Source: a bacterium
GTDB lineage: Bacteria; UBP6; UBA1177
DNA: 57,698 nt
Reading direction: 5' to 3'
Assembly (NCBI GenBank): GCA_017961325.1
Contig: JAGCXM010000043.1
Coordinates: 1 to 57,698 of the forward strand
The notes beneath the pieces were generated by a model. The model did not search any database. It was not told where the DNA came from and was given only the letters and a program-made list of their open reading frames with translations. The translations under genes and the position numbers were made by a program. Positions 1 to 57,698 of the stretch are shown here, piece by piece; the first letter of the stretch is position 1; every line of letters starts with the position of its first letter.

Positions 1-168
1 AATTTCAGCTTCCTGCGTGTCGGAATCATCATCAGCTGATTCCGAATCATGAGTGTCAGTGTCAGAATCAGGAATCGAATCGGAATCATTCTGCGATTTC
101 GATGACGAGCAGGAAAATAAGAAAATCAAACTTAAAAGAACTAAAAACAATTTTAAGTGACCGGACAT
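1..168 (-). CDS. Asp/Ser-rich lipoprotein, N-terminal part only
   Basis: The 5' end of a leftward gene runs off the window start. The ATG at 168 follows a good Shine-Dalgarno (GGAGG, about 170-181). The peptide begins with a basic/hydrophobic signal ending LFSC at residue 20, a lipobox, then turns at once into a Ser/Asp-rich linker (repeated DSD/DTD) as in the other lipoproteins of this window. It is therefore probably an outer-membrane or surface lipoprotein. The functional domain lies outside the window, so no role can be given. Two GGGGG-containing repeats sit 90-140 bp upstream (see 250-320). Confidence 0.75.
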   Translation of the reverse strand, partial: MSGHLKLFLVLLSLIFLFSCSSSKSQNDSDSIPDSDTDTHDSESADDDSDTQEAEI

Positions 169-249
169 TTGCACCTCCGAGGAATAGTTATTAAAGACCA
201 TTTTTATTACCATATTTACTTTTTGATAACAAAAAAATTTAATAGTCCC

Positions 250-325
250 TGTAACCCCCGAATCTGATAAAAAACATTATCACCTATTTAGTTACACATT
301 CCCCCGATTTTTCTGATAAAAATTT
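250..325 (-). repeat. Two-copy TCGGGGG element upstream of the lipoprotein gene
   Basis: Read on the minus strand, two copies of a motif TTTTTATCAGA...TCGGGGG occur with a period of about 46 bp (C-runs on the plus strand at 255-260 and 301-306). They lie upstream of the lipoprotein gene starting at 168. The same TCGGGGGAATG-type core recurs at 48.6 kb. The rest of 169-404 is AT-rich with no gene seen. Function is unknown; a regulatory site or small dispersed repeat is likely. Confidence 0.5.
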
Positions 326-404
326 GAAAAAAATTCATTTTTTTTGTTAATCCGTTGGAATGATTAGCTTTTTGTTGCGGAATCGTTTCCAAAAGAATTT
401 GAAG

Positions 405-1445
405 TTACAAAATCAGCATCGAATCGCCGTAAGAATAAAAACGGTATCTGTTCTTAACCGCGGCATCGTATGCTTCCATCACGAAATCTCTCCCCGCGAA
501 CGCAGAAATCATCATAAGCAGAGTGCTGCACGGAAGATGAAAGTTCGTAAAAATCATGTCGGTAAATTTGTATTCGTAGCCGGGATAAATGAAAATTCCC
601 GTTTCTTTGTCGCAAGGTGCTATCTCCCCTTTCGCAACGGCCGCACTTTCAAGAGCCCTGACGGTCGTTGTTCCGATAGCAAGAATCTTTCTGCCGGCCT
701 TTTTATCGGCGTTCAGGCGTCTCGCAGTCCCTTCGTCAATGATGAAATGCTCTTTGTGCATCTGATGTTCTTCAACTTTTTCACTTTTTACCGGCAGGAA
801 AGTTCCAAGACCTACGTCAAGAACGACATTTTCGATGTGACCGCCCGTGATTTCCCTTGTTTTTTCAATAATTTCACGGCTGAAATGGAGTCCGGCAGTC
901 GGAGCTGCCACGGATCCCGCGACTTCGGCATAAACTGTCTGGTATTTTTCCCTGTCTTCAGGTCTGCTGTGTTTTTCGCCGCGCTTCTTCAAAATATACG
1001 GAGGGAGAGGAATGTCACCGAATTTATCAAGATATTTCAGCAAGTTGTCTTCATTTTCAGAAAACACTGCTTCGGCAAACTGTTCATTCCGTTCCTTTAT
1101 TTCTGCAGTGAGACCGTTCGGAAAAAAGACCGTTTCACCATTACCGATATGTTTTGAACACTTCACCATAACCTGCCAGACGTCGCCGCCGAGCATTTTC
1201 AAAAGCAGGAATTCTACTTTTCCGCCGCTTGCACGCTGCCCGAAAATACGAGCCGGAATAACTTTCGTCGAATTGAAGACGACGGTCGTCCTTTCGTCGA
1301 TAAAATCGGTAAAGCGACTGAAATCAGAATGTTTTATAGAGTTGTCTTCCCTGTTCAGAACCATCATTTTTCCGGTACCGCGTTCAGACGGATTGTCGGC
1401 GATAAGCTCTTCGGGAAGTTCGTATTTGAAAATTCCGGTATCCAT
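405..1445 (-). CDS. queA: tRNA preQ1(34) S-adenosylmethionine ribosyltransferase-isomerase QueA
   Basis: QueA transfers and isomerises the ribosyl part of SAM onto preQ1 in tRNA, giving epoxyqueuosine at the wobble position. The 346-residue protein is a normal family length and carries family motifs: YELPEELIA at the N-terminus, VFNSTKVIPARIFG, VAAPTAGLHFS and the C-terminal FTNFHLPCSTLLMMISAFAG. An upstream in-frame start at 1544 is possible, but the ATG at 1445 is preceded by AAAGAGGAAAA and by the stop of the DUF58 gene only 13 nt away, so 1445 is preferred. Probably co-transcribed with the DUF58 gene. Other queuosine genes are not in the window. Confidence 0.95.
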   Translation of the reverse strand: MDTGIFKYELPEELIADNPSERGTGKMMVLNREDNSIKHSDFSRFTDFIDERTTVVFNSTKVIPARIFGQRASGGKVEFLLLKMLGGDVWQVMVKCSKHIGNGETVFFPNGLTAEIKERNEQFAEAVFSENEDNLLKYLDKFGDIPLPPYILKKRGEKHSRPEDREKYQTVYAEVAGSVAAPTAGLHFSREIIEKTREITGGHIENVVLDVGLGTFLPVKSEKVEEHQMHKEHFIIDEGTARRLNADKKAGRKILAIGTTTVRALESAAVAKGEIAPCDKETGIFIYPGYEYKFTDMIFTNFHLPCSTLLMMISAFAGRDFVMEAYDAAVKNRYRFYSYGDSMLIL

Positions 1446-1458
1446 TTTTCCTCTTTCG

Positions 1459-2751
1459 TTAAAATTTGATTCTTTTCCAGCCGTCGGGTAGCGTTTCGGC
1501 GTTTCCGGCATAAAACACGAATATTTTGGTACCCTTTCCGGCAATCATACGTAAAAAACCGGTTCTTGAAGTGTCGTTTTTCGACGTGAAAAAAAACAGG
1601 GTCGTCGCACTTTCAACCGTTTCAGCCAATAAATTCGAGCAGTTTGAAAAAGTTTCGTTCGGATTGTTCTCGGCAAGTGCAAGCGCCGCAAGCGACTTCG
1701 CCAGACTCTTGGCCGAACTGTCAGGAATCTCAAAAATCTCACTGCCTATAAACATTATCTGCGGCATATTCTCCTCTCTCCGGAGAATATTCAGCAGAGT
1801 CGCAGCAGCGGAGAGAGCTTTCTCGAAATCTTCGGAGTAATGCTCCTCAAACAGGTTGTCAACGAAGACGACCGAACCTGCATCGCTCTCTTTGTAAAAC
1901 TCTTTCGTCCTGAGCTGTCCGCTCTTCGCACTCGATTTCCAGTGAATGTTTCTGATCGAATCGCCCGGAACGAAATCGCGCAGCGCCTTAAACTCGAAAC
2001 CGCTTCCCGTTTCCTGCATCTCGCGCGTTTTTTCATTCCTTTGGCTGTTGTTTTCACCGGCAGTTTCAGGTACTTCAAAAGAATCTTCGATTTTAGGCAG
2101 AACTATGAAACCGCCGGTGTTTTCAACGATTCTTCCTTTTTTCAAAAGTCCGAAAATCCCCTTGCGGAATATGTATGCACCGCCGAAACGGATTCTTCCG
2201 CGTCTTTCGGGTATAAATTCGGCGTTGAAAACGGTTCCTCCGTCGTTTTTCCTGCCGATAACGGCAAACTCGTTGAATTTTCCGCCGCAGTTTTTGGAAA
2301 TCAGCCATTTCCAGCGGTAATATCCCATTTTTCTGTCAAAACCGTTCCGCTTGTCTTCACCCGGCTCCTTTGTCGAGTCAAAAACCGAAAAAGCCGGCAG
2401 CGGATTCGCCGGAATCTCTTCAAAAAAGAGCTGACCGGCATGCTTCTGAGTGAATTTTTCTCTCAAAAGTACCGAATATTTCAAAGGAACTCCTTTCGAA
2501 GCGTATTCCGGAAGAAAGCGTTCGAACTCGAACTCGTATTTTTTGAACATGAGAGATACCGCGTCCGTTATCAGAAGAGCCAACGCTATCGCAAAAACGA
2601 CGAAAAGCATGCTTGTATGGGTATTCAGACCGAAAAAGATGAGGGCAAATGCACACAAAAAAACCGTTTTTCCGGTCATTGTGAGTTTACGGTCTATTTT
2701 TTCATTCAGTCTGTATGTCACGACATACCACTTGTAATGTCTTCTTTTCAC
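1459..2751 (-). CDS. DUF58 domain protein
   Basis: Two hydrophobic segments near the N-terminus (about residues 27-60) are followed by a soluble region and the DUF58 signature, RDFVPGDSIRNIHWKSSAK. A vWA-like stretch with VVFVDN and ILNILRREE follows. DUF58 proteins usually occur beside MoxR ATPases and vWA proteins and may act in assembly of membrane or periplasmic complexes; no MoxR gene is visible here. The start is uncertain: the open frame extends to 2832 from a TTG, but that extension looks non-coding. The GTG at 2751 after GGTGG is preferred. The molecular role is unknown. Confidence 0.85.
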   Translation of the reverse strand: MKRRHYKWYVVTYRLNEKIDRKLTMTGKTVFLCAFALIFFGLNTHTSMLFVVFAIALALLITDAVSLMFKKYEFEFERFLPEYASKGVPLKYSVLLREKFTQKHAGQLFFEEIPANPLPAFSVFDSTKEPGEDKRNGFDRKMGYYRWKWLISKNCGGKFNEFAVIGRKNDGGTVFNAEFIPERRGRIRFGGAYIFRKGIFGLLKKGRIVENTGGFIVLPKIEDSFEVPETAGENNSQRNEKTREMQETGSGFEFKALRDFVPGDSIRNIHWKSSAKSGQLRTKEFYKESDAGSVVFVDNLFEEHYSEDFEKALSAAATLLNILRREENMPQIMFIGSEIFEIPDSSAKSLAKSLAALALAENNPNETFSNCSNLLAETVESATTLFFFTSKNDTSRTGFLRMIAGKGTKIFVFYAGNAETLPDGWKRIKF

Positions 2752-2896
2752 AGCACCACCGTCAAAAAAACGTAAGATTATATGTAAATCACCGAAAAAG
2801 GACAGATAAAATTTATGTCGGAAACTTTTCAATTTCTTTGTAAAAAATCTGAAATTTTATAAAGTGTTCCGTTTTTGTTAATCGAGGGAGGGAGAA

Positions 2897-5278
2897 ATGA
2901 AGCCAATAATCAGAGAATTGAAACCGAAAGAGTTGAGATATTACCCTGAACTTGCCAAATACAAAGGCAAAACAACCAAGGAAATCAAACCCGTTTCACT
3001 GTTTTCTTTCCAGAAAAGAGGATTCGAAGCGCTTGATTTCGGCATGGACGTGAGGAAAAAGGGATTCAATATTTACGTTGCCGGAGATCCCGGCAGCGGA
3101 AAAACTTCGAATGTCAAAAAATACATCGAGGATGTGGCAAAGCACCTGCCCGTTCCTGACGATCTGCTGTATGTCTACAATTTCGATGACTACGATTCGC
3201 CGAATATGCTTTTCATGAAGGCTGGAAGCGGCGAAAAATTCATAAAGGATATGGATGAACTTCTTGAAGGGTTCATAGAGCAGATTCCGCGTCAGATGGA
3301 GAGCGAGAATTTTGAAAGTCTTCGTGCCGAAGTAGCGCAGGCTTACCGTGACGCGATGCAGAAAAGCTTCAGCGTGCTCGAAGCCGAAGCGGCAAAGCTC
3401 GATTTCGCGCTGAGTTCGACCGAAAACGGTCTCGTTCTTAATCCGATCGTGAACGGAAAACCGATAGACAAGGAACAGTACGAATCTCTCGACGAAAGCG
3501 AAAAGGAAAAAATAAGGAAAAACGAAAGCGCGCTTCAGGAAAAACTCATCGCATATTTCCATCAGGACAGGAAAACCGAGAAAGAATACAAGGAAAGGAT
3601 GAGCGAGCTGCAGCGCACGACCGTAAAAAAGATAATTTCCGAACCTTTGAACGATCTTGCAAAAAAATACGGCAAAAACGAAGGAATCAGCGAATATCTC
3701 GATTCTATCGGAGATTTTACGGTCAACAATTTCTCGGATTTTTTCACTTACCGTGATTTTCTCGAAGGAAAAGTCGATCCGATGAAAACGATAATTCCCG
3801 ATTTCAAGGAATACAAGGTCAATCTGCTCATCAATAACAAGGATTTGAAGGGTGCGCCGGTAATTTATGAAACGAACCCCACTTTCCAGAACATCATAGG
3901 CTATTTCGAATACGAGGAAAGCCACAATTCACTTTTCACCGACTTCACGAGGTTGAAACCGGGCGCTCTTCACCGCGCAAACGGGGGATTTCTCATAATC
4001 CAGGCGGACGACATTTTGAAAAACTACTACGCCTGGACAGCTTTGAAACGCGCCGTCCGCAACAGGCTGATAAAAATCGAAGATATGGACGCCGATTTCA
4101 AATACCGTGTCATTTCGGCACCGAATCCCGAGCCTGTTCCGCTTGAAATCAAGATCGTTCTCATCGGCGACGAGGAGATTTATCATCTGCTTTACGAACG
4201 TGATCCCGAATTCAGGCGCATTTTCAAGGTGAAGGCCGATTTTGAATCCGTTGTCGATGTCAACGCTTCGACGACTGACACCCTCATCGGCTTCATTTCG
4301 AGAATCGTCAACGAAGACTGCGAACTTCCGTTCGATCTTTCGGCTATCAGACGGCTTCTTTTCTACAGTTCGAGACGCGCAGAAGACCAGACGAAATACA
4401 GAGTCCATGCAAGCGACATTGTTGAAATCATCGTGGAAGCGGTTTACTGGACACAGCACAAAAACAAAAAAGTCGTTTCGGAAGACATGGTCATCACCGC
4501 GATAGAAAGCCGTGAAAAAAGATACGACAGATTCCGCGAACACTACTTCGAATCGATAAAGAAAGGAACGATTCTGATTGACGTAAAAGGGGCAAAAGTC
4601 GGACAGATCAACGGTCTTGCGGTATATCAGATAGGCGATTTCAGTTTCGGAATCCCGTCGAGAATCACGGCAAAGGCTTTCGCAGGCCAGCGTGAGATCG
4701 TAAACATCGAGCGCGAAGCGATGCTTTCCGGAGCAATACATGATAAAGGTTCAATGATTTTAGCAGGTTACCTCGGGGGATTGTTTGCAGTCAAAAAGCC
4801 GCTTTCATTCTCTGCTTCAATCGCATTCGAGCAGAGTTACGGCGGAGTCGACGGCGACAGTGCAAGTTCGACCGAACTTTATGCACTTATGTCGGCTCTG
4901 GGCGACGTTCCGATAAAGCAGTCAATCGCAGTCACCGGTTCAATCAACCAGATGGGCGAGATCCAGCCGATCGGCGGCGTAAACGAAAAGATCGAAGGCT
5001 TCTTCGAAATATGCAATCTCAGAGGACTTACGGGCGATCAGGGCGTTATAATCCCGATTCAGAACGTGTCAAACCTCAACCTCAGCGACGAAGTTGTCAA
5101 AGCTGTCGAAAACGGAAAATTTCACATTTATGCAATCAAAAATGTTCTTGAAGGAATCGAGATCCTGACAGGTGTTCCTGCCGGAACGAGAGGTGCGAAC
5201 GGCAAGTTTACGAAAGGATCGGTTTTTGAAAGAATTGATAACAAACTTGAAGCTTTAAGAAGCGACGGAGAGAAATAA
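2897..5278 (+). CDS. Lon-family ATP-dependent protease (LonB-like, AAA_32 type)
   Basis: A 793-residue AAA+ protease. Walker A GDPGSGKT lies at about residues 63-70. A long helical insert follows (about 100-330), then the second half of the AAA core. The C-terminal Lon protease domain (about 570-770) has the catalytic Ser655 in GDSASS and Lys698 in GGVNEKIEG. Their 43-residue spacing is the usual Ser-Lys dyad spacing of Lon. It lacks the classical LAN substrate-binding domain, as expected for this COG1067-type group. It degrades misfolded or regulatory proteins in the cytoplasm. A very strong ribosome site (GAGGGAGGGAG) precedes the start. Translationally coupled to the next small gene (TAATG overlap). 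Confidence 0.93.
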   Translation: MKPIIRELKPKELRYYPELAKYKGKTTKEIKPVSLFSFQKRGFEALDFGMDVRKKGFNIYVAGDPGSGKTSNVKKYIEDVAKHLPVPDDLLYVYNFDDYDSPNMLFMKAGSGEKFIKDMDELLEGFIEQIPRQMESENFESLRAEVAQAYRDAMQKSFSVLEAEAAKLDFALSSTENGLVLNPIVNGKPIDKEQYESLDESEKEKIRKNESALQEKLIAYFHQDRKTEKEYKERMSELQRTTVKKIISEPLNDLAKKYGKNEGISEYLDSIGDFTVNNFSDFFTYRDFLEGKVDPMKTIIPDFKEYKVNLLINNKDLKGAPVIYETNPTFQNIIGYFEYEESHNSLFTDFTRLKPGALHRANGGFLIIQADDILKNYYAWTALKRAVRNRLIKIEDMDADFKYRVISAPNPEPVPLEIKIVLIGDEEIYHLLYERDPEFRRIFKVKADFESVVDVNASTTDTLIGFISRIVNEDCELPFDLSAIRRLLFYSSRRAEDQTKYRVHASDIVEIIVEAVYWTQHKNKKVVSEDMVITAIESREKRYDRFREHYFESIKKGTILIDVKGAKVGQINGLAVYQIGDFSFGIPSRITAKAFAGQREIVNIEREAMLSGAIHDKGSMILAGYLGGLFAVKKPLSFSASIAFEQSYGGVDGDSASSTELYALMSALGDVPIKQSIAVTGSINQMGEIQPIGGVNEKIEGFFEICNLRGLTGDQGVIIPIQNVSNLNLSDEVVKAVENGKFHIYAIKNVLEGIEILTGVPAGTRGANGKFTKGSVFERIDNKLEALRSDGEK

Positions 5279-5565
5279 TGACGACCGTAAACATAAATTA
5301 CAGGCCTGAAAAGCCGGAAGAATACGTCTGGAAGTGGATCGACGAAAACCTTGAAAAAACGGTGGCGAGAAAAGTTCCGACGGAAAATATAGGATTTATC
5401 GTCGACAAAAAAAGGCAAGTCATTGAATTTAAAGGAAAAACCGTTAAAGGCTTAATGACTTTCAAGGACGGTGTGATTGATATGAACATCGAAATTCCGC
5501 TTCTTTACAGACTGTTCGGCTCAACGATCAGTGCTTCTATTCTTGATATTCTCAAATCGATGTAA
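5278..5565 (+). CDS. Small protein resembling the polyhydroxyalkanoic acid system family
   Basis: A 95-residue cytoplasmic protein whose ATG overlaps the stop of the Lon gene by one base (TAATG), so it is translated with it. The pattern (short N-terminal helix, then strands VIEFKGKTVKGLMTFKDGVIDMN..., then a helix LLYRLFGSTISASILDIL) resembles PF09650 (PHA system/granule-region small proteins). That family is poorly characterised, and no other PHA genes are visible here. The match is by eye and moderate. An 'adaptor or substrate of the protease' reading rests only on the coupling. Confidence 0.6.
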   Translation: MTTVNINYRPEKPEEYVWKWIDENLEKTVARKVPTENIGFIVDKKRQVIEFKGKTVKGLMTFKDGVIDMNIEIPLLYRLFGSTISASILDILKSM

Positions 5566-5569
5566 TCAA

Positions 5570-5592
5570 CTGAAAAATGTCTATTTTTCGGA
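5570..5592. terminator. Weak AT-rich hairpin between converging genes
   Basis: CTGAAAAAT and ATTTTTCGG can pair around a short GTCT loop, between the small gene ending at 5565 and the lipoprotein gene ending at 5615. There is no clear U-tract, so a bidirectional terminator is only a possibility. Confidence 0.25.
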
Positions 5593-5614
5593 TCTGTGTC
5601 AGGAAAATCACAAA

Positions 5615-6931
5615 TTAACGGACGCAGCGGACATTGAGGTAGTTTTCCTTTGGGGAAGCAGTCACTTCGCCGCTTGCAAAATTAATATGTCCTGCTTTGT
5701 CCGTGTTATCTGAAACCTCTGAGGAAGACCATAAAAAAGTTCCGAGATTCAATTTGCCGTAATAACTTGAACTACCCAAGTTGTCAGATATTTCACACCC
5801 TTTGCATGTATCGTCTATGCACGATGATGCAAGACAAGTGTCGGTAAAACCGCAGGTACCGTCCGTCAATGTAGCCGGACAATCAGCAACAGTTGTCCTG
5901 AGTTCACTGATTGTCGGGAGATGCCAGTCTGTAAAACCGCCTTCGTCCAGCTTGTCGCAGTATGAAACCGCTTGTGACCAGGATGCCAGATCCCCGATTG
6001 TCGACCAGGTAAGTCCGCTGTCTGTATCCTTGCACGGGAAAGTGCTGTGTAAACCGTTGCAGTTTTCAACTTTGGCGCATGAAGTTGTTCCCCATTCAAA
6101 GCCGTCGTTGCAGCCGCATGTATAGGTTTCGCCTCCTGAAACGCAGATGCCGTTGGAATTTTCAGCTGATGCGCATGGGTTATTCCTGCACGCGCTGATG
6201 TCGTCACTTATGCAGCGGACAAAACCCTTGGGCTGGTCGGTGCTTGCCGTTACAATTGCCTGCAGGAAATATACTCCCCAGATATCGCCGTATTCAGTGC
6301 GTACCGAAGAGGAGTAAAGCATGTCTGTTTCTTTGAAAACACTGTAATTTCCGTCATAATCGTCAGAGCAGAAACATTTTGAATTCCAGAACTCATGCGC
6401 CAGAGTGTTGTTCACCGCGCTGATTTCGCATTCTCCTCCGGTTTTCGTGTTATCGCAGCCGACAATCAGGGTTCTGAGTTCGTCAATATTCGGAAGCCGC
6501 CATTTGTAGCCGCCTTCTGTCAGATCCTTGCAGTAATCGGCAGCTTTTTCAGCAGTGGTTTCAGCTGATTTTGCTGACCAGATGTTTTTTGAGACAGGAT
6601 CAACGCACGGAGTTCCGCTTTCAGCACTGCATTCCGGCAATGACGGTTCAGTTGCAGAATCGGAATCGTCATCCGGCTGGGAATCGCCGTCATCAGGCTG
6701 CGCAGGTGTGGAATCGGAATCGTCATCATTTCCCTGGATCCCGGTATCAGAGGTGTCGGAATCCGCATCAGAATCGTCTGCCGGTTCGCTGTTGTCAGCC
6801 GTATCGGTGTCAGTCACTGTTTCACCAGTGTCGGGTTCTTCGTTTTTGTTTTCGTTTTTCGAACCGCCGCCGCATGAAACCGCAAAAAGAAATACCGCAA
6901 AAAGAGCTAAACAAACGGAAAATTTTTTCAT
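5615..6931 (-). CDS. DUF1566/EGF-like surface lipoprotein
   Basis: A 438-residue lipoprotein: signal peptide with lipobox (AVSC, Cys20), an Asp/Ser/Thr-rich linker (about 25-95), a first DUF1566 (Lcl C-terminal-like) domain (about 98-245, motif GGYKWRLPNIDELRTLI), one Cys-rich EGF-like unit (about 250-292), then a second DUF1566 domain (about 295-438, GGFTDWHLPTISELRTTV, ending LNVRCVR). DUF1566 is a C-type-lectin-like fold of unsettled function. The acidic linker suggests display away from the membrane. It shares its architecture with the genes at 42.1, 43.0 and 50.1 kb. No partner gene is apparent. Confidence 0.85.
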   Translation of the reverse strand: MKKFSVCLALFAVFLFAVSCGGGSKNENKNEEPDTGETVTDTDTADNSEPADDSDADSDTSDTGIQGNDDDSDSTPAQPDDGDSQPDDDSDSATEPSLPECSAESGTPCVDPVSKNIWSAKSAETTAEKAADYCKDLTEGGYKWRLPNIDELRTLIVGCDNTKTGGECEISAVNNTLAHEFWNSKCFCSDDYDGNYSVFKETDMLYSSSVRTEYGDIWGVYFLQAIVTASTDQPKGFVRCISDDISACRNNPCASAENSNGICVSGGETYTCGCNDGFEWGTTSCAKVENCNGLHSTFPCKDTDSGLTWSTIGDLASWSQAVSYCDKLDEGGFTDWHLPTISELRTTVADCPATLTDGTCGFTDTCLASSCIDDTCKGCEISDNLGSSSYYGKLNLGTFLWSSSEVSDNTDKAGHINFASGEVTASPKENYLNVRCVR

Positions 6932-7007
6932 TTCGAAACCTCAGAAAAGTTAAACAAATAAAAACGCGGAATCTTAAAAAAAACGGAAAAAATATCAATT
7001 TTTCGGA

Positions 7008-7035
7008 TTGACAAACTGAAAGTTGAAATTATATT
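7008..7035 (+). promoter_or_regulatory. Near-consensus sigma-70 promoter for the nifS operon
   Basis: TTGACA (7008-7013) and TATATT (7030-7035) are separated by 16 bp, about 40 bp upstream of the nifS ATG. A ribosome site TAGAGG lies between. This would drive nifS-nifU-SpoIID and possibly the activase gene. Confidence 0.75.
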
Positions 7036-7073
7036 AGCGGCCGTGAATTTATTGTTTTTTTAGAGGTTTTACG

Positions 7074-8264
7074 ATGACACACAGAATATACTTTGATAAC
7101 AGCGCGACAACGCCTGTCAGAAAGGAAGTTGTTGACGAAATCATGCCGTTTCTCACCGAGCTCGGCGGGAATCCTTCGAGCAGACACTATGAAGGCAGAG
7201 TCGTGAGAACTGCGGTCGAGGCTGCAAGGGCGAAAGTTGCTGCTGCTCTCAATGCTGATCCGTCTGAAATTTATTTCAATTCCTGCGCAAGCGAAGGAAA
7301 CAACACAGTTCTCCGCGGCTACACTCTCGGACTTGGCAGAAACACCAAAAAAAATCACATAATTACGACTTCGGTCGAGCATCCTAGCATTTTCAACACC
7401 GCTGCTGCACTTGAAAAAGAGGGTTTCGAGGTCACTTATCTGCCTGTTGACGGCAAGGGAAATCTCAATCTCGACGATCTCCGCAACGCAATCAAGGAAA
7501 ACACAGGTTTGATTTCGACGATGTTTGTAAATAACGAAATCGGAAACATTTATCCTGTTGAAGAAATTGGAAAGATCGCCCGCGAGCACAACATTCTTTT
7601 CCATGTTGACGCTGTTCAGGCTGTCGGCAAAATTCCGGTCGATGTCAAAAAAATCGGCTGCGACTTTTTGACGGTTTCGGCCCATAAATTCTACGGTCTC
7701 AAAGGTGTCGGCGCACTTTTCGTAAAACGCGGAAGAGTGCTTAAAAACCTGCTTACCGGCGGTCATCAGGAAAAAGGAAAACGTCCTGGAACAGAAAATG
7801 TTGTCGGCATAATCGGAATGGGAAAGGCGATCGAGCTTGCAGTTGCCGAGCTTGACGGCGAGGCGAAGAGAGTCGCAGCCCTCAGAAACCATCTCGAGCA
7901 GAGAGTTCTTGCCGAGATTCCGTACACAAGAGTCGTCGGCGATCCGTCGCACAGAGTTCCGACGCTTTCAAACATTTCGTTCAGATTCGTGGAAGGAGAA
8001 GGAATCCTGCTCAAACTTGACACCGAAGGCATTGCGGTTTCTACAGGTTCAGCCTGCTCTTCCAGCGACCTCAAGGCAAGTCACGTCATAATGGCGATGC
8101 ACGGCGATCCGGAAGAGGCTCATTCAAGCATCCGTTTTTCCTTGGGAAAACATTCTACTCTCGAAGATGTAGATTACACTGTGGAAACTTTGAAGAATAC
8201 GATTTCGCTTCTTCGCAGTTTCTCACCGATTTACGATGAATTCGTTAACGCAGACAAACATTAA
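7074..8264 (+). CDS. nifS: Cysteine desulfurase (NifS/IscS type)
   Basis: A PLP enzyme that removes sulfur from cysteine for Fe-S cluster assembly. The 396-residue length is typical. Visible signatures are YFDNSATTP at the N-terminus, the PLP-binding Lys205 in SAHKFYGLKG, and the catalytic Cys328 in the mobile loop STGSACSSSDLKASH. It is first in an operon with the nifU scaffold 13 nt downstream, and no iscR, hscA or fdx is seen, so this is a minimal NIF-like pair. It probably serves general Fe-S assembly rather than nitrogen fixation, since no nif structural genes occur here. Confidence 0.95.
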   Translation: MTHRIYFDNSATTPVRKEVVDEIMPFLTELGGNPSSRHYEGRVVRTAVEAARAKVAAALNADPSEIYFNSCASEGNNTVLRGYTLGLGRNTKKNHIITTSVEHPSIFNTAAALEKEGFEVTYLPVDGKGNLNLDDLRNAIKENTGLISTMFVNNEIGNIYPVEEIGKIAREHNILFHVDAVQAVGKIPVDVKKIGCDFLTVSAHKFYGLKGVGALFVKRGRVLKNLLTGGHQEKGKRPGTENVVGIIGMGKAIELAVAELDGEAKRVAALRNHLEQRVLAEIPYTRVVGDPSHRVPTLSNISFRFVEGEGILLKLDTEGIAVSTGSACSSSDLKASHVIMAMHGDPEEAHSSIRFSLGKHSTLEDVDYTVETLKNTISLLRSFSPIYDEFVNADKH

Positions 8265-8277
8265 ATAGGAGAAAATC

Positions 8278-8658
8278 ATGAATTACACAGAAAAAGTTAT
8301 GGATCACTTCCTTCATCCGCGCAATGTCGGAAAAATCGAGAACCCGAACGCAATCGGAGAAGTCGGAAATCCGGCCTGCGGCGACATCATCAAACTCTTT
8401 TTGCGCATAAATCCTGAAGGGATAATCGAAGACATCTCTTTCGAAACTTTCGGCTGCGGCGCGGCTATCGCGACTTCCTCGATGACGACTGAAATGGTCA
8501 AGGGAAAGCATATCGACGAAGCTCTTAAAGTAACGAGAGACATAGTTGCCGAAGAACTGGGCGGTCTTCCCGCAAGCAAAATGCACTGCTCTAACCTTGC
8601 TTCTGAAGCTCTGCACAAGGCAATCAACGAATACAAGGCAAAATACGGGCTGAAATAA
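8278..8658 (+). CDS. nifU: NifU/IscU-like Fe-S cluster scaffold
   Basis: A 126-residue scaffold equivalent to the NifU N-terminal domain. The three cluster-ligand cysteines are present: Cys34 (PACGD), Cys60 (FGCGAAIA) and Cys104 (KMHCSNL). The N-terminus YTEKVMDHFLHPRNVG is typical. It starts 13 nt after nifS behind AGGAGAAAATC. It lacks the C-terminal ferredoxin and thioredoxin-like domains of full NifU, as is usual in anaerobes. It receives sulfur from NifS and passes clusters to apo-proteins, possibly including the activase encoded downstream. Confidence 0.95.
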   Translation: MNYTEKVMDHFLHPRNVGKIENPNAIGEVGNPACGDIIKLFLRINPEGIIEDISFETFGCGAAIATSSMTTEMVKGKHIDEALKVTRDIVAEELGGLPASKMHCSNLASEALHKAINEYKAKYGLK

Positions 8659-8670
8659 ACAGCTTTTTTG

Positions 8671-9795
8671 ATGATTTTTTTTAAACAGCTCTCTTTCTTA
8701 CTCCTTTTTTTCACATTTCTGTTTCCGCTCCGCGCTTTTGATATTGAAGAAATGCTTGACGGAGGCGGTCTGTCGAACGGTTTCACACATTTTTTAAGAA
8801 TAGGGATAAAAACCGGCACCGTGTCATTTTTAGTTGAAGGCGATGCGCGGATTTCCGATAAAAAAGAGCGCACTGTGGGCAAAATCCAGGGGAGTGCAAC
8901 AGTCTCGGCAGCACAGGAGGGAATCAGAGTCGGAGGAAGAATTTTCAAGGAAGATATGATAAAATTCACTTCCGAACTCATTCCGATAAAAGTCGGAGAC
9001 CGCATGTTCCGCGGCGAAATAGAAGTTTATCTCAAAAACGCAAAACTCATCGTCGTGAACAAACTCGACATCGAGGATTACGTCAAGGGAGTCATCAACA
9101 AGGAGGCGATTCCTTCGTGGCCGATCGAAGCAAAGAAGACACAGGCCGTTCTGGCAAGGACTTTTGCGGTATATCAGAAAATGTTCAATCCGAGGAGTGA
9201 ATTATTCGATCTCGCGCCTACGGTTCTCGACCAGGTTTACGACGGTCTCGGGAAGGAGGATGTTTCCTCCGTCGAAGCGGTGAATGCTACGAAAGGCGAA
9301 ATAATAACGCTCGGAAACAATCCGGCAAAGATCTACTTTCATTCGACATGCGGCGGCACGGTTTCGAGTTCTGCCGAAATCTGGAAAAAGGACGAACCTC
9401 ATCTGCAGGAGCTCCATTGTCCTTACTGCACGAAGTCTTCGCTTTACCGCTGGAAACGGAACATTAAGGCGGCCGACATTGCGAAAAAGCTGGGCGTAAA
9501 GTCTGTAAAATCAATTAAAACGGTCCGCGGAAAGACGCGCGTCGATTCGGTTGTAGCCGACGGAAAAAGGATCCCGGTCAACAAATTCCGTGAACTTGTA
9601 GGCTTTTCCGTAATCTGGTCAAACGATTTTACAGTCTCGAAAAACGGATCGGATTTCGTCTTTTCCGGAAAAGGTGCCGGGCACGGCGTCGGTGTCTGCC
9701 AGTGGGGAATGGCCGGAATGGCAAATGCCGGAAAAAAGCACTATGAAATTTTGAAATTCTATCTCAAAGGAATCGAAATCAGAAAGATGTATTAA
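8671..9795 (+). CDS. SpoIID/LytB-domain protein
   Basis: A signal peptide (FFKQLSFLLLFFTFLFPLRA) precedes a short domain and then the SpoIID domain (about residues 125-370), with PSWPIEAKKTQAVLARTFAV and the C-terminal GAGHGVGVCQWGMAGMA. SpoIID family members are lytic transglycosylases acting on denuded peptidoglycan, or amidase enhancers. In non-sporulating Gram-negatives they probably work in cell-wall remodelling. The open frame begins with a TTG at 8668, but the ATG at 8671 is a better start; no clear ribosome site is seen. It lies 12 nt after nifU and is therefore likely cotranscribed, though its role is unrelated. Confidence 0.88.
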   Translation: MIFFKQLSFLLLFFTFLFPLRAFDIEEMLDGGGLSNGFTHFLRIGIKTGTVSFLVEGDARISDKKERTVGKIQGSATVSAAQEGIRVGGRIFKEDMIKFTSELIPIKVGDRMFRGEIEVYLKNAKLIVVNKLDIEDYVKGVINKEAIPSWPIEAKKTQAVLARTFAVYQKMFNPRSELFDLAPTVLDQVYDGLGKEDVSSVEAVNATKGEIITLGNNPAKIYFHSTCGGTVSSSAEIWKKDEPHLQELHCPYCTKSSLYRWKRNIKAADIAKKLGVKSVKSIKTVRGKTRVDSVVADGKRIPVNKFRELVGFSVIWSNDFTVSKNGSDFVFSGKGAGHGVGVCQWGMAGMANAGKKHYEILKFYLKGIEIRKMY

Positions 9796-9823
9796 GGAAA
9801 CGTTTTTTGTCAACGGAGGAAAA

Positions 9824-12800
9824 ATGCAGGAACGTCTCGGAATAGATATCGGTTCGACATTTATAACTGTTTTTTCACAAAATAAAAACAAAATAGTATT
9901 CCGTGCGAGACATCGCGGAAAAACAGCTGAATACCTGAAAAAGATTTTTGCAGACGCCGACAGTGAAACTCTGGTTAAGTTTACAGGAAAAACTGCTTCG
10001 GAATTTGCCGGAATCAAAGAAAACCTCTGCATTTCAGAGGCTGAGGCAATAAACGCTGCTCTCAAAGAAAACAGATTCTTTGACGGCAATGATTTCGCGA
10101 TCATCAGCATCGGCGCGTCGTCTCTCAAAAAATACATAATAAAATCAGGCACCATTTCAGATATTTCGTCAAATTCGCTCTGCGCTTCGGGAACTGGACT
10201 TTTTTTGGAAGAGCAGGCTGAAAGGCTTTCGATAGACCTTGAAAACATGCCTCCGCTTGAGATCACCGATCCGCCGTCAGTCGCGAGCAGATGCACTGTT
10301 TTTGCGAAAAGCGACCTAATCCACCACCAGCAGGAAGGGCGCACGAAAGACGAAATGTGGGCAGGAATGTGCCGCGCGCTCGTCATTTCGGCAACGAATA
10401 CACTTTTTAAAGGGCTTGAGATCAAGGGAAATTTTATGCTTATCGGCGGAGTCAGCCTGAATAAAGAGGTCGTCCGCTGGTTCAGAACGCTGTTCCCTGC
10501 ATCCGTCTGGCTCGTTCCTGAGTCCAGCGAAGCGTTCATCGCAAAAGGTGCCGCTCAGACGGCATGCGTCAAAATTTCGGAGATCGATCCCGAAAAATTT
10601 TCCCACGCAGTTTCGCTTGAAAAAATGCCGCCTCTCACGCTGAAAAAAAGCAGATATCCGCAGTTTACAGAACCGACATTGGATAAAGAAAACAACGAAA
10701 TAAGGATCCACAAGGCATACTACCGCGAAATCCCGGAAGCTATTCTCGGCATGGATATAGGTTCTACGAGCACGAAAATCGCCCTGCTCGATCTGAAAGG
10801 AGAACCGATTTTAGACATTTACAGAAAAACGGGCGGAGATCCCGTAAATTCTGCAAAAAAGCTCTTCAAGGCGCTCTATATGCTCATAGATCCTGCAAAA
10901 ACGACGATACGCGCATTCGGAACGACGGGATCGGGGAGAAAACTTTCGGGCATAATTTTCGGTGCCGACGCGATAATAAACGAGATCACGGCTCATGCAA
11001 AAGGAACCGCCTCGATTTTCCCGGAAGTTGAAACGATCTTTGAAATAGGCGGCCAGGATGCAAAATTCATCAGACTTTCGCACGGTTTCGTGACCGATGT
11101 CAACATGAACTACGTCTGCGCAGCGGGAACCGGCTCGTTCGTTGAAGAACAGGCGAGGAAACTCGGCATCCCGATAAATCTCGCAGGACAGCTGACCGAA
11201 AACGTCGCTCCGCCCGTAACGAGCGACCGCTGCACGGTCTTTATGGAGCAGGATATCCGCGCACTTCTGCAGCAGGGTTTCGACAAAAACGAAGTCCTCG
11301 CAGCAGTACATTACTCCGTTGTCAAAAACTATCTCAACAGAGTCGTCGGAAACCGCAAAATCAGCAGGGACAAAATATTTTTCCAGGGTGCGACGGCAAG
11401 AAACAAAGGGCTTGTCGCGGCATTCGAGAACATTCTCGGAGTAGAGATCGCAGTTTCTCCCTTCTGTCACGTCATGGGCTGCATCGGCGCGGCTCTGGCG
11501 GCTTTTGAAGAGCTCACCTCAACCGGCGAAGCAAAGAAATCGGCATTCAGAGGAGCTGAATCGGCAACTATCGAAGTCACTTCGAGGAGTGAAACCTGCA
11601 AGCTGTGCAGCAACTTCTGCAGGATCAACCACATTTCCGAAAAAGGCGGCAGAGAATCATCGTGGGGTTACGGCTGCGGCAGAGACCCCGAAACGCCTGT
11701 CCGCAAGGAAATAAAGGAATTCGAGCTCATAAAGCACAGAAATTCCTCCTTCTTCAAGAACTTCCTGCCCGAAAAAGAAAGCATCGGAAAAGTGGGAATA
11801 CCGCTTGCAGTATCAAGCTGGACATTCCTTCCGCTCTGGAAAAAGATGTTCTCTCTTCTGAACATCGAGACTGTCGTTTCGGCAGCTCAGACGACGAATG
11901 AAATCAAAGGAGTTTCGTCAAAATATTCGGCATCCGATTTCTGTTTTCCTGTCAAGACTTCGATCGGACATACGCTTGAGCTGACGCACAAAAATCTTCC
12001 CGTTTTCTACCCGACGCTTATTTCGGCCGGAGACAACGTAAAATCGGCAATCAGCTTCTTCTGTCCTTATGTCCAGAGCAATCCGTCGGTAATTTCGACC
12101 GTCATGGAAAAGAACGGAATGGATCCGAAGACGAAAATCATCGACCCTGTCATCGACTTCAGAATGCCGGATGACAAAAACGGCTCGCTCATTTTCAAGG
12201 CGCTGGAACCCTTCTTCCCGGCACTCAGGGAAAGACAGGTCAGAAAGGCGTGGAAAGAGGCGCGCGACTACTTCAGAAGGGAAACGGCGAGGCTTATTGC
12301 GGAAGGCGAGACACTGCTTAAGAATGTGCAGAAAGAGAAAAAACCGCTATTCCTGCTCGTCGGCCGTCCCTACAACCTTTACGACAAAGGGATCAACCTC
12401 GGTATTCCCGAAACCATCGCCGGAATGGGTTTCAGCGTCCTTCCGATCGACATGACGGATATAAACGTCGGCTCTCTTGCTGACACCAACTATTGGAATT
12501 TATTCTGGAATTACGGTCAGAAGATAATCGCTGCACTGAAACGGGCTAAAAATGAGGAGAACGTTTTCCCGATATACCTCACCAACTTCTCGTGCGGCCC
12601 CGACAGCTTCATCCTTTCGTTTGCTGAGAACGAAATGAAAGGCAGACCGATGCTTATTCTGGAACTTGACGAACATTCAAGCGACGGCGGCTACCTAACG
12701 AGGATTGAAGCTTTCATCGATGTCGTCAAAGGTTATATGAAAAACAGACCGATCCCGAATGAACGGCCGCTTCCCGATGTTTATCTTCAGGACAGACAGG

Positions 12801-13948
12801 CAAAACCCGGCAAAATATGGATTCCGCCTATGCACTTCGGGACACCGCTTTTCGCTGCGGCATTCCGCGGTTTCGGATATGAAGCCGAGGCTATCCCGCT
12901 TGAAACGAAGCACGATTTCATCACAGGAAAACGCTTCACGCGAGGCCAGGAGTGTCTTCCGATGATACTGACTTTGGGAGCTTTCCTCAATCAGATCAAA
13001 AATGAACCCGAAAAGCACCACACCTTTTTCATGCCTTCTTCGGAAGGACCGTGCAGGCTCGGACAGTACAACATGCTTGACAGGATCGCGTTCGAAAAGC
13101 TGGGGCTTGAGAATGTCGATATCCTTTCGCCTTCGAGCATAAATTCGTATCAGGGGATCGAGGAACAGCTCAGAAGATACCTCATCCACTCGATCATCAC
13201 AAGCGACATCCTGATGAAAATGACAAATAAAATACGGCCTTACGAAAAAACTAAAGGCGATGTTGACACGTTTCTTGAAAGAGCTCTCGGCACTCTTGAA
13301 AAAGTTTTCGAGCAGAAGAAAAGTCCGCTTCCGACAGTCGAACAGCTTGCAGGCGAACTTGCAGAAATACCGCGTTACGACGGGAAAAAGCCGCTGGTAG
13401 GCATCGTCGGCGAAATATACGTCAGAAGCAACGCCTGCGCGAACGAAAATCTTATCCGGGTCATTGAGGAAAACGGAGGCGAAGCATGGCTTGCCCCGCT
13501 TCACGAGTGGCTTTCCTACACGATCTGGGTTCAGGACTACATGGCTAAGCAGAAGGCATTCTCACTCTTCGGAAGAGGCGAATCGCTGATCAAAAACATC
13601 TACGTGTCGCACATTGACGAATCGTACTACAAAGCGGCAGACAAGATTCTTTCCGACAGGCGCGAACCTTCAATAAAAGAGACTCTTGACGCCGGAATGA
13701 AATATCTCCATCCCGAATTCGTCGGAGAAGCGATCCTTACCGTAGGACGCGCCGTCGAATTTGCAAAGCAGGGAGCCTCAATGATCGTCAACGTCTCTCC
13801 GTTCGGCTGCATGCACGGAACCATCACAGATTCGGTATTCCAGGAAGTAAAGAACACATACAATATTCCGATCGTTTCACAGTTCTACGACGGCGACATC
13901 AATATAAACGGAAAAGTCGCCGACATGCTGAAAATGAGGAAAGATTAA
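9824..13948 (+). CDS. Giant 2-hydroxyacyl-CoA dehydratase/benzoyl-CoA reductase-type activase (BadF/BcrA domains + DUF2229)
   Basis: A 1374-residue protein with two ASKHA-fold activase domains in tandem: first GIDIGSTFITVF (about residue 5), second GMDIGSTSTKIALL (about 308), each with a CA[AS]GTG(S/L)FLEEQ-type loop carrying the conserved Cys. A Cys-rich segment (CKLCSNFC, about 593-600) and the DUF2229/HgdD-like region (about 650-1370) follow. Activases of this family carry a [4Fe-4S] cluster and use ATP to drive low-potential electron transfer to radical dehydratases or reductases. Fused forms of about 1400 residues are widespread in anaerobes, but their substrate is unknown. Ribosome site CGGAGGA. 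No dehydratase subunits are adjacent. Confidence 0.9.
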   Translation: MQERLGIDIGSTFITVFSQNKNKIVFRARHRGKTAEYLKKIFADADSETLVKFTGKTASEFAGIKENLCISEAEAINAALKENRFFDGNDFAIISIGASSLKKYIIKSGTISDISSNSLCASGTGLFLEEQAERLSIDLENMPPLEITDPPSVASRCTVFAKSDLIHHQQEGRTKDEMWAGMCRALVISATNTLFKGLEIKGNFMLIGGVSLNKEVVRWFRTLFPASVWLVPESSEAFIAKGAAQTACVKISEIDPEKFSHAVSLEKMPPLTLKKSRYPQFTEPTLDKENNEIRIHKAYYREIPEAILGMDIGSTSTKIALLDLKGEPILDIYRKTGGDPVNSAKKLFKALYMLIDPAKTTIRAFGTTGSGRKLSGIIFGADAIINEITAHAKGTASIFPEVETIFEIGGQDAKFIRLSHGFVTDVNMNYVCAAGTGSFVEEQARKLGIPINLAGQLTENVAPPVTSDRCTVFMEQDIRALLQQGFDKNEVLAAVHYSVVKNYLNRVVGNRKISRDKIFFQGATARNKGLVAAFENILGVEIAVSPFCHVMGCIGAALAAFEELTSTGEAKKSAFRGAESATIEVTSRSETCKLCSNFCRINHISEKGGRESSWGYGCGRDPETPVRKEIKEFELIKHRNSSFFKNFLPEKESIGKVGIPLAVSSWTFLPLWKKMFSLLNIETVVSAAQTTNEIKGVSSKYSASDFCFPVKTSIGHTLELTHKNLPVFYPTLISAGDNVKSAISFFCPYVQSNPSVISTVMEKNGMDPKTKIIDPVIDFRMPDDKNGSLIFKALEPFFPALRERQVRKAWKEARDYFRRETARLIAEGETLLKNVQKEKKPLFLLVGRPYNLYDKGINLGIPETIAGMGFSVLPIDMTDINVGSLADTNYWNLFWNYGQKIIAALKRAKNEENVFPIYLTNFSCGPDSFILSFAENEMKGRPMLILELDEHSSDGGYLTRIEAFIDVVKGYMKNRPIPNERPLPDVYLQDRQAKPGKIWIPPMHFGTPLFAAAFRGFGYEAEAIPLETKHDFITGKRFTRGQECLPMILTLGAFLNQIKNEPEKHHTFFMPSSEGPCRLGQYNMLDRIAFEKLGLENVDILSPSSINSYQGIEEQLRRYLIHSIITSDILMKMTNKIRPYEKTKGDVDTFLERALGTLEKVFEQKKSPLPTVEQLAGELAEIPRYDGKKPLVGIVGEIYVRSNACANENLIRVIEENGGEAWLAPLHEWLSYTIWVQDYMAKQKAFSLFGRGESLIKNIYVSHIDESYYKAADKILSDRREPSIKETLDAGMKYLHPEFVGEAILTVGRAVEFAKQGASMIVNVSPFGCMHGTITDSVFQEVKNTYNIPIVSQFYDGDININGKVADMLKMRKD

Positions 13949-13950
13949 AA

Positions 13951-13965
13951 CTGACACGGTGTCAG
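13951..13965. terminator. Short inverted repeat between converging genes
   Basis: CTGACACGGTGTCAG can fold into a 6-bp stem with a 3-nt loop between the activase stop (13948) and the dnaE stop (13972). It has no U-tract, so terminator function is uncertain. Confidence 0.3.
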
Positions 13966-13971
13966 GATAAA

Positions 13972-16900
13972 TCAAAGATTTCCTTTGAGATAAATTTTAT
14001 CGTAGCCAAGCAGCGCCTTGTATCTTGCCAAATCGGCGATATCCACGGAAGCGCATTTCTCAAGAACGACAAAATCACCGCCGTTTCCGAAATTCATCTT
14101 TATCTGAACCTTCATATTCGTTGCAGAAACAGCGGATGAATTGAAAATTGTCTGAAAACTGCCTTTGTTTTTCTTAAACTCTTCATCGCTGCATTCATAG
14201 ACGAGTACCGGTTCGAAACCGTTATTCTGCGATTTTGAGTAAAGAACGAACCTGTCGATTGTAAGAACATCGTTCTTCAGGTTGTCTATTGAAAAAACGA
14301 CCTTTTCAAGTGATTCGTCCTCTTTGTTTATCACCGCTCTCGGTTTTACTTTGAAAAAGAGCGGAACTTTTGAAGCAAGTTTCGCGACATCGGGATTTCC
14401 CAAAGGATTTTCGATTCTGTTGATTGAAAATTCTACCGAACTGTCATCGCTTTCAAGAATTCCTTTCAAGTAATAGTCCTTTCCGTCACGGCTTTTGACG
14501 GGTTTGATCTCAGTCGTGATGATTCCGGCTACCCAGATGTCAACGCCGCGCTGCCCGTAGAAACGCTTTCCTTCATCGAACTCTTCCAGTATGCCGCGGA
14601 TCGAAGCAGTCCCCAAGTTATTGATATCTTTCATAAAGAAGCGCGCAGGATGGTTTGAAAGATAAATTCCAAGAACTTCACGCTCAAGGGCTAAGGAATC
14701 AAAAATATCGAGAGCTTCGTTGTTATCCACGAGTTTCAGCAGATCCTCGTCGGTCATTCCCGAACTCTGTTCTTCCGATGCGTTATCAAATGCAGCAAAA
14801 AGGCTGAGCTGGCCGGAATCTTTGTCTTTCGCCGCTTTTTCGCCTTCTTTCAAAGCATGAGGAAGCATTGCAAGCAACAAGCCGCGGTTTATTCCTGTAA
14901 AATCAAAAGCTCCTGATTTTATTAAGAATTCTATCGTACGTGAATTGACTTTGGACTGGCTCATCCTGCTGGTAAAATCTATCAGCGACTTGAATTCGCC
15001 GTTCTGTTCACGCTCCTCGATTATGGCGTCTACGGCCGCCTCGCCGACGTTTTTGATGGCGCCGAAACCGAACCTGATCGCCCTCTCCTCGATCGTAAAA
15101 CTGTTGAGACTTTTGTTCACATCGGGAAGATAGACCTCTATTCCGTGGTCACGGGCGTCGCTGATATACATAAAGACCTTGTCGGCGCTTCCCGCTTCGG
15201 AAGTGATGAGAGCCGTCAGAAATTCAGTCGGATAATGCGTTTTCAGATAAGCCGTCTGATAGGAAATATAGCCGTAACACGCCGCGTGCGATTTGTTGAA
15301 ACCGTAGCTTGCGAATTTTTCCATATGCTCGAAAACCAGTTTCGCGGTTTCTTCCGCAATTCCGTTGTTCTTCGCACCGTCAATGAACTTGACCTTCGCC
15401 GCTTCCATTTTTGCGATGATTTTCTTACCCATCGCCTTGCGCAGACCGTCCGCTTCGCCCATCGTAAATCCGGCCAGACGGCGCGAAATCTGCATTACCT
15501 GCTCCTGATAGACCATTAGTCCGTAGGTTTCGCTCAGAATCTCGCTCATCCACGGATGGTCATAGACGATTTCCTCTTTTCCGTGTTTTCTGCGGATGTA
15601 GTTCGGAATGATGTCCATAGGTCCCGGCCGGTAAAGGGCGACAGCAGCAATCAAATCCTCGATGCGGTCGGGTTTCATCTGATGGATCATTTTTTCGAAA
15701 CCGCCGCTTTCCATCTGGAATATACCCTTTGTACTGTTCTCGCAGATATATTTGTAAGTCGCGGCATCGTCAAGCGGGATTTTCGAAATATCGAAACCGG
15801 GAACTCTCTTCCTGACGAGCGTTACGGCGTGATTTATCATCGTAAGCGTTTTGAGCCCGAGGAAGTCGAATTTGACGAGTCCAACAAGTTCGACCATCGT
15901 TTTGTCGTACTGCGTGACGCGGTAGTTATCCTTATCGACGAATATCGGAGAATATTCGTAAATCGGCTTCTGTCCGATTACAAGTCCGCATGCGTGCTTT
16001 CCCGGCTGACGCAGAAGTCCCTCTATCTGAACGGCTATTTTGATGATTTTCGAAAAATCCTCGTTGTCACGGATGACCTGTCTTTCGCCTGCGAAAGCTT
16101 CGATTGCCGATTTGAGTGATTTAACCTCTTCAACGTCCTCGGAATCGAGCCTCAGATTCTCTATCACACGGTTGAGTTTGTCCGGATCGGCCGCAGTATC
16201 AGCCGGAACATTGTATTTTTCTATAAGTTTTTTCGTTATGTCTTTCGTTTTTTTCAAATACTGAGGCGAAAACATGTCGGCGAACGAATCAGGAACTAGT
16301 TTGGCAAGTTTGTCTGCGGTTGTCAGCGGAATATCAAGGGCGCGGGCAACATCGCGTATCGCCGACTTAGCCTTGAGCTGACCGAAAGTGGCAATCTGAG
16401 CGACATTGGGTTTGCCGTATTTTTCCTCGACATAGTGTATGACCTGTTCACGGTTGTCCTGACAGAAATCGACATCGAAATCGGGCATCGAAATTCGCTC
16501 CGGATTGAGGAATCTCTCGAAAAGAAGTTCGTAGCGCAGAGGATCGAGATCGGTGATTCTCGTGCAGTATGCGACAAGCGAACCGGCACCGCTGCCTCTG
16601 CCCGGACCGACCGGAATTCCGTGATTTTTCGCCCATCGGATAAAGTCCGAAACTATGAGGAAGTATCCCGGGAAGTCCATTCTGATGATGACACTGAGCT
16701 CGTATTCAAGCCTGTCGCGGTAAGCCTGTTTCTTGTCTTCAGGCGTTCCGAGTTCAAGAAAACGCTCTTCAAGCCCTTTTTCAGCCATATCGCGCAGAAA
16801 CTCTGCAGGACTTTTGTCACCGGTATCGAAAATCGGCAGATAGTTGTGTCCCAGATCAAGCTCGACATTGCACCTTTCGGCGATTCTCACAGTGTTTTCA

Positions 16901-17721
16901 ATCGCTTCCGTTCCCGCTTCACCGTAAACGCTGAAAAGAGAACGCATCTCATCTTCGCTTTTGAGGTAAAACGCAGCTGTTTCGTGATGCATCCTGTCGG
17001 TATCGGTAACTTTTTTCTTTTCGTTTATGCAGAAAAGAATGTCCTGCGCCTCGGCATGCTCCGGGCTTAAATAGTGGACATCGTTCGTCGCGACAAGACC
17101 GACACCGAGTTCTCTCGCAAGGTTTATAAGCTGCGGATTGACCTCTTCCTGTTCTTTTATGCCGTTTACCTGAAGTTCTATGAAGAAGTTGTTCTTTCCG
17201 AAAAGTTCGATATATTCAAGAGCAATCCGTTTTGCATCGTCGTATCTTCCGGTAACGAGGGCCCGAGGAATTTCACCGCCGAGACACGCGCTCGTAGCAA
17301 TAATTCCTTCAGCATGATCTTTGATAAGAGCTCTGTCGATACGCGGCTTGTAGTAAAATCCGTCGACAAATGCCGTTGATGCCATGAAGCACAGATTTTT
17401 ATATCCTGTTTCGTTTTCGGCAAGCAGAAGAAGGTGAAATGCGTCTTTGGCGACCTTTTCCTTTCTGTCATGTGCCGAGATATACGCCTCCATGCCGATA
17501 ACCGGCTTGATGTCAGCGTTTTCGAGTTTATTGTAGTTCCCTTTTTCGTCTTTTCCGATCATCGTCGTGTAAAAATCGACGACTCCGTGCATATTTCCGT
17601 GATCGGTTATCGCGACTGAGGTCATGCCGAGCTTTTTCAGCTTTTTCGCAAGTTCCCCCGGCTTTACAAGACCGTCAAGAAACGAATAAATCGTATGCAG
17701 GTGCAAGTGGACAAAAGCCAT
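13972..17721 (-). CDS. dnaE: DNA polymerase III subunit alpha
   Basis: The replicative polymerase of 1249 residues, slightly longer than E. coli DnaE. The N-terminal PHP domain (about 1-210) has HLHLHTIYS and ITDHGNMHG. The polymerase domain has GPGRGSGAGSLVAY near residue 370, the catalytic acidic motif PDFDVDFCQDNRE near 410 and FDFLGLKTLTMI near 615. A helix-hairpin-helix and OB-fold region completes the C-terminus. It is a single-gene unit with its start at 17721 (RBS AAAGAGGATTTG). The metal-binding PHP residues look retained, so an intrinsic proofreading activity is possible but not shown. Confidence 0.97.
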   Translation of the reverse strand: MAFVHLHLHTIYSFLDGLVKPGELAKKLKKLGMTSVAITDHGNMHGVVDFYTTMIGKDEKGNYNKLENADIKPVIGMEAYISAHDRKEKVAKDAFHLLLLAENETGYKNLCFMASTAFVDGFYYKPRIDRALIKDHAEGIIATSACLGGEIPRALVTGRYDDAKRIALEYIELFGKNNFFIELQVNGIKEQEEVNPQLINLARELGVGLVATNDVHYLSPEHAEAQDILFCINEKKKVTDTDRMHHETAAFYLKSEDEMRSLFSVYGEAGTEAIENTVRIAERCNVELDLGHNYLPIFDTGDKSPAEFLRDMAEKGLEERFLELGTPEDKKQAYRDRLEYELSVIIRMDFPGYFLIVSDFIRWAKNHGIPVGPGRGSGAGSLVAYCTRITDLDPLRYELLFERFLNPERISMPDFDVDFCQDNREQVIHYVEEKYGKPNVAQIATFGQLKAKSAIRDVARALDIPLTTADKLAKLVPDSFADMFSPQYLKKTKDITKKLIEKYNVPADTAADPDKLNRVIENLRLDSEDVEEVKSLKSAIEAFAGERQVIRDNEDFSKIIKIAVQIEGLLRQPGKHACGLVIGQKPIYEYSPIFVDKDNYRVTQYDKTMVELVGLVKFDFLGLKTLTMINHAVTLVRKRVPGFDISKIPLDDAATYKYICENSTKGIFQMESGGFEKMIHQMKPDRIEDLIAAVALYRPGPMDIIPNYIRRKHGKEEIVYDHPWMSEILSETYGLMVYQEQVMQISRRLAGFTMGEADGLRKAMGKKIIAKMEAAKVKFIDGAKNNGIAEETAKLVFEHMEKFASYGFNKSHAACYGYISYQTAYLKTHYPTEFLTALITSEAGSADKVFMYISDARDHGIEVYLPDVNKSLNSFTIEERAIRFGFGAIKNVGEAAVDAIIEEREQNGEFKSLIDFTSRMSQSKVNSRTIEFLIKSGAFDFTGINRGLLLAMLPHALKEGEKAAKDKDSGQLSLFAAFDNASEEQSSGMTDEDLLKLVDNNEALDIFDSLALEREVLGIYLSNHPARFFMKDINNLGTASIRGILEEFDEGKRFYGQRGVDIWVAGIITTEIKPVKSRDGKDYYLKGILESDDSSVEFSINRIENPLGNPDVAKLASKVPLFFKVKPRAVINKEDESLEKVVFSIDNLKNDVLTIDRFVLYSKSQNNGFEPVLVYECSDEEFKKNKGSFQTIFNSSAVSATNMKVQIKMNFGNGGDFVVLEKCASVDIADLARYKALLGYDKIYLKGNL

Positions 17722-17763
17722 TTCAAATCCTCTTTAAATCTAAAAATGCATTGCGGTTTTACT

Positions 17764-20586
17764 TTACTCCTTTATCTCTTTCTGCAAAAATTTGAGTGTT
17801 GAGACGTTAGCCCTGTTGTAGACAGCGGTTCCGCCTCCTGCGCCGCCGGTGTAGAGTTCAAAATGCTTGAAATAAGACATGTTGAAAGCGTCTCTTATTT
17901 CCGCCTTATAGGTTTTGCTGCTGGAGAGATCAACTTCGACAAACGACGATTCTCCCCATCTGTCCCAGCTGTCACCAAGATGAGGCATGAAAACCATTTT
18001 TTCCAAGACAGCAGAACCGCTGTTTTCATCAATGATTTTAATTATTTTGTTGCATGAAGTAATACCTGTGTTTATCGGGCGTCCGTTACCGTATTCCATA
18101 GAAACGAGATATCTTCCGCTTTGTTTCGGTTTTATGCTTGAAACTGAAAGAACTGCATCCGGTCTTCCCCAGTCGCCGAAATGGGGCCTGCCATGATATA
18201 ACTCACTGTTTGAATCTGTGATATTCGGAGTCTGGTCAAAAAAGGACGCCGTGAACTCCCATTTTGCCCGTTTGTCGTTTTCGCCCCAGTAGCAGGCTGG
18301 ATCTGAATGATGGCTTTCCCAACCTTCCATATTTACTGCCGAAACACTGTAACAGAAAGATTCTTTTTCATAGTTGGAACTGCCCTCACTGTCATCACGC
18401 CATGAAGTTTCTTTCAGATTTTCCTTAATCTTTTTTCCGTCACGGTAAACATTGTAGGAAACTGCATCATTTGAAGAATCGAATTTAATTCCGATCCTTT
18501 TTCCATCCAATTTGACAGAAACGTTCTCTACCGGCATCGGAGCCCAGCATTTGTTCGGGTTGGCGTTGCAGTCAACAAGATTGAGTGTTCCCGATTCGTT
18601 CGAAAGTTCAAGTTCCATTTCGATTTTACTCTCTGCTTTCAAATCACCGGCACTGAAAGGAGCGGTTTTCTCTACACCGTCAAGTTTCAGCGATTTCAGC
18701 ACATAAAAACCGGATGTTTCAGAGTTTTTCTCAGGAAGTTTGATCTTGAGTTCAATAGTTTTTCCTTTAAATTTAAGGTTCTTAAGAATGATTTCGGAAC
18801 TTCCGGCAAAGAAAGTGTTTCTCAGATTTACCGGAATTTTCGGTGAGAACCACAGCGTTTTCAAAGTCTGTTCCCTGCCGAAAACAGAGTCTAAAACCAT
18901 CGAAAGAAATCCCGCGACGCTCCAGAGCTGACGCCTTGAATTTACTTCCGGACCGCTCAACTGCGGGTATGTAGCATCATCGTACCATGCGCTGAGAGTC
19001 GTAAACTCGAAATTTTCCATGTTCGAGAGGTTGAAAGCGGCACCGAGAACCAGACTCATGAAGGCATTCTCATAAAATTTGTCATTTCCTGCTTTGGCCG
19101 CAGCACGAAGAGCATAAGAAGTAACGAAAGGCCAGATTGCGCGGTTGTGATAGATTTTCGTATCAGGCTCCTGCGGGAAGATTACCGCCGGACCAGCTCC
19201 GGTTACTGGATATCCGGCAATAATTTCAGCACCTTGCGTATCATCGGCTACGCCGGAAAGAATAGTGAGAGCTTCTCCGAGAAGATCCATTTTGTCAACT
19301 GCGGAATCATCGAGAAAAGTCGTTTTCATAGTTGAAAAAGTCTTTCTGTCAGCGAGATAAAAACCAGATTTTATTGCATTTTTCAAACTTTCAGCCTGTG
19401 TTGTGAATTGAGCCGCCTCGGTCGTTCTGCCGAGTTCTTCAGCCATCTCGGAAACGATTTTCATCGCCGTATAGTGAAGAACGTTCGTCGAAAGAGTCTT
19501 TGACATTCCGATGTGTTTCGTATTGTCGGCAGTCCACTTCGGATAAGTCTGCTCTCTCCAGTCAAGGAAAGACTGCTCGCCGCGGTAAAGCCCGTCTTTT
19601 TCATCAAAAACATACGTTCTGTCGGCTTCCAGAGTGTTTTTTATCGCTTCATAAGACTTATTCAGGAAGCTGGTGTATTCGTTTCCTTCAAGGTTTTTGA
19701 GCGTTTCCATTGCTCCAAGCGCCCATACGACACGGTCGGTGCTGATAGGCCACGATCCGCCGGAACCTGTATCCTGAACTATCTGCATGTTTCCGCCGCT
19801 CACTGCGCTTTTGCGCTCGGAAACCTTGAATTCAAGCGAATTTTTCGACTTCTGCGGCTCTAAGAAAGCTAGCGCCGAATGAACTGCGTAGGCTGTATCA
19901 CGCGTCCAGACATAGTGCCAGTTCGCACCGGTCTCGAAACAGTCGCAGTCGACCGGAGCATTGTTGTTCATGCTGTAATCCCTAATTGCCGTGACTTTGT
20001 TTTCGTTGAGTTCAGTTATAGCCAAAGCAAAAAGCGCATCCAGCATCGTGTTTCCGCTGCGAAGAACAGGACTGCCGGCAGTTTCGGTTACAGTTCTCTG
20101 TTTCGATGCCGGATAGTTGTCGCGAAGTTCGGCATTCGTAGTCAGAGTATAGGTCCTGAGTTCGTCACCAGTAAAAGAAACCGTTCCGACTTTGCCGTTC
20201 CATTCGACTTTTGAAGTATCGTAAACTACCGGATTGTCGTCGTCATCATCAGATTCTGTGTCGCTGTCGGGGTCATCGTCGTTTTCCGGAACATCGTCAT
20301 CTGATTCCGCAGGCTCTGTGCCGGGATCATCGTCGTTTTCCGGAACATCGTTATCTGATTCCGCAGGCTCTGTGCCGGGATCATTGTCGTTTTCCGGAAC
20401 ATCGTTATCCGTTGTATCTTTACCGGTATCCGTATCTGAAGCTTCCGTGTCAGAATTATCGTCGCTGTCCGGCATGACGGTATCCTGATCAGCATCGTCA
20501 TGAATCTCGTTTTTGTTGTCATCTTTTCCGCCGCTGCAGCTGAACAAAAAAAGTGAGGCAAGAACAAGCAAAAGAAGTTTTTTCAT
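17764..20586 (-). CDS. Six-hairpin glycosidase lipoprotein with FN3-like and carbohydrate-binding-like C-terminal domains
   Basis: A 940-residue lipoprotein: lipobox FLFSC (Cys17), an acidic linker (about 20-125) with three 18-residue repeats around VPENDDDPGTEPAES, then an (alpha/alpha)6 catalytic region (about 150-610) with HYVWTRDTAYAVHSAL, GSGGSWPISTDRVVWALG, FLDWREQTYP and YHNRAIWPFVTSYALRAA. This pattern suits GH15/GH37/GH63/amylo-glucosidase-like families. A fibronectin-III-like stretch follows (about 680-760), then a beta-rich domain with conserved Trp/Gly (about 780-935) resembling carbohydrate-binding modules. It likely degrades an alpha-glucan or other oligosaccharide at the cell surface; the substrate cannot be told. 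Confidence 0.8.
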   Translation of the reverse strand: MKKLLLLVLASLFLFSCSGGKDDNKNEIHDDADQDTVMPDSDDNSDTEASDTDTGKDTTDNDVPENDNDPGTEPAESDNDVPENDDDPGTEPAESDDDVPENDDDPDSDTESDDDDDNPVVYDTSKVEWNGKVGTVSFTGDELRTYTLTTNAELRDNYPASKQRTVTETAGSPVLRSGNTMLDALFALAITELNENKVTAIRDYSMNNNAPVDCDCFETGANWHYVWTRDTAYAVHSALAFLEPQKSKNSLEFKVSERKSAVSGGNMQIVQDTGSGGSWPISTDRVVWALGAMETLKNLEGNEYTSFLNKSYEAIKNTLEADRTYVFDEKDGLYRGEQSFLDWREQTYPKWTADNTKHIGMSKTLSTNVLHYTAMKIVSEMAEELGRTTEAAQFTTQAESLKNAIKSGFYLADRKTFSTMKTTFLDDSAVDKMDLLGEALTILSGVADDTQGAEIIAGYPVTGAGPAVIFPQEPDTKIYHNRAIWPFVTSYALRAAAKAGNDKFYENAFMSLVLGAAFNLSNMENFEFTTLSAWYDDATYPQLSGPEVNSRRQLWSVAGFLSMVLDSVFGREQTLKTLWFSPKIPVNLRNTFFAGSSEIILKNLKFKGKTIELKIKLPEKNSETSGFYVLKSLKLDGVEKTAPFSAGDLKAESKIEMELELSNESGTLNLVDCNANPNKCWAPMPVENVSVKLDGKRIGIKFDSSNDAVSYNVYRDGKKIKENLKETSWRDDSEGSSNYEKESFCYSVSAVNMEGWESHHSDPACYWGENDKRAKWEFTASFFDQTPNITDSNSELYHGRPHFGDWGRPDAVLSVSSIKPKQSGRYLVSMEYGNGRPINTGITSCNKIIKIIDENSGSAVLEKMVFMPHLGDSWDRWGESSFVEVDLSSSKTYKAEIRDAFNMSYFKHFELYTGGAGGGTAVYNRANVSTLKFLQKEIKE
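20274..20413 (-). repeat. In-frame 54-bp tandem repeats coding the acidic linker
   Basis: About two and a half copies of a 54-bp unit, 18 codons each, lie within the lipoprotein linker (repeated core VPENDDDPGTEPAES). Identity between copies is high, so the copy number could change by slippage and vary linker length. Confidence 0.8.
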
Positions 20587-20590
20587 AATA

Positions 20591-20887
20591 TTACCCTTGG
20601 CCGTTTATAAAAAAATTTAAATAAAAATCGCTGTTTCCGCCGTCTGTTTCACTTGAACCGAACGAATCCTTCACGGTAAAAACAAGGACAAAAACAAAAA
20701 TCAGAATTCCCAAAAAAATATATGTCCTTCTAAGAAAAATCCCTGCAAAAATAAAAAGCAGAGAAACCGCGGAGTAAAGTTCAATCCCCTGCACTCCGCT
20801 CAGCAAAAAAACGGAAATAAGCAACAAAATCAGCCAGTTTATTGTTTTCCAGTGAGCAGGTTCCTTGCTATTTTTCTTCTGTTGCAT
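20591..20887 (-). CDS. Small membrane protein of unknown function
   Basis: A 98-residue protein with three closely spaced hydrophobic segments (starting about INWLILLLISVFLLSG, AVSLLFIFAGIFL and YIFLGILIFVFVLVF). Its C-terminal tail is Ser/Gly/Asn-rich. The open frame extends to 20911, but the ATG at 20887, preceded by GCGGGGAA, is preferred. This overlaps the end of the upstream cyclic-nucleotide-binding-like gene by 20 bp, indicating coupled expression. No family is recognised. Confidence 0.6.
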   Translation of the reverse strand: MQQKKNSKEPAHWKTINWLILLLISVFLLSGVQGIELYSAVSLLFIFAGIFLRRTYIFLGILIFVFVLVFTVKDSFGSSETDGGNSDFYLNFFINGQG

Positions 20888-21326
20888 TCGTATTCCCCGC
20901 TCTTTCGGCAAGCTTCAAGCGAAGTTCCCTCACCAGCATCGTGAGAACTTTGATCACGCCCAAAGCAACTTCTTCGCGCTGTTTGAGAATTTCTAAAAAA
21001 TCATCGCTCTCCATTTTCAGGACAAGAACATCGCTGGAGGCAATGACATCGGCATCTGACGGCTGGCTGTCGATCAAATACATTTCTCCGAATCCTCCGC
21101 CCTCCCTCACAACCGAAACAACACGCCCGCCTGCAACGACTTCGGCCTCACCTTTCACTATCATAAAAAGCTCTTTGCCGAGATCCCCTTCATTTATGAT
21201 ATACTGCCCTTTTTCAAAATTTTCCTCGATGAGCAAAGCGGCTATATCGGCAAGGACTTCGCCGGGAATATCATGAAAAAGTTCAATATTTTTAAGTGCC
21301 AGCACTCTTTCAACCCGTGTGAGCAT
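20868..21326 (-). CDS. Cyclic nucleotide-binding-fold protein (CNB domain only)
   Basis: A 152-residue protein made of one CNB fold (residues about 10-125): LFHDIPGEVLADIAALL, EGDLGKELFMIVKGEAEVV and the cassette GFGEMYLIDSQPSDADVIAS. The cassette normally contains an Arg that binds the cyclic phosphate (PR[AS]A); here it reads PSDA, so cAMP/cGMP binding is doubtful. There is no DNA-binding domain. It starts 9 nt after the transporter/HEAT gene, and such CNB proteins or domains often accompany NTT-like transporters with HEAT repeats. A regulatory or scaffolding role for that protein is inferred. Confidence 0.8.
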   Translation of the reverse strand: MLTRVERVLALKNIELFHDIPGEVLADIAALLIEENFEKGQYIINEGDLGKELFMIVKGEAEVVAGGRVVSVVREGGGFGEMYLIDSQPSDADVIASSDVLVLKMESDDFLEILKQREEVALGVIKVLTMLVRELRLKLAERAGNTNATEEK

Positions 21327-21335
21327 ATTTCCTCC

Positions 21336-24206
21336 TCAAACCTTTTTCAAAACAGTTGCAGCATATCTGCACAAAAATCCGTCGGTATCGCTTAACAGAT
21401 AATCGGCGTCCGAATCCGCAATTTTTATATTCAAAAAATTCATCGCATAAAGTGCCGCTTCACGAACTATCGGGCTCGGATCATATAAAAACATCTGAAT
21501 TTTGCTATAAAATTCGACCAAATGCTCGTAAGATACGGCATAAAGCGTAAGCGATCTGACCCATTCGGAGTCATCAGTCATAAAAGTTTCAATAATATCA
21601 TCGATTTCCATCTGTTTTATATTGAAAAACGTGAATCCCAGATTCAATTTTTCCTCTTCGTCCCTGCTCTCGATCAAAGGAACGATGATCGGCCGGATCT
21701 CTTTGTCGACAATCGTATCGACGATTTCGAGAGCGTTGGCACGCTGTGTCGGCGAAACGAACTTTCTCGTGATGTTGAAATAGATGCTGTCAAACAGCGA
21801 ATTGCCGTACATCAGAGACAGTATTGAAAAAATACGCTGATAGCAGTTTTTCAGCTTTGTTTTGGTGACATCGTAAAGACAGTCCGTTGCAAATTTTCTC
21901 TGAATCTGAACCGAAATATAAAGTGTCTGAAAATATTGATAAATTTCTTTAAGAAGCAACCTTTTGAGTTCGTTTTTGTCAAGCGGGATATTTTCAATTT
22001 TTGAAAGAAGTTTTTTCATACTGTTGAGGATGATGTTACGCATTTCGTCGCTTTCGGTTTCAAGAGACGCCGCAAGAAGTCTGAATGATTCCTGCGTATA
22101 AATATCGCCCAGCATTTTAGCCACTTCGCTTTTAAGGCGGTAGCTTTCAAGCCTGTTTGAAAGAATATCTGCGGCCGGTGCAAGAATTTTCTCGCCAAGT
22201 CCGGCAAGCACCTTAGCGGCGTCGAAGCCGACGTTTTTGTCAATCAGCATATAAAAAAGTTTAGGAATAAAGACATTGGAATTTATTTTTGACGCTGCGG
22301 TCACCGCAACACGTCTTACATTCGGGCTCCGATCGTTTAAAAACGTAAAAAGCTGCTGATCCATATTTTTCTGTCCAAGTTCCCCCAGAATATAAGCTGC
22401 TGAAGCCCTTTTCACCTCGTCTTCAGACCTCGCGAAGGCTTTCAGATAAGCTCCTGCCGTCATAGCACCTGCAACTCCGGCATATTTGATAAGCGCGATG
22501 ACGGCAGCCTCGCGGATTTTGATTTTGTCGCTTTCCAAAAAAGGAGCAATGCGTTTAATTGATTTTTCCATCTGACTGTAGCCGTATGTAAGAATCGCCT
22601 CTCTAACGACTTCTTCATCAGGATCATTGAATAATTTCAGTATGTTATAAATATTATAACGGCTTTCCATACGGCGCATGAGAACAAGAATCTTCACTTT
22701 TATTTTCGGTGCAGCCTTTGATAAAAGAGCGACGAAATCGCGTCCGAGCGAAGTGTCATCTACGCTTTCAACCATATCTATCGCCAATGCAAGATCTTCG
22801 TCGTCGCCGCTGTCAATAGCCTTTCTGACAATGTCCTGAAACACATTCATCTGCATCGTAAGCTGGTTCGATCCGAAACGCTTTTTCCTGATATTGTCGA
22901 TCAGGACGGAAAGATAGCGGCTCCTGATGCCGACAATCGTAGCCAGCCACAGAATACCGGTGGCAATGACAACCCATGAAATCACCCTGACATCTGACGC
23001 AACAATCCCTTCCTTGCCCAAGTAACTAACTGCAAGAAGGATCAAGCCCGAAACGCCGATAAAAATCGGTTTGACCATACCGTCGACAAGCGCCTTGACC
23101 CTGCTTTTTATCTTGGGATCAAGCGGAATGTAGAGAAGCTGGATCGCAGCGTCGTTTATCGTGTAACGGAATGCGCTGTCACCGGACTTAGCCATCGTTA
23201 TCGCGAAAAGCGGCGCGGCAAATCCGAAAATCACAAGTTCTTCCGGAACGGCTATGAAAAAAAACGAACTGAGAGTAATAATTGCCGGCAGAATGCCAAG
23301 ACTTATGAAAATGCTGAATTTAAGCAGACGCGAAGTTGCCATAAGCTGAAAAATAAGAGAAAAAACTCCGCCGAAAATCGAATAGATCAAACCGAAGTAA
23401 GCAGCAAGGGTCTGAGGATCCGATATTTTGTCGGAAGCCACGACTTTGAACTGATAATCTACAAGTGTCACGGCTACGTAAATCAAGGCTATCATCGTAG
23501 CGATAGATCTGATGTAAGGGGTCTTTACCATATCCGCCCGGCCCGCCGTTTTTACCTGTCTTACGAAAAACGACTTCGCAACAACACTCTTCTGCAGCCG
23601 GCTTTGATACTTTTTTCCCATAACATTGACTATCGCGATGCACAACAGCATCGACGAAGCGTTGATAAAAAGAAGATACTGGACTTTTCCGAGCATTACG
23701 GCGAGTTTGCCGACAGAGCCGCCGACAATGAGAGTTGCTATAATCCCGCCGCAACCGACAAAACCGAGAACTCTCTTCGCCTCTCTCGAATCAAGCAGCT
23801 CGTTGGTAAATGACCAGAACTGAAACATCGTAAAAGCCCCGAGCAGCTCCATAAAAATATAAAGCAGTGAAAAAGCCGAGGAAACTTCATTACTTATCAG
23901 CACAACAAAAGTGAGCGTCAAAATAAATCCGATTGATAATGTCACGGTTATAAGCTTGTCCATCCGGTAAAAAGAACTCCGCTTAGTGTAAAGAAGCGTT
24001 GCGAGTGAAACCAAAACCGCAACACAGATATACATAAACGAAAGCATGAGGCGGTCGCCTTTGTACTTGTTGAGGAAAAGCGTATCACGGGCGATTCTGC
24101 CGAGAACTACAATCGAAGTCGCCAGAAAATTGTATGCAAAAAGCAGAAGCGTACGGTTTCTTTCTTCAGCACTATTCATATCGAGAAAAGGAAAGAGTTT
24201 GCTCAT
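21336..24206 (-). CDS. NTT/MFS-like transporter domain fused to HEAT repeats
   Basis: A 956-residue protein. The first 430 residues form about 11-12 membrane helices, with RNRTLLLFAYNFLATSIVV, GRIARDTLFLNKY and SGDSAFRYTINDAAIQLLYIPL, a pattern of the Npt1/Npt2 nucleotide-transporter (TlcA-like) or related MFS group. Residues about 470-956 are tandem helical HEAT-like repeats (for example RSPNVRRVAVTAASKI, SDKIKIREAAVIALIKYAG). Free-living bacteria carry such fusions, so substrate and direction are unknown and ATP import should not be assumed. Operon with the CNB-fold gene and the small membrane protein downstream. Confidence 0.8.
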   Translation of the reverse strand: MSKLFPFLDMNSAEERNRTLLLFAYNFLATSIVVLGRIARDTLFLNKYKGDRLMLSFMYICVAVLVSLATLLYTKRSSFYRMDKLITVTLSIGFILTLTFVVLISNEVSSAFSLLYIFMELLGAFTMFQFWSFTNELLDSREAKRVLGFVGCGGIIATLIVGGSVGKLAVMLGKVQYLLFINASSMLLCIAIVNVMGKKYQSRLQKSVVAKSFFVRQVKTAGRADMVKTPYIRSIATMIALIYVAVTLVDYQFKVVASDKISDPQTLAAYFGLIYSIFGGVFSLIFQLMATSRLLKFSIFISLGILPAIITLSSFFFIAVPEELVIFGFAAPLFAITMAKSGDSAFRYTINDAAIQLLYIPLDPKIKSRVKALVDGMVKPIFIGVSGLILLAVSYLGKEGIVASDVRVISWVVIATGILWLATIVGIRSRYLSVLIDNIRKKRFGSNQLTMQMNVFQDIVRKAIDSGDDEDLALAIDMVESVDDTSLGRDFVALLSKAAPKIKVKILVLMRRMESRYNIYNILKLFNDPDEEVVREAILTYGYSQMEKSIKRIAPFLESDKIKIREAAVIALIKYAGVAGAMTAGAYLKAFARSEDEVKRASAAYILGELGQKNMDQQLFTFLNDRSPNVRRVAVTAASKINSNVFIPKLFYMLIDKNVGFDAAKVLAGLGEKILAPAADILSNRLESYRLKSEVAKMLGDIYTQESFRLLAASLETESDEMRNIILNSMKKLLSKIENIPLDKNELKRLLLKEIYQYFQTLYISVQIQRKFATDCLYDVTKTKLKNCYQRIFSILSLMYGNSLFDSIYFNITRKFVSPTQRANALEIVDTIVDKEIRPIIVPLIESRDEEEKLNLGFTFFNIKQMEIDDIIETFMTDDSEWVRSLTLYAVSYEHLVEFYSKIQMFLYDPSPIVREAALYAMNFLNIKIADSDADYLLSDTDGFLCRYAATVLKKV

Positions 24207-24211
24207 ATATT

Positions 24212-24670
24212 TTACTCAATAAAATCAAGCTGTTTCATTGCTTCAAAAATTACGGCTGTCGCGGCACTCGCCAGATTCAGACTCCTCACTCTGCCGTCAA
24301 GCATGGGCAGAAAACGCGTCCGGGAACGGTATTTTTTGAGAATTTCATCGCCCAAACCGGCTGATTCGCACCCGAAAACAAGAAAATCACCGTTTTTGTA
24401 AGAAACTCTGTCGTATCTTTCAATCCCTTTCTGCGAAAAAAAGTGCATTTTAGATGTATCATTCGCAGAAAAAAACTCATCCGCAGACTCCCATTCCGTA
24501 ATTTCGACAAATTTCCAGTAATCTACCCCTGCCCTTTTCACCGCCGCAGCATCAAGCCTGAAGCCATAAGGTTTAACAAGGTGAAGCCTGCACTTCTGTG
24601 ACAGAACCGTTCTTGCGATATTGCCGGTATTCTGCGGAATTTCGGGATTTACAAGCACTATTTCGAACAT
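24212..24670 (-). CDS. trmL: tRNA (cytidine(34)-2'-O)-methyltransferase TrmL
   Basis: A SPOUT-fold methyltransferase of 152 residues. Motifs are VLVNPEIPQNTGNIART (N-terminal), LVFGCESAGLGDEIL, and the trefoil-knot region LPMLDGRVRSLNLASAATAVIFEAMKQL. TrmL methylates the wobble nucleotide of tRNA-Leu isoacceptors using SAM. The frame extends to 24691, but the ATG at 24670 (MFEIVLVN) matches the family start. It lies 5 nt upstream of the transporter gene, so the genes may be transcribed together. Confidence 0.92.
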   Translation of the reverse strand: MFEIVLVNPEIPQNTGNIARTVLSQKCRLHLVKPYGFRLDAAAVKRAGVDYWKFVEITEWESADEFFSANDTSKMHFFSQKGIERYDRVSYKNGDFLVFGCESAGLGDEILKKYRSRTRFLPMLDGRVRSLNLASAATAVIFEAMKQLDFIE

Positions 24671-24751
24671 AATTTTCAACCAAAACACCAAAACGGAGAA
24701 CTATACTCTTTTATTCCCGAAAAACAATTTTTGGAAGGCGCCTTTCTTTAA

Positions 24752-24779
24752 TTTGCTTTTAAAAAAAAATTATTATAAT
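24752..24779 (+). promoter_or_regulatory. Probable promoter with perfect -10 box
   Basis: TATAAT at 24774-24779, with a weak -35 (TTTGCT, 24752-24757) 16 bp upstream. It lies 35 bp before the glycosyltransferase ATG, in the divergent gap to trmL. Confidence 0.5.
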
Positions 24780-24814
24780 TGCCGGTTTTTGTTCAATTTG
24801 TTGTTTTATTGAGT

Positions 24815-25525
24815 ATGAAACTTTCAATACTTATTCCGGTTTACAACGAAGAAAGGACACTGGATCTGATTTTTTCCAAAGTACTTGAATTGGAAAAATC
24901 TCCTCTGGTCGATGCTCTTGAGGTCATAGCCGTTGACGACTGTTCAAAAGACAATTCATTGAATTTATTAAAAAAACTCGAATCTGACAAAAAAATCAAA
25001 CTTTCCATTCACGAGTACAACAAAGGAAAGGGAGCCGCAATAAAAACAGCGGTTTCTGTAGCGACCGGCGATTATGTAGTTTTTCAGGACGCCGACTTGG
25101 AATATGATCCTCAGGATCTTCTCAAAATGCTCGATTTCGCCGTTAAAAACAATGTCGATATTCTTTACGGCAGCCGATTTCTGGAAAAACGGCAAAGCCC
25201 GCTCGGGAAAATCCATTATCTTGCAAATGCAGGGCTCACTACTTTATCCAATATTTTCACAGGTTTATCGTTAACTGACATGGAAACCTGCTACAAAATG
25301 TTCCGCGGAGAAATTCTGAAAGAAATAAATATCGAGGAAGAGCGTTTCGGACTTGAACCTGAAATTACGGCCAAAGCGGCAAGAATCTGTGAAAAAGAGA
25401 AACTGAAAATGTGCGAAATTCCGATAAGTTACGTTCCCAGAAAGCATGATGAAGGAAAAAAAATCGGTTTCAAAGACGGTCTGAGAGCCGTCTACATAAT
25501 TTTAAAGTACGGATTGTTTCAATAA
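24815..25525 (+). CDS. Family 2 glycosyltransferase (dolichol-phosphate mannosyltransferase-like)
   Basis: A 236-residue GT-A enzyme: LSILIPVYNEERTL at the N-terminus, AVDDCSKDNS, GKGAAIKTAVSVATGDYVVFQDADLEYDP with the metal-binding DAD, and DMETCYKMFRGE. This is the DPM1-like group, which transfers a sugar from a nucleotide donor to polyprenyl phosphate. There is no C-terminal membrane segment. The frame extends to 24779, but the ATG at 24815 begins the conserved domain. The subtilase gene starts 14 nt downstream, suggesting an operon. Confidence 0.9.
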   Translation: MKLSILIPVYNEERTLDLIFSKVLELEKSPLVDALEVIAVDDCSKDNSLNLLKKLESDKKIKLSIHEYNKGKGAAIKTAVSVATGDYVVFQDADLEYDPQDLLKMLDFAVKNNVDILYGSRFLEKRQSPLGKIHYLANAGLTTLSNIFTGLSLTDMETCYKMFRGEILKEINIEEERFGLEPEITAKAARICEKEKLKMCEIPISYVPRKHDEGKKIGFKDGLRAVYIILKYGLFQ

Positions 25526-25539
25526 TATCGGGGGTTTTT

Positions 25540-28083
25540 ATGAAAAAATCATTATTCTTTCTTGCGTCGTTCGTTTTTATGTTCGCTTTGAGCGGCGCCG
25601 AGCTTTTCTACAGCAACGGAACAAGCGTTGTCATGGAAAAGGCTGAAGGTTTCGGAGCAGTCAGCCGCAGTGCTTCGGATGTTTTTGTTCCGAAAAACGA
25701 ACTTTACCGCCTGAATCTCGGGAACAAGGTGCTTTCCATCGTGAAAGGCAGCGGCGGACTTCCCGTCTATTTTCTCGGAAACATGCCGGTAGTTGCTGAA
25801 AAGACAATTTTCTGGCGCGGAGACAAATCTGTAAAATATATGGAAAAAAAGTACGGACTGAAACTTGTCGAAGTCCTGCCGAGCTACCCGCTTTATTCCT
25901 TTTCAGTGCAGGGCGACAGCGTTGAAACTGCAGAAAGAATAGTAAAAAACGGCGACGGATACGCATTCCCCGACCTTGTACGTGAAACGACTCTGAAATT
26001 CGTGCCTGAAAAAACTCCGAAAGATCCGTACTTCGATCTGCAGTGGCATTTGCAGAATACGGGAAAAGTTATGAATTATCAGGGAAGTGAGGTAAAAATA
26101 CTGAAAAATTCCGACACCAAATTCATACAGATGCTTGAATTCCTGAGTTCAAACGAAATCGAAGTCGATACAAACACGAAAATCGCGATAATGGACACCG
26201 GAATCGTTCCTGATCACCAAGATCTGACAAATGTCGAACCGGGTTACGATGCGATTAACGGTAAAGAAGGCGGCTATCCCGACATTTCCGAGTTGGAAGG
26301 CTCGCCTTACGGAGCCTACCTTGCAGCTTCAGTCGGTCACGGAACGACCTGTGCAGGCGTCAGTGCCGGTGTCGGAAACGACATAGGAATGAGCGGAATG
26401 TGTCCGTGGTGCAGACTTTACCCGGTAAGATACCTCGAGGGAACGCAGGGAACAGCCATGTCTGACAGAACGATGCTCGAAGCTTATGAAAAATACGTCG
26501 CAGATCCGGACATAACGACGATAAACTGCAGTTTCGGACCTGATTCCTCGTACGGAATAATTCAAGTCTCCCCCGGCGAAATCGAATCTCACGAAAATTT
26601 CATGCAGAACGGGAGAAACGGTAAAGGCGGCGTTATCGTTTACGCTTCCGGAAACGAAGGTACTGATTCATCCTATGACCAGCTTTTAGGGTATGATTTC
26701 TCTATAAGCAGAAACGGAAAAGAATTTACCGACCGAGTCGTAACCGTCAATGCGACGAGCGCTTGGGATACGATAGTCGAATACTCTAACTACGGCTATT
26801 TTTCAACAGTTGCCGCACCTTCGCTTTCGGAAACTCCGATTGTCGGCATTGCAACGACTTCAATTCCGGGCTACGGCGACTACAAATCAGATTATACGCT
26901 TCTTTTTTCTGGAACTTCTGCTGCAGCTCCGGTCGTCTCCGGATTTTTCGGTGCAATTTTCAGCATAAATCCTGAACTCACGCTTGAAGAAGCTCTTGAT
27001 ATTCTCAAAAAAAGCGCCGATAAAATCTATCCCGAAACAGGTTTGTGGGATGAGAACGGATTCAGCGTGAAATTCGGATACGGCAGAGTAAATCTTGAAA
27101 AGGCGGCACGTCTTGCATCCGGATCGGCGATGTGCGCCGAAGAAAAAGAGGAAGTTTGCGGGAACCATCTTGACGACAACTGTGACGGTTTTGTCGATGA
27201 AGGATGCGCCGAACCGCTTACAGCCGGTCAGCCTTGCGAAAAAGCGGAAGACTGTCTCAACGGCTCGCTAACTCTTGACGATGTCGAATGCCTGAAAGCA
27301 AGCCGTTACTGGCTTTTCGAAAGCGGATACTGCTCTGTCAAAACCGGCAAAACGCCCTGCCCTGACGGAACAAAGGCCTTTGATGTCACGGCAAACAACC
27401 AGAATTATATTTGTGCACTTGAATGCAGCAGCGTTAAACCGTGCGAAAGAAAAGGCTACTACTGCTCGAATGAAGTTTGGGGCGTATGCCTTCCGAATTG
27501 TTCCGAAAATTCGGACTGCAACAAAGGCTCTTTCTGCAACGATGAAAAAAAATGTGAAAAAATTCCGGAACCTATCGGCGGAAGCTGTTCGAAAGACGAA
27601 GAATGCGACGGCGACTACACCACATGCAACACTTGGTTCGAAGGCGGATACTGCACGCAACAGTGCTTCGACAATGATGATGCTGACTGTCCCGACGGTG
27701 CAAAATGCGTGACATCAGGAAGACGTCAGACGACATCATGTCTCGCTTCATGCGCTTCAGATAAGGACTGCAGAACCGACGAAGGTTATGTCTGCCATCC
27801 TCAGCTGGGTTCAAAAAGCGGGGTCTGCTACAGAAAATGCCGCGACACCGGTGACTGCAACGATGAAAATGCGGTATGCAACGAAAACGGATACTGTGCT
27901 TCTGAAAAATGGAAAGGCTGGTCTGAAGAAGAGGAAAGCGAAAGCGACACCGATCCGGATTCTGAAAGTTCCGACGACGACACGGTCGGCAGCAATCCCG
28001 AAAACGAAGAAAACGATATGACCTACGCATATGACAATCAGAAAGAAGAGAAAAGTGACGGCTGTTCACTTGTCGTGATGTAG
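25540..28083 (+). CDS. Secreted subtilisin-like (S8) serine protease with Cys-rich C-terminal region
   Basis: An 847-residue exported protease. A signal peptide (1-20) and a propeptide-like region (to about 150) precede the S8 domain with Asp219 (IAIMDTGIV), His267 (GHGTTCAGVSAG) and Ser460 (SGTSAAAPVVSG). After it come CGNHLDDNCDGFVDEGC (about 544-560), a DxD-rich motif like those annotated as putative metal-binding (MopE-type), and about 250 residues with many Cys pairs. A Ser/Asp/Glu linker ends at SDGCSLVVM. The arrangement suits a surface or extracellular protease stabilised by disulfides. The start follows TCGGGGGTTTTT, a G-run also seen at other starts here. Confidence 0.9.
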   Translation: MKKSLFFLASFVFMFALSGAELFYSNGTSVVMEKAEGFGAVSRSASDVFVPKNELYRLNLGNKVLSIVKGSGGLPVYFLGNMPVVAEKTIFWRGDKSVKYMEKKYGLKLVEVLPSYPLYSFSVQGDSVETAERIVKNGDGYAFPDLVRETTLKFVPEKTPKDPYFDLQWHLQNTGKVMNYQGSEVKILKNSDTKFIQMLEFLSSNEIEVDTNTKIAIMDTGIVPDHQDLTNVEPGYDAINGKEGGYPDISELEGSPYGAYLAASVGHGTTCAGVSAGVGNDIGMSGMCPWCRLYPVRYLEGTQGTAMSDRTMLEAYEKYVADPDITTINCSFGPDSSYGIIQVSPGEIESHENFMQNGRNGKGGVIVYASGNEGTDSSYDQLLGYDFSISRNGKEFTDRVVTVNATSAWDTIVEYSNYGYFSTVAAPSLSETPIVGIATTSIPGYGDYKSDYTLLFSGTSAAAPVVSGFFGAIFSINPELTLEEALDILKKSADKIYPETGLWDENGFSVKFGYGRVNLEKAARLASGSAMCAEEKEEVCGNHLDDNCDGFVDEGCAEPLTAGQPCEKAEDCLNGSLTLDDVECLKASRYWLFESGYCSVKTGKTPCPDGTKAFDVTANNQNYICALECSSVKPCERKGYYCSNEVWGVCLPNCSENSDCNKGSFCNDEKKCEKIPEPIGGSCSKDEECDGDYTTCNTWFEGGYCTQQCFDNDDADCPDGAKCVTSGRRQTTSCLASCASDKDCRTDEGYVCHPQLGSKSGVCYRKCRDTGDCNDENAVCNENGYCASEKWKGWSEEEESESDTDPDSESSDDDTVGSNPENEENDMTYAYDNQKEEKSDGCSLVVM

Positions 28084-28089
28084 GTAGAA

Positions 28090-28881
28090 ATGACTGATTT
28101 GAACGGAAAAACCGCCCTGATTACCGGAGCTTCAAGCGGTTTCGGTGCAGATTTCGCCCATATTCTTGCAGAAAAAGGGATGAATCTGATTGTCACGGCA
28201 CGGCGCGTTGAGAAATTGAACGCCCTTAAAACCGGAATCGAAGAAAAATACGGCGTAAAAGTCCGCGTCATCGCAATGGATCTGACTGGTTTTGATGCGG
28301 CTCAAAAACTCTATGCCGAAGTGAAAAACGAAAACATCGACATGCTCGTAAACAACGCAGGATACGGAATGTACGACTGGTTTGAAAGACAAAGCGCCGG
28401 AGATCTCGACAAAATGGTGCAGCTTAATGTCGTTTCGGCAATGACTTTGGCAAACCTTTTCGTCAAAGACTTTGCGGCGAAAAATTCGGGCTGGATCCTG
28501 AACACGGCATCGTTCGCAGCGTTCAATCCGACTCCTTTTTATGCGGTTTACGGTGCAACGAAGGCGTTTCTTATGAATTTTTCGGTCGCTCTCCGCACTG
28601 AAATGAAAAAAAGCGGCAAAAATGTAGCAGTCACGGCATTCTGTCCCGGTTTTACCGCAACGGAATTCGTACAGACGGCAGGACAGAAACGCTCCAGCTT
28701 TCTGGAAAAAACCATCGGCAAAAGCTATCCTGCGGCAGTCGAGGCTGTATCGGCGCTTCTAAAAAACAAACCTGTCGTAATGCCACGTTTCATGAATCGG
28801 TTGGGAGCATTCTGTCTTCGTTTCATGCCGAGAAGTCTTGCTGCCGGCGCAGCTTTTGCATCAATAAAGAAAACTGATTAA
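28090..28881 (+). CDS. Short-chain dehydrogenase/reductase (SDR)
   Basis: A 263-residue classical SDR. The cofactor motif TGASSGFGADFA (about 11-22), the structural NNAGYG (about 90-95), the catalytic Ser near NTASFAAFN and Tyr-x-x-x-Lys in YGATK are all present. The Arg pair in VTARRVEK after the second strand favours NADP(H). It lies 6 nt after the subtilase stop, so it is likely cotranscribed. The substrate is unknown. The C-terminus with FMPRSLAAGAAFAS resembles the DltE/YqjQ-like group. Confidence 0.88.
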   Translation: MTDLNGKTALITGASSGFGADFAHILAEKGMNLIVTARRVEKLNALKTGIEEKYGVKVRVIAMDLTGFDAAQKLYAEVKNENIDMLVNNAGYGMYDWFERQSAGDLDKMVQLNVVSAMTLANLFVKDFAAKNSGWILNTASFAAFNPTPFYAVYGATKAFLMNFSVALRTEMKKSGKNVAVTAFCPGFTATEFVQTAGQKRSSFLEKTIGKSYPAAVEAVSALLKNKPVVMPRFMNRLGAFCLRFMPRSLAAGAAFASIKKTD

Positions 28882-28905
28882 AGCACTTTGCTGAACTAAA
28901 CTCGT

Positions 28906-30171
28906 TTAGTGTGTCAGACATGCGGCACAGGCTGCCGCCTCTTTCAGAATGTCATCTTCACCGTCTACTTTACGGTTTCTCATAACGAATTTTCCGTTGC
29001 AGATGACTGAATCGATACATCCCGAATCCGCGGCGTAGACCCAGTTGCTCACAAGGTCATGTCTGGGCACCATGCGTTCGGCATTCAGATCGACCAGAAG
29101 ACAGTCGGCAAGTTTCCCTTCGGCGACAGTTCCGGCGTCGATTCCGTAAGCATCAGCAGCTTTTGAAGTAGCCATTTCAAGCACCTCACGCGCCGGAAGA
29201 GTCTCTGCCGATCCGCAGACTTTCGCAAGCAGAGCGGCAAATTTCATCTCTTCTCGCATATCGAGATTGTTGTTCGATGAAACTCCGTCGGTTCCGAGAG
29301 CGAGTTTTATTCCGGCATCAAGCAGCTTCTGAATCTGCGGGATCCCGCTTGAAAGCTTCAGGTTCGAACACGGGTTCAGCACAGCAGTAGAACCCGAATC
29401 GGCGAAAATTTTCATATCTTCTCCGGTAAAATGGACGCAGTGAGCTGCAACCAGGTTTGAACCAAGCCCGCCAAGGCGCTGTATGAGCCGCACCGGAGTG
29501 CAGCCGTACTGTTTGAGGCAGTTATCGACCTCTGTCTGTGTTTCAGAAAGATGAGTATGAAGGATATAATTTTCAGCTTTTGCCGTTTCAACACACCGCC
29601 TGAGTATTTTTTCGCTAACGGTATAGACCGAATGAGGCATAACGGCAAGTTTCACGCGCTCCGATTCGCCGGTGTGAGCCGCAAGAAAGGCAAAATTTTC
29701 TTCAAGTTCATCGGGCGGGGTCAGCATGTCAGAGATCGTTACTCCGATTGCTGCGCGGATACCCATTTCTTCGACGACTTTCATCGTATATTCGCGGTGC
29801 CAGTACATATCGGAAAAGAAGACCGTTCCCGATTTTATCATTTCAAGGACTGCCAGCCGGCTCGCTATTTCGATATCTTCATCGGTGAGTTTCGCTTCAA
29901 AGGGCCAGATATATTCGTTCAGCCAGCGCGAAAGCTCCATGTCGTCGGCATAACCGCGCAGAAGCGTCATCGCTGCATGAGTATGTCCGTTGTAAAATGC
30001 AGGAAGCACGGCAAAACCCGAGCAGTCAACAACCTCACAGCCGTCACAATCTTCCGAAGAGACCTCATCCGTGATTTTCAGAAACTTTCCGTTCCCGATA
30101 ACTATATCCTTGCGCGTAGTTTTGCCGCCATGAACATCAACAACTGCCGATTTAAGAAGAATTTTATTCAT
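28906..30171 (-). CDS. mtaD: Amidohydrolase, 5'-methylthioadenosine/S-adenosylhomocysteine deaminase-like
   Basis: A 421-residue metallo-dependent hydrolase. Metal and substrate motifs are GHTHAAMTLLRGYADDMEL, ILHTHLSETQTEVDN, VAAHCVHFTGEDMKIF and LALGTDGVSSNNNLDM. These match the MtaD/SsnA/TrzA subgroup, which deaminates adenosine-type purines such as MTA, SAH or 5'-deoxyadenosine. QueA or radical-SAM by-products are possible sources of its substrate, but that is inference. The start ATG at 30171 follows a weak ribosome site (GAGGAC). Confidence 0.88.
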   Translation of the reverse strand: MNKILLKSAVVDVHGGKTTRKDIVIGNGKFLKITDEVSSEDCDGCEVVDCSGFAVLPAFYNGHTHAAMTLLRGYADDMELSRWLNEYIWPFEAKLTDEDIEIASRLAVLEMIKSGTVFFSDMYWHREYTMKVVEEMGIRAAIGVTISDMLTPPDELEENFAFLAAHTGESERVKLAVMPHSVYTVSEKILRRCVETAKAENYILHTHLSETQTEVDNCLKQYGCTPVRLIQRLGGLGSNLVAAHCVHFTGEDMKIFADSGSTAVLNPCSNLKLSSGIPQIQKLLDAGIKLALGTDGVSSNNNLDMREEMKFAALLAKVCGSAETLPAREVLEMATSKAADAYGIDAGTVAEGKLADCLLVDLNAERMVPRHDLVSNWVYAADSGCIDSVICNGKFVMRNRKVDGEDDILKEAAACAACLTH

Positions 30172-30184
30172 TTAGTCCTCATTT

Positions 30185-30565
30185 TCATTTTTCCAACGCC
30201 TGTCTTGTGATTTCATCGCTGAAATCACTCCTTTTTGAAAGAATTTCCGAATACAGATCAGAATAATTTGCTTTCAAATCGCCGATTTCGCCCGTAATTT
30301 CCGCAATATGAACTATTATCTGCTTATGTGTTCTGACATAGGAAACTTTGTTCAGATTTACGAGCGGATATTGCTCCGGATCAACCATAACATCGTAATA
30401 TTTATTAAGATTTTCCTTTCTTGAAACTGTAGAGACTGGAAGAACAACAAAATCAGCTGCATCCGCCTTTGCCAGAATCAAAACAGGGCGGAACTTGAAA
30501 GCAACCCCCTTTTCTATGTCGAAATATTTGACAAGGGCTTTATATATTTTGCCTGTTGAAATCAA
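30185..30565 (-). CDS. PemK/MazF-like toxin of a type II toxin-antitoxin pair
   Basis: A 126-residue protein with the PemK/MazF beta-barrel signature KFRPVLILAK and strands ADFVVLPVSTVS; the C-terminal part has VRTHKQIIVHIAEITGEIG. MazF-family members are mostly mRNA endonucleases; the catalytic residues are not clear from inspection. It starts 5 nt after the DUF4065 gene with a TTG codon, consistent with antitoxin-toxin coupling and lower toxin expression. Its stop lies 13 nt before the mtaD start, in the same direction. Confidence 0.7.
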   Translation of the reverse strand: MISTGKIYKALVKYFDIEKGVAFKFRPVLILAKADAADFVVLPVSTVSRKENLNKYYDVMVDPEQYPLVNLNKVSYVRTHKQIIVHIAEITGEIGDLKANYSDLYSEILSKRSDFSDEITRQALEK

Positions 30566-30570
30566 GCTGT

Positions 30571-31053
30571 TTACGCCTCGTCTTCGAATTCGTCATAATA
30601 CATATCCCATACATGATCGTAAGGACGTATCTTGGCCGCATCAGCTCTTATATCATCAAGATTCAAAGGAACATCACCGTTTTCGTCAGGATCAAGCCCT
30701 TTTCTCGCGTTTTGCCACGAAGAATCTTTATGCGAGAGTTCGCTGAGTTCCCATGAAGCAAGCAGACCGTACTCAAACACAACATTATTGACAATATATT
30801 GAAGTTCTGCGGGAATTTCTTTTGTCGGAACGATGATTTTTCCATCAGCATAAACATCACGGACATCTCTGCTGACAGGCCCGTATTTCCATCCTTCAAA
30901 AACCTCGTCAAACGCAGGTTCTCCTGTCTCGGCAATAGTTTCACGCTGGGTAAGATAAAGAAGTTTGTGCAACTTCATTTCATCAAGGTTTTCGTCTGTT
31001 ACAGCATGATACTGCCTGATTATGTAAGCTGCAACATCAGTTATACGTGCCAT
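30571..31053 (-). CDS. Panacea-domain (DUF4065) antitoxin
   Basis: A 160-residue protein with the DUF4065/SocA-like pattern: ITDVAAYIIRQY, LDEMKLHKLLYLTQ, FEGWKYGPVSRDVRDVY and a C-terminal helical region. Panacea domains are known as antitoxins that pair with many unrelated toxins; here the partner is the PemK/MazF-like protein 5 nt downstream. The frame extends to 31092, but the ATG at 31053 follows AGAGGTG and matches the family start. A clear promoter precedes it. Confidence 0.82.
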   Translation of the reverse strand: MARITDVAAYIIRQYHAVTDENLDEMKLHKLLYLTQRETIAETGEPAFDEVFEGWKYGPVSRDVRDVYADGKIIVPTKEIPAELQYIVNNVVFEYGLLASWELSELSHKDSSWQNARKGLDPDENGDVPLNLDDIRADAAKIRPYDHVWDMYYDEFEDEA

Positions 31054-31083
31054 ATTCACCTCTCGCAATAACAAAGCGGCATT

Positions 31084-31111
31084 ATTATACACACAAATAT
31101 ACGATCGTCAA
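31084..31111 (-). promoter_or_regulatory. Promoter of the toxin-antitoxin operon
   Basis: On the minus strand TTGACG and TATAAT are spaced by 16 bp (plus-strand coordinates 31106-31111 and 31084-31089), about 30 bp before the DUF4065 start. The 16-bp spacer contains CGATCG, which could be part of an operator. Confidence 0.72.
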
Positions 31112-31160
31112 ATTTTCTTTTAATTTATTCAATTAACAACAATATATTTTATTAAAACAG

Positions 31161-32960
31161 TTACTCCAGCACCGCGTCTTCCCTGCTCTGATACATTTCT
31201 TCGGAATGCATTCTGATTTCGCGGTTTACGAGTGTTGCCGCTTTGAAAAGGGTCGCTGCGAAGCGGTTGATCGTGCCGAGAACTGAATCCGACTGGTTTT
31301 CTTCCTCTTCTTCGTCTTGGAAAAGGCTCAAAATTCCGTTTGTGTCGGGGTATTTCACAAACGGGCAGTCGGGAATAGCGATTTTTTCTTTCATGTAGCC
31401 GTATGCCGCCATGAAGCCGCCGATTTCATCAACAAGTCCGTTTTTGTAAGCCAGTCCGCCAGACCAGACGCGGCCGTGAGCGAATTTTTCGAGATCCATT
31501 GCGTTCATTTTTCTGCCGTCAGCCGCCCTCTGTACGAAAGTATTGTATGTTTCGTCGAGGTTTTTGTTGAGATATTCTTCCTGCTCCGGCGTGAATTTTT
31601 CAAGCGCTGAGAGGAAATTATTGTTTTTGCCGATAGTCACGCTGTCGAAGGTGATTCCGAGCGATTCGAAGAGGTTTCTCGTGTAGAATTTGCCGATCAC
31701 GACTCCGATCGAGCCGGTGATCGTGTTGTGGTCTGCAAAAATCCTGTCTGCGTTCATCGAAACATAGTATCCGCCGGATGCCGCGACACTTCCCATTGAA
31801 ACGATGACGGGTTTATTTCCGAGTTTTTTGATTGTTTCGACCTGGTTCCAGATCGTTTCGGAGGCTATTACCGAGCCGCCCGGAGAGTTGACGCGGAGGA
31901 TTATTCCTTTCACGTTCTCGTCTTTCCATGCCTTTTTAAGAAGCGAAACAATCGTCGTTGAACCGCTTGACTGCGGCTTTCCCGAAGGCGACATATCGCT
32001 GACACCGCGGTGGATCGAGCCCGGAACTTCGATGACTGCAATTTTAGGTCCTGCAACAGGCGTGATTTTGAAAAGGTCTTCGCCGATATTTTTGTATGCG
32101 ACGACAGAAAGTTTGTGCTCATAACCTGTCTGGTTCCTCATTTCCTCAAGGATTTCATCTTTGTAGCGGATTCCGTCGATGAGGTTGTTTTTTACCGCAT
32201 AAGGCGAAGTCATAGAGACTGAATCTGCGATCTCATAGACTTTGTCAATCGGGATCCTGCGGCTTTCGGAAACTTCCGCTGCCACTTTGGAAAATATTGA
32301 ATTTATTAAACTTTCAGTCGATTCGCGGTGAGCTTCGGTAAACTTGTCCTCGCTGTACATGTTCCAGTAGGTTTTATATTCCTTCCTTGCCGCGCCGATC
32401 GGTTCGACCTTGATTTTTTCAAGCATATTCTTGAAGAAAATTGAAGTTGAACTCATGCCGTTGAAAGTGACGAAACCCGAATTCTGAAGGAAAATCTTGT
32501 CCGCGGCAGTTGCAAGATAGTAGCTTTTCGTGCCGCTTGAGTATTCGCCGTAAGAATCGCTCCAAGCCCACACTTTTTTGCCCGCATTTTTGAACAAAAT
32601 CAGCTCGTTGCGGAGTTCTTCAGCCTGAGCATAACTCAAATTCATATCACTCAGATCAAGAAAAATCCCCACAATTCTGGGATCAGCCGCAGCCGCTCGG
32701 ACCGAAGTCAGAGTGTCAAGAAGGGAAATCTGCTTTCCGAAAAACGAGTCGAGCATCATGTAATTCGTTTCAGGGAAAACATCGCCGCTTATCGCTCCGG
32801 CATTGATCGTAAGGAGCGTTTTTTCCTGCACTTCCTTTTTACCGAAGCCCGAAAAATCTATGCTGGAGATGAGCCAGACAATAAGAGCGATGTTTAGGAC
32901 CGTGAGAACCCCTATCACAATGAAGAACCTAGCGATCACTTTCTTAATAAAATCGAGCAT
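31161..32960 (-). CDS. sppA: Signal peptide peptidase SppA, 67-kDa type (S49)
   Basis: A 599-residue membrane-anchored serine protease that degrades leftover signal peptides at the cytoplasmic membrane. One N-terminal helix (about 8-32) is followed by two S49 domains. The catalytic Lys193 lies in the first (GAARKEYKTYW), Ser395 in the second (SVAASGGYYVS), matching the Lys/Ser pair of E. coli SppA. FADHNTITGSIGVVIGKF follows as expected. The start at 32960 has an ideal ribosome site (AGGAGGTTCAA) and a promoter at 33020-33047. Confidence 0.95.
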   Translation of the reverse strand: MLDFIKKVIARFFIVIGVLTVLNIALIVWLISSIDFSGFGKKEVQEKTLLTINAGAISGDVFPETNYMMLDSFFGKQISLLDTLTSVRAAAADPRIVGIFLDLSDMNLSYAQAEELRNELILFKNAGKKVWAWSDSYGEYSSGTKSYYLATAADKIFLQNSGFVTFNGMSSTSIFFKNMLEKIKVEPIGAARKEYKTYWNMYSEDKFTEAHRESTESLINSIFSKVAAEVSESRRIPIDKVYEIADSVSMTSPYAVKNNLIDGIRYKDEILEEMRNQTGYEHKLSVVAYKNIGEDLFKITPVAGPKIAVIEVPGSIHRGVSDMSPSGKPQSSGSTTIVSLLKKAWKDENVKGIILRVNSPGGSVIASETIWNQVETIKKLGNKPVIVSMGSVAASGGYYVSMNADRIFADHNTITGSIGVVIGKFYTRNLFESLGITFDSVTIGKNNNFLSALEKFTPEQEEYLNKNLDETYNTFVQRAADGRKMNAMDLEKFAHGRVWSGGLAYKNGLVDEIGGFMAAYGYMKEKIAIPDCPFVKYPDTNGILSLFQDEEEEENQSDSVLGTINRFAATLFKAATLVNREIRMHSEEMYQSREDAVLE

Positions 32961-33019
32961 TTGAACCTCCTATATCAATTTTGTTTACCACCACATGCCT
33001 CCTGCAGCAAAAGCCGCTG

Positions 33020-33047
33020 ATTATATCACAAAATCAAATGTTTTCAA
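33020..33047 (-). promoter_or_regulatory. sppA promoter
   Basis: On the minus strand TTGAAA (33042-33047) and a perfect TATAAT (33020-33025) are spaced by 16 bp, 60 bp before the sppA start. Confidence 0.7.
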
Positions 33048-33064
33048 CTGGTTTGTTTCTTGCC

Positions 33065-33086
33065 GGAGCGCGGGCGGTTCGCCTGC
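33065..33086. repeat. Copy 1 of a GC-rich hairpin repeat (GGAGCGCGGGC...GCCTGC)
   Basis: A 22-bp sequence able to form a GCGGGC/GCCTGC hairpin. A near-identical copy lies at 34989-35010 (two or three differences). It stands out as GC-rich in AT-rich intergenic DNA, as REP-like elements do. Confidence 0.6.
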
Positions 33087-33090
33087 TGTA

Positions 33091-33111
33091 GAGCCGTCAC
33101 TGAGACGGCTC
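33091..33111. repeat. Perfect 8-bp hairpin
   Basis: GAGCCGTC and GACGGCTC flank a 5-nt loop (ACTGA). It lies between sppA and the DUF1016 gene, next to the REP-like copy. It has no U-tract; a small repeat is more likely than a terminator. Confidence 0.5.
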
Positions 33112-33210
33112 ATTGGCACCGGAGAGGGCAACAGTTCCATTTCGCCGTCTCAAAACGGAAATGTGTAACGGATATTCAGGATTATTTTTTGGTTCTTTCG
33201 CCGACTTCTT

Positions 33211-34227
33211 TCAGTTGTGTGCAGATTTTTTTGCTTCATCCACCTTTTTTGCAAGTTCTTCCGAAGTCGGCAGATAAAGCTGGTATTCGCTTGAAAGGAT
33301 TGTTTTGTTGTTTTCCGGTAGAGTCATTTTGACGACGGTATCGTTTTTGTTCGTGCAGAGCTGGATTCCGATGGTCGGATTTTCTTCGGGAAGTTTTTCG
33401 ATGCGGTCGTAGTAATTCACATACATCTGCAGCTGACCAAGATCCTGATGCGAGATCTTTCCTGTTTTCAGATCGATTATAAGGAAACAGCGCAGAAGCC
33501 GATTGTAAAAAACGAGATCAATAAAAAACTCGTCATCTTCAAGCATGATCCGTTTTTGTCTCGCAACGAAAGAAAAACCTTTTCCCATTTCAAGCAGAAA
33601 ATCGGCGATATGCGAAATTATTGCACTTTCGAGATCGTTTTCGTGGTAGGAAGGTTTTGTTTCCAGACCTAAAAACTCAAGAAACATCGGCAGTTTTATG
33701 ATTTCCTCTGGTGTTTCGGGGATTCGCTCTCTTCGTGCTACTGCCAAAACACTTTCTTTGTCGTTGCTGAGCAGAAGCCGTTCATACAACTGACTGTGAA
33801 TCTGACGTTCGAGCTCGCGTCCGTTCCATGAATTGTTCACTGCTTCAAGTTCGTAATATTCGCGTTTGTAAGGGTCGGAAATTTGAATCAAGCTTCTATA
33901 CTGATACCAGTTTAATTGGGAACGCAATGCGTTCCCAATTGGATAAATACGATAAAACTGCCTGCAAAATTTTAACTGTCGCTCGGAAAACCCGCTTCCA
34001 TATTCCGCTTCCAATTTAACAGCAAGATTTTTCACAATATAAGCCCCGTAATCTGCACGATTTTTTCCTTGCTGCTCCTCTTCAAAAATGCGTTTCCCCA
34101 AGTTCCAATACATCTGAACACGGCAGAAATCCACACTGCGCACCGCATTGCTTCTGGCTGTTTCAATGATTTGGCGGGCATCTTCAACAATATTCTCTGT
34201 TTTGGTGTAATTCACAATGTTATCCAT
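33211..34227 (-). CDS. DUF1016 family PD-(D/E)XK nuclease (YhcG-like), intact
   Basis: A 338-residue protein. The N-terminal DUF1016 helical domain (about 10-150) has MYWNLGKRIFEEEQQGK and YGSGFSERQLKFCRQFY. The C-terminal PD-(D/E)XK nuclease (about 200-330) has FFIDLVFYNRLLRCFLIIDLKTGKI, the Asp and (D/E)-x-K core. YhcG-like proteins are commonly found in defence and mobile islands, sometimes near restriction-modification genes, and their role is not settled. The open frame reaches 34257, but the ATG at 34227 has AAGGAGAAAACA before it and is preferred. A broken paralogue is at 41018-41802. Confidence 0.88.
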   Translation of the reverse strand: MDNIVNYTKTENIVEDARQIIETARSNAVRSVDFCRVQMYWNLGKRIFEEEQQGKNRADYGAYIVKNLAVKLEAEYGSGFSERQLKFCRQFYRIYPIGNALRSQLNWYQYRSLIQISDPYKREYYELEAVNNSWNGRELERQIHSQLYERLLLSNDKESVLAVARRERIPETPEEIIKLPMFLEFLGLETKPSYHENDLESAIISHIADFLLEMGKGFSFVARQKRIMLEDDEFFIDLVFYNRLLRCFLIIDLKTGKISHQDLGQLQMYVNYYDRIEKLPEENPTIGIQLCTNKNDTVVKMTLPENNKTILSSEYQLYLPTSEELAKKVDEAKKSAHN

Positions 34228-34274
34228 TGTTTTCTCCTTTTGAATCAAATATTTCAAATAACAAAAGTTGATAA

Positions 34275-34302
34275 ATTATAAATATTATAAAAGCAAAATC
34301 AA
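34275..34302 (-). promoter_or_regulatory. Promoter of the DUF1016 gene
   Basis: On the minus strand TTGATT and TATAAT are spaced by 16 bp (34297-34302 and 34275-34280), about 48 bp before the start codon. Confidence 0.6.
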
Positions 34303-34394
34303 GTTTATAAAAAATATTTATTGATTGAAATTCAAATTTAAATATAAAAATTTTTTTAAACTTGTCTTTATATAAAAAGACGTCCCCAAGACCT

Positions 34395-34421
34395 CGGTTC
34401 CTGAGCTAGTCGAAGGAGCCG
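34395..34421. repeat. REP-like hairpin with GAGCTAGTCGAAGG core
   Basis: CGGTTCCT and AGGAGCCG pair (one G-U) around GAGCTAGTCGA. The complementary core TTCGACTAGCTCAGGAACCG resembles an arm of the hairpin at 42021-42068 (TTCGACT...GCTCA...ACCG), so both belong to one small dispersed family. Confidence 0.55.
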
Positions 34422-34683
34422 AATCAGCTACCACGCAACCCGCCGCAGTTTGTCTTCCGATTAGGGAACTTCTATTCAATATCCTGATTTTGTGATTACA
34501 AAAATCATGCCGTGCAATCATGTTTGAGAGCTGAGCAATTGGGAAAATCAGGTGTTATCGAGGTCGAAAATTCCGACCTTGAACGGAAACGGGAATTATT
34601 TTGGTGAGTTATGAATGGGGAAAGAATTCCTTTTTCTTTATCGGTTTGAGGAATTGTTTTTTCAGTTCGCGTTCGTTTCGGGC

Positions 34684-34712
34684 AAAAAAAATGGCGGGTC
34701 AGTCTGCCCGCC
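34684..34712 (-). terminator. Strong intrinsic terminator on the minus strand
   Basis: A GGCGGG/CCCGCC stem with an 8-nt loop, followed on the minus strand by A and eight T residues (plus-strand A-run 34684-34691). It lies about 335 bp beyond the KAP gene stop and would end transcripts of the KAP/helicase unit. Confidence 0.72.
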
Positions 34713-34828
34713 GTATTAGGTTGAACCTGGGTGTTTAAACCAGCTCAATGCAGTCAATATATGTAATTTATCTTAAAAGTCAAATTATTTTTAAACACAA
34801 TTTCAGAATTTTTATCTGTAAATTTGTA

Positions 34829-34956
34829 GAGGCGTCATACCATGGCGTCTCCTGCCCCCTCTGTCTGTGGCACCTCCCGCCCCCTCAGTCTGCTTTGCAG
34901 CCAGCTCCCCTGTTCAGGGATGCCTAAATTGGTAGAGACGTGACCTGAAACGTCTC
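34829..34956. repeat. Compound repeat: two GAGRCGT hairpins flanking a C-rich direct repeat
   Basis: Hairpin 34829-34851 (GAGGCGTC/GGCGTCTC) and hairpin 34935-34956 (GAGACGT/ACGTCTC) resemble each other. Between them are two copies of CTCCYGCCCCCTCWGTCTG (34849-34867, 34874-34892; two differences). Such symmetric ends around a short core look like a small non-autonomous element. Confidence 0.5.
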
Positions 34957-34988
34957 GCGAAATCAGAAAAAAATAGGTCTTCGATGTC

Positions 34989-35010
34989 GGAGCGCGGGCA
35001 GCTTGCCTGC
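34989..35010. repeat. Copy 2 of the GC-rich hairpin repeat
   Basis: Matches the copy at 33065-33086; here it reads GCGGGCAGCTTGCCTGC in the hairpin part. Confidence 0.6.
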
Positions 35011-35011
35011 A

Positions 35012-35048
35012 AGTTTTTCAAGACTCCATTTTGGCATCTTGAAAAACT
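35012..35048. repeat. Perfect 12-bp inverted repeat at the KAP gene 3' end
   Basis: AGTTTTTCAAGA (35012-35023) and TCTTGAAAAACT (35037-35048) flank a 13-nt loop and overlap the KAP stop codon. There is no following T-run on the minus strand, so it is more likely an mRNA 3' stabiliser or an element end than a terminator. Confidence 0.55.
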
Positions 35049-36486
35049 AAGGTAAAATTTTTTGGAAACTAGAGAGTTTATCAATGTTATTCAAAACACC
35101 AGAATAAGAACGCTTTTTCATTTGGTTAATATTGTATGGACGGTATTGAACGCCCTTAAACGAGTAGTCTCTCTTCACTAAATAATACAAATATGTGTAA
35201 ACAATCATAAATATATCTGATTCATCTATAACAATTCCAGTATAGCTACCATCTGGTACGATTTCTTTTTTTTGAAAATTAAACCCACTATTTGCATCCT
35301 TAAATTTCTGCGGCATATCTAATAATTCAAAAACATTTTTGCTATTGAATTTATTATTATTTACGAAAATGTTTTTCCCTTTATATAAACGACAAATAGT
35401 CACAATAAACAGTTCCGTATACATGACTGTGCAATCTAGTTTTTCTTTTTCATTTTTAAAGCAAAGGTCATGAAATATTTGGGCTTCTTTTACTATTTCT
35501 TCCTGCGAACGGATATCTACATCTCGAAACAATTCTTCAATAAATTTTGCGGTTTTATCAACATCAAGTGTCCATAGGGAAGGATCAAAACGAGTATAAA
35601 AATCGGAAAATTTTTCAAGAAATTTAAGTGTGTTTTGACTGCCTTTATCCAAATACATCTCAAATTGAATAAATTTCTTCAAATATCTCTTAGCATTGTC
35701 TTCTCCAAATATTGATCCCACAGTATGTTTCAAACTATCTTTATCAACTGCAATAATAGTTACCATGTTAGGCACACCTTCCGAGACATGATGCAGACGT
35801 TCCAAAACCTTTATTGCATACTCTGGGAGACATCGATCTAATTCATCAACACAAAATACGATAGTTTTACCTTTCAACAAATCTACAAATGCTTTTTTTA
35901 GCTTTTCCAATGTATCTTTAAGCTCAAAATTAGTATCATATGATTTCTCATTGATACTTGTAGCAGCATCAAAACTATCCATAATGCCGTTAATTGCCTC
36001 AAATCCTTTTTCTAAGTTTAATCCCGTTTTATACTCCACATAGTGCACACCAGCTGACAAGGCTACTTTTCCTAGTTGTCTTGCTATGGTTACAATTTTT
36101 TCCTTCTTCTTTGGGGATACCTTTTTTGTTTTTTTCAAAAAATCAAGGAGTGTAGATATTATCGCAACCAAAGGTTCTTCATAATAGTCATATTGCCAGC
36201 AATTATACGGAATTACTAAGAATTTTTTATTCTCATCATTTTCAAGTCGTTCTTCTATTTTCTTCAAAACAAAGGTCTTGCCACATCCCCACTCACCATT
36301 TATGGCAAAAGTCATATTTCCATTATTATCCGCAATCTTATTTACTATTTCGATAACATGGTTTATAAATTCATCTCTATCGAGAATGTCTATTTTTTCT
36401 CTACATCGCAAATCACCATCCATTGTTTTGCCAAGCTTTACATGTTTTTCTTGAACATCACTTTTTAACGAACATTCCTTTTCCAT
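35047..36486 (-). CDS. KAP-family P-loop NTPase
   Basis: A 479-residue ATPase. Walker A is INGEWGCGKT (G64-T71), preceded by LDRDEFINHVIEIVNKI. The KAP-type Walker B is FCVDELDRCLPEYAIKVLERLHH (about 228-250). Many KAP NTPases have membrane helices inserted in the P-loop domain; none is evident here. KAP proteins such as PifA cause phage exclusion, and others anchor signalling complexes. The frame extends to 36519, but the ATG at 36486 follows GAGGTC and has its own promoter. Base composition is more AT-rich than the core genes, pointing to transfer. Partner: the helicase gene 260 bp upstream. Confidence 0.85.
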   Translation of the reverse strand: MEKECSLKSDVQEKHVKLGKTMDGDLRCREKIDILDRDEFINHVIEIVNKIADNNGNMTFAINGEWGCGKTFVLKKIEERLENDENKKFLVIPYNCWQYDYYEEPLVAIISTLLDFLKKTKKVSPKKKEKIVTIARQLGKVALSAGVHYVEYKTGLNLEKGFEAINGIMDSFDAATSINEKSYDTNFELKDTLEKLKKAFVDLLKGKTIVFCVDELDRCLPEYAIKVLERLHHVSEGVPNMVTIIAVDKDSLKHTVGSIFGEDNAKRYLKKFIQFEMYLDKGSQNTLKFLEKFSDFYTRFDPSLWTLDVDKTAKFIEELFRDVDIRSQEEIVKEAQIFHDLCFKNEKEKLDCTVMYTELFIVTICRLYKGKNIFVNNNKFNSKNVFELLDMPQKFKDANSGFNFQKKEIVPDGSYTGIVIDESDIFMIVYTYLYYLVKRDYSFKGVQYRPYNINQMKKRSYSGVLNNIDKLSSFQKILP

Positions 36487-36529
36487 TTTGACCTCACAGA
36501 AAAAATTGGTAAAAAACAAATCGAATATC

Positions 36530-36557
36530 TATATAAAGACGAACCTTAAATCGTCAA
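36530..36557 (-). promoter_or_regulatory. Promoter of the KAP gene
   Basis: On the minus strand TTGACG (36552-36557) and TATATA (36530-36535) are spaced by 16 bp, about 44 bp before the start. The KAP gene can therefore be expressed apart from the helicase gene. Confidence 0.65.
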
Positions 36558-36745
36558 GCCCTAAAAATAAGAAAATTCACAAAATCAAGTAAAGAATGAT
36601 AAAGATTTCTTTACTTTCACATTATTTTCTTAACAAAAAAACACAGAGCTTTTTGCTGGCAACTCTTATTATTATCAAGCACTTAAAGTGTTATGAAGAT
36701 TGTTTTTTGAGCTATATTATTTTTTCTGAATTTTCCAATAGTCTT

Positions 36746-39559
36746 CTATAGAGAGTCAATAAATTCATCAAGAGACATCTTTTTTTTCACATTTTTTTCT
36801 TCAGGCTGCTTTGCTTTAGTTTGCTCATATACATTTTGCTGTTTTTGCCTGTTTTCATCAAATGGGATCTTGCAGCAATCCGGCTTTATTTCTTCAACAA
36901 AAACAGACGGTCTTTCCTCCTGCATTAAAATATATACTACAGATTTGGTCCTTGTAAGCGCAACATAAAATAAACGTCTTTCTTCTGCATACTGAAAATC
37001 TTCAGGTGCTCCGAGAAGCAGATTGATTATCGGGTCGTCTATGGTTTTGTTCGGAATATTGCCAGCGTTGACCAATACCACAAAATCGCTTTCCAAACCT
37101 TTTGAAGAATGAATGGTTGTACATGATATTTTTAAATTCGGGAAAGCGCGCTTTGTTTTAGACTGAAACTCTTTGTTGATGTCGTTATTTGTTCTTCCAA
37201 GTATCAAAACTTCGGCCGAACGATTAATCGCAGAAATTTCGTTAAGAGCCTTTTCCAATGCACCGGAACTATTTTCTTCTCCTTTATAAGTTATGATTCT
37301 GACGGGATCTTTCTGATTTTTATCTGATTTTATCTGCTTTTTAAACTGTCTCGGGTTCTTTGTTATAAAATTTGCTGCTATCTTTTGTAAGTCTGCGGAA
37401 TTTCTGTGAGTTTTAGTTATGTAATTAACTGTGGCATCCAAGAAGGTTTTGTTTTTGAAATCCAAGAAGATATTTATGTCGGAGCCGCTGAATCTGTATA
37501 TTGACTGCCAGTCATCACCAACAACCATCAGTTTTGAATTTCCGTGTTCCGCCAGTTTTTTCAAAAAATTGAATCTGCTCTGGGAAATATCCTGAAATTC
37601 ATCAATAAGAATGTATTTGTAACAATATTTGGTCTTGAACTTTGGCGTATCCAGCAAATCTGTTGACTGCAGGATCATGTCATCGAAGTCGATTTTATCA
37701 TTTTCTTTGAGAGAAGTGATATAGCAATCATAAATTTCTTTGGATATTTCGAGGAAAATCTTTGTTCTCTCCCTTTCATAACCGGTCAAACCGTCTCCTA
37801 ACGACGCAAACTGGGAATTGTCTCTGTATTTTGATTTATAAATAGCTAAAAATGTTTCCAGAACATCAATAAATTTTGAAAAATCCTTGCCTTCATATAA
37901 ATCGTGGACAGTTTCTTTGATCTGTTTCGTAGTCAACGGCTTTAATTTGACCCCGTTCTCCTCCAACCTCTTTTTTAAATTTGTGAAAATCTTTCCGTTG
38001 GAAAATTCGGAAGAATATGTCTCTATACAAACAGTGTTGTACTTTTTGTGCGTCTCTCTTTTCCAGTCTATGCTTTCAAGATACTTCTGTTCTTCATCAT
38101 ATGAATATTGACGTGCTCTCCCGTTTTTATCAATCCCGTAATGTTCTATATAAATTTTATATTCCGGCAGATAAAAATCAGGGCAGTACTGGCGTTTGTC
38201 AAGCGTTGCCGTATTGATTTTATAAGGTTTTTCATACTCATATTCTATACCGTTCACAAACAGATAATTGGCAATTACCAGCTCTTCTACACTTTTGACA
38301 TACTCTTTCCTGGCTGTCACATTATACTTTAAATCAGTGTTGAGGTTTCTAAGAGCTTCTTTCAAGGTTCTGTATGGTTTTTGAGACATCCAGTCTTTTG
38401 GATCTTCTTCAAGTTCATTTCTCCGAAAATCAAGTGTTGTCGAGTGAAGATAGCGTGAAAAATATTTAAAAATCTTTTTTGTAAAATTGGTATCGTTAGA
38501 AGAGAACTTTTCGTCAAAAAAGGCTTTTATGTGAGACTTTATCTGATCTTCTACGGCTTTTTTTCTGCCAAGATGTTCGCTCAGAATTTTCAGTCCAAAA
38601 GAGTGGAATGTTTCAGCCTTCATATCGACAGGAATCTTTGCCACTTTTAGGCTTATATCATCAGCCGACTTTCTGGAATAAGACATCAGCAGGATTTCGT
38701 CTTCTTTTGCCATATTATTTTCCAACAGATATTGGATTTTTCCGCATATAGTCAGTGTTTTTCCGGATCCGGCACCTGCAACAACCAAATTATGTCTGGA
38801 ATCGCACAAAATCGCTTTTCTCTGCTCGTTATCCATTGAATAGCCGCATATCCTGCTGAAAATAGGATCATTTAGGTGTTTTGTTATAAAATCTTCATTA
38901 TGCTTCCTGATTTTTTCCTGAAGTAAATTTGATGCCTTTTTACTATTTCCGCCTTCATGATCAATTGCATCCAATTCTTCCCTTAAATCATCAAAAAAAG
39001 AATCGTTTGGTGCAAAATACACATCAGGAAAAGGTTGGGAAATATATTCTTCAAAATCATTGATGCTGTCGAAAAAACAGTCGTAATAAAAATCCGCAAT
39101 TCTTTGAGGCTTTAAATTTTCTACAGAAGCAATTCCTGATTTTTTTTCACTAATTTTATTGTTGTGGTCATTTATTTTGTTAAAAAGCTGGCTCCTATTT
39201 ATGGATGCCAGTTTTTGATCATACACATTTATTTCATTAATTATGCGCAGCAAATCTTTAACAACCGAATTACAGGGGAACATATATCTGCTTGGGAAAG
39301 GGCGTGAGGCAGCTACTTGAAACTTATTGTTCAAAGAAATCAATTTATCATTTTCAGTCTTGTGTTTTTCCTCCTTATTACTTGATTCGTTGTTATAATT
39401 GCTTTTCTTGTTCTTTCTTGAAAGCTTGAATATGATTATTAGCAATAAAACAACTATCCAAAATATTCCATGGAACACCTGTTCGCAATTCAGTTTTTTT
39501 GATCCTACGATAAATATTCTTATTATATTAGCAATGGCTAATATCGCAATTGCCCACAT
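36746..39559 (-). CDS. Membrane-anchored UvrD/helicase IV-like SF1 helicase with nuclease-like insert
   Basis: A 937-residue protein. Two membrane helices (about 2-19 and 30-46) are followed by a charged linker and a helicase IV-like SF1A core: P-loop AGAGSGKT near 260, DEFQDIS near 650, GDDWQSIYRFSGSDIN (about 673-688), HSSKGLESDFVVL (about 798) and YVALTRTK. Between domains 1A and 1B (about 425-510) lies an insert with VEELVIANYLFVNGIEYEYE and CPDFYLPEYKIYIEHYG, like a PD-(D/E)XK nuclease (Glu, Asp, Glu; the Lys is not obvious). Helicase IV itself is soluble; the anchor is unusual. Three AAAGATT heptamers abut the start and no good ribosome site is seen. Confidence 0.82.
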   Translation of the reverse strand: MWAIAILAIANIIRIFIVGSKKLNCEQVFHGIFWIVVLLLIIIFKLSRKNKKSNYNNESSNKEEKHKTENDKLISLNNKFQVAASRPFPSRYMFPCNSVVKDLLRIINEINVYDQKLASINRSQLFNKINDHNNKISEKKSGIASVENLKPQRIADFYYDCFFDSINDFEEYISQPFPDVYFAPNDSFFDDLREELDAIDHEGGNSKKASNLLQEKIRKHNEDFITKHLNDPIFSRICGYSMDNEQRKAILCDSRHNLVVAGAGSGKTLTICGKIQYLLENNMAKEDEILLMSYSRKSADDISLKVAKIPVDMKAETFHSFGLKILSEHLGRKKAVEDQIKSHIKAFFDEKFSSNDTNFTKKIFKYFSRYLHSTTLDFRRNELEEDPKDWMSQKPYRTLKEALRNLNTDLKYNVTARKEYVKSVEELVIANYLFVNGIEYEYEKPYKINTATLDKRQYCPDFYLPEYKIYIEHYGIDKNGRARQYSYDEEQKYLESIDWKRETHKKYNTVCIETYSSEFSNGKIFTNLKKRLEENGVKLKPLTTKQIKETVHDLYEGKDFSKFIDVLETFLAIYKSKYRDNSQFASLGDGLTGYERERTKIFLEISKEIYDCYITSLKENDKIDFDDMILQSTDLLDTPKFKTKYCYKYILIDEFQDISQSRFNFLKKLAEHGNSKLMVVGDDWQSIYRFSGSDINIFLDFKNKTFLDATVNYITKTHRNSADLQKIAANFITKNPRQFKKQIKSDKNQKDPVRIITYKGEENSSGALEKALNEISAINRSAEVLILGRTNNDINKEFQSKTKRAFPNLKISCTTIHSSKGLESDFVVLVNAGNIPNKTIDDPIINLLLGAPEDFQYAEERRLFYVALTRTKSVVYILMQEERPSVFVEEIKPDCCKIPFDENRQKQQNVYEQTKAKQPEEKNVKKKMSLDEFIDSL

Positions 39560-39631
39560 ATCTTTAATCTTTAATCTTTACTTCTTACCTTCAACAGCAG
39601 TAAAACTCTCAGTATGATATATACCTAACAA

Positions 39632-39652
39632 CTCAGGCACATAGCGCCTGAG
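39632..39652. repeat. Perfect 7-bp inverted repeat upstream of the helicase gene
   Basis: CTCAGGC and GCCTGAG flank a 7-nt loop, about 75 bp before the helicase start. It could be an operator. Confidence 0.45.
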
Positions 39653-39851
39653 ATGAAATTTTCTTGTCGAAAACATCATTCGGATACCACTTTTCCCCAA
39701 CACCCCGCAATTAAGCCCGATACGCTCAAATAATCAACAAAAATCTTTGATTTTTTTTCGGTTTTTGGTCTGAGAATGAGGAAATGCGAGTGACGCTTAT
39801 ATTGCGCCACTGAGCAAAAACGTTAATTTTTAATTTAGAATCAAAATATAT

Positions 39852-39879
39852 TTGATAATTTTTCAAATTTAATCATAAT
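39852..39879 (+). promoter_or_regulatory. Possible promoter of the ORF6N gene
   Basis: TTGATA (39852-39857) and CATAAT (39874-39879) are spaced by 16 bp, 35 bp before the ATG. Confidence 0.45.
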
Positions 39880-39913
39880 ATTGATGTAAAAAATTTGTTT
39901 TTGATGTTTGGAT

Positions 39914-40825
39914 ATGGAAAACGAGATAGTAATTCACAACGAAAATCAACCCCAAATCGACATCGAAAGTAAAATCTTAGTCATTCGTGGTCAGCATGTG
40001 ATGATAGACCGCGATCTGGCTGAACTCTACGGGGTGGAAACAAAAGTTTTGAATCAGGCAGTAAAAAGAAACATTGAGCGATTCCCGGAAGATTTTTGTT
40101 TTCAATTAAATAAGACAGAATTTGAAATTTGGAGGTCACAATTTGTGACTTCCAATTCTGACAAAAAAGGATTGCGACGTCCGCCGTATGTTTTCACCGA
40201 ACAAGGAGTTGCAATGCTATCATCAGTTTTAAGAAGCAAAAATGCTGTCGAAATAAACATCCGGATAATGCGTGTTTTTGTCGCTCTGCGCCGCTTTCTC
40301 AAAACAAATGCTCAAGTTTTTCAACGATTGGATTTTATTGAAAAAAGACAGATCGACACAGAACTCCATCTATTGGAATCCGACAGAAAAATTGATGAAC
40401 TTTTCGACAAAATGGACAGATACAAAATCGAGGACAAACAAGGAATCTTCTTCCAAGGTCAGATTTTTGATGCCTACGCAAAATTTGAGTCATTTATTGC
40501 CGAGGCTGAAAACGAGATTGTTCTGATTGACAATTATGTAGATCTTACGGTTCTTGAACGCTTGGCAAAGAAGAAAGACGCTGTAAAAGTTACAATTTTT
40601 ACCTGTCCAAAAACAAAAATCACGTCACTTGATATCCAAAAATTCAACGAACAATATCCGCTGCTTGAGCTGAACCATACAGAAAAGATCCATGACAGAT
40701 TTTTGATTATCGACAATAAAATCCTTTACCACATCGGAGCTTCTCTCAAGGATTTAGGCAAAAAATGCTTCGGATTCGAAATCATGGATTCATCGTGGAT
40801 TCAAGAAATTATGCGGAATTTGTGA
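39914..40825 (+). CDS. ORF6N-domain protein with phospholipase D-like C-terminal region
   Basis: A 303-residue protein. The N-terminal ORF6N domain (about 15-105) has ILVIRGQHVMIDRDLAELYGVETKVLNQAVKRN, FPEDFCFQL and YVFTEQGVAMLSSVLRSKNAV, a KilA-N-related fold typical of phages and mobile elements that probably binds DNA. A helical linker (about 125-165) leads to a region (about 175-303) with a single PLD-like motif KIHDRFLIIDNKILYHIGAS; the canonical HxK is HxR here. The frame starts with a TTG at 39908, but the ATG at 39914 is preferred. It is flanked by AT-rich repeats shared with the neighbouring DUF1016 remnant. Confidence 0.82.
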   Translation: MENEIVIHNENQPQIDIESKILVIRGQHVMIDRDLAELYGVETKVLNQAVKRNIERFPEDFCFQLNKTEFEIWRSQFVTSNSDKKGLRRPPYVFTEQGVAMLSSVLRSKNAVEINIRIMRVFVALRRFLKTNAQVFQRLDFIEKRQIDTELHLLESDRKIDELFDKMDRYKIEDKQGIFFQGQIFDAYAKFESFIAEAENEIVLIDNYVDLTVLERLAKKKDAVKVTIFTCPKTKITSLDIQKFNEQYPLLELNHTEKIHDRFLIIDNKILYHIGASLKDLGKKCFGFEIMDSSWIQEIMRNL

Positions 40826-40916
40826 GATATTAGGCAATGTTGAGTAGAAAAATAATGAAATGCGATTGGTGATTGCGTTGTGACGCAAAGTTAAGACTAT
40901 AATTTTTAATTTAAAA

Positions 40917-41013
40917 TCAAAATATGTTGATATTACCTTTTAATTTGATCGCTATAGCGATGTTGGAGATTGCTAACTGAGCCTGGGAACGAGATGGTAT
41001 TTTGCGTCGAAAA
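40917..41013. repeat. 97-bp direct repeat, copy 1 (with 14-nt palindrome)
   Basis: About 85 of 97 positions match the copy at 41880-41976. It contains the perfect palindrome ATCGCTATAGCGAT (40948-40961) and a conserved tail CCTGGGAACGAG. The repeat starts just after the ORF6N gene and ends next to the 3' end of the broken DUF1016 gene. Confidence 0.85.
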
Positions 41014-41017
41014 GCAT

Positions 41018-41802
41018 TTATTTATTTCCATTTTCATCATGCTGTAGTTTGAAAATTTCTTTCTGATGTTCTATTTCTGCCTTTAACTGTTCTTCGGTAG
41101 GCATACAAGTCATAAGTTTTGTGGCAAAAAGACGATCGCTTTCTCTAAGAACCGAGTATTTTGCAATAGCCTCGTCCGTTTCAGAACAAAGCAGAACCCC
41201 GATTGTCGGATTATCGCCGTCAGTCCTTTTCAACTCATCGTACATTCGAACATACATATCCATTTGGCCGACATCCTGATGCCTGATTTTGCCAGCCTTC
41301 AAGTCTATAAGGACATAGCATTTTAAGATAATGTCCTGACACTCCACATTTCTTTCGATGCCGCTTCAATATACCAACGGCAGGCGGTTTCATCCGCGAC
41401 GCGTAAAACCGCAAGGTAGTGTGTCCATGTCAAATTTGGAAATCGCGTTTTCCAAATCTCTGATTCCGGGAAAATCACGTAAAATTTTCTGAATTGCCTC
41501 AGATATCGTGCGGAAAATCCAGTGCCGTATTCTTTAGTAAGCTCTTCCGAAAGCAATTCTATCAAATGAGCACCGTACGCAGCGCGAGTTTTTCCTTTCT
41601 GCTCCTGTTCTATGATTCGCCTTCCGATGTTCCAATATGTTTGAATCATAACGGCAGAAACTGCGCTGTATGCTGACTTTCTGCCTTCATTTATTATCTT
41701 CTTTATATCATTTACAAAGACTGTTTCAGATTTAATGAGATTCTCATTTCCTTGTTGCCTTGCTATTTTCTTATTCATTGCTTTGTTCTGATTTTCCGAC
41801 AT
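41018..41802 (-). pseudogene. DUF1016 nuclease gene broken by a central deletion and frameshift
   Basis: The N-terminal part (41323-41802; ATG at 41802 after GGAGTGAAAC) encodes the DUF1016 helical domain with QTYWNIGRRIIEQEQKGK and YGTGFSARYLRQFRKFY. The C-terminal part in another frame (41018 to about 41347) encodes only the end of the nuclease, CYVLIDLKAGKIRHQDVGQ. Compared with the intact copy at 33211-34227, roughly 110-130 residues are missing at the join, including the first catalytic Asp region. It should not make an active nuclease, though the N-terminal domain might still be produced. The 97-bp repeats flank it exactly. Confidence 0.85.
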
Positions 41803-41879
41803 GTTTCACTCCTAAAAACAGAAAACCCGAACACTGTAATAAATATTTATAATAATTGAGGAAAATTTGTATTTTCAAA

Positions 41880-41976
41880 TCAAAATATGTTGATATTGCT
41901 TTTTAATTTAATCGCTATAGCGATGTTGGAGGTTGGGAACTGAACCTGGGAACGAGGTGTTTATTTGTGTCGAAAA
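41880..41976. repeat. 97-bp direct repeat, copy 2 (with 14-nt palindrome)
   Basis: Pairs with 40917-41013, offset 963 bp. The palindrome ATCGCTATAGCGAT is at 41911-41924 and is unchanged, although the flanks differ at about 12 positions, suggesting it is functionally constrained. Confidence 0.85.
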
Positions 41977-42020
41977 AACGAAGAAAAGGATGGTCCCGTG
42001 CACAGCAGCCCGCCCGCGCA

Positions 42021-42068
42021 TTTCGACTGCGCTCAATGACCGGTGCTCGGTTGCTGAGCGGAGTCAAA
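42021..42068. repeat. REP-like long imperfect hairpin
   Basis: Arms 42021-42042 (TTTCGACTGCGCTCA...ACCG) and 42048-42068 (CGGTTGCTGAGCGGAGTCAAA) pair almost fully around a 5-nt loop. It is related to the hairpin at 34395-34421. The rest of the 41803-42149 gap is the 97-bp repeat and AT-rich DNA with no gene. Confidence 0.65.
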
Positions 42069-42149
42069 GCACAAAAATTTGCCTTTAAACCGCTCAACTC
42101 TAAAATAGCGCGTTTTGTCACTTTTAATAACTTTTTTAAGGAGAAAGAA

Positions 42150-43022
42150 ATGAAAAGATTTTTGGTTTTAACAGTTGTTTTTGCGGCAATTTTTCTGATG
42201 GTTTCCTGCGGTGGCAGCGATAACGGCAATGATGGCGGAGACTCAGGCGTTGATACAGGTGATTCAGGCAGCGAGGGCGGAGACACTGGCGCAGATACCG
42301 GTGATTCAGGCAGCGAAAGCGGCGACACAGGCGCTGATACCGGCGATTCCGGCAGCGAAGGCGGAGACACTGGCACTGATACCGGCAATGAAGACGATGA
42401 TACAAATTCTTTCGAATGTGATATGCCGGGGGACTACACCTGCAAAGACGGAAACTCCTATGTCTGCCAGCTCCTTCCGACCGGCGATATGATCTGGAGC
42501 TTCAACGAAGAGTGCGCTGACGGCTGCGATTCCGAAACAGGCGCTTGCAATGCGGGACTCAGAGACTGCAGCGAGTCGCATCTCGAACTCTGCACAGACG
42601 AGGAAACAGGTCTTATGTGGTCAAAAAAGTCAGACTATAAAAACTGGACAGACGCAAACCAGTACTGCGAAGATCTTGAAGAACTCGGCTTTGACGACTG
42701 GAGACTTCCGACTATCGACGAACTCAGGACACTTATTCTCGAGTGCGAAGGAACTGTTACCGGTGGAGCTTGCCAGATCAGCGAGGAAGCCGGTATTCTC
42801 AGCAATGAATCGTGGACGGATGACTGTTACTGCGAAGAGAGTTCCATGGGAATCTACACCAAATTCGGCACGGAAGACTGGTATGATTATCTCTGGTCTT
42901 CTTCATCTGTCTCAGACCTTAGTGACAGTTACTGGGCTCTGGACACCTCTGAGGGAAAAATCACTGCGACCCAGAATGAAGACTCGATGACCGAAGCACG
43001 CTGCGTAAGACTCGCAGAATAA
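42150..43022 (+). CDS. DUF1566 lipoprotein with tandem Gly/Asp/Ser repeats
   Basis: A 290-residue lipoprotein: lipobox LMVSC (Cys20), a linker of three perfect-length 14-residue repeats (DSGSEGGDTGADTG type, about 38-79), a small Cys-containing domain (about 88-140, DYTCKDGNSYVCQ), and one DUF1566 domain (about 150-290) with TGLMWSKKSDYKNWTDANQYC, DWRLPTIDELRTLI and the ending ARCVRLAE. The frame is open from 41967, but the ATG at 42150 after AAGGAGAAAGAA starts the signal peptide. Likely displayed at the cell surface. Stand-alone gene. Confidence 0.85.
   Translation: MKRFLVLTVVFAAIFLMVSCGGSDNGNDGGDSGVDTGDSGSEGGDTGADTGDSGSESGDTGADTGDSGSEGGDTGTDTGNEDDDTNSFECDMPGDYTCKDGNSYVCQLLPTGDMIWSFNEECADGCDSETGACNAGLRDCSESHLELCTDEETGLMWSKKSDYKNWTDANQYCEDLEELGFDDWRLPTIDELRTLILECEGTVTGGACQISEEAGILSNESWTDDCYCEESSMGIYTKFGTEDWYDYLWSSSSVSDLSDSYWALDTSEGKITATQNEDSMTEARCVRLAE
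42261..42386 (+). repeat. Three 42-bp in-frame tandem repeats
   Basis: Units at 42261-42302, 42303-42344 and 42345-42386 each encode 14 residues. Near-identity makes copy-number change by slippage or recombination likely, without breaking the frame. Confidence 0.85.
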
Positions 43023-43042
43023 GATCCAGTTTCAATTAGATT

Positions 43043-45457
43043 TCACCTTACGCAGCGGACATAGATACTGCTTGTGGAATTGTCCTTGTGGAACTGCGTC
43101 GTGACATATCCGCTATCCAAATAGACGACCCAGATATAGTGAGGATCCCAGACATTCGGCGAGGAGGTGCTGAAGACCCTCCCGTATTCGTCAGGAAATT
43201 CTGTTGCAGGATAATATCTGTCGTAATCAACGAGCGAGAGAAGTTCGTTTTTATTGGGAAGCCGCCAGTCGCTGTAACCTGCATAGGTAAGATTTTCGCA
43301 GTATGAAACCGTGGACTCCCAGTCTGCACGGGCGGTATACGGCGTCATCTGCCACATGAGTCCTGTTGTCGTATCGGTTACAACTGCATCTTCTCCTACC
43401 GTCGTAGTTTTAAAGGAAGCTTTCGGAAGCCGCTCTCCGCGCACGCAGATGACATTAGCGAGATAACTCTTGCCGGCGTAATCAATGGTTCCGAAAGAAT
43501 TTATGTACCAGACATAGTCGTAATACTCGCTTGATAACTGCGACGTCCACAGCTTTGTTTCTTTCGATGCTTTTGGAAAAAGTCTCCAGTCCAGAAGACC
43601 GCCTATATCGCTGTTGAACACGACAGAAAAAATTTCATGCAGATCCGGCAGACGCCAGTCGCTGTGCCCGCCGTAAGATAATGTATCGCAGTACTCCACG
43701 GCATCATCCCATGCGTATCGGTCCAAAGTGAAGTTACGCTGCCACTCAAGCCCCAGATTGTTGTCGGTAACCGTCTCCTGACCAGGCACGGAGCTATTGA
43801 TCGAAAAGTTCTGCGGAGCGCATTTTCCGCGTTCGGCATAGTACATATCACTGTAGTTGTAGTAAGCGGAATATTCGTTCACATCCATGCAGTTTTCGGT
43901 TTCTTCCTCCAGACATTTCCGAAGGCCTGTGCAGATATTGCCGAAAGCCGGTTTTATATTGTCGCAGCCTCTCTCGCCGCCGTACCAGAAGTAGCCTTCG
44001 TTACAGCCGCAGACATAAAGGGATTCATTCTGCGTGAAGCACCCTCCTGTTGCATTATCGAAACCTCCACATGAAGCTCTCTCGCATGGAGAGACGCACT
44101 CCCGATAGTTCCAGAAATAGTTGCCTGAACACTCGCACTGATGGTCGGTACCGCCTTTCGAGGCTATGCACTTTCCTGTTGAGTGCGGTATGTCGCACGA
44201 AACTGCGTCGCATTCATTGGTGCATTTTCTGTTTTCTTCATCCCAGAGAGAATCCCAGTCGCATTCGCAGGTGTACACCGTGCTTGTTTCAGATATGCAT
44301 TTTCCTGTCGAGTGAAGCGCATTGCACGGATCACCGTCACAGGGATTCAGACATTTCAGCTCAGAATTGTTCCAAAAAGAGTTCTCTTCGCATCCGCAGC
44401 TATATTTGTCCCAGCTTTGCGCGGTGCAGACTCCGTCAGAATGTTCCATCCCTTTGCAAGGCTCTGCTTTGCACGGCGTTTCGACACACTTTTCACCGTC
44501 CCAGAACCACTCTTCGACGCAGCCGCAGGTGTATTCGCTTGCACTAGTCGCAGCACAGACTCCCGTTGAATGCTGTACTCCGGCGCACGGGTCGGCATCG
44601 CACGGATCGACACACTTCCCGCCGTCCCAGAACCAGCCTGAATTGCAGTAGCATCGGTAATTTGTCTCGCTTAGCGGCACACAGCCGGCAGTATACGGGA
44701 TCTCTTCGCACGGATCGGAACTGCACGGGCTTTCAACACATTTGCCGTTATACCAGAAGTAGCCTTCATCGCATCTCGTGCAACGGAGATAGTGGCTTTC
44801 AAAACACTCGTAACAGTCGTAAGGCGGATAGCCGCTTCCCTCAACGATTGCGGCTGAAAAAACGTTGCAGTGAGCCTCGATGGATGCGTTGCTGAAATTT
44901 ATTGCCAGAAAATATGCCTCTTTAATGCTGCTTGACCAAAGAGTTTCTGTGTCGCCTAACCGGCTGTATTTACTGGTTGCGCTTGTCTCGCAACCGCCGT
45001 TTTCAATATTCTGGCAGTTCTGGACCAAAGTCATCAGCTGGCTGATTTCAGGTACAAGCCAGTCGGTATAGCCTCCGTCGGAAATTTCGCCGCACTTCGT
45101 CTGGTGCCAGTTGTCATAATACATCGAAGACCACATAAGTCCGGTCGTTGAATCTTTGCACGGAGTTTTGCCTCTCTGAGCGCATTCAGGCAAGTCGGAA
45201 TCCGGATATACGGGGATTTCTGTATCACCGTCGTTTTGATCTGTATCCCGAGTTGTGTCGTCATCTTCGTCATTTTCTAATGCATCTTCATCATGTTCAG
45301 AATCAGAGTCTGAATCTGTATCGTTATCATTCTGCTCTGTTTCAGCCGTTTCATCGGCATCATTCTGTTCAGGAATTTTATGGTTTTCACTCTTTTTTCC
45401 GCACGCCGGAACCGAAAAAATCAAAATCAGAGCAAAAAGCAGAAAGTATTTTTTCAT
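43043..45457 (-). CDS. Large surface lipoprotein: three DUF1566 domains and six EGF-like repeats
   Basis: An 804-residue lipoprotein: lipobox SVPAC (Cys19), an acidic linker (about 25-90), a first DUF1566 domain (about 95-215, GGYTDWLVPEISQLMTLV), six Cys-rich EGF-like units of about 40 residues (about 240-500; pattern PCxxxPCxxxxHSxGxC...CxCxxxxFWxxxxC), then two DUF1566 domains (about 560-690 and 690-804; HSDWRLPDLHEIF and YSDWRLPNKNELL). It ends VRCVR. The frame extends to 45625, but the ATG at 45457 after CGGAGGTCTCAAA is the true start. Probably a surface adhesin or receptor; ligand unknown. Signal peptide nearly identical to that of the 50.1-kb gene. Confidence 0.87.
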   Translation of the reverse strand: MKKYFLLFALILIFSVPACGKKSENHKIPEQNDADETAETEQNDNDTDSDSDSEHDEDALENDEDDDTTRDTDQNDGDTEIPVYPDSDLPECAQRGKTPCKDSTTGLMWSSMYYDNWHQTKCGEISDGGYTDWLVPEISQLMTLVQNCQNIENGGCETSATSKYSRLGDTETLWSSSIKEAYFLAINFSNASIEAHCNVFSAAIVEGSGYPPYDCYECFESHYLRCTRCDEGYFWYNGKCVESPCSSDPCEEIPYTAGCVPLSETNYRCYCNSGWFWDGGKCVDPCDADPCAGVQHSTGVCAATSASEYTCGCVEEWFWDGEKCVETPCKAEPCKGMEHSDGVCTAQSWDKYSCGCEENSFWNNSELKCLNPCDGDPCNALHSTGKCISETSTVYTCECDWDSLWDEENRKCTNECDAVSCDIPHSTGKCIASKGGTDHQCECSGNYFWNYRECVSPCERASCGGFDNATGGCFTQNESLYVCGCNEGYFWYGGERGCDNIKPAFGNICTGLRKCLEEETENCMDVNEYSAYYNYSDMYYAERGKCAPQNFSINSSVPGQETVTDNNLGLEWQRNFTLDRYAWDDAVEYCDTLSYGGHSDWRLPDLHEIFSVVFNSDIGGLLDWRLFPKASKETKLWTSQLSSEYYDYVWYINSFGTIDYAGKSYLANVICVRGERLPKASFKTTTVGEDAVVTDTTTGLMWQMTPYTARADWESTVSYCENLTYAGYSDWRLPNKNELLSLVDYDRYYPATEFPDEYGRVFSTSSPNVWDPHYIWVVYLDSGYVTTQFHKDNSTSSIYVRCVR

Positions 45458-45523
45458 TTTGAGACCTCCGCACAGCAAAAAACTGAGTAATTTTAGGGAG
45501 AATCGAGAAAAACACAAGTTAAC

Positions 45524-45561
45524 GGGGGTAATGTTGGTAATTTTGGCGACATTCCCCCCCC
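45524..45561. repeat. GGGGG...CCCCC hairpin
   Basis: GGGGGTAATGT and ACATTCCCCC pair, with one bulge, around a spacer of about 15 nt. It lies about 70 bp upstream of the large lipoprotein gene. The GGGGG-AATGT core resembles the TCGGGGGAATG elements at 0.3 and 48.6 kb. Confidence 0.5.
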
Positions 45562-45661
45562 TTAAACGGCAAATAACAGAACACTGCATCATAATCAAAA
45601 AATAGAGCAAGAGACTGAAAATCACGAAAAAGCAGTATCAAAAACCACACCCAAGACCTGC

Positions 45662-45759
45662 GATATGTCCGAAAATCGGCATTTTTCAGCAAAAGATATG
45701 TCGAAAAATCGGCATTTTTCAGCAAAAGATATGTCGGAAAATCGGCATTTTTTACAAAA
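45662..45759 (+). repeat. Three 33-bp tandem repeats upstream of DUF4143 ATPase A
   Basis: Units at 45662-45694, 45695-45727 and 45728-45759 start GATATGTC and contain GAAAATCGGCATTTTT. They are nearly identical, differing mainly at the ninth base and the end of the third unit. Each has a small palindrome (CCGAAAATCGG or a variant). They end 64 bp before the ATG of the ATPase gene and look like an operator or recognition array. Confidence 0.9.
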
Positions 45760-45823
45760 ACGCTTGATTTCTTTGAAATTTTTAAGACAATGCTTCTTGG
45801 CGTTTTTTTGAGAGGTAAAAACG

Positions 45824-47143
45824 ATGCTCAAAAGAAAGATTTACGACGAACTTCTGAAGTGGAAAAAATCGGCTGAACACAAATCTCTTTTAGTCAAGGG
45901 AGCGCGTCAGGTCGGAAAAACATTTATCATCGATCTTTTCGGAAAACAGGAATTCAAAAGCTACATTTATCTGAATTTTCTGAAAAACGAGTCATTGAAA
46001 GAGATTTTCAACGGAAGTCTGGAACCAGATGACATTTACGCACAGATTTCGCTTAGGGTAAACAATGTCGAATTTGTTGAGAACGACACCTTGATATTTT
46101 TCGATGAAATCCAGGCATGTCCGAAGGCACGAACTGCTTTGAAGTTTCTCAGCATTGACAGGAGATACCGTATTATCGCGTCAGGATCGCTTCTCGGGAT
46201 AAAGTACAAAGAGCGCGACGAGGAGTCGTTTTCCGTTCCGGTCGGCTACGAAAAGGATATAGAGATGTTTCCGCTCGATTTTGAGGAATATCTCTGGGCC
46301 CGAGGAGTGAATGACTCTGCTGTTTCCGCGCTGAAAAACTACTTTTTAAAAAGAGAAAAAGTGCCGGATGACATAAATTCGCTTTATATGCGCTATTTCA
46401 AGGAATATATCTGCGTTGGCGGAATGCCCGATGTAGTGAACACTTTCATAGCAACGAACAATTTTCAGGCTGTCCATGAAAAACAGAACGAAATTCTTCA
46501 GAACTACCGCGATGACATAATGCACTACGCCCCGAACACGATGAAGCAGAAAATAACGAACTGCTACAACTCGATTCCGGCGCAGTTTTCCAAGGAATAC
46601 ACAAAATTTCAGTACAGCGTGATTGAAAGCAAGGGAACAAGCAAAAAATATGAAAGCACGGTCGACTGGCTTCTCGATGCCGGAATGGTGAAAAAGTGCA
46701 TAAATGTCTCGACTCCGCTTTTTCCGCTGAAAGGTTACGAAAAACCGAATGAATTCAAACTTTATCTCACCGACACGGGGCTTCTGACTTCAATGTTCGG
46801 CTTTAACACGCAGGCGGCAATCATGTCGGACGAACTAAAATCGACGGCAAAAGGAGGCATCTTTGAAAACGCTGCGTTTGTCTGCCTTATGAACCGGATA
46901 AAAACTCTGCATTATTTCAAAAATTCAAACAACACTCAGGAAATCGAGTTCATTTTTGAAAGCAAATCGGGCACGGAAGTAATTCCGGTCGAAGTCAAAG
47001 CCAAAAACGGACAGACAATTTCGCTAAACAACTTCATTGAAACATTCAAACCGGCTGTCGCATACAAAGTCATCGACGGAAATATCGGCGTTTTCGGCCA
47101 AAAATTCACGATTCCGTTCTATATGCTGCTTTTTGCAGAATGA
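45824..47143 (+). CDS. DUF4143-family AAA ATPase (A)
   Basis: A 439-residue ATPase of the AAA_14 + DUF4143 type. Walker A is GARQVGKTF (about 26-34), Walker B TLIFFDEIQACP (about 88-99), sensor-like RIIASGSLLG (about 115-124); MFPLDFEEYLWA (about 148-159) is typical of the family. The C-terminal DUF4143 region (about 200-400) contains a PD-(D/E)XK-like core, NTQEIEFIFES...VIPVEVKAK. These ATPases are common, multi-copy and poorly understood. Ribosome site GAGAGG. Upstream are the private 33-bp repeats; downstream are GGTTATAACCC and CACGAAAAAGCAGGTT motifs. Confidence 0.9.
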   Translation: MLKRKIYDELLKWKKSAEHKSLLVKGARQVGKTFIIDLFGKQEFKSYIYLNFLKNESLKEIFNGSLEPDDIYAQISLRVNNVEFVENDTLIFFDEIQACPKARTALKFLSIDRRYRIIASGSLLGIKYKERDEESFSVPVGYEKDIEMFPLDFEEYLWARGVNDSAVSALKNYFLKREKVPDDINSLYMRYFKEYICVGGMPDVVNTFIATNNFQAVHEKQNEILQNYRDDIMHYAPNTMKQKITNCYNSIPAQFSKEYTKFQYSVIESKGTSKKYESTVDWLLDAGMVKKCINVSTPLFPLKGYEKPNEFKLYLTDTGLLTSMFGFNTQAAIMSDELKSTAKGGIFENAAFVCLMNRIKTLHYFKNSNNTQEIEFIFESKSGTEVIPVEVKAKNGQTISLNNFIETFKPAVAYKVIDGNIGVFGQKFTIPFYMLLFAE

Positions 47144-47148
47144 AAATT

Positions 47149-47185
47149 TAGGTTATAACCCGATAAAACCACGAAAAAGCAGGTT
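47149..47185. repeat. GGTTATAACCCGATA copy and CACGAAAAAGCAGGTT copy after ATPase A
   Basis: AGGTTATAACCCGATA (about 47151-47164) matches the palindromic repeat at 48709-48770. Immediately after it, CCACGAAAAAGCAGGTT (47169-47185) matches motif copies at 45621, 50042 and 51571. Both occur in the short gap between ATPases A and B, which converge. Confidence 0.7.
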
Positions 47186-47236
47186 CAAGAAATCACCGGA
47201 AAATCAGAGACATATTAAGGAAAATAAAAAAGGCAA

Positions 47237-48568
47237 CTACAAAAACATCGTCATGTAAACCGGCAGACAGGTGGTTTCACCTTCCTTTTCTAAATCTTTC
47301 GCGTAAATCAGATACCTTTCCCCAATTCTGGATGAAAATTTTTTGCAGAACTCGTCAAGTGATTTGTGGGTTTTATAACCTGACGATTTGACCTCTATCG
47401 GGCAGAGTTTGTTGCCTCGCGAAAGGAGAAAATCAATTTCGTAGTTGTGTTTTTCGTCCTTCGGGAAAGTGTAATAAAAGAGTTTATTCCCAGCAGCCGC
47501 AAGCATCTGTGCCACCATGTTTTCATAAATGTAGCCCAGATTCGCGTCAAGTTTGTCGCTCAGCAGTTTGTCATATATCACGTTTTCGGTGTAGGCCTTG
47601 TCCCAGAAGCAGAGAGTTATAAAAAGCCCGGTATCGGCAAGGAAAATTTTGTAGCGGTTAAAATCTTTCGTTAGCGACATTCCGACGTTCGGATCGGTGC
47701 AGTGATAGCAGAAAAGGGTTGTTTTGCTTTCGGAAAGTGCCTGCATGAGTTCAATTTTTTTGTCTTCCGGGACTCCGCCGATGCTGTTAAATGCGACAAA
47801 ACGTCCGGCTGAACGGCTGAGCTGGGCCGGAATATCCATAAAAAGCTGCCCGATTTTACCAGTCGGGTCGATTTTTTTAAAATCCTCTTCGTAAAGGCGG
47901 ATGATATCCCTTTTTGTGTTGTCAACGTCTTTGAAATTCTTCGTCTGTAAATAGATCTCAACTGCCTGCGGCATTCCGCCCACCAGCATATAAAGCCTGA
48001 AATCGCGCATTTTCTTACGGTGCACCCCGGCAAGCGGGATTTTTTTGTCGAAAGAAATTTTGAGAAGCGGCACTGTCGCCTCATAGCCGAGAGCCCAACA
48101 GAACTCTTCATAATCCATCGGATACATCGTCACGCGTTCTTCCTCGCTCGGGATTGTGATATCCTGCGTGTTTTTGCGGATGCTTATGAGCGAACCAGTC
48201 TCTATATAGTCGTAACGCCCATCTGCAACGAGATATTTGATCGCCTGACGCGCAAGCGGACATTTCTGCACCTCGTCAAAAATAATCAGTGATTTTCGTT
48301 CCTTAAGCTGAACATTGTAAGTGTTCTGAAGTGAAGTGAAAATGAAATCGAGATCAGTCAGATCATCAAAAAGGGCAATAGTTTCTTTCTGAGCTTTGTT
48401 GAAATCAATCAGAATATATTTTTTGTATTCGTTTTTGGCGAATTCCTCAACAAGTGTCGATTTGCCGACACGTCTCGCACCCTCAATCAATATTGCAGTT
48501 TTTCCCTGCCGCTCATTTTTCCATTCAAGCAGTCTGTTGTATAATTTGCGCTTAAAAACTGTTTTCAT
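47237..48568 (-). CDS. DUF4143-family AAA ATPase (B)
   Basis: A 443-residue relative of ATPase A. Walker A is EGARRVGKST (about 29-38), Walker B SLIIFDEVQKCP (about 91-102), YIETGSLISI (about 117-126) and MYPMDYEEFCWALG. The DUF4143 region ends with a PD-(D/E)XK-like core YEIDFLLSRG...LCPIEVKSSG. The frame extends to 48622, but the ATG at 48568 is preferred; its ribosome site CGGGGGTTTGGT lies inside a repeat unit. It converges with ATPase A and diverges from ATPase C. The substrate or target is unknown. Confidence 0.9.
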   Translation of the reverse strand: MKTVFKRKLYNRLLEWKNERQGKTAILIEGARRVGKSTLVEEFAKNEYKKYILIDFNKAQKETIALFDDLTDLDFIFTSLQNTYNVQLKERKSLIIFDEVQKCPLARQAIKYLVADGRYDYIETGSLISIRKNTQDITIPSEEERVTMYPMDYEEFCWALGYEATVPLLKISFDKKIPLAGVHRKKMRDFRLYMLVGGMPQAVEIYLQTKNFKDVDNTKRDIIRLYEEDFKKIDPTGKIGQLFMDIPAQLSRSAGRFVAFNSIGGVPEDKKIELMQALSESKTTLFCYHCTDPNVGMSLTKDFNRYKIFLADTGLFITLCFWDKAYTENVIYDKLLSDKLDANLGYIYENMVAQMLAAAGNKLFYYTFPKDEKHNYEIDFLLSRGNKLCPIEVKSSGYKTHKSLDEFCKKFSSRIGERYLIYAKDLEKEGETTCLPVYMTMFL

Positions 48569-48574
48569 ACCAAA

Positions 48575-48706
48575 CCCCCGAAAATACAAGGTGATAGTAC
48601 TTAGAATTTTTAATCCCCGCAAATTTTTTTTGTAATTTTATGCATTCCCCCGAAATTTTTTTGGCGATTTTATGTAATCCCCCGAAATTTTACGTGTAGA
48701 CGCATC
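48575..48706 (-). repeat. 32-bp tandem repeats upstream of DUF4143 ATPase B
   Basis: Plus-strand units at 48611-48642, 48643-48674 and 48675-48706 share WTYCCCCCGAAATTTT followed by a GATTTTATG-like end (the third unit diverges at its end). A fourth, degraded C-run copy at about 48575-48590 overlaps the ribosome site of ATPase B. Period is 32 bp. The core read on the minus strand is TCGGGGGAATGCATAAAAT. Confidence 0.8.
48594..48622 (-). promoter_or_regulatory. Possible promoter of ATPase B within its repeats
   Basis: On the minus strand TTGCGG (48617-48622) and TACTAT (48594-48599) are spaced by 17 bp. The -35 element lies inside repeat unit 48611-48642, so a protein bound to the repeats would block it. 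Confidence 0.4.
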
Positions 48707-48708
48707 GA

Positions 48709-48770
48709 AAGTTTATAGGGTTATAACCCGATATACTCGTAAAAAATCATAAGTTTATAGGGTTATAACC
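48709..48770 (+). repeat. Two 20-bp identical palindromic repeats upstream of DUF4143 ATPase C
   Basis: AAGTTTATAGGGTTATAACC occurs at 48709-48728 and 48751-48770, period 42 bp. The first continues to the perfect palindrome GGGTTATAACCC. A TTGACA at 48779-48784 follows directly, although the best -10 (TATAAA, 48798-48803) is only 13 bp away. This is an operator-like arrangement in front of ATPase C. Confidence 0.85.
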
Positions 48771-48823
48771 ATATAAAGTTGACAAAAAATCTTTTTTTAT
48801 AAAAATTGCCGCGGAGGTGGAGA

Positions 48824-50032
48824 ATGATCTACAGAAAAAAATATATGGAAAAAATACTTCCGTTTGTGGATACGCCGTTCGTGAAGATTTTTACCGGCAT
48901 CAGGCGTTGTGGCAAATCGACAATCATGCAGATGCTTCGCGAAGCTCTGGCTGAGCGCGGGATCAAAGCTGAGCAGATTCTTTTTTACAGGCTTGATTCG
49001 CTTGAATACGAGAACATGACAAACATTGAACTCTTCAACGAAATCAAGGCTCACCTCTGCAAAAACAGAAAAACGTACATTTTTCTTGATGAAATTCAGG
49101 AAGTTGAATCGTGGGAAAAGACTGTAAACTCTCTGATGAGCGGTTTTGACACCGATATTTATGTCACTGGCTCGAATTCGAGGATGATGTCTGGCGAAAT
49201 CTCGACTTATCTGACGGGAAGATACATCTCTTTCCGCATTTTTCCACTTACTTTTTTTGAATATCTCGATTTTAGGGAAGCATACACCGAAAAAGGGACT
49301 TTGAAAGAGGAATTCGCCCGTTTCATGCGTTTCGGCGGCTTTCCGGCGATACATCTGCGCAATTATTCGGAGGATGAGGCTTACACGATTGTCCGTGATA
49401 TTTACAATTCCACTATTTTCACAGACATTGTGAAAAGAAACGAAATCCGCAAAGTCGACCAGCTTGAAAGGGTTGTTAAATACGCTTTTGACAACGCGGG
49501 ACGGATCTTTTCTGGGATGACGCTTTCAAAATATATGAAAAAACAGAACAGAACCATGGATGCTGAAACCGTTTACAGCTATCTGGAAAAGCTTGAAAAA
49601 GCCTATATTCTGCACCGATGCCAGCGCCTTGACATAAAAGGAAAAGAATTCCTTAAAACGCAGGAAAAATTCTATTTAGCCGACACTTCGCTGCGTTATT
49701 CCGTGCTCGGGTACAATTCTGACACGGTTTCTGCTATGATGGAAAACATCATTTATATCGAGCTTTTGTCTCGCGGTTATTCCGTTTATGTCGGCAAAAT
49801 GGATTCTTTTGAAATTGATTTCGTTGCCATCAGACAGAACGAGAAACTTTACATTCAGGTCTGCCGCGAAATAAACACCGCCAAAACCGAAACCCGGGAA
49901 TACGAAAACCTTCATAAAATCAAAGACAACTATCCGAAATATGTAGTCAGAATGGACGATTTCGCCGACGGAAACAGCGAAGGAATCCGCACAATGCACA
50001 TTTCAGATTTTCTCCTTAGCAGTGAGTATTAA
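48824..50032 (+). CDS. DUF4143-family AAA ATPase (C)
   Basis: A 402-residue member of a different subgroup from A and B: it begins IYRKKYMEKILPFVDTPFVKIFTGIRRCGKST (Walker A GIRRCGKST at about 25-33), with TYIFLDEIQEVESWEKTVNSL (Walker B about 82-94), YVTGSNSRMMSGEISTYLTGRY, and SFRIFPLTFFEYL. The C-terminal region has DTSLRYSVLGYN and FEIDFVAIRQNEKLYIQVCRE, a PD-(D/E)XK-like core. The ATG at 48824 has an excellent ribosome site, GGAGGTGGAGA. Divergent from ATPase B with the two repeat families between them. Confidence 0.92.
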   Translation: MIYRKKYMEKILPFVDTPFVKIFTGIRRCGKSTIMQMLREALAERGIKAEQILFYRLDSLEYENMTNIELFNEIKAHLCKNRKTYIFLDEIQEVESWEKTVNSLMSGFDTDIYVTGSNSRMMSGEISTYLTGRYISFRIFPLTFFEYLDFREAYTEKGTLKEEFARFMRFGGFPAIHLRNYSEDEAYTIVRDIYNSTIFTDIVKRNEIRKVDQLERVVKYAFDNAGRIFSGMTLSKYMKKQNRTMDAETVYSYLEKLEKAYILHRCQRLDIKGKEFLKTQEKFYLADTSLRYSVLGYNSDTVSAMMENIIYIELLSRGYSVYVGKMDSFEIDFVAIRQNEKLYIQVCREINTAKTETREYENLHKIKDNYPKYVVRMDDFADGNSEGIRTMHISDFLLSSEY

Positions 50033-50041
50033 ACTCGCCGG

Positions 50042-50060
50042 AATCACGAAAAAACAGGTT
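50042..50060. repeat. Copy of the ATCACGAAAAA(G/A)CAGGTT motif after ATPase C
   Basis: AATCACGAAAAAACAGGTT lies 10 bp after the stop of ATPase C. Other copies are at 45621-45635, 47169-47185 and 51571-51585. It has no dyad symmetry. Confidence 0.65.
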
Positions 50061-50067
50061 AAGATGC

Positions 50068-51243
50068 TTAATCCGGAACACACTCTTCGTTTTTTCCGTT
50101 CCATTTATAGCCGTCTTCACACAAGCAGAAATAGATATTTTCTTGCTTAGGTTCACAACTAAACCACGGTTCTGCGTGCGGAATATCAGCGCATGATTTG
50201 GAATCACAAGGATTTTTGACACATTTTTCGCCGTCCCACCAGTATTCAGGTTCTATACATCGTGCACAGCGGATATTTTTTCTGTCATATTGTTTGCCGC
50301 ATGCTATTTCTATGGCTGCACTATTAAAATTTACAGCCCAGTAACATAAATCATTATTCTCATCATCTGATAAAAGAAGCCCCGTATCACCCAATTTGCT
50401 GTAGCCGCTGTTGCTTTCTTCGCATCCGATACAATATTCATTGCTGCAAGTGTCTGTTTTACAGTACTCGGACACTTCACATTCCCCGCCTGTCTGTGTG
50501 GCAGAGCAGTCTTTGATTAAAGTTCTCACTTTACTAATGCCGGTATATTTCCAGTCATCAAATCCTCCTTCGGATAAATCTAAGCATGCTCTTCGCCCTT
50601 CTTTCCAACCGCAGGATATCTTTGAAGACCATATAAGACCGCTTGAAGAATCTTTGCACGGAGCGGGACTTGTCGGAGTGCATTCAGGTATTTCGGTACA
50701 TTCGTCACCGTTCCAGAAATACCCGTTTTTACATATACACCTGAAAGTTGTTTCGGATTGCGGAATACACTCCTTTAAAAAATTCGGATTACCGCACGGA
50801 CTGGATTTGCAAGGATTTTTCAAACATTTACCTTGAAGAAAGAAATATCCGTCTTCGCATTTGCAAGAGAATGATACCGATGTTTCTCCTATACATTCAA
50901 TGGCATTCGTAATATTTTTACAGGGTTCGTTTTCGCATGGGTTAAGACATTTTTTTTCGTTTCCGTTCCAAAACCAGCCTTTTTCGCATTCACATTTATA
51001 TGAACGAGGTGTAATACTGCGATAATCGTAAAAAATTTCACAATTTTCTGTTGAGTGAGGAAGCCCTTCGCACGGATTGTTCTCACATGGATCTCCTGAA
51101 GTTTGCTTGCCGGAATTATCATCGTTTGTGTCCGCTGTTTTATCGGTATCATTCTGTGCCGCAGGCTTAGAATGGCTTGAGTTTTCACATGCTGTAACCG
51201 AAAAAATCAAAATCAGTGCAAAAAGCAGAAAAAATTTTTTCAT
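50068..51243 (-). CDS. EGF-like/DUF1566 surface lipoprotein
   Basis: A 391-residue lipoprotein: lipobox SVTAC (Cys19), a short polar linker, three EGF-like units (about 50-180; GWFWNG, GYFFLQGKC, GYFWNGDEC), a DUF1566-like domain (about 185-320; TSPAPCKDSSSGLIWSSK, GGFDDWKYTGISKVRTLI), then another Cys-rich unit ending GYKWNGKNEEC. The signal peptide matches that of the 43.0-kb gene almost residue for residue, so they are recent paralogues or share a leader. The ribosome site GGAGGCCGCGAA precedes the ATG at 51243. The DUF1566 motif is degenerate (KYTGI for RLPNI). Confidence 0.86.
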   Translation of the reverse strand: MKKFFLLFALILIFSVTACENSSHSKPAAQNDTDKTADTNDDNSGKQTSGDPCENNPCEGLPHSTENCEIFYDYRSITPRSYKCECEKGWFWNGNEKKCLNPCENEPCKNITNAIECIGETSVSFSCKCEDGYFFLQGKCLKNPCKSSPCGNPNFLKECIPQSETTFRCICKNGYFWNGDECTEIPECTPTSPAPCKDSSSGLIWSSKISCGWKEGRRACLDLSEGGFDDWKYTGISKVRTLIKDCSATQTGGECEVSEYCKTDTCSNEYCIGCEESNSGYSKLGDTGLLLSDDENNDLCYWAVNFNSAAIEIACGKQYDRKNIRCARCIEPEYWWDGEKCVKNPCDSKSCADIPHAEPWFSCEPKQENIYFCLCEDGYKWNGKNEECVPD

Positions 51244-51324
51244 TTCGCGGCCTCCGTATCAAAAAATCGAATAATTTTAAGGAAATTTAAGAGAAAAGCA
51301 AGGATTTAAAATCGTGAAGATCAA

Positions 51325-51393
51325 CCGCAAAAAGTGGAAGTAAAATGCCACAAATAATGGAAGTAAAACACCGCAAATAATAGAACTTGACAA
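51325..51393 (+). repeat. Three 23-bp tandem repeats
   Basis: Units at 51325-51347, 51348-51370 and 51371-51393 follow CCRCAAAWARTGGAAGTAAAA, with the third diverging at its end. This is a fourth array sequence unlike the other three, but similarly placed about 35 bp in front of a plus-strand open frame (now a remnant). Confidence 0.85.
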
Positions 51394-51427
51394 AACAAGT
51401 AATTGAAATTATTGCATTAAAAAAGAT

Positions 51428-51568
51428 TTGATAAAAGAGCGGAATAAAGAAGAAAAGCAGGTTCCCATCAGGCTTCCCGATCTGAAAATTGTGATCACAG
51501 GAACAAAATACGGCTACAGAAGAGAAGACGGAGTTTTTGTCATTCCGGCAGGTTGTCTGAAAGATTAA
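51428..51568 (+). pseudogene. Short open frame, possible 3' remnant of a lost ATPase gene
   Basis: A 46-codon frame (TTG start, stop TAA at 51566) ends YRREDGVFVIPAGCLKD. It is followed at once by the CACGAAAAAGCAG motif and preceded by a tandem array, the same context as the DUF4143 ATPases. By position it may be the leftover C-terminus of a similar gene. Sequence support for that family is weak, and it may be chance. Confidence 0.3.
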
Positions 51569-51570
51569 AA

Positions 51571-51585
51571 ATCACGAAAAAGCAG
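51571..51585. repeat. Copy of the ATCACGAAAAAGCAG motif
   Basis: Identical over 15 bases to the copy at 45621-45635, and lies 2 bp after the remnant's stop codon. Confidence 0.65.
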
Positions 51586-51604
51586 CCTGATATCTGTTTT
51601 TTTC

Positions 51605-51620
51605 TTGCCGTTATCGGCAA
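51605..51620. promoter_or_regulatory. TTGCCG/CGGCAA hairpin upstream of the Fic gene
   Basis: A perfect 6-bp inverted repeat with a TTAT loop lies about 70 bp before the Fic start. The half-site TTCTTGCCG recurs at 51653-51661. This is a plausible operator for the Fic protein's own N-terminal helix-turn-helix. Confidence 0.4.
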
Positions 51621-51689
51621 AAAATTGCGTTTTTAAGGTAAATTTTGTAAAATTCTTGCCGATAGATTGTTCGGTTTTAAGAGGTGTTT

Positions 51690-52571
51690 ATGGAATATTT
51701 GTCAGTGGCTCAGTTTGCAGAAAAGTCCGGCATAAGCGAAAGGACACTCCGCAACTACTGCGCGACCGGAAAGATGGAAGGTGCTTTTCTTGTCGGAAAA
51801 ACGTGGAATATTCCCTCAGATGCGGTCCTGCCAAAGCGCACGAAAACAAAGACGACTCCGCTTTTGACCGCCTTACGAGAGCAGAAGGAATCCAAACTAA
51901 AGGGCGGGATCTATCACAGGACGCAGGTCGAACTGACATACAGCTCGAACCACATCGAAGGGAGCAGACTCACGAAAGATCAGACGCGGTTTATATTCGA
52001 GACTAACACGCTCGGATTCGCGTCAAAAAACACAAATGTCGATGATATTATTGAAACCGTCAATCATTTCAGGTGTATAGACTTTGTTATCGACCACGCT
52101 CAAGAAAAAATCACAGAATCTCACATAAAGCAGCTTCACTCGATTTTGAAGGAATCGACTTCGGATAGCCGCAAATCGTGGTTCGCAGTAGGCGCATACA
52201 AACGTTTTCCGAACGAAATCGGATTTGAGGAAACAACATTGCCTGAGGATGTCCACAGCCGTGTGAAAACGCTTCTTGCCGCGGACAACGCGCTGAAAGA
52301 GGTTAAATTTGACGATATTCTCGATTTTCATGTGCAGTTCGAGCGGATCCATCCGTTCCAGGACGGAAACGGCAGAGTCGGCAGGCTTCTCATGTTCTGG
52401 CAGTGCCTTAAATCGGGAATCGTTCCCTTCATAATCACAGAGAATATGCGTCTTTATTATTACCGCGGGATCCAGAACTGGGGAAAACACAACGCATTCC
52501 TGCGCGACACCTGCCTTTCGGCGCAGGATGACTACAAAGCACTGCTTGATTATTTCAGGATCAAATATTGA
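51690..52571 (+). CDS. Fic-domain protein with N-terminal helix-turn-helix
   Basis: A 293-residue class II Fic protein. The N-terminal HTH (about 2-45; YLSVAQFAEKSGISERTLRNYC, GKTWNIP) is excisionase/MerR-like. The inhibitory-helix motif SSNHIEG at about 86-92 fits [S/T]xxxE[G/N]. The Fic core is HPFQDGNGRVGR (about 222-233). Fic enzymes transfer AMP from ATP to a protein hydroxyl; the inhibitory motif keeps them off until released. The frame starts with a GTG at 51684, but the ATG at 51690 has AAGAGGTG before it. The target is unknown; autoregulation through the HTH is inferred. Confidence 0.92.
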   Translation: MEYLSVAQFAEKSGISERTLRNYCATGKMEGAFLVGKTWNIPSDAVLPKRTKTKTTPLLTALREQKESKLKGGIYHRTQVELTYSSNHIEGSRLTKDQTRFIFETNTLGFASKNTNVDDIIETVNHFRCIDFVIDHAQEKITESHIKQLHSILKESTSDSRKSWFAVGAYKRFPNEIGFEETTLPEDVHSRVKTLLAADNALKEVKFDDILDFHVQFERIHPFQDGNGRVGRLLMFWQCLKSGIVPFIITENMRLYYYRGIQNWGKHNAFLRDTCLSAQDDYKALLDYFRIKY

Positions 52572-52597
52572 AAAAATTGTTTTGCTGCGGAGGAATT

Positions 52598-53140
52598 ATG
52601 AAACTTGTAAAAATAGAAAATACAAAAGAAGAAATGAATCGCGTGAAAGAGCTTTATCTGAGCGCATTTCCTGCAAACGAGCGCTTTCCTTTCCGGCTTC
52701 TGGAAAAGCGTTCTCTTCAGGGAAAAGCCGACTTCTGGAACCTTTTTGAAGGTGATTTGTGGGTAGGTTTCGCGTATCTTGTCAATTCAGGAGATCTCGC
52801 TTATCTATTCTTTTTCGCGATCGACGAAAAAGAGCGCGGAAAGGGCTACGGTACCGCTGCTATAAAGGCGATGGTCGAGCATTACAAAGGAAAACGGCTG
52901 TTTCTGGCGCTTGAAAACTGGCTTGAAGAGTGCAGCAACCCCGAAGAAAGGGTGAAACGCCACAACTTTTATCTTAACTGCGGTCTGCACGATCTGCCTT
53001 ACAAACTGCGTGAACTCAAGATGGTTTATGCGATAATGGGTTCCGGCGGCAAAGTCGAGCCTGAAGAATATAAACCGATGATGAACGGCTATTTCGGCTG
53101 GTTCTGGCGGCACATAATCAATACCGATATTGTGAAATAA
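52598..53140 (+). CDS. GNAT-family N-acetyltransferase
   Basis: A 180-residue acetyltransferase. The acetyl-CoA-binding motif ERGKGYGTAAIKAMVEHY (about 80-97) follows the strand LAYLFFFAIDE. The C-terminal half has RVKRHNFYLNCGLHDLPY, the usual motif B. The frame extends upstream to 52568, but the ATG at 52598 has GGAGG before it. It lies 26 nt after the Fic gene and may be cotranscribed. The acetylated substrate cannot be predicted. Confidence 0.88.
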   Translation: MKLVKIENTKEEMNRVKELYLSAFPANERFPFRLLEKRSLQGKADFWNLFEGDLWVGFAYLVNSGDLAYLFFFAIDEKERGKGYGTAAIKAMVEHYKGKRLFLALENWLEECSNPEERVKRHNFYLNCGLHDLPYKLRELKMVYAIMGSGGKVEPEEYKPMMNGYFGWFWRHIINTDIVK

Positions 53141-53152
53141 TTTGCGGAAAGA

Positions 53153-53674
53153 TTACTTTTCGATTCCTGTTCTTGCTTCTACTCCTTTCGTGTAGTAGTG
53201 CTTGATTTCCTTCATTTCGGTGACAAGGTCGGCGAAATCGATAAGTTCCTGCGGCGCGTATCTGCCTGTGATTACGACTTCGACATGTTCCGCGCGGTTT
53301 TTCACCGCTTCGAGAAGTTCTTCAACCGAAAAAAGTTTGTAGAAGAGGGCGATATTCGCTTCGTCCATGATTACGACGTCGTGTTTTCCTTCTTTTAAAA
53401 TTCTGCTCATTTCCGCCAGACCGTCGCGCGCGATTTTGATGTCGTGTTCGGTCGGAGCTTTGACGATGAAGCAGTCCGCACCGTATTGCCTTATTTCAAT
53501 ATTCTTAATAAAATCAGGAACTTTTAATTCGCTGTATGGCATCCCCTTAACGAACTGGCCTATGAAAACCTTTTTGCCGGCCATTGCCGCTCTTAAAGCC
53601 AGACCGAAAGAAGCCGTCGTTTTTCCCTTGCCGTTTCCCGTGTAGACCTGAATGTAACCTTTGCAGTTTTCCAT
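53153..53674 (-). CDS. cobO: Corrinoid (cob(I)alamin) adenosyltransferase, CobO/BtuR type
   Basis: A 173-residue P-loop enzyme that makes adenosylcobalamin from cob(I)alamin and ATP. It has YIQVYTGNGKGKTTASFGLALRAAMAG (Walker A G13-T20), HDVVIMDEANIAL and EVVITGRYAPQELIDFADLVTEM. It lies 9 nt after the hypothetical gene at 53684-54196 with the ribosome site AGGAG. No other cobalamin genes occur here, so it probably serves salvage. Confidence 0.95.
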   Translation of the reverse strand: MENCKGYIQVYTGNGKGKTTASFGLALRAAMAGKKVFIGQFVKGMPYSELKVPDFIKNIEIRQYGADCFIVKAPTEHDIKIARDGLAEMSRILKEGKHDVVIMDEANIALFYKLFSVEELLEAVKNRAEHVEVVITGRYAPQELIDFADLVTEMKEIKHYYTKGVEARTGIEK

Positions 53675-53683
53675 CTTTTTCTC

Positions 53684-54196
53684 CTATGAATTTTCCTTAA
53701 TTTCCTTCAGCGATTCCCGAAGAACCGGTATTGATCTGGCAATAGTTTCCTCAATTTTTTCGATGTCGGAACCGTTCTTTATCGTAAACAAGATTTTGAA
53801 GCTGTTTCCTTCCGCAAAATCGGGGAAAATTATCTCTCCGCCCGTTTCGGCACGGAATTTGTTTTTGAGTTTCAGAAAGTTGGCCTGTTTTCTGCTCCAG
53901 AACGGATAGCGCAGGTTGTAAAGCCTCGTCATCAGTTCTTCGCCTTTCGTCTTCTCTGAAAGTTTCCCGTCGTCAAGAAGTTTAAAAAGTCCGGTGTTTT
54001 CAAATATTTCACTGAACGGTTTCCCTTCGCGCAGACCGATTTCGCGGGTGTAGCGTATGAAATTTTTGAATGAGTTCGCATTCAGATCGGCTTTTTCAAG
54101 AATGTTGAGCGAAATTTCAAGGAGTTCAGGTTCCTTTTTCAGCGATTCGGCGATTTTTACGCTGATTCCGCGTTTTTCCAAAACAGATAAATTCAT
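53684..54196 (-). CDS. Conserved-looking protein of unknown function
   Basis: A 170-residue soluble, helical, charged protein, not recognised. It begins MNLSVLEKRGISVKIAESL and has a central LRYPFWSRKQANFLKLKNKF and a C-terminal half with GGEIIFPDFAEGNSFKILFTIK. The frame has a TTG at 54208, but the ATG at 54196 is preferred. It sits between the TPR gene (15 nt upstream) and cobO (9 nt downstream), so a three-gene operon is likely. A ParB/Spo0J C-terminal-like pattern was considered but is weak. Confidence 0.65.
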   Translation of the reverse strand: MNLSVLEKRGISVKIAESLKKEPELLEISLNILEKADLNANSFKNFIRYTREIGLREGKPFSEIFENTGLFKLLDDGKLSEKTKGEELMTRLYNLRYPFWSRKQANFLKLKNKFRAETGGEIIFPDFAEGNSFKILFTIKNGSDIEKIEETIARSIPVLRESLKEIKENS

Positions 54197-54211
54197 AATA
54201 ATTTCCAAAAG

Positions 54212-54946
54212 TTATCTTGTGAAAGTCCTGACGTTCATGCTTTTCTGCTGGTTTTTGATCATCTTGTTCTGAAGACGCGTCAAACCTTTTCTGTCAAGCA
54301 TCAGCTGATACCACTGCTCGCCGTATTTGTCCATTTTGAACTCTTTGTTGTTCTGGAACGCGAGAAGATGTTCCTTGATTTTCGGATTGTCGGGCATGAT
54401 TTTCGCCGCTTTCGTCAGAGTCTCGAGAGCCTTGTCGCGGTTGCCGAGTTCTTCTTCATAAAGATATGCCACAGCTGAATAAACGAAAGGATCCTTTCTG
54501 TTGAAACGGATGAGCAGATCGATGTTTTTATCAATGTTTTCGGTGTTTTTGTTCTTGATGCAGCCGATTATGTACATCAGATAACCCATCATTATCCGCG
54601 GATTCGAGTTCTTTAGATACTTGAAAGCCTCGCCGAATTTTTTCTGCGAATAGATGATTATTCCGATCTGCGTATCGATCTGCGCCTGAACCAGAAAAGC
54701 GTACTTGTTGTAGCGGTAACCCTCTTTCAAAACCTCGATTGCACGGTCGAAGTGCTGTTTCTGTATTTCCATGTTGGCAGCCATGAAAACTGCCTGCAGT
54801 TTTTTTGAAAAAGTCCTCTGAAAAAAGATGAAAGCTGCAAAAAACGCGAAAATACCGAGGAAAATACCGAGTCCGACATTTACCAGAATGCCCAGAATAA
54901 CACCGACGACAATGGCAATTCCCAAAGAAATCAATAAGCTGTACAT
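54212..54946 (-). CDS. Membrane-anchored TPR-like protein
   Basis: A 244-residue protein. Two adjacent membrane helices (about 1-43, GIAIVVGVILGILVNVGLG and IFLGIFAFFAAFIFF) are followed by TPR-like helical pairs (about 55-215; HFDRAIEVLKEGYRYNKYAF, VYSAVAYLYEEELGNRDKALETLTKAAKI). The basic C-terminal tail probably stays in the cytoplasm. The ribosome site GGAGGTG precedes the ATG. TPRs usually mediate protein interactions; the partner is unknown. Confidence 0.78.
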   Translation of the reverse strand: MYSLLISLGIAIVVGVILGILVNVGLGIFLGIFAFFAAFIFFQRTFSKKLQAVFMAANMEIQKQHFDRAIEVLKEGYRYNKYAFLVQAQIDTQIGIIIYSQKKFGEAFKYLKNSNPRIMMGYLMYIIGCIKNKNTENIDKNIDLLIRFNRKDPFVYSAVAYLYEEELGNRDKALETLTKAAKIMPDNPKIKEHLLAFQNNKEFKMDKYGEQWYQLMLDRKGLTRLQNKMIKNQQKSMNVRTFTR

Positions 54947-55020
54947 GAATACACCTCCAAAAAAAACTGTGTAAATTTAATTATATGTCAGAGTATTTCA
55001 AGAAAAATCGTCAATTTTGG

Positions 55021-55590
55021 CTATTTACGGACAGGTTTGATTTTGACTTTGCCGTCTTCGTAGTAAACATCGAAAGAAAAATTGTTGCCGAATTTCTGCT
55101 GAATGTCGCCGACTTTTTTCACGAGCATCTCGCTTACCGCCTCAAAACTGTATGCTTTGTTTGTATATTTTTTACTTAACTCTATGAATTTGTTGGCAGT
55201 ATTGTCAATCATCGCGCTCATCGCGAATGCTTCGGCGTCACGCCTTTCGATAGAGTTCGCCGCCGATTTCAGATCACTCAGATCGCTGCTTCCTAAGCCG
55301 CTGAAAAATTTTGCGCCCGGTTTTGCACGTCCTTCCTCGATGTCGCGGACGCACCTTTCCCACTTCTGACGGTAAGTCGTGAAGCGGTTTATGAGCTGTG
55401 TCGCCAGATTTTTTTCAACCAGATTCTGAGAATCGGTAGCTCCCTGCATCAGAAGATTTATCTCGCGCTTCATGTTTTCAAGAGCCTGAAGCGGAGCCTT
55501 TTTCTCCTGAGCCGAGAAATACATATTGAAATCGTGGTCTAATTTTTCGATTTTCGTGGCAAGTGTTGAGACGAATTCGCCGATATGCAT
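55021..55590 (-). CDS. Small helical protein resembling the MXAN_5187 C-terminal domain
   Basis: A 189-residue soluble protein. The first 100 residues (IEKLDHDFNMYFSAQEKKAP..., LATQLINRFTTYRQKWERCVRDIEEG) match the pattern of the MXAN_5187 C-terminal domain known from Myxococcota and relatives; its role is not defined. The C-terminal part is a mixed helix/strand region. Its ATG overlaps the stop of the upstream lipoprotein gene by one base (TAATG), so both are translated together. This family link supports the taxonomic guess, but the match is by eye. Confidence 0.6.
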   Translation of the reverse strand: MHIGEFVSTLATKIEKLDHDFNMYFSAQEKKAPLQALENMKREINLLMQGATDSQNLVEKNLATQLINRFTTYRQKWERCVRDIEEGRAKPGAKFFSGLGSSDLSDLKSAANSIERRDAEAFAMSAMIDNTANKFIELSKKYTNKAYSFEAVSEMLVKKVGDIQQKFGNNFSFDVYYEDGKVKIKPVRK

Positions 55591-56453
55591 TATTTCTTTT
55601 TCGGAAGTTTAAGATCTTCGATTTTGATGAGTTCAGCCGGAGTCGCGACTTTGACTGCGTTGACTTCCCACTGAAGTTTGCCTGTCCAGTTGCCGTCGAT
55701 GTCGCCTGCGTCGTAGCCCGGGATGATGATGTTCTTTTCTTCGCCCGGCTGGATCGGGTAGATTTCTTCAATCTGACGGGTGTAGATTACGAAGAAAGTC
55801 TTCTCGAAAAGAACTTTCTGTTCCGCGTCGTCCATGAATTTTACGAGAACGCCGATGTAGCTGAGCGGTTTGTCGGTGTTGTTTTTAACGGTTGCGTCCA
55901 TCATATACTGCGAAAGACCGTTTCCGAAATCAACTTCGCCGTTGCGGAGGTTTTTGACTTCGATTTTGTCTTTGTAAAGTTTAGCAGTTTCGATAAGTTC
56001 GGGATCGATCGGAATTTCAATCGAATCGCGTTTCTGCTCTTCGCGGATCTGGTCGATTCTTTCCTGAAGTCTGATCTGCCATTTTCCGTCGTTTTTGCTG
56101 GCGTAATAGGTGATTTTTGCTTCGGGAAGCTTGTTGAAAGCCACTTTCTGACCGAAATATTCGGTTTCCATGATCGCCTTGTCGCCTGCTTCGTTGACTT
56201 TTATCGGCTTGTTTTTGAGGAACATCGCGTTGCCGGAAATGTTCTGTGCGTCTTCGATGAACTTTTTCTGACCTACTACTTCCTGCGATTCATTGTCAAG
56301 CATTTCCCATGCTTTTGCGAAATTCTTCGCTTTGAGAAGCTCGACGTAGGAGTCTATCGTTTTTTCCGCTTCGCCTTTCGAGCCGGCGCATGAAACTGCA
56401 AAAAAAGCAATAAAAACAGCCAAAATCAGACCTGTGAACTGAAACTTTTTCAT
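55590..56453 (-). CDS. Lipoprotein with NTF2-like N-terminal region
   Basis: A 287-residue lipoprotein: lipobox FAVSC (Cys22), an NTF2/DUF4878-like region (about 25-125; EAEKTIDSYVELLKAKNFAKAWEML), then a beta-rich second half (about 165-275; VKNLRNGEVDFG, VKNNTDKPLSYIGVLVKF). Lipoproteins of this build are common but uncharacterised. It is coupled to the MXAN_5187-like gene by TAATG and follows the XRE gene by 17 nt. Confidence 0.8.
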   Translation of the reverse strand: MKKFQFTGLILAVFIAFFAVSCAGSKGEAEKTIDSYVELLKAKNFAKAWEMLDNESQEVVGQKKFIEDAQNISGNAMFLKNKPIKVNEAGDKAIMETEYFGQKVAFNKLPEAKITYYASKNDGKWQIRLQERIDQIREEQKRDSIEIPIDPELIETAKLYKDKIEVKNLRNGEVDFGNGLSQYMMDATVKNNTDKPLSYIGVLVKFMDDAEQKVLFEKTFFVIYTRQIEEIYPIQPGEEKNIIIPGYDAGDIDGNWTGKLQWEVNAVKVATPAELIKIEDLKLPKKK

Positions 56454-56470
56454 TTTTTACCTCGTTTTAA

Positions 56471-56680
56471 TTATTCTTCTGGAAAAACTTCATCCTTGTC
56501 GTCAAAAGTAAGCCCGAGCGCCTCTATGATTTTTCTTTTCGTCGAAAGACGGCAGTCGTAGCCTTTTTCGATTCTGTCGAGAGTCACGAGCGAAATTTCT
56601 GCTTCACGGGCAAGCTCCGTTTTGCTGATAAGCATTTTTTCTCTTATCGTTTTTAAATTATTTACCTTTTCTTTTTCCAT
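56471..56680 (-). CDS. Small XRE (Cro/C1)-type transcriptional regulator
   Basis: A 69-residue HTH protein: LKTIREKMLISKTELAREAEISLVTLDRIEKG followed by KRKIIEALGLTFDD, a full Cro/C1 HTH and little else. It probably represses its own operon (XRE, lipoprotein, MXAN_5187-like). The leader AGGGGTTTGGTATG is nearly identical to that of ATPase B (CGGGGGTTTGGTATG). Confidence 0.85.
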   Translation of the reverse strand: MEKEKVNNLKTIREKMLISKTELAREAEISLVTLDRIEKGYDCRLSTKRKIIEALGLTFDDKDEVFPEE

Positions 56681-56781
56681 ACCAAACCCCTAAAAAACGA
56701 AAAATTTTAGTCTGAAAGCGATTCAAGTCAAGAGTTTTCGGCTTTTTTGTCAAAAAATTAAGATATTTGAATTAAAACGAA

Positions 56782-57698
56782 TTAGAACCACCCGTCTTCT
56801 TCTATTTCTTCAGATTCCACCTTGGATTCATGCAGTGTTCCGCTGAAAACCTGATACAGGATTCCGTCAAATGCGTAGCCTTCACGCAGATAGTTTTTCG
56901 AGCCGCTGATTGATTTCAGGCCGTTTTCTTCGATCTTGAAGACACCGTTCTTGCAGCCCAGATATACGCTGTCTCGGGATTTCTGCATCTCAGGATCGTT
57001 GCAATACTGACTGAATTCACTGACTTTTTGTGTGTTTTCAAGGTCAGAAATATCAAAAACCGAAACTTTGCCTTTTCTTGTCAGAAGACTGTTCAGATTT
57101 TCATAAACAAAAAGCTGATTTCCGGCAATTTCGAGGTCTTCAACAGTGTTACTGAGTGAAATCGTTTTCAGCAATTCAGGTTCAATCGGATCGCTCAAAT
57201 CGAATATTCTGACACGCTTGTTTTCTGCTGCGAAAAGTTTGCCGCCTTCAATTCTGATATTCCGGCAGTCATTTGTTTTCACTGATGATTTTCTCTCAAT
57301 AGAGCCGTCTTCTGCAATTTCGAAAATGTCGATTTCATCGTAATTTGCTGCATAAAGCGTATTGCCGTAAACTGCCAGATTGTTCGATTCTCCGCTGTAA
57401 ATCATCTCTTTCTTTGTGATTTCGCCGTTTTCTCCGGTTTCGACCCTGCGGATTCCCGTGAGACCTCCGAGATATAGGCTGTTTCTGTAACCTGCAACAC
57501 TCAGTTTGTAGTCGGGGAAAGTAACTTCGTCGAAGTCATAGTTCTCAACTTTCACGCATTCGCCGTAAACGTTCGTGATGCCCGGGAAAATCGAACTGCC
57601 GGTTTCGGAAATGCAGAAAGATTCTTCATATTTCTGAACCGGCGCACCTTCAACTTTGATTGTTTCAAGCGTGATGTTACCTGTTCCGTCAGCATTGA
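56782..57698 (-). CDS. Beta-propeller-like (LVIVD-type) protein, 5' end outside the window
   Basis: The open frame continues to the window edge, so at least 305 residues are the C-terminal part of a longer protein (a GTG at 57555 is not needed as a start). Repeats of about 45 residues (YRNSLYLGGLTGIRRVE, YGNTLYAANYDEIDIFEI, EGGKLFAAENKRVRIFDLSD, AGNQLFVYENL...VSVFDISD) suggest a propeller of the LVIVD or secreted-domain type. Cysteines upstream (SFCISETGS) suggest export. Role unknown. Confidence 0.75.
   Translation of the reverse strand, partial: NADGTGNITLETIKVEGAPVQKYEESFCISETGSSIFPGITNVYGECVKVENYDFDEVTFPDYKLSVAGYRNSLYLGGLTGIRRVETGENGEITKKEMIYSGESNNLAVYGNTLYAANYDEIDIFEIAEDGSIERKSSVKTNDCRNIRIEGGKLFAAENKRVRIFDLSDPIEPELLKTISLSNTVEDLEIAGNQLFVYENLNSLLTRKGKVSVFDISDLENTQKVSEFSQYCNDPEMQKSRDSVYLGCKNGVFKIEENGLKSISGSKNYLREGYAFDGILYQVFSGTLHESKVESEEIEEDGWF

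Follow-up and report, generated by a model that had tools for sequence, protein, structure and literature searches.

The window analysed here is the whole stretch of 57,698 nucleotides of one bacterial contig, and its minus strand carries two neighbouring genes, one for a UvrD/helicase IV-like protein with an insertion of nuclease type and one for a KAP P-loop NTPase (Table 1). The helicase ORF is intact from start to stop. The KAP ORF, listed as 35047-36519(-), is intact as well, and its start is likely the ATG at 36486, which follows a Shine-Dalgarno-like GAGG and gives a protein of 479 aa. Both genes adjoin sppA, and the neighbours of the helicase in the window are KAP, ORF6N and DUF1016 genes. 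An earlier reading of the DNA made from the letters alone, here called the sequence-only reading, had described a membrane-anchored helicase beside a KAP NTPase as an AT-rich pair in a repeat-filled island with defence-type genes. The Pfam assignment of the KAP protein agrees with this, as do GC contents of 31% for KAP and 35% for the helicase vs 47-50% in the flanking host genes; Fic, PemK-like and SocA/Panacea genes lie in the island and its repeats recur on other contigs.

Table 1. Features of the helicase and KAP genes and of their surroundings in the window (aa, residues of the encoded protein).
Feature	Position	Strand	Remarks
PemK-like and SocA/Panacea genes	30185-31092		
Terminator-like stem GGCGGG/CCCGCC + 8 T	34693-34712	-	~335 bp past KAP stop
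KAP P-loop NTPase, PADLOC candidate PDC-S20	35047-36486	-	PF07693 1.1e-38; PDC-S20 1.7e-108
KAP Walker A, GEWGCGKT	36274-36297	-	
Gap, helicase stop to KAP start	36487-36745	-	259 bp; only chance-level weak promoter-/terminator-like matches
UvrD/helicase IV-like helicase-nuclease	36746-39559	-	937 aa; ATG at 39559; PF00580 (UvrD-helicase, Pfam) 3.5e-45
C-terminal peptide KKKMSLDEFIDSL of helicase	36749-36787	-	Replaces CxxC-rich tail (Top1-type zinc ribbon) of most homologues
Helicase motif II, DEFQD, aa 653-657	37589-37603	-	Motif conservation
PD-(D/E)XK nuclease insert, aa 415-540	37940-38317	-	Conservation, model, Foldseek
Putative catalytic K500	38060-38062	-	
Putative catalytic E472	38144-38146	-	
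Putative catalytic D461	38177-38179	-	
Putative catalytic E426	38282-38284	-	
Helicase Walker A, AGAGSGKT, aa 261-268	38756-38779	-	(Nearly) invariant across 110 homologues
Variable spacer, aa 83-229, two FP-D-x-Y...HN units	38873-39313	-	Between anchor and motor
Two N-terminal hydrophobic helices, putative membrane anchor, aa 1-45	39425-39559	-	Hydropathy and model
Fic gene	51684-52571		

The motor of the helicase is of the SF1 UvrD/Rep type, with Walker A, motif II and other motor motifs conserved, and the full-length model (pLDDT 79) matches UvrD, PcrA and Rep structures in the PDB with E-values down to 1.8e-18. Helicase IV is the best curated family match, and the SF1 motor of E. coli HelD is 33% identical over motifs II-VI and 29% identical around Walker A. 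However, HelD lacks both a nuclease insert and N-terminal membrane helices, and the distance from Walker A to motif II is 392 residues in the window helicase vs 221 in HelD and ~190 in UvrD/Rep-type proteins. The helicase IV equivalog model NF008276 gives 306 bits against a cut-off of 543 bits, and Helicase_IV_N (PF12462), which E. coli HelD matches at 5.6e-63, has no match in the window helicase. By this curated score the protein is not helicase IV.

The insert lies between Walker A and motif II. In an alignment of 110 homologues E426 is kept in 108, D461 in 108, E472 in all 110 and K500 in 104, i.e., in 98-100% for the first three and in 94% for the lysine, so that the catalytic residues typical of the PD-(D/E)XK superfamily are retained as strongly as the motor motifs. 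The homologue search pattern favoured YEYE near aa 440-443 and conservation there is partly built in; all four residues lie outside that pattern. They form the pattern E...PD...EH...K, in which EH replaces ExK and the lysine is found on a following helix. Modelled with 61 homologues, the insert reaches a pLDDT of 86.7 (95-98 in the core). Against predicted viral proteins Foldseek matches it to VSR, homing, DUF2726 and restriction endonucleases with E-values from 6e-5 and a probability of 1.00, and the best clean PDB match is I-Bth0305I, a homing endonuclease of the Vsr/EDxHD type (probability 0.93, TM 0.76 on the target, rmsd 2.8), from which the domain differs in being embedded in a helicase. 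The core fold is indicated by the model and by the viral library; the PDB search with the isolated insert is supportive through its probabilities, although all its E-values are 0.14 or higher and none of them is significant. The PD-(D/E)XK-like insert between the motor halves that had been read from the letters is thus borne out, and the structure prediction proposed at the time yields a confident core with a Vsr/homing endonuclease-like fold. Conservation and modelling together show a conserved Vsr-like PD-(D/E)XK nuclease domain with putative cleavage activity.

Two N-terminal membrane helices had likewise been claimed, and a structure prediction of this anchor suggested. Hydropathy peaks of 2.2 at aa 1 and 2.65 at aa 28 coincide with helices modelled at residues 2-18 and 25-53, and a positively charged stretch follows the putative anchor. 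By hydropathy prediction the anchor is found in every helicase copy of the genus with a readable N-terminus. The helices of the spacer that follows were modelled at low confidence; its FP-D-x-[YH]-L...HN units, each ~90-115 residues long, occur one to three times per spacer in the window helicase and in three relatives (L021, L022, L023), their number varying among genus relatives. Compared with its two closest relatives in the genus, the window helicase shows 74-80% identity in the nuclease, 69-81% in the motor, 24-39% in the membrane helices and 22-32% in the spacer. The nearest relatives outside the genus, from Clostridia, are 52% identical over aa 214-911, which covers motor and nuclease, and have an N-terminus that looks unrelated and is devoid of membrane helices. 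In a FastTree phylogeny of 107 rows, an N-terminal membrane helix is predicted in 27 and none in 80, and the label changes nine times, at least six of these on well-supported branches; the use of a simple hydropathy cut-off and of mechanical starts makes these counts of gain or loss approximate. To judge by these alignments, the N-terminus is fast-diverging and exchanged between lineages while the core is conserved. Anchoring is inessential to the family, because most homologues are predicted to do without it.

The opposite end of the protein also varies. At least two CxxC motifs are present in the tails of 80 of the 110 homologues, a Top1-type zinc ribbon is found at the C-terminus of all eight insert-bearing members tested, and Helicase_IV_N occurs in several members of the proteobacterial branch; the window helicase has neither the zinc ribbon nor Helicase_IV_N. 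The motif KMSL[DN]E[FL][IM]DS forms the C-terminus of two helicases of the genus (that of the window and L022) and is also located within the N-terminal region of a third (L021, aa 172-180); possibly it serves as an interaction peptide whose place in the protein shifts. The helicase of another relative (L023, 8757-11618) ends in an extension resembling the Lcl_C (DUF1566-type) domain, which is common in the genus.

Whether the two genes belong together was addressed from both sides. The sequence-only reading had proposed that helicase and KAP protein cooperate, and had named their co-occurrence across genomes as the test by which the pair would fall; the result went against it at the helicase loci as well as at the KAP loci. 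Searches by phmmer and with an eight-sequence profile covered 109 further helicase loci, a few of them duplicates of one another, and detected no KAP gene in the vicinity; 2 kb or more of sequence flanks the helicase on one side at 105 of these loci and on both sides at 67. Conversely, a helicase of this type is missing from the surroundings of 11 further KAP loci, six on plasmids and five in genomes. Among the six helicase-bearing genomes of the genus a close KAP is found only in that of the window and is missing from the other five. Five helicase copies of the genus are followed by five different genes, namely the KAP gene of the window, an unknown 363-aa gene, an AriA/PtuA-like ATPase, a SEC-C protein and an unknown 266-aa gene. 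A two-gene defence module, in which sensing or recruitment would fall to the KAP protein and DNA destruction to the membrane helicase-nuclease, would fit the adjacency of the genes on one strand, their shared AT-richness, the terminator-like stem after the second gene and the occurrence of KAP proteins in known defence systems (PifA, QatA). Against it stand the empty loci on both sides, the five genus relatives devoid of KAP, the changing downstream genes, the 259-bp gap and a GC3 of 0.27 for KAP vs 0.36 for the helicase, and we regard such a module as very improbable. The strong shared terminator that had been described is present as a stem with eight T, while its being shared is unsupported: the region holds seven terminator-like sites vs 6.3 in shuffled sequence, and promoter-like matches are also at chance level. 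Given these chance-level matches and the gap, one shared transcript is not shown. A two-gene module is not supported; the KAP gene stands beside the helicase by chance as a separate gene, for which a partnership is likewise not supported.

On its own, the KAP protein matches positions 3-417 of the 446 positions of the PDC-S20 model, i.e., nearly the whole model, at 1.7e-108, whereas against QatA it scores 92.8 bits with a cut-off of 600 bits. It has no predicted membrane helix (hydropathy maximum 1.17). PDC-S20 is rare, present in four of 386 genomes, and is a candidate family only, for which a literature search retrieved no report of anti-phage activity. A peptide-pattern search of viral contigs returned no relative of the KAP protein, and phage records gave only five weak matches. 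The closest KAP protein found is encoded on plasmid pTS1 of Treponema saccharophilum (L190) inside a type I restriction operon that also holds ORF6N, Fic, HNH and abortive-infection genes.

In relatives, the distance from sppA to mnmA is 12 bp (G006), 1.7 kb (G014), 13 kb (G007) or ~16 kb (G004), and the longer intervals carry DUF1016, RhuM/ORF6N-like, HD-CE, SIR2-like and AbiEi-type genes; the interval was observed at 31161-32960 of the window and at four further loci (L271, L274, L275, L277). Judged from these comparisons, the sppA-mnmA interval is an integration hotspot of the kind where defence genes collect. mnmA is absent from the window, so the right flank may be rearranged or the insertion longer. 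Within the island, a second DUF1016/YhcG copy at 41018-41802 is a frame-shifted remnant whose nuclease domain has lost its first part, and the ORF6N protein at 39908-40825 has a C-terminal half of phospholipase-D-like appearance (HDRFLIID) and paralogues on contigs C24, C27, C32 and C43, with more in each relative. Intergenic repeat segments of ~25-190 bp are located at 39768-39945, 40825-41013, 41864-41976 and 34400-35046 and recur across islands and relatives; the one lying upstream of the helicase terminates in GTTAGGT, and its folding is better than that of its shuffles (z -3.1). An origin of these segments as integron cassettes was considered and rejected, as the 15 genomes of the genus contain no integron integrase above the cut-off, the repeats are short and patchy and the genes lie in both orientations.

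Such repeats, common to several islands, together with the homologues carried by plasmids and viral contigs, would suit a helicase-nuclease that serves the mobile island itself, aiding the spread of the island or its carriers or excluding competing elements. Contrary to this, no integrase, relaxase or transposase lies next to the helicase gene within the window and the tyrosine recombinases found in the genus all score below the integron integrase cut-off, which leaves a function of this kind improbable.

The scan of GTDB species genomes confirmed at least 579 relatives of the helicase, in Bacillota, Bacteroidota, Pseudomonadota, Fibrobacterota, Acidobacteriota, Actinomycetota and other phyla. 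In the genus itself the gene is present in six of 15 genomes (for one of its members, L031 = G001, the NCBI label 'Spirochaetales' is doubtful, and the phylum assigned to it holds only 28 genomes). The genome of the window carries a second membrane-type copy at C36:13473-15638 (L288; also L002, L025), which is 51% identical and broken by stops after motif II, with a Schlafen AlbA_2-type gene just upstream. A patchy distribution that crosses phyla, together with decay, is in keeping with an accessory gene, whose mobility these genome comparisons show. A comparison of the neighbours of homologue loci revealed no conserved partner gene. An uncontrolled PADLOC scan of the neighbours found defence genes near homologues. 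Two homologues of the genus have core-like surroundings, L024 between lon and hslU and L028 near cell-wall genes, and these contexts fit repair as well as defence. A membrane-linked enzyme of DNA repair or DNA uptake, which would act at the membrane on DNA that is broken, branched or imported and play no part in defence, is the main rival and in our judgement unlikely: the kinship to helicase IV, the wide distribution, the core-like copies and the many members with a Top1-type zinc ribbon and a helicase IV N-terminal domain speak for it, whereas within one genus the gene is patchy, multi-copy and decaying, its interval is hypervariable and filled with genes of restriction, abortive-infection and toxin-antitoxin type, and its N-terminus evolves unusually fast.

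The helicase-nuclease probably serves instead as an accessory guard against foreign DNA that enters the cell. This reading is drawn from the conserved putative catalytic residues, the model and fold matches of the insert, the predicted anchor in all genus copies with a readable N-terminus, the different N-terminus of the Clostridia relative, the patchy distribution, the broken paralogue, the defence-rich variable island and the lack of a conserved partner gene, with SNIPE as a functional precedent. It is weakened by the core-like contexts of L024 and L028, by the many unanchored homologues, by the PDB E-values of the insert and by the generic nature of the PADLOC matches. For the whole chain, a stand-alone membrane-tethered helicase-nuclease acting on incoming foreign DNA, belief and doubt are evenly balanced. 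The N-terminal hairpin would tether the enzyme to the cytoplasmic face of the inner membrane. As DNA enters the cell, the motor would load at an end or a single-stranded stretch of it and draw it through, and the inserted nuclease would cut the DNA as it passes. Such placement would spare the host nucleoid and put the enzyme where a phage or plasmid enters, the variable N-terminus setting location or target and the conserved core cutting. From the features described we infer that the enzyme sits at the inner membrane, cuts DNA and acts on phage or plasmid DNA as it comes in. The KAP NTPase would be a separately acquired candidate defence gene of the same variable island.

Several known systems share parts of this design. 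SNIPE is a membrane-bound GIY-YIG nuclease that cuts phage DNA during injection; 59% of its members have one N-terminal membrane helix, 7% have two and the others none, and its N-terminus is variable with the nuclease domain being most conserved (PMC13190303). The window helicase resembles it in the predicted N-terminal membrane helix and in a conserved core behind a fast-changing, exchangeable front. In contrast, SNIPE has no helicase motor and uses a GIY-YIG nuclease in place of PD-(D/E)XK, and neither GIY-YIG nor DUF4041 of SNIPE has a Pfam match in the window helicase. Nhi is described as a single-gene nuclease-helicase used in defence, and by that description it is alike in uniting nuclease and helicase in one protein; a membrane anchor for Nhi is not mentioned in the parts of the review considered here (PMC12904381). 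No Nhi model is among the best 25 of 46 PADLOC matches. The best PADLOC matches are to GajB of Gabija, a UvrD-type defence helicase, whose models align to the motor regions in separate stretches; GajB works with GajA, however, and GajA is absent beside the window helicase. PADLOC holds no specific model for this family, the matches being generic to the UvrD type. By analogy, the window helicase may work like SNIPE plus a motor, or like Nhi. Its architecture is not that of helicase IV, SNIPE, Gabija or Qat, and a literature search found no paper on this exact architecture, which is not proof that none exists.

On a broader scale we tentatively propose, as a possibility that is somewhat doubtful, an unnamed and widespread family whose members unite helicase and nuclease in one protein. 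Their helicase IV-like motor, bearing a Vsr-type nuclease, would be positioned by an N-terminus that can be exchanged, be it a membrane hairpin, a helicase IV N-domain or another type, and the anchored forms would unwind and cut entering DNA as a motor-driven counterpart of SNIPE. Setting the helicase apart from the KAP gene keeps a misleading two-gene system from being described. That bacteria can use membrane location to distinguish incoming DNA from their own has been recognised only recently. With anchor, motor and nuclease in one chain, and an anchor that appears to be repeatedly gained or lost, the family would allow a test of whether location alone gives specificity, as homologues that share a catalytic core but differ in anchoring offer a direct comparison.
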